Positions 1-39,570 of a stretch of DNA of 39,570 nucleotides are shown one piece after another. The first letter of the stretch is position 1. Every line of letters begins with the position of its first letter. Position numbers and translations under genes: made by a program. Below the pieces are notes generated by a model, which saw nothing but the letters and a program-made list of their open reading frames with translations, did not search any database and was not told where the DNA came from. Source of the stretch: Rhodovulum tesquicola (GTDB lineage Bacteria; Pseudomonadota; Alphaproteobacteria; Rhodobacterales; Rhodobacteraceae); contig NZ_JAMYDV010000025.1 of the NCBI RefSeq assembly GCF_024128855.1, forward strand, positions 1 through 39,570. Direction: 5' to 3'.

Positions 1-121
1 ACCACGCCAAGTGAACTGAGAAACTCCGTCATAGTCTCCATGGAGAAACTCCACCCCTGTTAGCCAACAGAGACGGACTCGCAGAACGGAAAAATCACAG
101 GAAGGTGGGGGCAAAACACCG
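1..121. other. Left-edge gene-free stretch with short repeats
   Basis: No gene is recognisable here. The 10-base word GAGAAACTCC occurs twice (18-27 and 43-52), a perfect palindrome CTCCATGGAG lies between the copies (36-45), and CTGTT/AACAG can form a small stem (57-70). This could be debris of a mobile-element end, but nothing identifies an element. Confidence 0.25.
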
Positions 122-575
122 TTTACGTTGATCCAAGCGGTCCCTGCGATCGAGGAACCGGAACGGCTCTCGAAACGCGTGCCCGACCGAGACCGGGCGA
201 AGGCCGCCGTGATCGCGCGGGAGTGGAGGCGTCTCCAGCCCGTCCGCAGCTAACGCGCGGCGCTGCGTGTCTCGGACCTCGCGGCATGGAGGGAGGCCCT
301 GCCCGACGGACTCTGGTGGTCGATCCCGCAGGAGGGCGTCGAGGATTTCGTGCGCGAGATCGAGGATCGCGAGACCGACCGAAAGGCCGTTCCGGAATGG
401 CTGGCCGAATGGGGCCGGGATATCCGCAAGCGCCGGGCCGGGACGCTGCTGCTCTCGGCGCACCGGGCCAAGGGGCTGGAATTCGAGGATGTCGTGGTGC
501 TCGACGGCGCGTGGGACATGCGGTCGGCGGGAGAAGACCGCGACGCGGCCCGGCGGCTCACCGCGCAAGAACCAT
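122..575 (+). pseudogene. Decayed C-terminal fragment of a UvrD/Rep-type DNA helicase
   Basis: One reading frame resembles the C-terminal half of superfamily 1 helicases. A stretch reading AVIAREWRRLQPVRS ends at an in-frame TAA (251-253). It is followed in the same frame by LRVSDLAAWREALPDGLWW and then by the motif V-like segment LLLSAHRAKGLEFEDVVVLD with a trailing W-D and GEDRDAARRL. In intact relatives a Y-V-A-M-T-R-A (motif VI) segment follows, but here similarity stops at about 560, exactly where the convergent adenylation gene ends. Roughly 40 residues expected around the internal stop also appear to be missing. The N-terminal Walker motifs are not in the window. I read it as a remnant truncated on the right by insertion or recombination; the helicase subfamily is uncertain. 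Confidence 0.6.
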
Positions 576-3242
576 CCGCGCCAGTTGCAGGCTGAGCTTG
601 GTCCTGCCCTGCCCCCCATTCACATGGTTGATGTCGATGAAATCGGTCGAGTCCAGCGCGAAGGCCTCCCATGGCAGGATCTCGGCGCCGGTGCGGGCAG
701 CGATCCGGTCCAATGCCGCAGTCAGGATCTGTCCGCGTGCGGCGTCGGGCAGTTCGTCAAGCATGGCCTTCTCGGCCGGATGCACAAAGACCACGACACG
801 GTCGCTGACGTCGGCCAGGGCGGCCAGTCCTTGTTCCCACGCGGCCAGCCTCGTCGGGTCCAGAGGCAAGGTGCCAAGGTAGGCGGTGGCGATCACCTTG
901 TCGCGGCTGCGTGCCCAATCGGGTTTGCGCCCGCCGGTTTCTGCGCCCGGTGCCGGAACCCAGTTGCCGCCGCGTTCGGCCGACCATCCGAATTCATCGC
1001 TCAAGGCGCCGGACTCGCGGGACCGGATGCGTCCCGAGAAATATTCCGGTCCGAAGGCGATATCACCAGGCGGTGGCGAGATGCTGACGAGCATGGGATC
1101 GAACTCCCAGATCGCGAGCGGCAACCGCACCTTCTTCTCCCGGCAGGTCTGCGCCACGAATTCCGCGATCGACGCGAGACCCGCGACATCCACCCCCGGC
1201 AACCCGGCGTTCAGAACGGGGTGGCGGTCACCCCGACTGGCCAACTCGTCGCTGAACACATCCGAGGCAAAGCCGCGAAACGTCCCCGAGGACCCGAGCG
1301 CCAGCACCGGCGCCCCCTGCTCCAGCGCGGACGGAAACCGCTCGATGAACTGCAATGCCCGGTTGGCGCGCGGGTTTCGCCCCGGATTCAGCCGGATCTT
1401 CAGCTTTCGCCAGAACCGCTTCAACCCGCCCCGGGCCGAAACGGTCGGAACGGTCAGTTCACTCACGAGGTCATCGAAGGACAGGCCGCTCAGACGCACG
1501 ACATCATCCTGGTCGATATGTCGGCCCCATGACCGTTCGATCTCCAGCGTCAGGGCAACGAAACTGAGGGAATCCATCCCGGCGTCGAACAGGCTGGGCG
1601 CGCTGAGGATCCTGGCACGGTCCAGCAGCGGTGCGGCACCAAGAATGGCTTCCATCAGCAATGCAGCGGCAGGCGCAAGCGGGGGGAGATCCGACTCCAC
1701 CTCACGCGCCGCGATCACCTCGGCGACGGCCTTGCGGTCTACCTTGCCGCTGGAACTGCGCGGAAACAGCGCAAGCGCGTGAATCGCGGAAGGCAGCATG
1801 TACTCCGGCAGCACTCTCTGCAGCCGCGCGGTCAGGGTATCCCGATCGAATTCGCCTTCCAAGACGGCGATGATCCCGCGGACCTCGCCGCCGCCATTCG
1901 GCCATGCCAGCGCCAGCGCGTTGCGTCCATCGGCGGCAGCGCGCAGGGCCGCTTCGATCTCGCCCAGTTCGATCCTGTAGCCACGCAGCTTGATCTGGTT
2001 GTCGGAGCGGCCCAGGAACCGCACCGCGCCATCCGGCCCGACCACGGCGCGGTCGCCGGTCCTGTAGGCCCGTGTGCCGTCGGGAAGGGTGACGAAGGCC
2101 GCCGCAGTGCGACCAGGGTCCGAGAGATAGCCGAACGCCAGCTGGCGCCCGGACAGGAAAAGCTCTCCCGGCTCGCCCGGAGCGAGGTCGGCAAGATCAG
2201 GGCCCAGCACGCGCAGATCCATTCCCGGGAATGCCCGCCCGATGGGAACGTCTGCATCCATCGCGGCAAGGTCGGTTCGGGAAACGGGATGGGACGCGCA
2301 GGCGATGGTGGCCTCGGTCGGGCCATACCAGTTTTCCAAACGGGACGCCGGAGCGGCGGCCGCCCAATCGCGGGCGAGCGCGAGCGGGAGGACCTCGCCA
2401 CAGAAAAGCGAGGATTTCAGGTCCGGAAATGCACCGGGCTGCAACGCGCCCTGCAGCCGCATCTGGGCGGCCAGCGAAGGAACGGAGAACCAGTGCGTGA
2501 TCCGCTTGTCCCGCACCCAGGGACCGGGCGCGCGGAGGTCGGTCTCCGACGGCACGACAAGCGTGGCGCCGCGGGTCAGGCATAGGAAGATGTCATGAAC
2601 CGAGAGATCGAAAGACTGGTCGAAAGTCTGCGAGAACCGGTCGCCTTGCGCCACCGGCAAAAGGGCGGTCGCCGCCTCCAGATAGGCCTCGAGGGCCTCG
2701 GCTGGGACAAGGACACCCTTTGGTGTCCCCGTGCTGCCAGACGTGAAGAGAATGTAGGCTACCCGATCCGTTGTCACGGGCAGGACGCTTTCGGGTGGCG
2801 GGACCGTGCCGGGCAGCGCATGGTCGGCCCGCCTGTCTCCGCAATCGATGCGTGTCAGCGCAAGGTCCGGCGCCGCGCGCAAGATGGATGCGTAGCGGTC
2901 CGACGCCAGGTCCCCCACCACGATCCGGGTCGCGCCCGAGGCGCGCAGGATCGCCGCATTCCGTTCGGTCGGCTGCCTGACGCTGATCGGCACATAGGCA
3001 TGGCCGCGGATCTGCGTCGCCAGGATCGCCGCATAGGACGAGGCATGGCGATGGGCCATGATCGCGGTCACCGGTTGCGCCTTGCCCGGTTCGGCTTGCG
3101 GCAGATCCCGCGCGATGGACCAGGCGACCGCGGCAATCTCGGCATAGGTCCAGACCTCGCCAGCAACGTCGAGCGCCGGATGATCCGGCGTGTCCCGGGC
3201 GTGTCTCAGGATGCGGCCCGCCGCCGCTGCGTCGAAGGTCAT
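558..3242 (-). CDS. Three-domain adenylation-carrier-SGNH protein (NRPS-like, Dlt-like)
   Basis: An 894-residue cytosolic protein. Residues 1-505 are an ANL adenylation domain: A3 FTSGSTGTPKG (about 166-176), A4 FDLSVHDIF, A5 NWYGPTEAT, A7 YRTGD, A8 RGYRIELGEIE, and A10 SSSGK with the catalytic lysine at 500. It should activate an amino or carboxylic acid as an acyl-AMP. The FDLSV segment and FCGE (Cys281) look like D-alanine ligase DltA rather than a standard peptide synthetase. A carrier domain follows, with phosphopantetheine serine 558 in GMDSL. The last 280 residues look SGNH/GDSL-like: GSSGTF (Ser651/652) near the start and a terminal D-I-N-H (870-873) followed by G-G-Q-G. No signal peptide or membrane segment is visible. 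Its ATG overlaps the upstream sulfotransferase stop by one base (TGATG), so the two are coupled. Substrate is unknown; the adenylation and carrier calls are firm, the SGNH call moderate. Confidence 0.85.
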   Translation of the reverse strand: MTFDAAAAGRILRHARDTPDHPALDVAGEVWTYAEIAAVAWSIARDLPQAEPGKAQPVTAIMAHRHASSYAAILATQIRGHAYVPISVRQPTERNAAILRASGATRIVVGDLASDRYASILRAAPDLALTRIDCGDRRADHALPGTVPPPESVLPVTTDRVAYILFTSGSTGTPKGVLVPAEALEAYLEAATALLPVAQGDRFSQTFDQSFDLSVHDIFLCLTRGATLVVPSETDLRAPGPWVRDKRITHWFSVPSLAAQMRLQGALQPGAFPDLKSSLFCGEVLPLALARDWAAAAPASRLENWYGPTEATIACASHPVSRTDLAAMDADVPIGRAFPGMDLRVLGPDLADLAPGEPGELFLSGRQLAFGYLSDPGRTAAAFVTLPDGTRAYRTGDRAVVGPDGAVRFLGRSDNQIKLRGYRIELGEIEAALRAAADGRNALALAWPNGGGEVRGIIAVLEGEFDRDTLTARLQRVLPEYMLPSAIHALALFPRSSSGKVDRKAVAEVIAAREVESDLPPLAPAAALLMEAILGAAPLLDRARILSAPSLFDAGMDSLSFVALTLEIERSWGRHIDQDDVVRLSGLSFDDLVSELTVPTVSARGGLKRFWRKLKIRLNPGRNPRANRALQFIERFPSALEQGAPVLALGSSGTFRGFASDVFSDELASRGDRHPVLNAGLPGVDVAGLASIAEFVAQTCREKKVRLPLAIWEFDPMLVSISPPPGDIAFGPEYFSGRIRSRESGALSDEFGWSAERGGNWVPAPGAETGGRKPDWARSRDKVIATAYLGTLPLDPTRLAAWEQGLAALADVSDRVVVFVHPAEKAMLDELPDAARGQILTAALDRIAARTGAEILPWEAFALDSTDFIDINHVNGGQGRTKLSLQLARMVLAR

Positions 3243-4336
3243 CAAGCCCTGTCCTGCGTGTCAGGGATGGGCGGGCAAAGGGGGACGGTCGCGGCATCCA
3301 GCGCGCGCGTCATCGACCGCTGCCCGTGCTTGTAGAATGGCCCGATCTCCTTGTTGGCAAGGCGCTCGAACATTTCGGTCAACTGGGGCCGGAAACCGGG
3401 CCAGAAACTCGGGCGACCGGGTCGGCGGGGGTAGTCGCAGGGATACCCCAACTGGTCCATCAGATCGCCGAGAAACGCCTCGGTCGAGCGAATGTCACGA
3501 CGCGACAGGCTCTTGCGATACTTGCGAAAATTGCCCGTCATCAGCGGCTTGGCGATGTTTTCTCTCGCACCGATCGTCGCCGCGACGCGGCGCGCGGCAT
3601 CTGACGCATGAAAATCCAGCATTGCCGGTTCGAACGCGAGGCCGAGAAAGGCGCACACGCGCTCAAGCTGCACGGACGCATCGCTCACCAGATCCTCATA
3701 GCGCACCAGGCAGACGCGTTCCGGCCCAAGCAGGGCCAGCGCGGCTAGTCCGCCCTTCTGGTCATCCCTCCAGATGGTCAGCGCCTGGCGGAGCGAGCCG
3801 AACTTGTTTCCCATCCAGCGTTTGCGCAGCGCCTTGGCGGAGGCGAGGAAATCCCGCGGGTCGCGTGTCTGAAACACATATTTCGCGTCCGGAAAGGCCG
3901 TCAGGAGGAACGGCAGCAAATGGTGAAGGTTGTTTTCCTTGACGAAAACATGCCGACCCTTTGCCTCCTCCGGCAATTCCTGCCAGAGGAAGGCGGCGAT
4001 CTCGACGGGGTCGATCCTGTCACGCGCCGAAAACCACGCCTCCAGCCGGTCCGCTTCTGCCGGGTTTCGGTATTTCCGCACCCTCTCGACCGCGTGCGCG
4101 CAAAGGATCTTCCAGGCCGGCCCTGTCACGCCGCCAGCAAGGGTTCGCGGCAGGTTCAGAAGAATGTCCCGGCCAAGGTGGTAGGGAGGGTGCGAATAGA
4201 TCCCGGAATGGGCCCCCATCATGGCACTGATCAGGTTCGATCCGGATCGCTCGGAACAGATCAGGAAAATCGGGGGCGGACAGGTTTGAAGCGCAGGGTT
4301 CACGATTGTCTTTTCCACTCCGGCCCCGGTCCGCAC
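3242..4336 (-). CDS. Sulfotransferase family protein
   Basis: About 364 residues. The PAPS 5'-phosphosulfate loop is SERSGSN near residues 28-34, after a hydrophobic strand (PPIFLIC). A second conserved block, FQTRDPRDFLASAKALRKRW, matches the 3'-phosphate-binding region, and VRYEDLVSDA is a hallmark of PAPS-dependent sulfotransferases. The family moves sulfate from PAPS to hydroxyl or amino groups of glycans, lipids or small molecules; the acceptor cannot be read from sequence. No ATG precedes the PAPS loop, so the start must be GTG: the one at 4336 is used here, and another in-frame GTG lies at 4318. It is first in a two-gene unit with the adenylation-carrier-SGNH gene, whose ATG overlaps its stop codon. 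That coupling suggests both act on one product. Confidence 0.8.
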   Translation of the reverse strand: MRTGAGVEKTIVNPALQTCPPPIFLICSERSGSNLISAMMGAHSGIYSHPPYHLGRDILLNLPRTLAGGVTGPAWKILCAHAVERVRKYRNPAEADRLEAWFSARDRIDPVEIAAFLWQELPEEAKGRHVFVKENNLHHLLPFLLTAFPDAKYVFQTRDPRDFLASAKALRKRWMGNKFGSLRQALTIWRDDQKGGLAALALLGPERVCLVRYEDLVSDASVQLERVCAFLGLAFEPAMLDFHASDAARRVAATIGARENIAKPLMTGNFRKYRKSLSRRDIRSTEAFLGDLMDQLGYPCDYPRRPGRPSFWPGFRPQLTEMFERLANKEIGPFYKHGQRSMTRALDAATVPLCPPIPDTQDRA

Positions 4337-4462
4337 CGTCCCAGGCCAGCGGGATCGGGCGGCGCCACGAGACCTGTCAAGGTTTCGAGTGTGGTTGAAC
4401 TTTGTCCGCCATGCTAACGAACAGGCGACGGACGATCCCCTATCGTAGAGGCAAGGAACAGG

Positions 4463-5371
4463 ATGGCGAAGGTGGTGGCGATCTCGGGTTCAGGCCGGTC
4501 CGGAAGCACGCTGCTTGGCATCATCCTATCGCAGCCAGAGGGCGTCTTCAATCTGGGCCAGATGCGCGACCTGTGGAGCGCGTGGAGCGTCGATGCGCCC
4601 TGCTCCTGCGGCCGCACCCTCAAGACCTGTTCCATCTACGGCGACCTGGTGCCGCGGGTGCTGGACGCGGCGGGTTTTGCCGATGCCATGGCGGTGCACA
4701 AGGCGCAATCATCCTTTCGCAAGGCCGCCGAACGGTCGGCGGACTGGTCCGATCCGACTGCCCGGCGCTCGCTTGCCGAGGCGCACAGCCGATTCCTGTC
4801 CGCCCTGCAGCTTCTTCTTCAAGGCATCACCGAAAGGACCGGGGCGACATTGTTCGTCGACAGTTCGAAATCGCCCGAGATCGCGCTCGCCTTCGACCTG
4901 ATGCGGGACGTCGACCTCTATGTGATCAATCTGCTCCGGGATCCGAGGGCCGTGGCTTGCAGCTGGTTCAGGAAGAAGCCGGATCATTTCGCGGTCCTCC
5001 GAAACATGCGGACCTGGGCGGCCCGACAGACTCGACTTTCCGACTGGGGCGCTGCGCAACCGGGCCGTTTCCTGTCCCTGCGCTACGAGGAATACGCCGC
5101 CAGGCCGCGCGAGACCCTGGTCGCCGTGGCAGACGTCACCGGCCTTGGCCGCATAGACTCCCTGTTCGAGGACGAGGCGCGGATCATGCTGTCCTGGCAG
5201 TCCCAACACCTCTTCCCGCCCGCGAACGAAACGGTTCTGGCAGAGCGGAAGCACGATGTGGTCATACGCCCCGCCGAGACGTGGAAGGCCCCCGAGAACC
5301 GATGGCTGCATCGCATTGCCCGGGTCGGAACCTGGCCGATCGGCCACCGGCTCTACCCTGATCCTGCGTGA
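4463..5371 (+). CDS. Second sulfotransferase family protein
   Basis: 302 residues, starting at an ATG preceded by the purine-rich AGGCAAGGAACAGG. The PAPS loop SGSGRSGST lies at residues 8-16, right after the first beta strand. LLRDPRAVACSWFRKKP resembles the 3'-phosphate-binding block, and LSLRYEEYAARPRETL the conserved R-Y-E-E/D segment. A Cys-rich patch (APCSCGRTLKTCSIYG, about 46-61) is seen in some bacterial deacetylase-like and sulfotransferase families and may bind metal or be structural. It is divergent from the other sulfotransferase, with 126 bp between starts that probably hold both promoters. The two sulfotransferases are dissimilar outside the motifs, so a recent duplication is unlikely. 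The acceptor is unknown. Confidence 0.8.
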   Translation: MAKVVAISGSGRSGSTLLGIILSQPEGVFNLGQMRDLWSAWSVDAPCSCGRTLKTCSIYGDLVPRVLDAAGFADAMAVHKAQSSFRKAAERSADWSDPTARRSLAEAHSRFLSALQLLLQGITERTGATLFVDSSKSPEIALAFDLMRDVDLYVINLLRDPRAVACSWFRKKPDHFAVLRNMRTWAARQTRLSDWGAAQPGRFLSLRYEEYAARPRETLVAVADVTGLGRIDSLFEDEARIMLSWQSQHLFPPANETVLAERKHDVVIRPAETWKAPENRWLHRIARVGTWPIGHRLYPDPA

Positions 5372-5502
5372 GCCACTGTCAGGCGAGCTTGGGGGAAATC
5401 CGCGCGATGGTCGCAGACAGAGATCCGAGACGGAAGACCCGGGTATCTCCGGGCATCTTCCCGAGGCGCCCCCCGAAAAGCCTCAGCGCAACACCTTTGT
5501 GG

Positions 5503-5527
5503 AAAATACCTTCATTTCCAGAAGGTT
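5503..5527 (-). terminator. Possible weak terminator downstream of tRNA-Ala
   Basis: Read on the minus strand, a five-pair stem CCTTC/GAAGG with a 7-nt loop is followed by TATTTT. It sits about 30 bases past the tRNA 3' end. The stem is short, so this is tentative. Confidence 0.3.
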
Positions 5528-5555
5528 ACTTATCTCGAACAGTGAAAATGAGGGT

Positions 5556-5631
<76 letters not shown>

Positions 5632-5771
5632 GACCTGGATGCGGCCCGGTTGCGCCGCGTGCGTCTCTCTAGGGAAGTGGGGGGGGGAGATCAAGCGAAA
5701 AAATGCGCATGGTGGCGGTTGTCGTTACGCCGGTGCCGGCGGGGACGACATCCCGGGCGATGCGCGACCTG

Positions 5772-6155
5772 CTAGAGCCCCTCGGGGCGCGGGATCAGGG
5801 CGCCCGCGACCCAGTCGGCCTGGTTGTGGAACAGCCGGATGGTCTCCATCTCGGCCGGGCTGCACCCCAGCAGCAGCTTCAACTCGCCATCCCGCCGCGT
5901 CAGGTCGAGCGAGGCCAGAACGCCCCCGACCCGCGCCCGGTCACCCGACCCGCACCAGACATCCACCCCGCCGCCGTCGATGGCGGTGGTGCCGTCGAGA
6001 TAACCGTAATCGAACGGGTAGAGGATCTGGGGAAAGCGGGGATGGGCGCTGCCGCGGGGGCGGTCGATCACCACCCGCGACGCGGCCACGAAGCGGTCGG
6101 CGAAGGGCCAGAACCGCTCGGGCCGGTCGAGCGCGAACCCGTCGGCTGCGCCCAT
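5772..6155 (-). CDS. Short inorganic pyrophosphatase-like protein
   Basis: 127 residues, shorter than the roughly 175 of typical family I pyrophosphatases. The core is recognisable: PRGSAHPRFP, YPFDYGYLDGT, DGGGVDVW, and a later DLTRRDGELK that aligns with the second metal-binding Asp cluster. In the first cluster the usual D-G-D-x-x-D reads D-G-G-G-V-D, so the middle aspartate is missing. The amino-terminal catalytic lysine and glutamate region is also reduced. It may be a weak or altered diphosphatase, or act on another phosphoanhydride. Its ATG begins directly after the stop codon of the upstream TerB-like gene (6156), with no gap, implying translational coupling. Confidence 0.65.
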   Translation of the reverse strand: MGAADGFALDRPERFWPFADRFVAASRVVIDRPRGSAHPRFPQILYPFDYGYLDGTTAIDGGGVDVWCGSGDRARVGGVLASLDLTRRDGELKLLLGCSPAEMETIRLFHNQADWVAGALIPRPEGL

Positions 6156-6575
6156 CTAGAGAACCATGTGGCGCGCCCGGGCGGCGCGTTCGATGGCCGC
6201 CCCGGCCAGCCGGTCGATATTCAACTCGTAGCGGATTTCGGCGAGCAGCCGCAATTCCTCCTCGCCGAGCCTGCCATCGGCCGCGGCCACGTCACAGGCC
6301 AGAACATAGGCGGTTTCGTGCAGCTTCTCGGGCAGCGCCTCGCGCACGAGGCCGAACAGGGCATCCAGCCCCTCGTATTCCTCGAACAGGTCGAACACGG
6401 TCTGCGCCACCACCGCGCTGCGGTCCACGTCATAATCGGCGAAGATCGGCAGGTGGTTCACCATGCGTTCGATGGTCACCAGTTCGGCGGTTCGGATATT
6501 CTCGTCCGAGGCGGAGACCGCCACCATGATCGCGATCAGCGCATCCTGGGCGGTCATGGGCGTTTCGGGGCGCAT
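6156..6575 (-). CDS. TerB-like (tellurite resistance TerB/DUF533-type) helical protein
   Basis: 139 residues. The start chosen is the ATG at 6575, preceded by GAGGAGAGACCCCC, an excellent ribosome-binding site; the open frame further upstream lacks one. The protein is helical and acidic, with two similar halves, [17 protein letters not shown] and [19 protein letters not shown]. The repeated A-x-x-D-G-x-(I/L)-x-x-x-E-x-x-x-L pattern is the signature of TerB-like domains, in which the acidic residues can bind metal. The precise role of such stand-alone proteins is not established. It is the first gene of a two-gene unit with the pyrophosphatase-like gene and is divergent from lysK, with 115 bp between starts. 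Confidence 0.65.
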
Positions 6576-6690
6576 GGGGGTCTCTCCTCGGGGGATGTCG
6601 CGGTGCAGAATATTGACGCGGGGCCGGACGGGCAATAGGACACGGGGCTTGCCGGGCACGGGGTCCGGCCCTTCAGGAAGGCAACGAAAG

Positions 6691-8262
6691 ATGTCCGAAC
6701 TGCGCGACGCCGCGATGAGCGCGAAAGCCTGGCCCTTCGAAGAGGCCCGTCGGCTGGTCAAGCGCTACGAGAAGGCGCCGCCGAAGAAGGGATATGTGCT
6801 GTTCGAGACGGGCTATGGCCCCTCCGGCCTGCCCCATATCGGCACCTTCGGCGAGGTGCTGCGCACCACGATGATCCGCCGCGCCTTCGAGGCGATCAGC
6901 GACATCCCGACGCGGCTGATCTGTTTCTCGGACGATCTGGACGGGATGCGCAAGGTTCCCGGCAACGTGCCGCACCAGGAGATGCTGCGCGAGCATCTGC
7001 AACGGCCGCTGACATCCGTGCCCGATCCGTTCGGCGAGTTCGAAAGCTTCGGGCATCACAACAACGCGATGCTGCGGCGGTTCCTGGATACGTTCGGGTT
7101 CGAGTACGAGTTCTATTCCGCGACCGAGTTCTACAAGACCGGCCGGTTCGACGACACGCTGCGGCTGGCGGCCGAACGCTATGACGACCTGATGGCGGTC
7201 ATGCTGAAATCGCTGCGCGAGGAACGCCAGCAGACCTATTCGGTCTTCCTGCCGATCCATCCCGAAACCGGCCGCGTGCTCTATGTTCCGCTCAAGAATG
7301 TCGACGCGGTGAACCATACGATCACCTTCGACGACGAGGACGGGCGGGAATGGACGCTTCCGGTGACCGGCGGCAACGTCAAGCTGCAATGGAAGCCCGA
7401 TTTCGGCGCCCGCTGGGCCGCGCTCGATGTCGATTTCGAGATGTATGGCAAGGACCATTCCACCAACACGCCGATCTATGACCGCATCTGCGAGATCCTG
7501 GGCGGCCGCAAGCCCGAGCATTTCACCTATGAGCTGTTCCTTGACGAGAATGGCGAGAAGATTTCCAAGTCGAAGGGCAACGGGCTGACCATCGACGAGT
7601 GGCTGAGCTATGCCGCGACCGAGAGCCTGTCCTATTTCATGTACCAGAAGCCCAAGACGGCAAAGCGGCTGTGGTGGGACGTGATCCCCAAGGCGGTGGA
7701 CGAGTATCACCAGCAATTGCGCGCCTTCCCCGACCAGGAACTGAAGGCGCAACTGGAAAACCCGGTCTGGCATATCCACAATGGCGCGCCGCCCGAAAGC
7801 CGGATGGTCGTGCCCTTCGCGATGCTGCTGAACCTGGCCTCGGTCGCAGGCGCCGAGGACAAGGCGGGGCTGTGGGGCTTCATCCGCCGCTACGCGCCCG
7901 AGGCCAGCCCCGAGACCCATCCCGATCTCGACGCCGCGGCGGGGTTCGCGGTGCGCTATTTCCGCGATTTCGTCGCCCCGACACGGGAATTCCGCGCCCC
8001 CGACGCGCAGGAGCGCGCCGCGATGGAGGATCTGGTGGCAAGGCTCAGGGGCTGGCAGGGCGGGCTTGATGCCGAAGAGCTGCAAAGCCTGGTCTTCGCC
8101 GTCGGCCGCGAGCACGGCTTCGAGAACCTGCGCGACTGGTTCAAGGCGCTTTACGAGGTGATCCTGGGCGCCAGCCAGGGCCCCCGCTTCGGCGGCTTCA
8201 TCGCGCTTTACGGCGTGGACGAGACCGTGCGGCTGATCGAGGACGCGCTGGCATGCGGGTAA
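6691..8262 (+). CDS. lysK: Lysine--tRNA ligase, class I
   Basis: 523 residues. It charges tRNA-Lys with lysine in the cytosol. It is the class I enzyme found in many alphaproteobacteria and archaea, not the class II LysS. The Rossmann-fold signatures are [10 protein letters not shown] (HIGH-like, residues 49-52) and KISKS (290-294). The segment [20 protein letters not shown] and the helical C-terminal anticodon-binding region complete the family layout. The start is the ATG at 6691, with AGGAAG about 13 bases upstream; the longer open frame upstream overlaps the divergent TerB-like gene and is not needed. Length is normal. The gene is followed directly by an intergenic repeat that may end transcription. 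Confidence 0.95.
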
Positions 8263-8270
8263 GGGGGGGG

Positions 8271-8326
8271 GCGCTGCCCCCCGTCCTTGCGGACTCCCCC
8301 CGGGATATTTGCGGCCAGAAGAAGGA
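8271..8326 (+). repeat. Left arm of a 55-bp inverted repeat flanking the aspartoacylase-like gene
   Basis: This segment begins GCGCTGCCCCCCGTCCTTGC and ends GCGGCCAGAAGAAGGA. Its reverse complement recurs at 9521-9575 with a single one-base indel. It starts nine bases past the lysK stop, after a run of eight G residues that can pair with the C run. It belongs to the dispersed TTCTTCT-GGCC-AAATA-CC repeat family seen elsewhere in the window. Confidence 0.9.
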
Positions 8327-8464
8327 CAGCCGACTGGTCCTTGCAAGCATGCCCCGGGAATCGCAATCGGCCGGCGCGACAATGGCGAGGGGGCGGCGGC
8401 CTCTTGCCAGAATTCCCCGTCGCGCGTAACGCATGGGAATGCACGGTTCCGGACCCCCTGCCCC

Positions 8465-9508
8465 ATGACCCCGCGCCCGGGCTTTGCGCTCGGCGATGCG
8501 CTGGTGCCTGCGGGCACGCGGCGGACGGTCGATCTGCCGGTTTCGGTCCTGTCGGATCACACGCCGGTCACCATGTCCGCCCATGTGATCCATGGCCGCC
8601 GTCCGGGGCCGGTGGTCTTCGTGACCGCGGGCATCCATGGCGACGAGGTGATCGGGGTCGAGATCGTGCGCCGACTGCTGAGCCTGCCCGCGCTGTCGGC
8701 GCTGGCGGGCACGCTGATCGCCATTCCCATCGTGAACGCCTTCGGCTTTCTGAACCTGTCGCGCTACCTGCCCGACCGGCGCGATCTGAACCGCTGCTTT
8801 CCCGGCTCGGCCGGGGGGTCGATGGCCGGGCGGCTGGCGGATCTGCTGACCCGCGAGGTCGTGGCGCGGGCCGATCTGGGGATCGACCTGCATTCGGCGG
8901 CGGTGCACCGTACCAACCTGCCCCAGATTCGGGTGGCGCCGGGCGATGACGAGTTGTTGCGCCTTGCCGCGGTCTTTGCCGCGCCCGTGGTGTTGCCGTC
9001 GGCCTTGCGTGAGGGCTCGCTCCGGCAGACCGCGCGGGAGATGGGCGTGGACATGCTGCTTTACGAGGCGGGCGAAGGGTTGCGCTTTGACGAGACCGCG
9101 GTGCGGGCCGGGGTCGCGGGCATCCTGCGGGTGCTGCATGACCGGGGCATGATCGGCGGACGGGGCGTGCCGCGGGCGCGCCGCGCGCCGCTTGTGTGCC
9201 GCGCCTCGCGCTGGCTGCGCGCGCCGCAGGGGGGGCTGTTGCGCAGCTACCGCTCGGAGGGGGACGTGGTGGAGCGGGGCGATTTGCTGGCGGTGGTCTC
9301 GGATCCGTTCGGCGAGGTCGAGGCCGAGATCCGCGCCCCCGAGCATGGCATCATCCTGGGCCGCGCGGTGCTGCCGGTGGTCAACGAGGGCAATGCCGTG
9401 TTCCATCTGGCCACCATCGCCCCCGAGGCGCAGGCGGGCGAGCGGATCGGGGCCTGGAATGCGGGACTGGAGGCCGAGCGGCTGTTCGACGAGGACGAGA
9501 TCCTCTAG
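8465..9508 (+). CDS. Succinylglutamate desuccinylase/aspartoacylase family metallohydrolase
   Basis: 347 residues. The fold is that of zinc M14-like amidohydrolases that remove acyl groups from N-acyl amino acids. Predicted zinc ligands are His58 and Glu61 in AGIHGDE and His143 in GIDLHSA; LPDRRDLNRCFPG is the substrate-carboxylate-binding motif of the family. The C-terminal third (GLLRSYRSEGDVVERGDLLAVVSDPFGE) resembles the biotinyl/lipoyl-like beta domain found in AstE/AspA relatives. The start at 8465 is the ATG that leaves a normal family length; upstream codons run into the repeat. It is a single-gene transcription unit between two inverted repeat arms. The natural substrate is unknown; ectoine deacylation or N-acyl amino acid hydrolysis are options, but no neighbour supports either. 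Confidence 0.8.
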   Translation: MTPRPGFALGDALVPAGTRRTVDLPVSVLSDHTPVTMSAHVIHGRRPGPVVFVTAGIHGDEVIGVEIVRRLLSLPALSALAGTLIAIPIVNAFGFLNLSRYLPDRRDLNRCFPGSAGGSMAGRLADLLTREVVARADLGIDLHSAAVHRTNLPQIRVAPGDDELLRLAAVFAAPVVLPSALREGSLRQTAREMGVDMLLYEAGEGLRFDETAVRAGVAGILRVLHDRGMIGGRGVPRARRAPLVCRASRWLRAPQGGLLRSYRSEGDVVERGDLLAVVSDPFGEVEAEIRAPEHGIILGRAVLPVVNEGNAVFHLATIAPEAQAGERIGAWNAGLEAERLFDEDEIL

Positions 9509-9520
9509 CCCCCCGCCCCG

Positions 9521-9575
9521 TCCTTCTTCTGGCCGCAAATATCCCGGGGGGAGTCCGAAGGACGGGGGGCAGCGC
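9521..9575 (-). repeat. Right arm of the 55-bp inverted repeat
   Basis: This is the reverse complement of 8271-8326 apart from one missing base (CCGAAGG here against CCGCAAGG). It lies 12 bases after the aspartoacylase-like stop and 22 bases before the end of the convergent MATE gene, a position suited to a bidirectional terminator. Confidence 0.9.
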
Positions 9576-9597
9576 CACCCCGCCGCGGCCCGGGGGC

Positions 9598-10947
9598 CTA
9601 GCGTGCCGGGCGGTCCGCCGCGGCCTCCAGCGCCGGGTAGCGCAGCCCCAGCGTCACCGCGCGCGCCACGAAGGAGATCAGCAGCGCCATCCAGAGCCCG
9701 TGATTGCCGCAGGCCGGGACCAGCGCCAGCGCCGCGACAGCATAGACCGCCGCCGCCACGGCCATCATGTTGCGCATGTCGCGCGTCCGCGTCGCGCCGA
9801 TGAAGATGCCGTCCAGCATGTAGGAGGCCAGCCCGAAGACCGGCGCGGCCACCATCCAGGGCAGGTAATCGCGTGCCGCGGCGCGCACCTCCGCCGATGT
9901 GGTCATCAGGTCGATGATCGCCCCGCCGAACAGCGCGAAGGCAGCCGCCAGCCCGATTACCGTCACCACGCCCCAGAGGCTCGTCATCAGCGCGGCCCGG
10001 CGCAGTGTGGCGCGGGCGCGCGCGCCCATCGCCTGGCCCACCAGCGCCTCGGCCGCAAAGGCGAAACCGTCCAGCGCATAGGCGGTGATTTCCAGGAATT
10101 GCAGCAGCACCTGATTGGCCGCCAGCGGCACATCCCCGAAACCCGCCGCGACGAACAGGAACGAGACGAAGATCGCCTGAAGCAGCAGCGACCGGATCAG
10201 GATGTCGGTATTGACGGCGGCCATGTGGCGCAGGCGCGCGGGCTCGAACACGCGCGCGCTCTCGCGCCAGGCCGCGCTGCGGAACGCGCCACGGCACAGC
10301 CACAGCCCCAGCCCGGCCCCGGTCCATTCCGCGAGGAAGGTGGCGACCGCTACCCCCTGCACGCCCCAGCCCAGCCCGAGCACGAACCAGAAATCGAGGA
10401 GGATGTTGACCGAGTTCATCCATAATTGCATAATCAGCACCGCCCGCGTGCGGCCCTGCGCGATCAGCCAGCCGGTGATGCCGAACAGCCCGATGGCAGC
10501 GGGGGCCGACCAGATGCGGATCGCCATGTAGTCGCGGGCCAGCGCCTCGACCTCGGCGCTGGCGGGCGCGATCCGGAACGCCCCGGCGAACAGGGGCCAT
10601 TGAAGCGCGATCAGCACCAGCCCCGCCGCCCCCCCAATCAGCAGCGCGCGCGACAGCATCGCGTCGACCTCGCCCCGGTCGCCCGCGCCCCAGGCCTGGG
10701 CGGTCAGCCCGGTGGTGCCCATCCGCAGGAAGCCGAACACCCAGTAGATCGCGGCCAGGATGATCGCGCCGATGCCGACCCCGCCGATGGGGGCGGCCTC
10801 GCCCATCTGGCCGACGACGCCGGTATCGACCGCGCCCAGGATCGGCACGGTGGCATTCGACAGCACGATGGGCAGGGCGATGGCCAGGACCCGGCGGTGG
10901 GTCAGCGGGGGCGGCGCAGGCGCGGCCCCGGCGGCGCTGTCAGCCAT
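9598..10947 (-). CDS. MATE family efflux transporter (DinF-like)
   Basis: 449 residues with about twelve hydrophobic segments in two pseudo-symmetric halves, the multidrug and toxic compound extrusion layout. Typical features are the N-terminal helix IALPIVLSNATVPILGAVDTGVVGQ, the GIGAIILAAIYWVFGFLRMGTTGLTAQAWGAGD stretch between helices 2 and 3, and the matching start of the second half. The acidic residue of AVDTGVVG fits the DinF branch, which exports compounds in exchange for protons or sodium. The start codon overlaps the end of the upstream thioesterase gene by eight bases, so it is last in a three-gene minus-strand operon with two hotdog proteins. The substrate is not predictable. Confidence 0.85.
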   Translation of the reverse strand: MADSAAGAAPAPPPLTHRRVLAIALPIVLSNATVPILGAVDTGVVGQMGEAAPIGGVGIGAIILAAIYWVFGFLRMGTTGLTAQAWGAGDRGEVDAMLSRALLIGGAAGLVLIALQWPLFAGAFRIAPASAEVEALARDYMAIRIWSAPAAIGLFGITGWLIAQGRTRAVLIMQLWMNSVNILLDFWFVLGLGWGVQGVAVATFLAEWTGAGLGLWLCRGAFRSAAWRESARVFEPARLRHMAAVNTDILIRSLLLQAIFVSFLFVAAGFGDVPLAANQVLLQFLEITAYALDGFAFAAEALVGQAMGARARATLRRAALMTSLWGVVTVIGLAAAFALFGGAIIDLMTTSAEVRAAARDYLPWMVAAPVFGLASYMLDGIFIGATRTRDMRNMMAVAAAVYAVAALALVPACGNHGLWMALLISFVARAVTLGLRYPALEAAADRPAR

Positions 10948-11449
10948 TGCGGGGCGGCATCAGGAAATGGCCGGTGGCCTGCGCGTAAAGCCGGGCGCGG
11001 TTGTCCTGCCAGGCCTCGACATGGACCGAGGCATAGCGCCGGCCCGAGCGGTTGACCCGCGCCCGCGCATAGGCGTCGCGCGGCAGGCCGGTGCGCAGGT
11101 AATCCACGGTGAAGTCGATGGTCTTGGGCAGCCTCGGCAGCGTTTCGGGCGTCAGCGCAAGGGGATCGAGCGTGCCCGATTCCATGTCCTCCCAGATGAT
11201 CGCCCAGCTCAGCCCGATGATGGCGGTCACTTCCAGGAAGGCCGCTGTCACGCCGCCATGCAGGGCGGGCAGCATCGGGTTGCCGATCAGCTTGTCGTCG
11301 AAGGGCAGAAGCGCGGTCAGTTCGTCGCCGCGGCGCTCGAACTCGATGCCGAGGAAGTTGATATAGGGCACGCCATGGACCAGCGCGGACAGCGCCGCGT
11401 CGCGCCGCTGCTTGATGACCTGGACGGGTTCGGGGGCTTTGCGGCTCAT
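10940..11449 (-). CDS. PaaI-type hotdog thioesterase
   Basis: 169 residues, starting at the ATG at 11449, which overlaps the upstream thioesterase stop as ATGA. The hotdog signature LHGGVTAAFLE and the preceding FDDKLIGNPMLPA loop mark a 4-hydroxybenzoyl-CoA/PaaI-type thioesterase. These hydrolyse acyl-CoA esters to acid and CoA in the cytosol. The C-terminal half, RLPKTIDFTVDYLRTG and YASVHVEAWQDNRARLYAQATGHFL, has the long-helix and sheet pattern of the family. It is paired with a similar gene upstream, suggesting tandem duplication followed by divergence, or a heteromeric enzyme. The acyl substrate is unknown. Confidence 0.8.
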   Translation of the reverse strand: MSRKAPEPVQVIKQRRDAALSALVHGVPYINFLGIEFERRGDELTALLPFDDKLIGNPMLPALHGGVTAAFLEVTAIIGLSWAIIWEDMESGTLDPLALTPETLPRLPKTIDFTVDYLRTGLPRDAYARARVNRSGRRYASVHVEAWQDNRARLYAQATGHFLMPPRNG

Positions 11450-11877
11450 GGCGTGCCCCCGCGTTCGACGGTGAAGGCGCCCGAGGCGGTGGCGACCGGG
11501 TTCTCGCGGTCCTCGTCGGTGGCGATGGCGCGCACGAAGGCGACCGAGCGGGTGACATGGTAGCATTCGGCCCGCGCGGTGATCCGCTGGCCGGGGGCGG
11601 CGGCGCGCATGTAGTCGATGCGCAGGTCGATGGTGGCGGTGCCCGCGGGGGCGTCCTTGTGGCTCATCACCGCCGCGCCGCCGCAGGTGTCCAGCAGCGC
11701 CGAGACCGCGCCGCCATGGATCACGCCGCTTTGCGGATCGCCGATCAGGCGGGGGTCATAGGGCATCGAGATCTCGGCCACGCCGTCGCCGATTTCATCC
11801 ACGCGCATGTTCAGCGCACGCGAATGCGGGATCATCTCGATGAATTGCCGCGCGATCCGGGCCTTGTCCTCGTTCAT
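11446..11877 (-). CDS. PaaI-type hotdog thioesterase
   Basis: 143 residues, first gene of the thioesterase-thioesterase-MATE unit. The start at 11877 has AGGGAGAGGCC just upstream and gives a length typical of the family. The motif GVIHGGAVSALLDT contains the H-G-G and the aspartate that position the acyl-thioester and water; IDLRIDYMRAA and ECYHVTRSVAFVRA complete the hotdog sheet. The family hydrolyses phenylacetyl-CoA-like and medium-chain acyl-CoA esters. It is divergent from the metal exporter gene; the 96-bp intergenic region carries a Fur/Mur-like palindrome that could touch both promoters. Confidence 0.8.
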   Translation of the reverse strand: MNEDKARIARQFIEMIPHSRALNMRVDEIGDGVAEISMPYDPRLIGDPQSGVIHGGAVSALLDTCGGAAVMSHKDAPAGTATIDLRIDYMRAAAPGQRITARAECYHVTRSVAFVRAIATDEDRENPVATASGAFTVERGGTP

Positions 11878-11938
11878 CGGCCTCTCCCTTTCCGGCCGAT
11901 TTATTGGCCCTTGCCAAGCCCCCCGCAAGTGCTAAGTT

Positions 11939-11961
11939 CTGCAATTGAGAACCATTCGCAG
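11939..11961. promoter_or_regulatory. Fur/Mur-like box upstream of the metal exporter
   Basis: The segment is dyad-like: CTGC at the left end and GCAG at the right, with TGAGAACCATTCGCA inside (11946-11960). Compared with the Fur core TGATAATNATTATCA it keeps T-G-A-x-A-A...A-T-T...C-A, and TGC...GCA ends are typical of manganese-responsive Mur sites in alphaproteobacteria. It lies 12 bases before the exporter ATG, a repressing position. Confidence 0.45.
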
Positions 11962-11973
11962 TCAAGGGCAGAC

Positions 11974-13125
11974 ATGGCAACCGGAACCATCCATGACGGC
12001 ACGGGTCTTGCGCGGCTCGGCACGGCTTTGCCGGGCGGGTTCCGCCCCCGGCGGCTGGGGGTGGCGCTGGTGCTTCTGGCGCTGGCGGTGGCACCGGGCG
12101 AGCTGGGGCGGCTGACCCGCGAATTGATGACCGATGCCTATGTGCAGGTCAGCGTCTTCGTGGCGGCAACGCTCCTGCTGTTCTACGGTTCCGAACGGCT
12201 GTTCCGCTTCGACCTGGGCGATGCGCTGCGCAACGCGCGCGGCTGGCAGGTACCGCTGGCCGCCCTGCTGGGCGCGACGCCCGGTTGCGGCGGCGCGGTG
12301 ATCGTGGTGGCGGCCTATACCTCGGGCAATGCGCGGATGGGCGCGGTCGTGGCGGCGCTGACCGCGACGATGGGCGATGCGGCCTTCCTGCTGCTGGCGA
12401 CACGGCCCGATGCGGCGGCGGTGATCCTGCCGCTGTCGATGGCCGTGGGCATCCTGACCGGCTGGCTCGTCGACCGGTTCGACCGGTCACACCTGCCCCG
12501 TCTGCAAGGCGCCTCTTGCGAGCTGGCCCCGCGGATCGGACGGCTCAGGCCGCGCGATGTGGCCTATCTGCTGCCCGCCCTACCCGGCCTTGCCGTGGGC
12601 ATCGCCCAGCTTGCCCAGATCGAGATTGCAGCGGTGTTCGGCCTGCCCGTCACCGCCATCGCCCTGACCGGCACGGCGCTGGGGCTGTTCATCTGGGCCA
12701 GTTCGCCCGTCACCGCGATGACCAATGCCGGGGACGCGCCGCTGACCCGGATGGCCGAGGAGACCAGCTTCATCTCGGTCTGGGTGATCGGCGCCTATCT
12801 GGCCTATGATTATGCCGCCAGTTTCGCCGGGCTGGACATCGCCGCCTGGTTCCAGACCGTCGCGCCGCTGTTGCCGCTGATCGCGGTGGTTGTGGGCTTC
12901 GTGCCGGGATGCGGGCCGCAGGTGCTGGTGACGATGCTCTATGTCAACGGCGCCCTGCCCTTTGCCGCGCTGATCGGCAACGCGATCTCGAACGATGGCG
13001 ACGCGCTGTTTCCCGCCATCGCGATCAACCCGCGCGCCGCGATCCTGGCCACCGCCTATTCCGCGGTCCCGGCGCTTCTGGTCGCCTATGGCTTCCACCT
13101 TTTCGCACCCGGTTTCATGAACTAG
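11974..13125 (+). CDS. Predicted heavy-metal/manganese exporter (ArsP_2-like, about 10 TM)
   Basis: 383 residues, almost entirely hydrophobic, with about ten membrane segments. Two cysteine motifs in equivalent positions, PGCGG (103-107) and PGCGP (311-315), suggest an internally duplicated transporter in which the cysteines and nearby acidic residues (TATMGDAAF; GNAISNDGDALFPA) line the path. This pattern fits the family labelled putative 10TM heavy-metal exporter or putative manganese transporter. The start at 11974 follows a Fur/Mur-like palindrome, which supports a role in metal homeostasis. Direction and metal are inferred; arsenic, manganese and iron cannot be told apart here. Confidence 0.7.
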   Translation: MATGTIHDGTGLARLGTALPGGFRPRRLGVALVLLALAVAPGELGRLTRELMTDAYVQVSVFVAATLLLFYGSERLFRFDLGDALRNARGWQVPLAALLGATPGCGGAVIVVAAYTSGNARMGAVVAALTATMGDAAFLLLATRPDAAAVILPLSMAVGILTGWLVDRFDRSHLPRLQGASCELAPRIGRLRPRDVAYLLPALPGLAVGIAQLAQIEIAAVFGLPVTAIALTGTALGLFIWASSPVTAMTNAGDAPLTRMAEETSFISVWVIGAYLAYDYAASFAGLDIAAWFQTVAPLLPLIAVVVGFVPGCGPQVLVTMLYVNGALPFAALIGNAISNDGDALFPAIAINPRAAILATAYSAVPALLVAYGFHLFAPGFMN

Positions 13126-13179
13126 AGTGGCCAGCGGGGCGCGGAGTCCTTTCGAGGACAGGAAAAAGCGGAAGGGCCG

Positions 13180-13578
13180 ATGTCCGACGACCGTCTGTCG
13201 TTCAAGGAGATGTGCGCGAAGTTCGACGTGACGCCGCGCACCCTGCGTTACTACGAATATATCGAGCTTCTGAGCCCCGAGAAGGAAGGCCGCGCACGCT
13301 TCTACACGCCCCGCGAGGTGGCGCGGATGACGCTGATCCTGCGCGGGCGGCGCTTCGGCTTCAGCCTCGAGGAAATCCGCCAATGGCTGCTGATCTACGA
13401 CGAGAAAGGCAGCCGGGCACAGCTTGAACGCACCGTCGAACTGGCCGACCGCCAACTCGTGGAGCTGAATGCGCAGCGCGAGGATCTGGAGCGGTCGATC
13501 GCCGAGCTAAAGGCGCTTCACGACGAGGTTTCGGCCATTCTCGCGCGGCAGGACAGCGCGGCCGGTCACGACGGCTAG
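13180..13578 (+). CDS. MerR family transcriptional regulator (first of a tandem pair)
   Basis: 132 residues. An N-terminal winged helix-turn-helix, FKEMCAKFDVTPRTLRYYE (about 8-26), is followed by the second wing RGRRFGFSLEEIRQWL and a dimerising coiled coil (about 85-125). There is no C-terminal effector domain and no conserved cysteine pair, so it is unlikely to be a classical metal or redox sensor. Family members bind palindromes between widely spaced -35 and -10 elements. It is 122 bp upstream of a close paralogue and the acyl-CoA dehydrogenase gene, which suggests control of acyl-CoA catabolism, as for LiuR-like MerR proteins. That assignment is from context only. Confidence 0.85.
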   Translation: MSDDRLSFKEMCAKFDVTPRTLRYYEYIELLSPEKEGRARFYTPREVARMTLILRGRRFGFSLEEIRQWLLIYDEKGSRAQLERTVELADRQLVELNAQREDLERSIAELKALHDEVSAILARQDSAAGHDG

Positions 13579-13598
13579 CCGAAGTCAACCGGGCGCCG

Positions 13599-13622
13599 TG
13601 ACGCAGCGTTACGCTCACGTCA
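13599..13622. promoter_or_regulatory. Candidate MerR operator between the tandem regulators
   Basis: An imperfect palindrome TGACGC-AGCGTTACGCT-CACGTCA. The inner AGCGT-T-ACGCT is a perfect dyad with one central base, and the outer TGACG/CGTCA arms are symmetric to within one base. It lies 79 bases before the second regulator's ATG. Autoregulation of the pair and control of the downstream genes is inferred. Confidence 0.45.
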
Positions 13623-13700
13623 AGGTCCATCCGGGTTGCCAGCCGGACCCTCACCCGCCATCTCGGCACCAGGGAAGGGCCAACGATCAGAAGACGGAAC

Positions 13701-14096
13701 ATGACCGACGATCTGCTTTCGATCCGCCAGATGTGCGAGGCTTACTCGGTAACGCCGCGCACCCTGCGTTTTTACGAATCCATTGATCTGCTGAACCCGA
13801 TCCGCGAGGGTCAGCGCCGCCTTTATACCCGCCGCGACCGCGGCCGGCTGACGCTGATCCTGCGCGGCAAGCGCTTCGGTTTCAGCCTCGAACAGATCCG
13901 CCAGCTTCTGGCGCTTTACGACGAGGAGCAGGGCCATGAGGCCCAGCACCGCGAAGCCTATGCAATCGGGCGCGAACGGCTGGCCGACATGCAGCGCCAG
14001 CGCGCCGAACTGGACGAGGCCATCGCCGAACTGCAACACCAGCTTGCCCTGTGCGAAGAAAAGCTGGCCGAGTTCGAGAGGGAAGCACGCCGCTAG
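13701..14096 (+). CDS. MerR family transcriptional regulator (second of a tandem pair)
   Basis: 131 residues, clearly paralogous to the gene just upstream: both share VTPRTLR(Y/F)YE, a R-R-x-Y-T-R/P-R-E/D wing, [21 protein letters not shown], and a C-terminal coiled coil (about 85-128). The helix-turn-helix is at 8-26. No effector-binding domain is present. It is 55 bases upstream of the acyl-CoA dehydrogenase start and probably cotranscribed with it, so a local regulator of fatty or branched-chain acyl-CoA oxidation is the best reading. The paralogues might form heterodimers. Confidence 0.85.
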
Positions 14097-14151
14097 GCGC
14101 ATCACCGGACAGGTCCGCCCCGCAGAAGGGCGGCGTTCAAGGGAGAGACAG

Positions 14152-15930
14152 ATGCCGACCTATACCCCGCCGACCGACGAGATGCAGTTCCTGCTGCATG
14201 ACGTCCTCGACATCCGCAATTCCGGGATTCCCGGCTATGACGAGCTCGACCGCGACTTCACCGGCGCCATCCTGGGCGAGGCGGGCAGGATCGCGGCCGA
14301 GGTGCTGGCGCCCCTGAACGCCACGGGCGACGCCGAGGGCTGCACGCTGGACAACGGCGCGGTGCGCACGCCCGCGGGCTTTCGCGACGCGTATGGCCAG
14401 ATCGCCGCGGGCGGCTGGATCGGGCTGGATGCCGACCCGGCCTATGGCGGGCAGGGGATGCCCTATCTGCTGAACACCGCGGTCGGCGAGATGTTCGTCT
14501 CGGCCAACATGGCGATGAACATGTATTGGGGCCTGACCCATGGCGCGATGTCGGCGATCCATGTGCATGGCTCCGAGGCGCAGAAGGCGCTCTACCTGCC
14601 GAAGATGATCGAAGGGATCTGGTCGGGCACGATGAACCTGACCGAACCCCAATGCGGCACCGATCTGGGCCTGATCAGGACCCGTGCCGAGCCGCAGCCG
14701 GACGGCACTTACAAGATCACCGGCACCAAGATCTGGATCTCGGCAGGCGAGCATGACCTGACCGAGAACATCATCCATCTGGTGCTGGCGAAAATCCCCG
14801 GCGGACCCGCTGGCACCAAGGGCATCTCGCTGTTCATCGTGCCGAAATTCCTGCCCGATGCCGAGGGCAATCCCGGCGCGCGCAACGCGCTGGAATGCGT
14901 CGGGCTGGAACACAAGATGGGCATTCACGCCAACGCCACCTGCGTGATGAACTACGAGGGCGCGACCGGCTTCCTCGTGGGCGAGGAACACAAGGGCATG
15001 CGGGCGATGTTCACCATGATGAACGAGGCCCGCCTGGGCGTCGGGCTTCAGGGCTATGCGCAAGGCGTCGTGGCCTATCAGAACGCGCTGGCCTGGGCCA
15101 GGGAACGGCTTCAGGGCCGCGCGCTGGGGGCGCCTGCCAACCCGGACGGACCGGCCGACCCGATCATGGTCCACCCCGATGTGCGCCGCAACCTGATGCA
15201 CCAGAAAAGCCTTGTCGAAGGGGCGCGGGCCTTCACCTTCTGGGGGGCGCAGCTGATCGACCGGGCGCACCGCGGCCACGACGACAGGGCCGAGGCGCTG
15301 ATCTCGCTGCTGACCCCGGTCATCAAGGGCTTCCTGACCGACAAGGGGTTCGAAACCACGGTTCTGGCGCAGCAGACGCTGGGCGGCACCGGGTTCACCC
15401 GCGCCGCGGGGCTGGAACAATTCGTGCGCGATGCGCGGATCACCATGATCTACGAAGGCACCAACGGCATCCAGTCGCTGGATCTGGTGGGCCGCAAGCT
15501 GCCGCAGAATGGCGGCCGCGCGATGCGCGATTTCTTCGAGATCGTGAAAGGCTTCGTCCGCGAGAACGAGGGCGATGTCGACCTGAAAGCGGGCTTTCTC
15601 GACCCGCTCAAGGCGGCGTCGAAGGATCTTCAGGCGGCGACGGTCTATTTCGTCGAACAGGGGATGAAGAATCCTGCCGACGCGCTGGCGGGCAGCTATG
15701 ATTTCATGCACCTGTTCGGCCATGTCTGCCTGGGCCTGATGTGGGCGCGGATCGCGCGCGCCGCGCATGCGGGGCTGGCATCGGGCAGGGGCGATGCGGC
15801 CTTCCTGTCGGCCAGGATCGCGACCGGGCGCTATTACATGGCCCGCCACCTGCCCGCGACGGGGTTGCATCTGGCGCGCATCACCTCGGGCGCCGAAACG
15901 GTGATGGCGCTGGACCCCGACGCCTTCTAG
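14152..15930 (+). CDS. Acyl-CoA dehydrogenase (large, C-terminal-extended type)
   Basis: 592 residues, against about 380 for ordinary acyl-CoA dehydrogenases; the extra C-terminal domain is typical of the AidB/DmdC-like branch. The start at 14152 has GGGAGAGACAG upstream. FAD contacts are in [13 protein letters not shown] and KIWISAGEH; the catalytic base is Glu435 in YEGTNGIQ. It oxidises acyl-CoA to trans-2-enoyl-CoA and passes electrons to ETF. It precedes a 70-residue gene, a thiolase and a FadB-like gene, so fatty acid beta-oxidation is the likely pathway. DmdC (methylmercaptopropionyl-CoA dehydrogenase) shares this architecture, but nothing here proves that substrate. Confidence 0.9.
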
Positions 15931-15952
15931 TCGCCTGAAAGCGAGGATTGCG

Positions 15953-16165
15953 ATGCCCAGACGCCTGCGCCTGACCCGCCGCTTTCAGGTTGCCATGTCC
16001 GAAGACGCCTATCGTCGGCTGCGCCGCTTTGCCAACGATGCCGGCCTCGACGAAGGCGAGGCGCTGTCCTTCCTGTTCGAGAATTTCGACAGCGTGACGG
16101 ATGCCGAGGTGCTGCCCCACCGGCTGCGGCTGTTCAATGCCGAGCTTGAGGAGCGCAAGCGATGA
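15953..16165 (+). CDS. Small conserved-looking protein between dehydrogenase and thiolase genes
   Basis: 70 residues, not assigned to a family. It begins 22 bases after the dehydrogenase stop, with GCGAGGATT before the ATG. The first ten residues are very basic (PRRLRLTRR); the remainder is helical and acidic, with SEDAYRRLRRFANDAGLDEGEALSFLFENF. The spacing, ribosome-binding site and codon use fit a real gene cotranscribed with the dehydrogenase. A ribbon-helix-helix-like or enzyme-accessory role is possible but not demonstrated. Confidence 0.6.
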   Translation: MPRRLRLTRRFQVAMSEDAYRRLRRFANDAGLDEGEALSFLFENFDSVTDAEVLPHRLRLFNAELEERKR

Positions 16166-16203
16166 ACCCCGGACGTCGCGCAGGATGGCGCGGGCAGCGC
16201 AAT

Positions 16204-16224
16204 GGGTATTTTCGCCAAGAAGAA
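16204..16224 (-). repeat. Intergenic repeat TTCTTCTTGGCGAAAATACC, left copy
   Basis: This is the reverse complement of the copy at 16391-16411 over 20 bases, and a variant of the repeat seen at 8271, 9521 and 36345. Confidence 0.8.
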
Positions 16225-16350
16225 GACAGGGCGGCTTCCCCCCGCCCGAACGGCACCCCCGGTCGATACCGGGGTGGAGGCGTCGGGCGGGGGGTCTTCT
16301 CCTTGGGCGGTCATCGGCTCCCCAGCCTGTACCGCGACTCGCAGACTGGC

Positions 16351-16366
16351 GCGTTAACGTTAACGC
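16351..16366. promoter_or_regulatory. Perfect palindrome GCGTTAACGTTAACGC, probable operator
   Basis: A perfect 16-bp palindrome with the core GTTAACGTTAAC, lying 107 bases upstream of the thiolase start in otherwise GC-rich DNA. The core resembles LacI-family sites described for central carbon control in alphaproteobacteria (CceR type) and also LiuR-type ACGTnAACGT sites. The regulator is not identified. Confidence 0.5.
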
Positions 16367-16390
16367 CCGGTTACGGGGCGCGACCGGCTG

Positions 16391-16411
16391 TTTCTTCTTG
16401 GCGAAAATACC
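16391..16411 (+). repeat. Intergenic repeat TTCTTCTTGGCGAAAATACC, right copy
   Basis: Inverted partner of 16204-16224. The 166-bp interval between them contains the operator-like palindrome. Confidence 0.8.
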
Positions 16412-16472
16412 CCTGCAACGCCGCCGCCGGGCGCGACGCCGACCTTTTCTTCCCGACCGCGAGGATACCGAC

Positions 16473-17687
16473 ATGACCGATGCCTATATCTACGACGCGA
16501 TCCGCACCCCCCGCGGCAAGGGGCGCAAGGATGGCAGCCTGCACGAGGTCACAGCGCTGCGCCTGTCCGCGCTGGTGCTGGATGCGCTTTCCGAGCGCAA
16601 CGGACTGGATGGCGGCGCGGGCATTGAGGATGTGATCTGGGGCAACGCCACGCAGGTCGGCGAACAGGGCGGCTGCCTTGCGCGCAGCGCGGTGCTGGCC
16701 TCGCGGCTGGACGAACGCATTCCGGGCCTGTCGATCAACCGCTTCTGCGCGAGCGGGCTCGAGGCGGTGAACCTGGCGGCCAACCAGGTGCGGGCGGGTG
16801 CGGGCGCGGGCTATATCGCGGGCGGGGTCGAGACGATGGGCCGCGTCGCGATGGGCAGTGACGGGGCGGCGATTGCGGTCGATCCGAGCCTCGCGATGAA
16901 GGTCCATTTCGTGCCGCAGGGCATTTCGGCCGACATCATCGCCACCCAACACGGTTTCACCCGCGACCAGGCCGATGCGCTGGCCGTGGAAAGCCAGCGC
17001 CGCGCCGCGCGGTCCTGGGCCGAGGGGCGGTTCGACCGCTCGGTGATCCCGGTGCGGGACGTCAACGGGCTGACCATTCTCGCGCGCGACGAATATCTGC
17101 GTCCCGAAACCGACATGCAGACGCTGGGCGCGCTGAAACCTGCCTTCAAGGAGATGGGCGAGATGATGCCCGGCTTCGACCAGGTGGCGCTGATGAAATA
17201 CCCGCATCTTGAACGGATCGAACATATCCACCATGCGGGCAATTCCTCGGGGATCGTCGATGGCGCGGCCGGGCTGTTGATCGGCAGCGCCGCGTTCGGG
17301 CAGGCGCATGGCTTGAAACCAAGGGCAAGAATCCGCGCGACGGCCAAGATCGGCACCGATCCGACGATCATGCTGACCGGCCCCGTGCCGGTGACCGAGA
17401 AGATCCTGGCCGATGCGAAGATGCAGATTTCCGATATCGACCTATTCGAGGTGAACGAGGCGTTCGCCGCTGTCGTCCTGCGCTTCATCCAGGCGTTCGA
17501 GGTCGATCCCGAGCGGGTCAATCCCTGCGGCGGGGCGATCGCGATGGGCCATCCGCTGGGGGCGACGGGGGCGATCATCCTGGGAACGCTGCTCGACGAG
17601 CTGGAGCGCAGCGACAAGGCGACCGGGCTTGCCACGCTTTGCGTTGCCAGCGGCATGGGTGCCGCAACGATCATCGAACGGGTCTGA
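16473..17687 (+). CDS. Acetyl-CoA C-acyltransferase (thiolase)
   Basis: 404 residues. It cleaves 3-ketoacyl-CoA with CoA, the last step of beta-oxidation (or the reverse condensation). The nucleophile is Cys92 in RFCASGLEAV, the base pair is His360 in GHPLGATG and Cys390 in CVASGMGAA, and NEAFAA is conserved. The start at 16473 has GAGGATACCGAC upstream. The FadB-like gene follows after an 11-base gap, so the two probably form the alpha/beta complex of beta-oxidation. The order thiolase then FadB/FadJ is the usual fadAB partnership reversed. FadA versus short-chain AtoB/PhaA cannot be settled from motifs alone, but the FadB neighbour favours FadA/FadI. Confidence 0.9.
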   Translation: MTDAYIYDAIRTPRGKGRKDGSLHEVTALRLSALVLDALSERNGLDGGAGIEDVIWGNATQVGEQGGCLARSAVLASRLDERIPGLSINRFCASGLEAVNLAANQVRAGAGAGYIAGGVETMGRVAMGSDGAAIAVDPSLAMKVHFVPQGISADIIATQHGFTRDQADALAVESQRRAARSWAEGRFDRSVIPVRDVNGLTILARDEYLRPETDMQTLGALKPAFKEMGEMMPGFDQVALMKYPHLERIEHIHHAGNSSGIVDGAAGLLIGSAAFGQAHGLKPRARIRATAKIGTDPTIMLTGPVPVTEKILADAKMQISDIDLFEVNEAFAAVVLRFIQAFEVDPERVNPCGGAIAMGHPLGATGAIILGTLLDELERSDKATGLATLCVASGMGAATIIERV

Positions 17688-17698
17688 AGGAGACTGGA

Positions 17699-19885
17699 AT
17701 GGCTGAGTTTCACTACGCGGTGGATGCCGAGGGCGTGGCCAGCATCACCTGGGACGTGCCGGGGCGCAGCATGAATGTGATGAGCCTGGCCGGGTTCCAG
17801 GAGCTTGACACCCATATCGACGCCGCCCTTGCCGACCCCGCGGTAAAGGGCGTGGTCATCACCAGCGCCAAGAAGGATTTCGCGGGCGGGATGGATCTGA
17901 ACGTCATCGCCCGAATGCGGGACGAGGCGGGCGACGACCCGGCGCGCGGCCTGTTCGAGGGCGTGATGGCGATGCATGGCGTGATGCGCAAGATCGAGCG
18001 TGCCGGCATGGACGAGCGCAACAAGGGCGGCAAGCCCATTGCCGCCGCGCTGCCGGGCACCGCGCTGGGGATCGGGCTGGAACTGCCGCTGGCCTGTCAC
18101 CGCATCTTTGCCGCCGACAACCCCAAGGCGAAGATCGGGTTGCCCGAGATCATGGTCGGCATCTTCCCCGGGGCGGGGGGCACAACGCGGCTGGTGCGCA
18201 AGCTGGGCGCGATGGCCGCCGCGCCCTTCCTGCTGGAGGGCAAGCTGAGCGACCCGAAAAAGGCCAGGGCCGCGGGGCTGATCGACGAGGTGGTCGACGA
18301 TCCGGTGGCGGCGGCGAAGGAATGGGTCCTGTCGGGGCCGTCCATCGTGAAACCCTGGGACGAGAAGGGCTACAAGATGCCCGGCGGCGCGCCCTACAGT
18401 CCTTCGGGCTTCATGACCTTCGTCGGCGCCAGCGCGATGGTCAACGGCAAGACCAAGGGGGTCTATCCGGCCGCCAGGGCGCTGCTGAGTGCGGTCTACG
18501 AGGGCGCGCTGGTGCCCTTCGACACCGCGTTGCAGATCGAGGCGCGGTGGTTCACGCATGTGCTGATGAACCCGTCCTCGGGCGCGATGATCCGCTCGCT
18601 CTTCATCAACAAGGAGGCGCTGGAAAAGGGTGCGGTGCGGCCTTCCGACATCCCCGATCAAAGCGTTCGAAAGCTGGGCGTGATCGGCGCGGGGATGATG
18701 GGGGCGGGCATCGCGCTGGTGGCCGCACAGGCGGGCATCGAGGTGGTGCTGGTCGACCAGTCGCAAGAGGCCGCCGACAAGGGCCGCGCCTATACCGAAT
18801 CCTACATGGACAAGGGCATCGCGCGCGGCAAGGCGAATGCCGACAAGAAGGCCGAGATCATGGGGCGGATCACCGCGACCACGGATTATTCTGCGCTTTC
18901 CGGTGCCGATCTGGTGATCGAGGCGGTGTTCGAAGACCCCGCGATCAAGGCCGAGGTGACGAAACGGGTGCAGGCAGCGGTGGGCGAGACTTGCACGATT
19001 GCAACAAATACCTCGACCCTGCCGATCAGCGATCTGGCGCGCGCCGCCGACCGGCAGGACGCGTTCATCGGCATCCATTTCTTCAGCCCGGTCGAGAAGA
19101 TGGCACTGGTCGAGATCATCAAGGGGCGCGAAACCGGCGAGCGGGCCGTGGCGCGGGCTCTGGATTTCGTGCGCCAGATCCGCAAGACGCCCATCGTGGT
19201 GAACGATGCCCGCTTCTTCTACGCCAATCGCTGCATCATCCCCTATATCAACGAGGGCATCCGCATGGTCGGCGAGGGCATCGCCCCCGCGCTGGTCGAG
19301 AATGCAGCGAAACTGGTGGGGATGCCGCTGGGGCCGCTGCAACTGGTGGACGAGACCTCGATCGACCTTGGCGTCAAGATCGCCAGGGCGACCCGCGCCG
19401 CGATGGGCGCGGCCTATCCGGACGGCGCGGTGGACGATGTGCTGTTCTGGCTGGCCGATCAGGGTCGGCTGGGGCGCAAGGCGGGAGCCGGATTCTATAC
19501 CTATGATGCGGCGGGCAAGAGGACGGGGCTGTGGGAAGGACTCGACCATTACCCGCGCGCCGCGGATCAGCCGGAATTGTCCGAGGTGCAGCACCGGCTG
19601 CTTTTCGCGCAGGTGCTGGAGGCGGTGCGCGCATTGGAGGCGGGCGTTCTGACGGATATCCGCGAGGGCGATGTGGGCGCGATCCTGGGCTGGGGCTTTG
19701 CGCCGTGGTCGGGCGGGCCATTCTCGTGGCTGGACATGATCGGGGCGGGCCGCGCGGTCGCGATCTGCGACGATCTGGCCGCGCGCCATGGACCCCGCTT
19801 TGCGCCGCCCGACCTCCTGCGCGAGATGGCCGAGCGCGACGAGACCTTTTATGGCCGTTTCGGTCCGGCGGCTCAGGCGGCCTGA
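17699..19885 (+). CDS. Bifunctional enoyl-CoA hydratase/3-hydroxyacyl-CoA dehydrogenase (FadB/FadJ type)
   Basis: 728 residues. The N-terminal crotonase half (about 1-190) has the oxyanion segment FAGGMDLN and two catalytic glutamates in GIGLELP and LPEIMVG; a linker leads to the NAD-binding domain with GVIGAGMMGAG (about 325-335). The dehydrogenase catalytic His lies near residue 460 in GIHFFSPVEKM, and two C-terminal helical domains follow. It hydrates enoyl-CoA and oxidises the 3-hydroxyacyl-CoA with NAD. It is coupled to the thiolase 11 bases upstream and overlaps the convergent Hint-domain gene by 13 bases at their 3' ends. Length is normal for FadB/FadJ. Confidence 0.92.
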   Translation: MAEFHYAVDAEGVASITWDVPGRSMNVMSLAGFQELDTHIDAALADPAVKGVVITSAKKDFAGGMDLNVIARMRDEAGDDPARGLFEGVMAMHGVMRKIERAGMDERNKGGKPIAAALPGTALGIGLELPLACHRIFAADNPKAKIGLPEIMVGIFPGAGGTTRLVRKLGAMAAAPFLLEGKLSDPKKARAAGLIDEVVDDPVAAAKEWVLSGPSIVKPWDEKGYKMPGGAPYSPSGFMTFVGASAMVNGKTKGVYPAARALLSAVYEGALVPFDTALQIEARWFTHVLMNPSSGAMIRSLFINKEALEKGAVRPSDIPDQSVRKLGVIGAGMMGAGIALVAAQAGIEVVLVDQSQEAADKGRAYTESYMDKGIARGKANADKKAEIMGRITATTDYSALSGADLVIEAVFEDPAIKAEVTKRVQAAVGETCTIATNTSTLPISDLARAADRQDAFIGIHFFSPVEKMALVEIIKGRETGERAVARALDFVRQIRKTPIVVNDARFFYANRCIIPYINEGIRMVGEGIAPALVENAAKLVGMPLGPLQLVDETSIDLGVKIARATRAAMGAAYPDGAVDDVLFWLADQGRLGRKAGAGFYTYDAAGKRTGLWEGLDHYPRAADQPELSEVQHRLLFAQVLEAVRALEAGVLTDIREGDVGAILGWGFAPWSGGPFSWLDMIGAGRAVAICDDLAARHGPRFAPPDLLREMAERDETFYGRFGPAAQAA

Positions 19886-20604
19886 CGCGGCGCGGGCGCG
19901 GAGGGCGGTTCGTCTGCCGGGGGCTGTTCTTCCAGCGCCTCGGCAAGCCGGCGCGCCTCGCGCGGGAAACGGGGGCGGGCATAGTCGCAATCGGCGGTCC
20001 TCTGCAACTCGCCCAGCCGGTTCAGCGGCACGGTCTCGCCCTCGCCCTGGGCGGGGCAGAACACCAGCGCCGCACCGTTGGCAAAGGCGATCTCGGGCCG
20101 GTCGAACAGCGGCACGATCACCTCCAGCGCCACGCCAAGCCGGGGCGCCACGCGTTCGATGCCCAGCGCGCCTTCGAGATAGCGCGCGGGTAGCAGCACG
20201 AAGGGATCGCCGTAAAGCTCTTCGGCCAGGTCGGATTCGACCATCACGCTTTGCTCGGTCAACAGCAGCAGCGGCGCGGAATTTCCCAGCACCCCCTCGG
20301 GCACCAGAAGCGGCCAGAGCGGTTGGGGACAGGGCGTCCAGCCGCGCCACAGGACCCCGCGCTGGACCGCACGCACCGGCCGCGAGCCGTTATCGAAGGT
20401 CAGCACCCGGTCGCCCGGGGCCAGCGCCTCGACCGCGCGCCAGCCGGTCGTGGTGGCGATCTCGGTCCCGGCGGCAAAGCCCGAGGCCAGCCCCGCGATT
20501 CCGGCGCCGGACAGGCCCCCACCCGGATGCGACCCGCCCGGGACAAGGGCGTCGTCAAAGCCCGAAGCGGGTTCGCACCCTTGATAATCGATCCTGAATT
20601 CCAT
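19873..20604 (-). CDS. Hint-domain (Hedgehog/intein-like, Hint_2) protein
   Basis: 243 residues; the ATG at 20604 is used. A Gly-rich N-terminal segment (about 22-45) leads into a Hint fold: FAAGTEIATTTGW, VEALAPGDRVLTFDNGSRPVRAV and WPLLVPEGVLGNSAP. In self-cleaving Hint domains the first residue is Cys or Ser, as in CFxxGT; here the position is Gly42, so autoprocessing is not expected. The C-terminal tail is Pro/Ala-rich and ends in PAPRQAA. Such stand-alone Hint_2 proteins are frequent in Rhodobacterales and their role is unknown. The 3' end overlaps the FadB-like gene by 13 bases. Confidence 0.75.
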   Translation of the reverse strand: MEFRIDYQGCEPASGFDDALVPGGSHPGGGLSGAGIAGLASGFAAGTEIATTTGWRAVEALAPGDRVLTFDNGSRPVRAVQRGVLWRGWTPCPQPLWPLLVPEGVLGNSAPLLLLTEQSVMVESDLAEELYGDPFVLLPARYLEGALGIERVAPRLGVALEVIVPLFDRPEIAFANGAALVFCPAQGEGETVPLNRLGELQRTADCDYARPRFPREARRLAEALEEQPPADEPPSAPAPRQAA

Positions 20605-20964
20605 TACCCGTTCCCCCGGAATGCTGCCGCCGTCCCTGCCTCGCCATGGACCGGGGTCATCGGTGCCGCCTGTTCGCCAACAGACCCTTACCCCCGGTCT
20701 TCGGACGCCAGTTCGACGCGATTGGGATGGCTTTGCGGCACCGCCGCCCGGGGCCTGCGCAATGGCGTGGCGCAGCCGGGGATCGCGGCCTGTCAAGGAA
20801 CAGTTAACCATGATCCAGGCGCCGGGCTCGTCGCCCCTGCCCCACCCGGCCGGACGAGTCGCCGACCCCGCGGCGGTGCGAAAGGCGCGCGACAGCCCTT
20901 TTCAAAGCCGCGCGGCGGGGCCAAACTCCGCGCCGTCCAACGAAGCACCGGGAGGCAAGGAACC
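20605..20964. other. Divergent intergenic region, 360 bp
   Basis: No gene is supported. The region separates the divergent Hint-domain and acyl-CoA synthetase genes and must hold both promoters. A TTGACA box reads on the minus strand at 20791-20796, but no convincing -10 lies 17 bases beyond it. Frames crossing the region have no ribosome-binding sites and no family resemblance. Confidence 0.5.
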
Positions 20965-22590
20965 ATGGGCTGGCTGTCCGACGAAACGGGTCTGGAAAAA
21001 TGCGCGGCGAATTTCGTGCCGCTGACGCCATTGTCCTTCCTGAACCGCGCCGTGCAGGTCTGGCCCGACCGCGAGGCGCTGGTCTATGGCGCCCGCCGCT
21101 ACACCTACCGGCAGTATCACGACCGCATCAGCCGGCTGGCCTCGGCCCTTGCCGCGATGGGGGTCAGGCCGGGCGACGTGGTGGCGACGCTCCTGCCCAA
21201 CATCCCCGCCCAGGCCGAGGCGCATTTCGGCGTGCCCGCCTGCGGGGCGGTGCTGAACACGATCAACATCCGGCTCGATGCCAACACGGTCAGCTACATC
21301 CTTGACCATGGCGGGGCCAAGGTGCTGCTCTGCGATCCGCAATTCATCCCGCTGGCCGCCGCTGCCATCGAGGACATGGAGGGCGAACCGCCCGTCATCA
21401 TCGAGGTGGCCGACGATGCCGCGGGCGTTCATGCGATCGGCGACTATCCCGAATACGAGGATATCCTGGCCAAGGCCGATCCCGATTTCGACTGGATCCT
21501 GCCGCAAGACGAGTGGGAGAGCCTCGCGCTGAACTACACCTCGGGCACCACCGGGCGGCCCAAGGGCGTCGTCTATCACCACCGCGGCGCCTATCTGAAC
21601 GCGATGGGGCAGGTGATTTCCTGGCGCATGACGCTTTACCCGAAATACCTGACCATCGTGCCGCTGTTCCATTGCAACGGCTGGTGCCACACCTGGATGA
21701 TGCCGCTGATCGGCGGCACGGTCGTGTGCTGCCGCGACATCACCGCCAAGGCGATCTTCGACGCCATCGCTGACGAGGGCGTGACCCATTTCGGCGGCGC
21801 GCCGATCGTGCTGAACATGATCGTGAATGCCCGGGACGAGGACCGGCGCGACTTCGGCCACATCGTCGAGGTCTTCACCGCGGGCGCCCCCCCTGCCCCG
21901 GTCACGCTGGCCCGGATCGAGCCGATGGGCTTCAACATCACCCATGTCTACGGGCTGACGGAAACCTATGGTCCGGCGACCGAATGCACCTGGGACGCCA
22001 AATGGGACCATTTGCAGGGCGACGACCGCGCGGCCGTCAAGGCACGCCAGGGCGTGGCAATGCCCTTCATGGAGCCGGTGCAGGTCTGGGACGAAAAGCA
22101 CCAGCCGGTGCAGATGGACGGGCAGACCCAGGGCGAGATCGTGTTCCGCGGCAATGGCGTGATGAAGGGCTATCTGAAGAACCCGCGCGCCACGCGCGAG
22201 GCGTTCCAGGGCGGCTATTTCCACTCGGGCGACCTGGCGATGCACCATCCCGACAGTTACCTGCAGATCGCCGACCGCGCCAAGGACATCATCATCTCGG
22301 GCGGCGAGAATGTCAGTTCGGTCGAGGTCGAGGGCGTGCTGATGCGCCATCCCGACGTCCTGCTGTGCGCCGTGGTAGCCAAACCGGACGAGAAATGGGG
22401 CGAAGTGCCCTGCGCCTTTGTCGAGCTGAAGGACGGCCATAGCGTCGACGAGGCCACGCTGATCGCCTTTGCCCGCGACCAGCTTGCGGGCTTCAAGACG
22501 CCCAAACGGATCGTGTTCCGCGAATTGCCCAAGACCTCGACCGGCAAGATCCAGAAGTTCGAGCTGCGCAAGCTGGCGGCAGGGTTGTGA
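20965..22590 (+). CDS. Acyl-CoA synthetase (AMP-forming)
   Basis: 541 residues of the ANL superfamily. It activates a carboxylic acid to acyl-CoA through acyl-AMP. Motifs: the P-loop YTSGTTGRPKGV (about 190-201), YGLTETYGP, HSGDLAM, and the A10-like KTSTGK with catalytic Lys528. The start at 20965 has GGAGGCAAGG just upstream. The N-terminus, GWLSDETGLEKC...NFVPLTPLSFL, resembles the widespread family of medium-chain or plant AAE-like ligases. The DmdB ligase of DMSP catabolism is a relative, but the N-terminus does not match what I recall of DmdB. It is near the beta-oxidation genes, so it probably feeds fatty acids to them. Confidence 0.88.
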   Translation: MGWLSDETGLEKCAANFVPLTPLSFLNRAVQVWPDREALVYGARRYTYRQYHDRISRLASALAAMGVRPGDVVATLLPNIPAQAEAHFGVPACGAVLNTINIRLDANTVSYILDHGGAKVLLCDPQFIPLAAAAIEDMEGEPPVIIEVADDAAGVHAIGDYPEYEDILAKADPDFDWILPQDEWESLALNYTSGTTGRPKGVVYHHRGAYLNAMGQVISWRMTLYPKYLTIVPLFHCNGWCHTWMMPLIGGTVVCCRDITAKAIFDAIADEGVTHFGGAPIVLNMIVNARDEDRRDFGHIVEVFTAGAPPAPVTLARIEPMGFNITHVYGLTETYGPATECTWDAKWDHLQGDDRAAVKARQGVAMPFMEPVQVWDEKHQPVQMDGQTQGEIVFRGNGVMKGYLKNPRATREAFQGGYFHSGDLAMHHPDSYLQIADRAKDIIISGGENVSSVEVEGVLMRHPDVLLCAVVAKPDEKWGEVPCAFVELKDGHSVDEATLIAFARDQLAGFKTPKRIVFRELPKTSTGKIQKFELRKLAAGL

Positions 22591-22663
22591 GATTGTCGCC
22601 CGCGCCGCACCCGGCTATCTGTGGGTGCAGGTTCAGGCAACGGACAGGCACGGTCGGCCGCCC

Positions 22664-23680
22664 ATGACGGCGCTCAAGCGGTATCAACGGCTGGAAAGCC
22701 CCGGCATCTGGCGCGAACATGCCGGGGCGCAGCGGCGCAACGTGATCCTGTCCTTTGGCGACGCCTCGCTCGTGGTCTCCGATACCGCCGAACGGGTGCT
22801 GACCCACTGGTCGCTGGCCGCGCTGGACCGGCTGAACCCGGGCGAGACGCCCGCGCTTTACGCGCCCGACACCGACAGCGACGAGACGCTGGAGGTGGAC
22901 GAACCGTTGATGATCGAGGCGCTGGAAACGGTGCGGGCGGCGGTGACGCGGAACCGGCCGCATCCCGGTCGGCTGCGGTTGACGATCTTCGCCGCCATCG
23001 CCGCCGGGATCGTGGGACTGGGCGCCTTCTGGCTGCCGGGGGCGCTGGTGCGGCACACGGTCTCGGTGGTGCCGCCACAGGTCCGCGCCGAGATCGGGCG
23101 CGACCTGCTGGACCGGGTCACCCGTGTCGCGGGCCAGCCCTGCGCGCGGCCGGGCGGGGCGCGCGCGCTCGACCGGCTGGCCGAGCGGCTCTTGCCCGGC
23201 AGCGGCGCCCGGGTCGTCGTCCTGCCCTCGGGGATGCCGCGAGCGGCGCATCTGCCGGGCCGGATCATCCTGCTGAACCGCGCCCTGGTCGAGGACCATG
23301 ACGATCCCGCCGCGGTCGCGGGCTTCATCCTGGCCGAATCCGCCCGCGCCGCGCGCGCCGATCCGCTGGCCGTGCTGCTGAAGGAGGCAGGCGTTCTGGC
23401 AACCTTCCGCCTGCTGACCAGCGGCCACCTGACCGAACGCGCCCTGGAGCGGCATGCCCGCACCATCCTGACCGCGCCGCCCCTGCCGCTGCCCGACGAC
23501 GCGCTGATCGACCGGTTTGCCCGCGCGAATGTGCCGTCCGGCCCCTATGCCTATGCGCTCGACATCTCGGGCGAACGCGTGCTGGGCCTGATCGAGGCGG
23601 ATCCGATGCGCGGCAAGCTGGCACCGCCGCTCATCTCGGATGGCGACTGGGTGCAGCTTCAGGCGATCTGCGGCGGCTGA
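22664..23680 (+). CDS. Membrane protein resembling a catalytically dead M48 peptidase
   Basis: 338 residues. The N-terminal 75 residues are soluble, one membrane helix lies near 107-127 (TIFAAIAAGIVGLGAFWLPGA), and a C-terminal domain follows. In that domain, ARVVVLPSGMPRAAHLPGRIILLNRALVEDHDDPAAVAGFILAESARA resembles the M48 core, where LPGG-x-I-x-L and A-x-x-L-A-H-E-x-x-H are expected. The HExxH zinc site is replaced by A-E-S-A-R, so both histidines are lost. It was probably a peptidase-like scaffold with a regulatory or binding role. The ribosome-binding site before the ATG is weak, and an earlier GTG near 22622 is possible. It ends before a strong bidirectional terminator. Confidence 0.65.
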   Translation: MTALKRYQRLESPGIWREHAGAQRRNVILSFGDASLVVSDTAERVLTHWSLAALDRLNPGETPALYAPDTDSDETLEVDEPLMIEALETVRAAVTRNRPHPGRLRLTIFAAIAAGIVGLGAFWLPGALVRHTVSVVPPQVRAEIGRDLLDRVTRVAGQPCARPGGARALDRLAERLLPGSGARVVVLPSGMPRAAHLPGRIILLNRALVEDHDDPAAVAGFILAESARAARADPLAVLLKEAGVLATFRLLTSGHLTERALERHARTILTAPPLPLPDDALIDRFARANVPSGPYAYALDISGERVLGLIEADPMRGKLAPPLISDGDWVQLQAICGG

Positions 23681-23698
23681 GGCATCCCCGGAAAGTGA

Positions 23699-23724
23699 AA
23701 CGCCCCGTCCGGGGACGGGGCGTT
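23699..23724. terminator. Bidirectional Rho-independent terminator
   Basis: A ten-pair stem AACGCCCCGT/ACGGGGCGTT encloses CCGGGG. It is followed on the plus strand by a T-containing run (CCGGTTTTG) and flanked on the other side by an A/T-rich stretch (TTTCACTTTCC read on minus). It lies between the convergent ends of the M48-like and SPOR genes and should serve both. Confidence 0.85.
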
Positions 23725-23746
23725 CCGGTTTTGCTGCTCGATCGTC

Positions 23747-24232
23747 TTACTTGCGATATTCGAGGTCGTGAAAGCCTGCATGCGCCAGTCGTGCTTCGGC
23801 CCGGGCCAGCGCCGCGGGGTCGTCGAAGGGACCGGCATAGATCACCTCGACGGGCCGCCCGCCGCGCCGGCCGATGCCCCGGCTGACCGGAAATCCCATG
23901 TCCCGAAGCAGGCGGACGGTCGGCCGCGCCGTCTCGGACGTGTCATAGATGCCAAGGCGCAGGAAACGCGGCGCCGTGGGCGGGGCCAGCCGCATGGGCA
24001 CCTGGTCGGTCCAGACGCCCGCCATCTGCGCATCGCCCTGCGCCGTGCGCGGCCCGCGATGGGGATTCAGCCGGTCGTCCTGCCAGACCGCGCGATAGCC
24101 GGACGGAACCCGGACCGGAACGGACCGGGGCGTTGCCTCGAACACCCCGGCGCCCTTGGCCAGAGCCGGCAAGGATGACGCGCCCAGTCCCGCAATCGCG
24201 AGGAAGATGCAGAGTCCGGCGCGACGTCCCAT
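23747..24232 (-). CDS. Secreted SPOR-domain protein
   Basis: 161 residues. The first 25 form a signal peptide (RRAGLCIFLAIAGLGASSLPALA with an A-x-A end), so the mature protein is periplasmic. The last 75 residues, from PRFLRLGIYDTSETARPTVRLL to the end, have the beta-alpha-beta pattern of a SPOR domain, including the repeated D-x-x-x-A-x-x-x-x-x-x-L helix. SPOR domains bind glycan strands stripped of stem peptides. The middle (about 30-75) is low in recognisable motifs. The ATG at 24232 has GTGGAG eight bases upstream. It lies downstream of upp, with a possible promoter of its own. Confidence 0.7.
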   Translation of the reverse strand: MGRRAGLCIFLAIAGLGASSLPALAKGAGVFEATPRSVPVRVPSGYRAVWQDDRLNPHRGPRTAQGDAQMAGVWTDQVPMRLAPPTAPRFLRLGIYDTSETARPTVRLLRDMGFPVSRGIGRRGGRPVEVIYAGPFDDPAALARAEARLAHAGFHDLEYRK

Positions 24233-24258
24233 GTCATAACTCCACAAGATATTGGTTA

Positions 24259-24287
24259 ATCATGACAGAACAACCACAACGTGTAAA
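24259..24287 (-). promoter_or_regulatory. Candidate sigma70-type promoter of the SPOR gene
   Basis: On the minus strand TTTACA (24287-24282) and CATGAT (24264-24259) are separated by 17 bases, about 27 bases before the SPOR ATG. It is the AT-richest stretch nearby. No experimental support is available. Confidence 0.35.
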
Positions 24288-24298
24288 GGGGATTCCGC

Positions 24299-24931
24299 TC
24301 ATCTGGTGCCGAACATCCGGTCGCCCGCATCCCCTAGTCCGGGAACGATATATCCGTGCTCGTTCAGGCATTCGTCCACCGCCGCCGTGACGATGGGCAC
24401 ATCCGGATGCGCCTGCCCCATCCGCGCCACGCCCTCGGGCGCGGCCAGCAGGCACATGAAGCGGATATTGTTCGCCCCCGACGCCTTGAGCAGATCGACC
24501 GCCGCGGCCGAGGAATTGCCGGTGGCCAGCATCGGGTCCAGCACGATCACCAGCCGGTCTTTCAGATCGGTCGGCACCTTGTAGTAATATTGCACCGGCT
24601 GAAGTGTCTTCTCGTCGCGGTAAAGCCCGACATAGCCCACCCGCGCCGAGGGCACCAGTTCCAGCACCCCGTCCAACAGCCCGTTGCCCGCCCGCAGGAT
24701 CGAGACCAGCGCCAGCTTCTTGCCCGCCAGAACCGGGGCGTCCATCTCGCAAAGCGGCGTCTCGATGCGGCGGGTGGTCATTTCCAGTTCGCGGGTGATC
24801 TCGTAGGCCAGCAACTGGCTGATCTCGCGCAGAAGCTGGCGGAAGACGGCGGTGGGCGTGTCCTTGTCGCGCATCAGCGTCAGCTTGTGCTGCACCAGCG
24901 GGTGTTTGACGACGGTCAGATGCTCATACAT
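24299..24931 (-). CDS. upp: Uracil phosphoribosyltransferase
   Basis: 210 residues, the normal length. It makes UMP from uracil and PRPP in the cytosol. The N-terminus [19 protein letters not shown], the [20 protein letters not shown] block, and the PRPP-binding loop [16 protein letters not shown] are diagnostic, and the C-terminal [13 protein letters not shown] binds uracil. The ATG lies inside the last bases of add (8-base overlap), so it is the last gene of the cdd-deoA-deoB-add-upp unit. It converts uracil released by cytidine and uridine breakdown back to nucleotide. Confidence 0.95.
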
Positions 24932-25916
24932 CGGCGGGCTCCAGTTTCTTGGCGATCGCGGCGCGGGTGTCAGCGTCGCAGAAGGCGGCGTCCAGCGCCA
25001 CCCGGTTGATCTGTGCGAAAACGTCCTCGTCCCAGCCGAAGGCATCGGCAAGCCGGTCATATTCGCGGGTCATGCTGGTGCGGAAGAAGGGCGGGTCGTC
25101 GGTCGAGACGGTGACCTTGACCCCCGCCGCGCGCAGTCGCTCGATCGGATGAGACCGCCAGTCGGGGTAGAGCCCCAGCGCGATGTTCGACCCCGGGCAG
25201 ATTTCCAGCACGATGCCGGTTTCGACCAGATGCTCGACCAGCGCGGGATCCTCGATGGCGCGCACGCCATGGCCGATGCGGTCCACCCGCAGATCGGCCA
25301 GCGCGTCCCGCACCGATTGTGGCCCGCCCCATTCGCCCGCATGCGCCGTCAGCCCCAGCCCCGCCTCGCGCGCCATGTCGAAGGCATACGCAAAGTCGCG
25401 CGGATGGCCTGCGGTTTCGTCGCCCGCGATGCCAAAGCCGACGATGAACGGACCTGCGGTTTCGGCAGCGCACAGGGCGGTCTGGCGGGCCTTGTCGGGG
25501 CCGAAATGGCGGATGCAGGTGACGATGCCGCGCAGCGTGATGCCCTGTGTCGCCTCCGCCTGTGCGGCGGCTTCCTCGATGGCATGCAGGTATTCGCGCC
25601 AGGCTGTCAGGTCGCGCCCGCCGCAGAAATCGGGCGAGAGGAAGGTTTCCAGGTAGACCACGCCCTGACCGGCGGCCTCCTCCAGCACGGCGGCGGTCAG
25701 GCGGGCGTAATCGTCGGGGCCTTGCAGCACCGAGGTCGCGGCCTCGTAGACGTCGAGAAACTGGGGAAAATCCCGGTAGGAATAGCCGCCATCGGGGGCA
25801 AAAATGCGCGAAATGTCCAGGTGCCGGGCATGCGCCATGTCGCGGATCAGCGCGGGCGGCGCGGCCCCTTCCAGGTGGTGATGCAGTTCGATCCTGGGCA
25901 GGGCGGTCAGGCTCAC
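24924..25916 (-). CDS. add: Adenosine deaminase
   Basis: 330 residues, starting with GTG at 25916, which overlaps the deoB stop as GTGA. It converts (deoxy)adenosine to (deoxy)inosine. Metal ligands are in LHHHLEG (His12, His14); the catalytic region is HAGEWGG; GHGVRA and STDDPPFF carry the remaining His and Asp ligands. A coupled start with no intergenic space shows it is part of the deo unit. A purine nucleoside phosphorylase, needed to process inosine further, is not in this window, so that step must be encoded elsewhere. Confidence 0.93.
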
Positions 25917-27124
25917 AGGAAACTCCGTCCCGGCCCTTGCGCGGGCACGTCCAGATGCGCGGCGATGCTGGCCGCGACATCGGCAAAGGCGACAAGGCCG
26001 ACCGCGCGGGGACCAAGCCCGGCCCCCAGCACCGGCACGCGCTCGCGGGTATGGTCGGTGCCGGGCCAGGTCGGGTCGTTGCCATGGTCGGCGGTGATCA
26101 GGATCAGGTCGCCCGGCCGCATCCGGGCGAAGACGCGGGGCAGTTGCGCGTCGAACCATTCCAGCGCGCGGGCATAGCCCGCAACGTCCCGCCTGTGGCC
26201 ATAAAGGCTGTCGAACTCGACGAAATTGGTGAATGTCAGGCTGCCCTCGGGGGCCTCGTCCATCAGCGCGACCCAATGCTCCATCAGCTCGGCATCGCTG
26301 CCCTTGCGCAGCTCGTCGATGCCGCGCATCGAAAAGATGTCGCCGATCTTGCCGATGGCCTGCACCCGCCGCCCCGCCCCCTGCACCCAGTCGCAGAGCG
26401 TGGGCGCGGGCGGGGCGATGGCGTAGTCGTGGCGGTTCTGCGTGCGGGTGAAGCCGGTTTCGGGGCTGCCGACAAAGGGGCGCGCGATCACCCGCCCCAC
26501 CCGCATCGCATGCAGGCGGGGCGCGATCGCCTCGCAAAGCCGCAACAGCCGGTCAAGACCGAAGGCCTGTTCATGGGCGGCGATCTGGAACACGCTGTCG
26601 GCCGAGGTGTAGAGGATCGGCCAGCCGGTCCGAAGATGTTCCTCGCCCAGTTGCGCAACGATCTCGGTGCCCGAGGCGTGGCAATTGCCCAGCGTGCCCT
26701 CCGTCCCGGCCAATCGACGCATCTCGGCCAGCAGGGCTTCGGGGAAGGCTGGCAGCTCGCGCGGGAAATAATGCCAGTCCCAAGGCACCGGCACGCCCGC
26801 CAGTTCCCAATGCCCCGACGGCGTGTCCTTGCCGGGCGAACTTTCGGTCGCCGCGCCCCACAGCCCCTGCGGCGCGGCGCCCAGCCCCGGAGGGGTTTCG
26901 CCGCTGGCCAGCCGGATCGCGGCGCCAAGGCCCAGATTGTCGAGATTGTGCAAGTTCATTGGGCCTCTTCGACCGGTATCGGCGGCGCCTGCGGCACAGG
27001 CATGTGCGATATGTGCAAGCGTGTTCGCACCTGTATCCGGTATTCCCTCGCTGAAGAAGGCGCCCGCATCGGGTGCCCCGCCGCAGCCCACGGAATCGAT
27101 CACCACCAGAAAGGCGCGTGTCAC
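25913..27124 (-). CDS. deoB: Phosphopentomutase
   Basis: 403 residues; the GTG start at 27124 overlaps the deoA stop as GTGA. It interconverts (deoxy)ribose 1-phosphate and 5-phosphate. It is an alkaline-phosphatase-superfamily metalloenzyme: the N-terminal VIDSVGCGGAPDA carries the first metal Asp, TESSPGKDTPSGHWE holds the phosphorylated Thr region, and ITADHGNDPTWPGTDHTRE carries the second metal cluster. Length is normal. It takes deoxyribose 1-phosphate from DeoA, upstream in the same unit; the aldolase DeoC that would follow is not encoded here. Confidence 0.95.
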   Translation of the reverse strand: MTRAFLVVIDSVGCGGAPDAGAFFSEGIPDTGANTLAHIAHACAAGAADTGRRGPMNLHNLDNLGLGAAIRLASGETPPGLGAAPQGLWGAATESSPGKDTPSGHWELAGVPVPWDWHYFPRELPAFPEALLAEMRRLAGTEGTLGNCHASGTEIVAQLGEEHLRTGWPILYTSADSVFQIAAHEQAFGLDRLLRLCEAIAPRLHAMRVGRVIARPFVGSPETGFTRTQNRHDYAIAPPAPTLCDWVQGAGRRVQAIGKIGDIFSMRGIDELRKGSDAELMEHWVALMDEAPEGSLTFTNFVEFDSLYGHRRDVAGYARALEWFDAQLPRVFARMRPGDLILITADHGNDPTWPGTDHTRERVPVLGAGLGPRAVGLVAFADVAASIAAHLDVPAQGPGRSFL

Positions 27125-28431
27125 CGCATTATCCTCTGATGCACCAGCGGCGGGATCTCGGGCACGCTGTCGCCCAGCCGGAAGGCCGCCAGAACGGCTC
27201 TTGCCGCCGCCTCGGCATCCTCCTCGCAGGAGGCATGAACCAGCGCCAATGGCTGGCCCGCGCCGATATCCTCGCCCAGCCCGGCGATCTCGGACAGCCC
27301 GACCGAGGGGTTGATCCGGTCGCCCTCGCGCCGCCGCCCGCCGCCCAGCGCGACGACCGCCAGACCCAGCGCCTCGCCGTCGATGGCCTGCACGATGCCG
27401 CCCTCGTTATCCACCACTTCCTGGATCACGGGCGAGGCGGGCAGGCGGTCGGGCCAGCGTTCGACGAAATCCAGCGGCCCGCCGAGTTCCGCGACCATCT
27501 CGCCGAATTTCAGCGCGGCCTCGCCCGATTCCAGCGCCTGCGCGATCCGCCCGGAACCGTCCGCCGCATCATGCGCCAGCCCGCCCAGCGCCAGCACCTC
27601 GCCACCCAGCGCGCAGGTGATGTCCCACAGCGCGGGCGTGATGCCGGTCCCGGTCAGCGTCTCCATCACCTCGATGACTTCCAGCGCATTGCCCGCGGCG
27701 CCGACCAGCGGCTGCGACATGTCGGTGATCAGCGCCGTCGTCATGCAGCCCGCGCCCTGTGCCGTCGAGACCAGCGCGCGGGCCAGTTCCTCGGCCTCGT
27801 CCAGCGTCTTCATGAAGGCGCCCGAGCCGACCTTGACATCGAGCACCAGCGCCTCCAGCCCGGCGGCCAGCTTCTTGGACAGGATCGAGGCGGTGATCAG
27901 GTCGATGCTCTCGACCGTGGCGGACACGTCGCGCACCGCGTAAAGTCGGCGGTCGGCGGGTGCGATATCGGCCGAGGCCCCGACGATGGCACAGCCGATC
28001 TCGGCGGTGATCGACTTCAGTTGCGAAATGCCGATCTGCGTGCGGTAGCCGGGGATCGCCTCCAGCTTGTCCAGCGTGCCGCCCGTGTGCCCCAGCCCGC
28101 GGCCCGAAATCATCGGCACGAAGGCCCCGCAGGCCGCAAGCGCGGGCGCAAGGACCAGCGACACGCAATCGCCGATGCCGCCCGAGGAATGCTTGTCCAG
28201 CACGGGGCCGGGCAGGTCCCAGTCCAGCACCTTGCCGCTGTCGCGCATCGCGCGCGTCAGCCCGACGCGTTCGGGCGTGGTCAGACCGTTCAGCAGCACC
28301 GCCATGGCAAAGGCGCCCGCCTGCGCATCGGTGACCCCGCCGCTGGCCAGCCCCCGGGCGAACCAGCCCAGTTCGTCTTCGGACAGCGGTGCGCCGTCGC
28401 GCGCCTTGGCGATGATGCCGCGCGCATCCAT
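27121..28431 (-). CDS. deoA: Thymidine phosphorylase
   Basis: 436 residues. It cleaves thymidine or deoxyuridine with phosphate to base and deoxyribose 1-phosphate. The signature is SGRGLGHTGGTLDKLEAIPG, and DKHSSGGIGDCVSL forms the phosphate-binding glycine loop. LDVKVGSGAFMKT is also conserved. The ATG at 28431 overlaps the cdd stop by one base (TGATG). It is the second gene of the salvage unit. Family alternatives (pyrimidine-nucleoside phosphorylase) are less likely given the length and the deoB neighbour. Confidence 0.95.
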   Translation of the reverse strand: MDARGIIAKARDGAPLSEDELGWFARGLASGGVTDAQAGAFAMAVLLNGLTTPERVGLTRAMRDSGKVLDWDLPGPVLDKHSSGGIGDCVSLVLAPALAACGAFVPMISGRGLGHTGGTLDKLEAIPGYRTQIGISQLKSITAEIGCAIVGASADIAPADRRLYAVRDVSATVESIDLITASILSKKLAAGLEALVLDVKVGSGAFMKTLDEAEELARALVSTAQGAGCMTTALITDMSQPLVGAAGNALEVIEVMETLTGTGITPALWDITCALGGEVLALGGLAHDAADGSGRIAQALESGEAALKFGEMVAELGGPLDFVERWPDRLPASPVIQEVVDNEGGIVQAIDGEALGLAVVALGGGRRREGDRINPSVGLSEIAGLGEDIGAGQPLALVHASCEEDAEAAARAVLAAFRLGDSVPEIPPLVHQRIMR

Positions 28432-28823
28432 CAACGCCGACCCATCTGGGCGACCGAGAAGGCGCCGGGCAGCAATTCGCCCACGGTCATCACAAGCGTC
28501 TCTCCCGCCAGCGTGGCCATGGTCACGGGGACATCCGGCGCGGCGAATTCGGCCAGTTTCTGGCGGCAGCCGCCGCAGGGGGTGACGGGGGCGGGGCCGT
28601 CCGCGATCACCGCCACCTCGACGATCTCGCGACAGCCCGCGGCCACCATCGCGGCGATCGCGCCCGCCTCGGCGCATGTGCCCTCGGGCGAGGCGATATT
28701 CTCCACGTTGCAGCCCGCGTAGATCGCCCCGTCGGCCCCGCGGATCGCCGCGCCCACCTTGAATCGCGAATAGGGGGCGTGGGCGTTTTCGCGCACCGCG
28801 CGGGCAGCGGATATCAGCGGCAT
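28431..28823 (-). CDS. cdd: Cytidine deaminase
   Basis: 130 residues, the tetrameric short form. It deaminates cytidine and deoxycytidine to uridine and deoxyuridine. Zinc ligands are Cys in TCAEAGAIAA, in which the cysteine takes the place of His seen in longer forms, and two Cys in TPCGGCRQ; the adjacent Glu is catalytic. NVENIASPEG contacts the ribose. The ATG at 28823 has GAAGGAGAG upstream. It leads the cdd-deoA-deoB-add-upp operon and is divergent from prpE. Confidence 0.95.
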   Translation of the reverse strand: MPLISAARAVRENAHAPYSRFKVGAAIRGADGAIYAGCNVENIASPEGTCAEAGAIAAMVAAGCREIVEVAVIADGPAPVTPCGGCRQKLAEFAAPDVPVTMATLAGETLVMTVGELLPGAFSVAQMGRR

Positions 28824-28860
28824 AGGGCTCTCCTTCGCCGCCAATCTGCGGCGGCCCCGC

Positions 28861-28884
28861 CGGGGATGCAAGAGCACATCCCCG
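28861..28884. other. Hairpin in the cdd/prpE divergent region
   Basis: A perfect eight-pair stem CGGGGATG/CATCCCCG with an eight-base loop lies 37 bases before the cdd start and 91 before prpE. It could be an operator or simply an mRNA leader hairpin. Confidence 0.3.
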
Positions 28885-28975
28885 CCCCTCGGCCGGGACT
28901 GCGCGGGTTTGGATCTTGCGCAGCCGCGCCTGCCTGCGTAACAGAATTTCGCACACCAAATGAGGGACAGCGATC

Positions 28976-30871
28976 ATGGGCTATGCCGCGCTTTACGAGG
29001 GCTGGAAGAGCGATCCGGAAGGCTTCTGGATGCAGGCCGCCGAGGCCATCGACTGGGTGAAGAAGCCCAGCAAGGCGCTGTTCGACGAGAACGCCCCGAA
29101 CTACGAGTGGTTCGTGGACGGCATGGTCAACACCTGCTGGAACGCGGTGGACCGGCATGTGGAAAACGGCCGCGGCGACCAGGTGGCGATCATCTATGAC
29201 AGCCCGGTGACCGGCACGCGGAAGTCGATCTCCTATGTCATGCTGCGCAACCGCGTCGCCCAACTGGCCGGCGCCCTGCGCGCCAAGGGCGTCGAAAAGG
29301 GCGACCGGGTCATCATCTACATGCCGATGATTCCCGAGGCGCTGGAGGCGATGCTGGCCTGTTCCCGCCTGGGCGCGATCCATTCGGTGGTCTTCGGCGG
29401 CTTCGCCGCGCATGAACTCGCCGTGCGGATCGACGATGCCAAGCCGAAATGCATCATCGCCGCCAGTTGCGGGATCGAACCGGGCCGCATCGTGCATTAC
29501 AAGCCGCTGCTCGACGGCGCGTTGGAGCAGTCCACCCACCAGCCCGATTTCTGCGTGATCTTCCAGCGCGAGCAGGAAGTGGCGCAACTGAAAGAGGGGC
29601 GCGACGTCAACTGGCACGGCTTCCAGTATGGTGTGCAGCCCGCCGAATGCGTGCCGGTCGAGGGCAACCACCCGGCCTATATCCTTTACACCTCGGGCAC
29701 CACGGGCCAGCCCAAGGGCGTCGTGCGGCCGACCGCCGGGCATCTGGTGGCGCTGAACTGGACGATGAAGAACATCTACGATGTCGATCCCGGCGACGTG
29801 TTCTGGGCGGCCTCGGACGTGGGCTGGGTCGTGGGCCACAGCTATATCTGCTACGCGCCGCTGATCCACGGCAACACCACCGTCGTCTTCGAGGGCAAGC
29901 CCATCGGCACGCCCGATGCGGGCACGTTCTGGCGGGTGATCTCGGAACACAAGGTCAAGAGCTTCTTCACCGCGCCGACCGCCTTCCGCGCGATCAAGCG
30001 GTCGGACCCGAATGGCGAATTCGTCAACAAGTACGACCTGACCGGGTTGCGAGCGCTGTTCCTGGCGGGTGAACGCGCCGATCCCGACACGATCAAATGG
30101 GCCCAGCGCATGCTGGGCGTGCCGGTGATCGACCATTGGTGGCAGACCGAAACCGGTTGGGCCATCGCGGGCAACCCGCTGGGCATCGAGAAGCTTCCCG
30201 TGAAGATCGGCAGCCCCTCGGTCGCGATGCCGGGCTTCGACGTGCATGTTCTGGACGAGGGCGGGCACGAGGTCGCGCCGGGCACGCTGGGCGCCATCGC
30301 GATCAAGCTGCCCTTGCCCCCCGGAACGCTGCCGACGCTGTGGAACGCGCCCGAACGGTTCCACAAATCCTATCTCAGCCATTTCCCCGGCTATTACGAA
30401 ACCGGCGATGCGGGCTACAAGGACGAGGACGGCTATCTCTACATCATGGCGCGCACCGACGATGTCATCAACGTGGCCGGGCACCGCCTGTCCACCGGCG
30501 CGATGGAGGAGGTTCTGGCCAGCCACCCGGACGTTGCCGAATGCGCGGTGATCGGCGTGGCCGACGAGTTGAAGGGGCAATTGCCGCTGGGTTTCCTGTG
30601 CCTGACCTCGGGGGTGACCCGTGACCATGGCGAGATCGTCAAGGAATGCGTCAACCTGGTGCGCGACCAGATCGGTCCGGTCGCGGCGTTCAAGCTCGCT
30701 GTGGTGGTGGACCGGCTGCCCAAGACGCGCTCGGGCAAGATCCTGCGCGGGACGATGTGCAAGATCGCCGACGGGCAGGAATTCAAGATGCCCGCCACCA
30801 TCGACGACCCCGCGATCCTCGATGAGATCGCCCAGGCGCTGCGGGTCCTGGGCTATCCCCAGGCCGCCTGA
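28976..30871 (+). CDS. prpE: Propionate--CoA ligase
   Basis: 631 residues. It makes propionyl-CoA from propionate, ATP and CoA, and is close to acetyl-CoA synthetase. Motifs are YTSGTTGQPKGVVRP (about 238-252), WWQTETGWAIAGN, YYETGDAGYKDEDGYL, the hinge region ARTDDVINVAGHRLSTG, and the catalytic Lys588 in TRSGK, which is the site of reversible acetylation in relatives. The N-terminus YAALYEGWKSDPEGFW is typical of PrpE rather than Acs. The ribosome-binding site is GAGGGACAGCG. It is a single gene divergent from cdd. Propionyl-CoA from it would enter the ethylmalonyl/methylmalonyl route, whose genes are not here. Confidence 0.92.
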   Translation: MGYAALYEGWKSDPEGFWMQAAEAIDWVKKPSKALFDENAPNYEWFVDGMVNTCWNAVDRHVENGRGDQVAIIYDSPVTGTRKSISYVMLRNRVAQLAGALRAKGVEKGDRVIIYMPMIPEALEAMLACSRLGAIHSVVFGGFAAHELAVRIDDAKPKCIIAASCGIEPGRIVHYKPLLDGALEQSTHQPDFCVIFQREQEVAQLKEGRDVNWHGFQYGVQPAECVPVEGNHPAYILYTSGTTGQPKGVVRPTAGHLVALNWTMKNIYDVDPGDVFWAASDVGWVVGHSYICYAPLIHGNTTVVFEGKPIGTPDAGTFWRVISEHKVKSFFTAPTAFRAIKRSDPNGEFVNKYDLTGLRALFLAGERADPDTIKWAQRMLGVPVIDHWWQTETGWAIAGNPLGIEKLPVKIGSPSVAMPGFDVHVLDEGGHEVAPGTLGAIAIKLPLPPGTLPTLWNAPERFHKSYLSHFPGYYETGDAGYKDEDGYLYIMARTDDVINVAGHRLSTGAMEEVLASHPDVAECAVIGVADELKGQLPLGFLCLTSGVTRDHGEIVKECVNLVRDQIGPVAAFKLAVVVDRLPKTRSGKILRGTMCKIADGQEFKMPATIDDPAILDEIAQALRVLGYPQAA

Positions 30872-30931
30872 GCCGCCCGGAAGACGGCCCATTCCGGTGC
30901 GCGCCGCGCCGACATGGGCCGACCGGTGCCG

Positions 30932-30951
30932 ACCTGCCTTATTAGACAGGT
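30932..30951. promoter_or_regulatory. lux-box-like 20-bp palindrome, candidate LuxR-type binding site
   Basis: ACCTGCCTTATTAGACAGGT keeps the ACCTG-N10-CAGGT arms of the canonical lux box exactly. Its centre (30941.5) is about 44 bases upstream of a plausible start site, judged from a TAGACT -10 at 30974-30979; the usual class II position is -42.5. It sits 57 bases before the hybrid kinase ATG. Central bases deviate from the consensus, so this is tentative. Confidence 0.5.
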
Positions 30952-31008
30952 TGGTCCGGTCCCGGGCGGCGGCTAGACTGAGGCGATGCAACCTTTACGA
31001 GTGCTCCC

Positions 31009-32592
31009 ATGGTTAGCCTGCCTGTTCCGGATGCAGCGGCCGCGGTGACGGACATGCCGGGGACGCGGCGGGCCGGGACGGGGATGCAAGGGGATGAAGG
31101 GGCGCAATCCCCGCGCAACCGTGCTGCCATGCTGGGCCACGACATACGCGCCGCGATCTCCGATATTCTCGGCGGGCTTGCGCTTGCCGACCTGTCCGTG
31201 CTCGACCCCACTTCCAGACTGCAACTTCAACGTGTGCAAAGCTCCGCCGAGCAGCTGGTGCGGCTGACCGACGAGACGCTGGCCCTGGTCACCGGGGACG
31301 ACTCGCCCCGGGCCGATCCGCCGGTGCAGACCAGCCTCGGCCCTTTCCTCGACCGGATCGCGGCGCGATGGCATGCCCATGCCGGTGCGCGTGGGCTGGG
31401 CTTCTGCCTGGACCGGGCCGATGACCTGCCCACCGCGATCGGCACCGATCCCGCCGCGCTGGAGCGGATCCTGTCCAACATGATCGCCAACGCGGTGAAA
31501 TACAGCCCCGTCGGAGAGGTGCGGCTGCGCGTGCATCTGGGCCCGCAAGAGGCGCTCTGCCTGCGCGTGCGCGACACCGGCCCCGGCTTTTCCGAGGCGG
31601 CGATGGCGCGGCTTTTTGATTTCGCCGGCCGGCCCGAGGACAGCGGCCAGCCCGGCACCGGGCTGGGCCTGCATATCGTGCGTGACCTCGCCCAGCGCAT
31701 CCGCGGCCAGATCCAGGTGGCGAACGCGGCCGAGGGCGGCGCCGAGGTCTCGCTGATCCTGCCGCGCCGGGCCTGGGCGCCGGGGATCGAGGCACCGTCG
31801 GCGGCGGCGGACCTGCCCGATCTGGGCGGTTGCTCCGTGCTGGTGGCCGAGGACAACCCCACCAACCGGCTTCTGGTGCAGCAGATGCTGGAAACGCTGG
31901 GCGCCGAGGTCACGCTGGTCGAGGATGGCGAGGAAGCGGCCGAGGCGCTGGCCGACCGCCGCTTCGATCTGGTGCTGGTCGATATCGAGATGCCGCGGCT
32001 GTCGGGGATCGACGTGATCCGCCGGTTGCGCGCGGCCGAGGGCGATGGACCGGCCTCGCCGGTTCTGGCGATCACCGCCTTCGTGCTGTCGGCGAACCGC
32101 GACCAGATCTATGACGCAGGCGCCGACGGGATCCTTGCCAAGCCGATCCTCAGCCTCGACGCGTTCGGCGAGGCGATTGCCCGGGTGCTGACGAAACGCA
32201 CCGCCCCCCTGTCCGGAACGACGACGGGCGTGCCCTTCGACCCTGTCCATCTCGACCGGCTGCTGGCGCTGGCGGGCCCCGAGGACGGGCGCGAATTGCT
32301 GCGCCGGATGCGCGAGGATTTCGGCACGGTCAAGGGCGGTCTTGCCGAGGGGCAGGCACGCGGCGACCTGGCGCTGATCCGGTCGCGGACCCATGTGCTG
32401 ATCTCGCTGGCCGGCGCGCTGGGGAATGTCGCGCTGCAGGCCGAGGCCGAGGCGCTGAACGCCGCCGCCCTGACCCAGGACCGGGCAACGGTCGCGGGCC
32501 TTCTGCCGCGGGTGATGCAGGCGGTCGATGCGCTGCGCACCGCGATCGGCGGCGAGCTTGACACCCGTTTCGCAGCGGAGGCCGCCGGATGA
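31009..32592 (+). CDS. Soluble hybrid histidine kinase with receiver and HPt domains
   Basis: 527 residues and no membrane segment. Order: a 35-residue leader; HisKA with phospho-His44 in MLGHDIRAAISD; an ATPase domain with N box NMIANAVKYSP, DTGPGF and GTGLGLHIV; a receiver with VAEDN and phospho-Asp325 in LVDIEMPRLSG; and an HPt-like domain with His462 in RTHVLISLAGALG. All the steps of a phosphorelay are in one chain. No input domain is evident, so the signal may come through a partner or through the short leader. Its stop overlaps the ATG of the sigma54-type regulator (ATGA), its obvious output. A lux-box-like site lies upstream. The layout recalls LuxQ/LuxU/LuxO signalling. Confidence 0.88.
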   Translation: MVSLPVPDAAAAVTDMPGTRRAGTGMQGDEGAQSPRNRAAMLGHDIRAAISDILGGLALADLSVLDPTSRLQLQRVQSSAEQLVRLTDETLALVTGDDSPRADPPVQTSLGPFLDRIAARWHAHAGARGLGFCLDRADDLPTAIGTDPAALERILSNMIANAVKYSPVGEVRLRVHLGPQEALCLRVRDTGPGFSEAAMARLFDFAGRPEDSGQPGTGLGLHIVRDLAQRIRGQIQVANAAEGGAEVSLILPRRAWAPGIEAPSAAADLPDLGGCSVLVAEDNPTNRLLVQQMLETLGAEVTLVEDGEEAAEALADRRFDLVLVDIEMPRLSGIDVIRRLRAAEGDGPASPVLAITAFVLSANRDQIYDAGADGILAKPILSLDAFGEAIARVLTKRTAPLSGTTTGVPFDPVHLDRLLALAGPEDGRELLRRMREDFGTVKGGLAEGQARGDLALIRSRTHVLISLAGALGNVALQAEAEALNAAALTQDRATVAGLLPRVMQAVDALRTAIGGELDTRFAAEAAG

Positions 32593-34004
32593 AGCCGCCC
32601 TTGCTGCTGATCGAGGACACGCCCTCGCTGCAGATGGTCTACGAGTCGGTGCTGCGCGGTGCGGGCCATGCGGTGGTCTCGGCCCCGACGGCGGCCGAGG
32701 GGCTGGAGCGGTTCCGCGAGCTGCGCCCGGCGGTGGTGCTGCTGGACCTGATGCTGCCCGACCGGCCCGGACAGGCGGTGCTGCAGGACATCCTCGCCGC
32801 CGCGCCCGAGACGCGGGTGATCGTCATCACCGCCAATGGCTCGATCAACCGCGCGGTCGAGGCGATGCGCGCGGGGGCCTATGAATTCCTGCTCAAGCCC
32901 TTCAACGAACAGCGTTTTCTTCACGCCGTGGAAACGGCGCTGGCCGAGCGGTCGGCCAATGGCGGCACCAGCCCGCCCGCCCCTCGCCAGGGCGATGGCG
33001 CGGCCGCCGAGTTCGTGGGCAGTTCGCCCCAGATGCAGGCGGTCTATGGCCGGATCGCCTCGGTGGCGCGCTCGATGGCGACGGTGTTCATCACCGGCGA
33101 AAGCGGCACCGGCAAGGAGATCTGCGCCCAGGCGGTGCATGCCGCCTCCTCCCGCGCGACCGGTCCCTTCGTGCCGCTGAATTGCGCCGCGATCCCGCGC
33201 GACCTGCTGGAATCCGAGGTGTTCGGCCATCTCAAGGGCGCCTTCACCGGGGCGCTGGCCGACAAGCCGGGCGCCGCGGCCGTGGCCGATGGCGGCACGC
33301 TGTTTCTGGACGAGATCTGCGAGATGGACTCGGCGCTGCAGACCAAGCTGTTGCGCTTCCTGCAGACATCGACGATCCAGCCGATCGGCGCAGCCCATCC
33401 CCGCAAGGTGAATGTGCGCATCGTCTGCGCCACCAACCGCGACCCGCTGGACGAGGTCCATCGCGGCCGCTTTCGCGAAGACCTTTACTACCGGCTGCAT
33501 GTGGTTCCGATCCACCTGCCCCCCCTGCGCGAACGCGGCGAGGACGTGATCGAGATCGGCCAGGCGGCACTGGCGCGGCTCTCGGCCGAGGAAGGGCGGC
33601 GCTTCACCGGGCTCGCCCCCGAGGTCGCGGCGCTGTTCCGCCGCCTGCCCTGGCCCGGCAATGTGCGCCAGTTGCTGAACGTGCTGCGCCATGCGGTCGT
33701 GCTGCATGACGCGCCCGAGGTCACGCTGGACATGCTGCCCGCCGCGCTGCAACAGGACGGCGAACACCAGCCCGACCGCACGGCATTGCAGGCGCAGGAC
33801 GATCATCCGGCGCTGGCCGTCGACGACCTGGTCGGGCGCACGCTGGCCGAGATCGAACAGATCGTGATCGAGCAGACCATCGCCCGCGAAGGCGGCTCGC
33901 TGCCGCGGGCGGCGCGGGTGCTGGACGTCTCGCCCTCGACCCTCTACCGCAAGCGCGAGGCATGGGGCCGCAGGGATGGCTCCGTCGAAGACCAGGAGTT
34001 CTAG
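32589..34004 (+). CDS. Sigma54-dependent response regulator (NtrC/LuxO type)
   Basis: 471 residues. The receiver (1-118) has the acidic pocket IEDTPS and phospho-Asp53 in LLDLMLPD. The AAA+ domain has Walker A GESGTGKE (about 171-178), the intact sigma54 contact loop GAFTGA (217-222), Walker [13 protein letters not shown], and the R-finger region. A Fis-type helix-turn-helix closes the protein ([22 protein letters not shown], about 438-459). It should activate sigma54 promoters after phosphorylation by the HPt of the upstream kinase, to which it is translationally coupled. The 17-residue tail after the helix-turn-helix is acidic. Targets are unknown; no clear -24/-12 promoter was seen in the window. 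Confidence 0.92.
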
Positions 34005-34049
34005 GAAGAAATCGCAGCAAAGCCCTTGTTCAAGGACTTGCGCCTGGCT

Positions 34050-34829
34050 TCAGAGGAATTGCTCGCGGATCAGCCGTTCCTCCAGCCCGTGGCCCGGATC
34101 GAACAGGATTCGGTGCGAGATGGCGGGTTCCGACCGGATCTCGACCGCTGTCACCACCCCCGCCCCCCGGCTGTCGCCTTCGGCCATCACCGGGCGCTTC
34201 TCGGGTTCCAGCACCTCGATCCGCACCCCCGCGGTCTTGGGGAGCAACGCGCCGCGCCAGCGCCGCGGACGGAACGGCGCGACCGCGGTCAGCGCCAGCA
34301 CATCCGAGCCGATTGGCAGGATCGGGCCATGGGCGGAATAGTTGTAGGCCGTCGAGCCCGCGGGCGTCGCCACCAGCGCGCCGTCGCAGACCAGTTCCTC
34401 CAGCCTCAGCTTGCCATCCACCACGATGCGCAGCTTGGCCGCCTGCGGTCCCGCGCGCAGCAGGCTGACCTCGTTGATCGCCAGCGCCTCGACCAGACTG
34501 CCATCGGGCCGCGTCGCCTGCATCCGCAGCGGATGGATGACCTCCTCTTCCGCCGCGGCCAGCCGTTCGATCAACCCCGCCTCGCGATAGGCGTTCATCA
34601 GAAAGCCGATCGTGCCGCAATTCATGCCATAGACCGGCGCGGGCAGATCCTGCGTGGCGTGCAGCGTCTGCAACATGAAGCCGTCGCCGCCCAGCGCCAC
34701 GATCACCTCGGCCTGATCGACGGGCACCTGGCCATAGCGCGCCACCAGCGCGTCCAGCGCGCCCTCGGCGCGGGCCGTCTCGCTGGCCAGAAAGGCGATC
34801 TTCGGTCCGGGGCTGGGTGCTGGCGCCAT
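34050..34829 (-). CDS. nadK: NAD kinase
   Basis: 259 residues. It phosphorylates NAD to NADP with ATP or polyphosphate. The GGDG motif (47-50, Asp49) is at the end of the first Rossmann segment, and NEVSLLR and [17 protein letters not shown] hold the NAD-binding residues. The start chosen is the ATG at 34829; another ATG lies at 34853 and would add eight basic residues, but neither has a strong ribosome-binding site. It is convergent with the sigma54 regulator (45-base gap) and divergent from glyA (169 bp). Length is normal. Confidence 0.92.
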
Positions 34830-34998
34830 CTTTCGACCGCCCTTTCGCGACATTACGCGTTGTGATCGCCCAGCGGGTCGCGAATGGCAAGACCGACGAA
34901 AGGACCGGCCCGGCCACGCCATTTGTGACTTTCTTGGCGGCACGGGTTCGGCTAGAACCTCTGCCACGCCGCCACGGGCCGCAGAGGGAGACGCCAGG

Positions 34999-36294
<1,296 letters not shown>

Positions 36295-36308
36295 TCCCCG
36301 CCCGCATC

Positions 36309-36333
36309 AAGGGGGGCTTCGGCCCCCCTTTTC
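36309..36333 (+). terminator. Rho-independent terminator of glyA
   Basis: A nine-pair stem AAGGGGGGC/GCCCCCCTT with a stable TTCG tetraloop is followed by TT. It lies 15 bases past the glyA stop. Confidence 0.85.
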
Positions 36334-36344
36334 GCGCGCCCTTG

Positions 36345-36389
36345 CCTTCTTCTTGGTCCAAATACCCAAAAACGGGGCCGCAGGCCCCG
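36345..36389 (+). repeat. Intergenic repeat with hairpin, third location of the TTCTTCTTGG family
   Basis: The core CCTTCTTCTTGGTCCAAATA (with CC following) is followed by a seven-pair hairpin CGGGGCC/GGCCCCG with loop GCA (36373-36389). It is related to the repeats at 8271, 9521, 16204 and 16391 and lies 15 bases before the alpha/beta hydrolase start. Confidence 0.7.
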
Positions 36390-36403
36390 CCCCCCGGACG
36401 GAC

Positions 36404-37198
36404 ATGCTAGCGACCCGGATCCACGGCCAGCCCGGCGCCACACCCCCCCTTCTGATCGCGCATGGCCTGTTCGGCTCGGCGCGGAACTGGGGGGTGATCG
36501 CGAAACGGCTGTCGGACAGCCGCCAGGTGATCGCCGTCGACATGCGCAACCACGGCGACAGCCCCTGGGCGTCCGGCCACCGCTATGCCGATCTCGCCGC
36601 CGATCTGGCCGAGGTGATCGCCGCCCATGGCGGGCGGGCGGATATGCTGGGCCATTCGATGGGGGGCAAGGCGGCGATGGTGCTGGCGCTGACCCGGCCT
36701 GCGCTGGTCAACCGGCTGGTGGTGGCCGATATCGCGCCAGTCGCCTATGGCCACAGCCAGAACCACCTGATCGCGGCAATGCGGGGGCTGGAGCTGGCGG
36801 GCCTCACGCATCGGGGCAATGCCGACGCCGCGCTGTCCGCGCGGATCGCCGATCCGGGGGTGCGTGCCTTCCTGCTGCAATCGCTCGACCTCAAGGCCCG
36901 GCCGCCCGTCTGGCGGTTGAACCTCGACGTGCTGGAGGCCGAGATGGACCGGATCACCGGATGGCCCGAGGAGATCGCAGGCCGATTCGACGGCCCCGCC
37001 CTGTTCCTGTCCGGCGCGACCTCAGACTATGTCCGCCCCGAACATCGCGACCGGATCAAGGCGCTGTTCCCCGCCGCCCGCTTCGCCAGGATCCCCGGCG
37101 CGGGCCATTGGCTGCATGCCGAGAAGCCGCGCGAATTCGAGGCGGCGGTCCGGGCCTTTCTCGACGCCCAGATGACGGGGCCTAGTCGACCGGCTTGA
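36404..37198 (+). CDS. Alpha/beta fold hydrolase (YbfF-like esterase)
   Basis: 264 residues. The oxyanion loop HGLFGSARNW is followed by DMRNHGDS and the nucleophile elbow GHSMGG (Ser about 84); GATSDYV carries the acid residue and GAGHWLHAEKP the catalytic His. This pattern is that of YbfF-type esterases on short acyl esters or acyl-CoA. The ATG at 36404 is the only start near the end of the repeat; the long open frame upstream overlaps glyA. The 3' end overlaps the convergent cytochrome b561 gene by 17 bases. The substrate is unknown. Confidence 0.85.
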   Translation: MLATRIHGQPGATPPLLIAHGLFGSARNWGVIAKRLSDSRQVIAVDMRNHGDSPWASGHRYADLAADLAEVIAAHGGRADMLGHSMGGKAAMVLALTRPALVNRLVVADIAPVAYGHSQNHLIAAMRGLELAGLTHRGNADAALSARIADPGVRAFLLQSLDLKARPPVWRLNLDVLEAEMDRITGWPEEIAGRFDGPALFLSGATSDYVRPEHRDRIKALFPAARFARIPGAGHWLHAEKPREFEAAVRAFLDAQMTGPSRPA

Positions 37199-37670
37199 CC
37201 ATCCGGGTCATGGTGCCGTCCTTCCTGACGAAATGCGCCACCAGCGCCGCGACCACATGCAGCACGATCAGCACGAACAGCGCCACCCGCAGGACCGAAT
37301 GCACCCCGCCCGCCCAGGCCGCGCCCTGCGACCAGGCGACCATCCCCGAGATCGGCAACAGCAGCATCAGCAGGTAGAACAGCCCATGGGTCACCCGCGC
37401 CACCATCACCTGCGCGGGCGAATGGCCCGGGGCGGGCGCGGGCACCCCATGCAGGAAGCGCAGCCCGATCCGCCAGAAGGCCAGCAGCAGGATCGCAAGC
37501 CCCGCGACGATATGGACCGTGACGCCCAGGGTGAAGCTCTGCACCCCCGTCTCCAGCAGGTCCCCGAACGCGCTGGACATCCCCCCGTTGAACAGGAACT
37601 GCACCGCGACAAGACCCACAACCGCCCAATGCAGGCGGATCTGCATGCGCGAATAGCCCGAAGCCGACAT
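37182..37670 (-). CDS. Cytochrome b561 family protein
   Basis: 162 residues with four membrane helices. Histidines 14, 53, 138 and 146 lie in or next to helices and are candidate ligands for two hemes. The start RMQIRLHWAVVGLVAVQF, the LGVTVHIVAGLAILLLAFWRI segment and the VRKDGTMTRM tail match the CybB branch, which moves electrons from quinol, including to superoxide. It sits in the cytoplasmic membrane. It overlaps the convergent hydrolase by 17 bases. Confidence 0.88.
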   Translation of the reverse strand: MSASGYSRMQIRLHWAVVGLVAVQFLFNGGMSSAFGDLLETGVQSFTLGVTVHIVAGLAILLLAFWRIGLRFLHGVPAPAPGHSPAQVMVARVTHGLFYLLMLLLPISGMVAWSQGAAWAGGVHSVLRVALFVLIVLHVVAALVAHFVRKDGTMTRMVKPVD

Positions 37671-37722
37671 GCCTAGCCCTCCGATGATCGAACCGAGATC
37701 CGACCGCCGGACCGCCCGGCAG

Positions 37723-37899
37723 TCAGTAGATGGCCTGCGCCACCTTCCACGAGACGGGCAGCGCGAGAACGAACCCCACCGCCGCGGCGGCGAGGATAGG
37801 AACCGTCGTGCCGTATCCCGCCACCAGGACGGCGACGATGCCGACGCCCATCAGGGTAGCCGAAATGAGCAGAAACAGGACTGCGGCGAGCCGAAGCAT
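37723..37899 (-). CDS. Small two-helix membrane protein
   Basis: 58 residues, two hydrophobic helices (about 4-27 and 32-50), with a final SWKVAQAIY tail. The ATG at 37899 follows GGGAGGCCCC. Similar short proteins are common in Rhodobacterales and are sometimes labelled CTP synthetase in databases by error; nothing here resembles that enzyme. Function is unknown. Confidence 0.6.
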   Translation of the reverse strand: MLRLAAVLFLLISATLMGVGIVAVLVAGYGTTVPILAAAAVGFVLALPVSWKVAQAIY

Positions 37900-37982
37900 G
37901 CGGGGCCTCCCGGTCTGGAATTGAACCAGTCCCAAGCAAAACCCGCCTGCCCCGGCCCGACCTTGATCCAGCGCAATCCGCG

Positions 37983-38417
37983 TCAGAATGACCAGATGCG
38001 CGTGGTCCGATCCAGCAGGGCCTCGGCCATGGCGGGCGGCTCGGCCACGCCCACGCCCTCGATCAGCGCCGAGGCGTCGGCGCCCTTGCCGGGCAGGTAG
38101 ATCGCGCAGACCTCGACCGTCGCGCCCTTTGCGATCGCCGCCTTCAGCAGGCCCTGCGGGCTGGCGCCGCGCGGCGGTTGCGGGGCGGTCGCGGTCTCGG
38201 GCGCCTCGGCAAGCGCGATGTCGCCGCCCGGGCCGCACAGCAGGATGCGCGTCGGCACGCCGCGGTCGATGGCCTGGTTGGTCAGCACCATGCTCATCAG
38301 CTGGGTCTGCGCGTCGCCATCGGTGACGACCGCCACCAGCGACGCCGCGTCCTCGGCCATGGCGGCACTGGCGGTCATCATGAGCGCGACGGCGGTCGCC
38401 TTGAACGTCCTGGTCAT
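37983..38417 (-). CDS. Predicted periplasmic DsrE-family protein
   Basis: 144 residues. A signal peptide (residues 1-21, ending ASAAMA) directs export. The mature domain follows the DsrE/DsrF fold: LVAVVTDGDAQTQLMSMVLTNQAI, ILLCGPGGDIAL, and VEVCAIYLPGKG in the third strand. Cys at the start of the loop ILLCGPGG and in VEVCAIY could carry sulfane sulfur, as in sulfur-relay DsrE proteins. The ATG at 38417 has GGAGGGAGATCCC upstream. A sulfur-handling role is inferred from the fold only. Confidence 0.65.
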   Translation of the reverse strand: MTRTFKATAVALMMTASAAMAEDAASLVAVVTDGDAQTQLMSMVLTNQAIDRGVPTRILLCGPGGDIALAEAPETATAPQPPRGASPQGLLKAAIAKGATVEVCAIYLPGKGADASALIEGVGVAEPPAMAEALLDRTTRIWSF

Positions 38418-38578
38418 CGGGATCTCCCTCCGGTTGGATCTGTTTCGATGCCCACAGCCTAGCCCATCCTCCCCGGCGGTTATGTGACTTGTGCACAAAG
38501 CCGCGCCGGGCGGGCGGATTGGCAAGCGTCCGGGAGCGCTGCCGTGCTATTATGGCGCGACCGGAGGGAGGGGGCGCC

Positions 38579-38854
38579 ATGATCACGCTGGACGATATCG
38601 AGGATTTCACCGACCTGACCCGCGAGGAAATCGCGGCCATCGCCGAGTACGAGCATATCCCCGAGGCGGATGCCACCTTGCTGGCGGATTACCTGATGCA
38701 TGCCCATCATGGGCCGCAGAAGGTGCTGGCGATGATCAGCGCGGATATCCGCGCGGCGCTGCATGGCGACGATCTGCCCCATGCCCGCGCGCTTTATGCG
38801 GTGCTGCACCGTTTCGTCGCGGATCACCCGGACGCGGTGCGGGGGGCGGAGTAG
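38579..38854 (+). CDS. Small helical protein of unknown function
   Basis: 91 residues, starting at an ATG preceded by GGAGGGAGGGGGCGCC. It is acidic and helical (LDDIEDFTDLTREEIAAIAEYEHI, then ADYLMHAHHGPQKVLAMISADIRAAL). The clear ribosome-binding site and conserved-looking sequence support a real gene. Divergent from the DsrE gene, with 161 bp between starts. No family assignment is made. Confidence 0.6.
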   Translation: MITLDDIEDFTDLTREEIAAIAEYEHIPEADATLLADYLMHAHHGPQKVLAMISADIRAALHGDDLPHARALYAVLHRFVADHPDAVRGAE

Positions 38855-38870
38855 CGCCCCCCCGTTGGTC

Positions 38871-39119
38871 TCAGACTTCCGGGGCGTTGGGGCCGGGGAT
38901 GCCGCCCAGGCGCGGGCGGTCGGCCTGCCAGAACGGATCGTTCTCCTTGATCCGGCGCGAGACGATGAAGGCCGCGGGCCAGGCCAGCACGCAGCCGATG
39001 CCCGCGCCGATGCCGACCGCGGTCCAGCTGTAGAAGCCCAGCGAGAACAGCACGATGACGATGAAACCGGTGATGACGGCCCCGGTGACGGGGGTGAGCA
39101 TGATGCTCAGACGATCCAT
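38871..39119 (-). CDS. Small two-helix inner-membrane protein
   Basis: 82 residues. Two membrane helices (about 7-28 and 33-52) and a short cytoplasmic tail with SRRIKENDPFWQADRP. The ATG at 39119 has AAGGGAGGTCTCC just upstream. Convergent with the preceding helical protein, 16 bases apart. Function is unknown. Confidence 0.6.
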   Translation of the reverse strand: MDRLSIMLTPVTGAVITGFIVIVLFSLGFYSWTAVGIGAGIGCVLAWPAAFIVSRRIKENDPFWQADRPRLGGIPGPNAPEV

Positions 39120-39210
39120 GGAGACCTCCCTTGGTTCTTTGGGTTGCGGAAGGGATACGTGCGTCAGGATGCCGCGGATCACTCGGGCGGGATAACGAGG
39201 GCGTGAGGCC

Positions 39211-39280
39211 CGTAGGGTGGGTGCACCCCACCATGCGCGGTCCGGGGGTGGTGAGGTGGTGGGTTGGCACCCACCCTACG
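39211..39280. repeat. REP-like palindrome (GTAGGGTGGGTGC type)
   Basis: Perfect 14-base arms CGTAGGGTGGGTGC (39211-39224) and GCACCCACCCTACG (39267-39280) surround an interior that pairs further (CCCACC with GGTGGG). The GTAGGGTGGG word is typical of REP-like elements in many proteobacteria. Confidence 0.8.
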
Positions 39281-39310
39281 CTTAGTGCCGACGGCAGTGC
39301 GCTGTGCAGA

Positions 39311-39377
39311 GGGCAGCGCCCGGCCCGAGGGGTGGGCGAAAAGCGCCCGCCCCGTGGGGGCGAGTCGGGCGCTGCCC
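39311..39377. repeat. Compound cruciform repeat (GGGCAGCGCCCG)
   Basis: Perfect 12-base arms GGGCAGCGCCCG and CGGGCGCTGCCC enclose two smaller stems: GGGCG/CGCCC with loop AAAAG and CGCCCC/GGGGCG with loop GTG. It could form a branched RNA or cruciform. Confidence 0.7.
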
Positions 39378-39444
39378 GGTGGTTCCCACAGGCCGGGAGG
39401 TGGGTGAGTGAAGGGGGGAGACGCGCGAATGGACTTTATCTAAC

Positions 39445-39570
39445 TGTCCCATCCCGGACGATCACATAGACCCTCGCCGCTCTGCGCTCTTCATGGCAAG
39501 ATCGTTGCTGGGTGAGGTTCGGGACGCGGGGCGAGGATGCTGATTTCTCTTCACAAGCAGGCGACGACAA
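39445..39570 (+). mobile_element. Left end of a probable IS481-family insertion sequence
   Basis: TGTCCCATCCCGGACGATCA begins with TGT, the usual terminal trinucleotide of IS481-type ends, and is followed within about 90 bases by a transposase-like start. The rest of the element lies beyond the window, so its boundaries and right end cannot be checked. Confidence 0.5.
39537..39570 (+). CDS. Start of a probable IS481-family transposase (partial)
   Basis: Only eleven residues are visible, MLISLHKQATT, cut by the window end. The L-H-K-x-A-x-T-T pattern is how many IS481-like transposases begin, before a helix-turn-helix. GCGAGG precedes the ATG. The identification is moderate because so little is seen. 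Confidence 0.5.
   Translation, partial: MLISLHKQATT

Follow-up and report, generated by a model that had tools for sequence, protein, structure and literature searches.

Two described systems lie close to the locus considered here. The Dlt pathway of teichoic acid D-alanylation divides its work among DltA, DltC, DltB, DltX and DltD, while lipid A glycylation in Vibrio cholerae relies on AlmEFG, where AlmG is of the lysophospholipid-acyltransferase type and not an SGNH protein; we know of no sulfotransferase in the latter system. In the MBOAT-SGNH acylations of the envelope (Dlt, Pat), passages of PMC12148441 describe a membrane MBOAT protein that exports the acyl group before the SGNH protein uses it, and pairs of the PatA/PatB type that act outside the membrane with an acyl-tyrosine donor. 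The Rhodovulum tesquicola locus analysed below combines an adenylation, a carrier and an SGNH domain in one polypeptide and places them beside sulfotransferase genes.

The window, i.e., the whole stretch of 39,570 nucleotides that was analysed, is an entire contig of the R. tesquicola genome (3.52 Mb, 80 contigs, 99.9% complete). A reading frame is open at 558-3245 on the reverse strand, and from the ATG at 3242 it encodes a protein of 894 amino acids (558..3242, alternative start TTG at 3245), of which the genome holds a single full-length copy. The protein consists of an adenylation domain (residues ~1-510, 1713..3242, reverse strand), a carrier or PCP domain (residues ~520-590, 1473..1685, reverse strand) and a C-terminal SGNH domain (residues 595-894, 561..1460, reverse strand). 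A preliminary description of this DNA had read these three domains in one chain, and FDLSV, FCGE, Ser558, GSSG (650-653) and DINH (870-873) are indeed found where it placed them. The sulfotransferase gene ST-A (3242..4336, reverse strand; PF13469, 1.1e-29) precedes the enzyme gene and is translationally coupled to it, its stop codon and the ATG of the enzyme overlapping by one base in TGATG (3240-3244). Divergently oriented, a second sulfotransferase gene, ST-B (4463..5371, forward strand), matches the same family (PF13469, 2.3e-12); the bit scores are 104.6 for ST-A and 48.1 for ST-B with a curated cut-off of 27. The genome contains five PF13469 genes, two of which are those of the cassette. 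The two divergent transcripts have in common an intergenic region between ST-A and ST-B (4337..4462), and a promoter scan of 4200-4600 gave no sigma-70-like site.

On its other side the enzyme gene is 557 bp from the contig end. There, at 350-595 on the forward strand, lies an 81-aa scrap of a family of ~1730-aa reading frames, which we take by motif to be UvrD-like helicases, and it ends at the cassette edge; long open homologs of this family occur in three genomes of the genus and on another R. tesquicola contig (C42). The opposite side of the cassette is flanked by a tRNA-Ala(GGC) gene (5556-5631, reverse strand). With the scrap and the tRNA as flanks, the cassette looks like an island-type insertion.

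The preliminary description had proposed searching for proteins with the same domain order and listing their neighbours. A single scan of a collection of species genomes returned relatives of the chain at 37 loci (L006-L042); as L038 and L028 share one contig and count as a single locus, there are 36 other distinct loci, among whose neighbours sulfotransferases recur widely. With 36 other loci from one scan, the architecture is not due to chance. The complete chain is visible in 33 of them; it is cut or interrupted in L013 and L042, and in L039 the adenylation domain alone is seen before the contig ends. The alignment used throughout has 35 rows, including the window protein and the duplicate L038, after removal of L013 and L039 (contig ends) and L042 (a run of N). 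All hosts of the 36 loci are Proteobacteria except one Verrucomicrobial bin (L017); by record names they comprise Rhodobacterales, Woeseiaceae, Steroidobacteraceae, other Gammaproteobacteria, Burkholderiales, Caulobacteraceae, Rhodospirillales and that one Verrucomicrobiales bin. In the latter, the gene next in the locus (L017, 3161-6949) encodes a sulfatase fused to glycoside hydrolase family 2 domains.

The enzyme is rare and patchy: with R. tesquicola counted each time, it was found in 7 of the 394 genomes sampled from the family, in 3 of the 16 sampled from the genus, and in 3 of 398 genomes of a phylum sample, one of these three having only a stand-alone relative of the SGNH domain. In the tree, the Rhodobacterales rows fall into three separate groups, and the window protein clusters with L008 and with L012 (Rhodovulum steppense), adjoining Woeseiaceae and their kin, which suggests that the enzyme has been transferred between lineages. 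No description of an A-PCP-SGNH protein was recognised in the open-licence literature, where absence is not absence in print. Two annotated plasmid records label relatives of the chain as "non-ribosomal peptide synthetase".

The adenylation domain is recognised by Pfam (PF00501, AMP-binding, 1.6e-58) and, above its cut-off, by TIGR01733 of NCBIfam; over the whole chain, the top PDB match is linear gramicidin synthase. With the ten pocket positions placed through the PheA numbering, the pocket code reads DLHSLCWIAK in 26 of the 35 rows, with Asp, His, Trp and Lys invariant; the other nine rows have an altered code, the outlier being L031 (DFHMVGWVLK). The corresponding codes, taken from PDB alignments with the customary Lys as tenth position, are DLHSFCLIAK for AlmE, DLMSLCTVAK for DltA and DCFSLALITK for IdnL7, so that 8 of 10 positions are identical between the window protein and AlmE and 7 of 10 between it and DltA. 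In the pocket region, the scores of IdnL7 (E 2.4e-23) and 8k4r (9.3e-23) are slightly above that of AlmE (3.5e-22), with DltA well below (2.2e-15). The product of AlmE is reported to be glycyl-AMP and the substrates of IdnL7 to be Gly, L-Ala and L-Ser (in part of PMC11253843). The counterparts of AlmE L248 and C316 are kept, but the same pair occurs in DltA and hence does not discriminate between glycine and D-alanine; Cys281 (codon 2400-2402, reverse strand) is conserved in 31 of 35 rows. More telling are the pocket His, which is common to the window protein and AlmE and is Met in DltA, and a Trp at the position of Leu in AlmE and of the smaller Thr in DltA, where a change of residue has been tied to the space for the methyl group of D-Ala (passage in PMC11253843). 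Because of these two positions, glycine would be the first guess as the substrate, somewhat likelier than D-alanine, and alanine of either hand the second.

That the locus is a Dlt-like system for D-alanine, as proposed earlier, would agree with the seven pocket residues common to DltA, among them the Leu and Cys described as contacting the methyl group of D-Ala (passage in PMC11253843), and with a match to the DltA equivalog model TIGR01734 at E 1.3e-81; AlmE itself, moreover, is stated to be able to mis-activate D-Ala (in part of PMC12930378). We nevertheless regard D-alanylation as quite improbable, as the equivalog score of 274.7 bits is about half the cut-off of 559.85, the Met and Thr of the DltA pocket are here His and Trp, and neither DltB nor DltD has a match in the genome. 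Of the earlier assignment of a DltA-like adenylation domain, what stands is a pocket of the DltA/AlmE type; it is one residue closer to AlmE, and D-alanine as first choice does not hold.

The carrier domain is matched weakly by the PP-binding model of Pfam (E 0.0065; 17.1 bits, below the cut-off of 20.8), and its serine (Ser558, codon 1569-1571, reverse strand) is present in all 35 rows, as are the G, D and S of the GMDS motif. For the C-terminal domain, searches of Pfam with E up to 1 gave no SGNH or DltD match in any of the 35 rows, and among PDB chains searched by sequence profile none was better than E 0.48. An AlphaFold2 model of the domain built from the 35 sequences has a mean pLDDT of 91.4 and is predicted to fold as an SGNH protein, as anticipated from its motifs in the preliminary description, which had suggested this structural check. 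In a Foldseek search of 350,542 PDB chains, the best match is DltD of Enterococcus faecalis (6o93; E 2.1e-5, probability 1.00), with TM-scores of 0.50/0.40 that are moderate and indicate a fold class and not close kinship; GDSL esterases, other DltD proteins and PatB follow.

With blocks assigned by eye, G-S-S, the Gly of block II and the last His, that of block V, are invariant (35/35), whereas the Asp of DxxH is Asp in 20, Asn in 14 and Thr in one of the 35 rows (reverse-strand codons: Ser651/Ser652 1287-1292, Asp870 633-635, His873 624-626). As the SGNH nucleophile usually lies in a GxS pattern, the second serine (652) may be the nucleophile rather than Ser651, both being invariant. Block III, as judged from the alignment with coordinates left aside, has an apparently invariant Glu (in W/Y-E-F/L-D-P) and not Asn; SGNH transferases that function without the block III Asn have been described (passages of PMC9487903). 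A further link comes from a stand-alone protein in another genome (G716), which matches the profile of the SGNH domain (E 3.8e-12; hhalign probability 98.3, E 1.8e-14), begins before a preceding MBOAT gene (PF03062, 1.9e-23) has ended, and reaches E 1.9e-4 and 21.3 bits with DltD (PF04914), just below the cut-off of 22.7. This sequence relationship supports the view that the SGNH domain is DltD-like.

The same domain could, however, be a thioesterase or a proof-reading hydrolase, the aminoacyl carrier then serving some other, unlinked acyltransferase. SGNH esterases do rank high in the fold search, and thioesterase I turns up with weak profile scores (E of 1.2 or more), but DltD, which heads the fold matches, is a transferase, and in sequence the domain is linked to an MBOAT-partnered protein. 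Furthermore, a hydrolase fused to its own carrier would waste ATP, and acyltransferase families are absent from the commonest neighbours. We consider a hydrolase improbable and retain the DltD-like transferase.

Regarding export, no match to the MBOAT family (PF03062) or to DltD (PF04914) was obtained at E <= 0.001 in the whole R. tesquicola genome, the same searches being positive in 3 and 2 of 14 control genomes, respectively. The remark in the preliminary description that no DltB-like MBOAT protein is visible can accordingly be extended to the genome. Its allusion to a Dlt system fares less well: there is no DltB, no Pfam match to DltD, and the DltA equivalog score is half the cut-off. Over 38 rows, the highest mean hydropathy of 19 residues ranges from 1.19 to 1.84 and falls at differing places along the protein; the maximum of the window protein (1.83) falls where the carrier domain begins. 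The classic mark is 1.6, and several rows, including the window protein, exceed it. A membrane-bound SGNH domain is weakly disfavoured, as the maxima share no common place even though some are above the mark. An amphipathic membrane helix in the linker was also considered and rejected, the tested 14-mer having a moment of 0.50, outside the ten highest of the protein. The enzyme is probably cytosolic, the stretch of 1.83 counting against this.

The preliminary description had stressed a sulfotransferase translationally coupled to the enzyme and another one beside it, and both prove to be PF13469 proteins whose association with the enzyme is conserved across loci. The link is real and the coupled ST-A exists, but the firmest partner is the divergent ST-B. 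ST-B is within 2.6 kb of the enzyme in 32 of the 36 distinct loci, in one of which (L022) the contig edge leaves just 34 residues of it. It is some 10-11 kb away on the same contig in L030 and L042 and on another contig in L019, and none was seen in the genome of the Verrucomicrobial bin L017; the plasmid loci L049 and L050, outside the 36-locus count, have it too. Within the genus, to which the examination of ST-B without the enzyme was confined, the ST-B profile (E <= 1e-60) matches the 3 enzyme-bearing genomes among the 16 and no others. ST-A is found in 22 of the 36 loci, the copy of L006 being an internally deleted remnant, and in 15 of the 36 the vicinity shows either no ST-A or just a remnant, two of these loci being cut by a contig edge. 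The remnant (9605-9970, 122 aa) keeps both ends and has lost the middle; no ST-A occurs in L007, L009 and L010, and some of the Woeseiaceae-type loci appear to have lost the gene.

A third sulfotransferase overlaps the stop of the enzyme in L023, L024, L027 and L029 (PF03567 in L023). ST-A and the enzyme are fused in a single frame of 1212-1266 aa in six loci of one clade (support 100/100), and ST-B is fused to ST-A in three Burkholderiales loci, two of them near-copies (669-702 aa). None of 13 control loci, namely nine outgroup loci and four other adenylation-domain loci of R. tesquicola (flanks of 1.5 kb), has ST-A, ST-B or the third sulfotransferase. The tie between sulfotransferases and enzyme is not due to chance; the loci are not independent lineages. 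A second ST-B-like gene is present on R. tesquicola contig C34 (L083, 11809-12744; profile E 1.5e-93). Its PAPS-loop and NLGQ motifs are altered, its start resembles that of the R. steppense ST-B, and no copy of the enzyme lies there; it is perhaps decaying.

By sequence, the closest solved relatives of ST-A are the sulfotransferase domains of olefin synthase (OLS) and CurM. For ST-B, a sequence search of the PDB gave no match; in Foldseek ranked by E-value, the OLS and CurM domains lead and tyrosylprotein sulfotransferases come next, with higher TM-scores. Cys47, Cys49 and Cys56 of ST-B, invariant in 27 of 27 aligned sequences, perhaps form a metal site. Among the neighbours at large, a census of 209 of 266 reading frames (107 + 102) within about 6 kb, limited to the 25 commonest families, found Sulfotransfer_3 in 15 + 21 frames and every other family, apart from Sulfotransfer_1, in at most six; no family but the sulfotransferases recurs widely enough to hint at the acceptor.

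These observations keep a small metabolite in contention. The cassette might be a minimal specialised-metabolite pathway whose product is a small, diffusible, sulfated aminoacyl compound, with sulfotransferases acting on the product, either on the carrier or after its release, as in curacin and the olefin synthases, and with SGNH as release domain. The OLS and CurM domains are described as sulfating a beta-hydroxyacyl substrate ahead of thioesterase release (passages of PMC3903477); their proximity to ST-A in sequence and to ST-B in fold, the six loci in which ST-A is fused to the module, and a neighbourhood that makes the cassette look self-contained all agree with such a pathway. However, the pocket suits glycine or alanine, neither of which has a hydroxyl to sulfate, Pfam finds neither a condensation nor a ketosynthase domain in the chain, and one clade lies within glycan export clusters. 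On balance, a metabolite appears rather unlikely.

Modification of a larger acceptor draws on these last loci. Rhamnose synthesis, sugar transferase and polysaccharide export genes accompany the enzyme on the Leisingera plasmid pBMJM1_7, as do glycosyltransferases, UDP-galactopyranose mutase and an ABC exporter in Phaeobacter sp. G2, and L025, L026, L028 and L042 have glycan gene clusters like those of these two Roseobacteraceae plasmids. Glycosyltransferases are absent from the 25 commonest neighbour families in the group formed by L006-L020, L031 and L040, and the scanned neighbours in the window (to 8262) include no glycan genes, the other side being the contig end. Relatives of the adenylation domain alone are near NeuB (L045, with nucleotide-sugar genes and a GNAT-carrier protein, both recognised by eye in the translations) and near a CDP-glycerol transferase (L076, with a separate carrier). 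Because one clade is in glycan loci and adenylation-domain relatives are near glycan genes, a glycan or glycolipid is favoured as acceptor. In an operon of a Saprospiraceae bin (L044, 9974-14829), an adenylation domain sharing the ENWYGPTE motif is accompanied by an 80-aa carrier-like frame, assigned by motif, an MBOAT protein and a DUF1574-like protein, apparently a Dlt-like set in Bacteroidota. The DUF1574-like protein was rejected as a link to the SGNH domain (hhalign probability 0.3), and L044 is related through the adenylation domain only.

It can thus be hypothesized that the enzyme is a single-chain, probably cytosolic aminoacyl O-transferase of the Dlt/Alm kind, working without MBOAT export on an acceptor that is also sulfated and is probably the precursor of a surface glycan or glycolipid; this may well be so, even if we stop short of calling it probable. 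From the family and the pocket, the adenylation domain would use ATP to activate a small alpha-amino acid (glycine being the most likely) and load it onto the phosphopantetheine of the enzyme's own carrier domain. The DltD-like SGNH serine would then take the aminoacyl group directly from the carrier and pass it to a hydroxyl of the acceptor, in a cytosolic counterpart of the work done across the membrane by DltB, DltX and DltD. In view of the conserved neighbourhood and the gene fusions, ST-B, often with ST-A and sometimes with a third sulfotransferase, would transfer sulfate from PAPS, for which the required APS kinase is encoded in the R. tesquicola genome, onto the same acceptor. This acceptor would most likely be a precursor, still in the cytosol, of a surface glycan or glycolipid, and the product would combine a positively charged amino group with a negatively charged sulfate.

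More doubtful, and advanced only tentatively, is the broader proposal that a DltD-like SGNH transferase is fed by a carrier of the same chain with no MBOAT or acyl-tyrosine shuttle, and that aminoacylation of an envelope polymer in the cytosol together with PAPS-dependent sulfation yields a zwitterionic surface glycan or lipid that has not been described. If true, the SGNH step of such systems can be fed directly, a compact enzyme for attaching amino acids to hydroxyls would be at hand, and doubly modified molecules would be expected in Rhodobacterales, Woeseiaceae and others.

With regard to known systems, the locus shares with the Dlt pathway an amino acid ligase, a carrier with a phosphopantetheine serine and an SGNH domain of DltD fold; it differs in uniting these in one chain, in the lack of an MBOAT match in the genome, in its Gram-negative hosts, in a pocket slightly nearer to a glycine ligase and in having sulfotransferases as fixed partners. 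AlmEFG is likewise Gram-negative, and AlmE has 8 of 10 pocket residues in common with the enzyme, but AlmE, AlmF and AlmG are separate proteins, whereas here the carrier is within the same chain and the genes that recur nearby encode sulfotransferases. MBOAT-SGNH pairs such as PatA/PatB have a comparable SGNH domain, and the stand-alone relative of the present domain is partnered by an MBOAT protein; the donor, however, would here be the fused carrier. A single-module NRPS with a release domain also has adenylation and PCP domains; in the present chain there is no condensation domain (Pfam, E up to 0.1) and SGNH replaces the alpha/beta-hydrolase thioesterase. The sulfotransferase domains of CurM and olefin synthase, nearest among solved structures to ST-A and first for ST-B by Foldseek E-value, are parts of polyketide modules, unlike ST-A and ST-B, which lie beside the A-PCP-SGNH chain or are fused to it. 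By the tests made, the enzyme is a member of neither the Dlt nor the Alm pathway, though it resembles a compressed form of the two.
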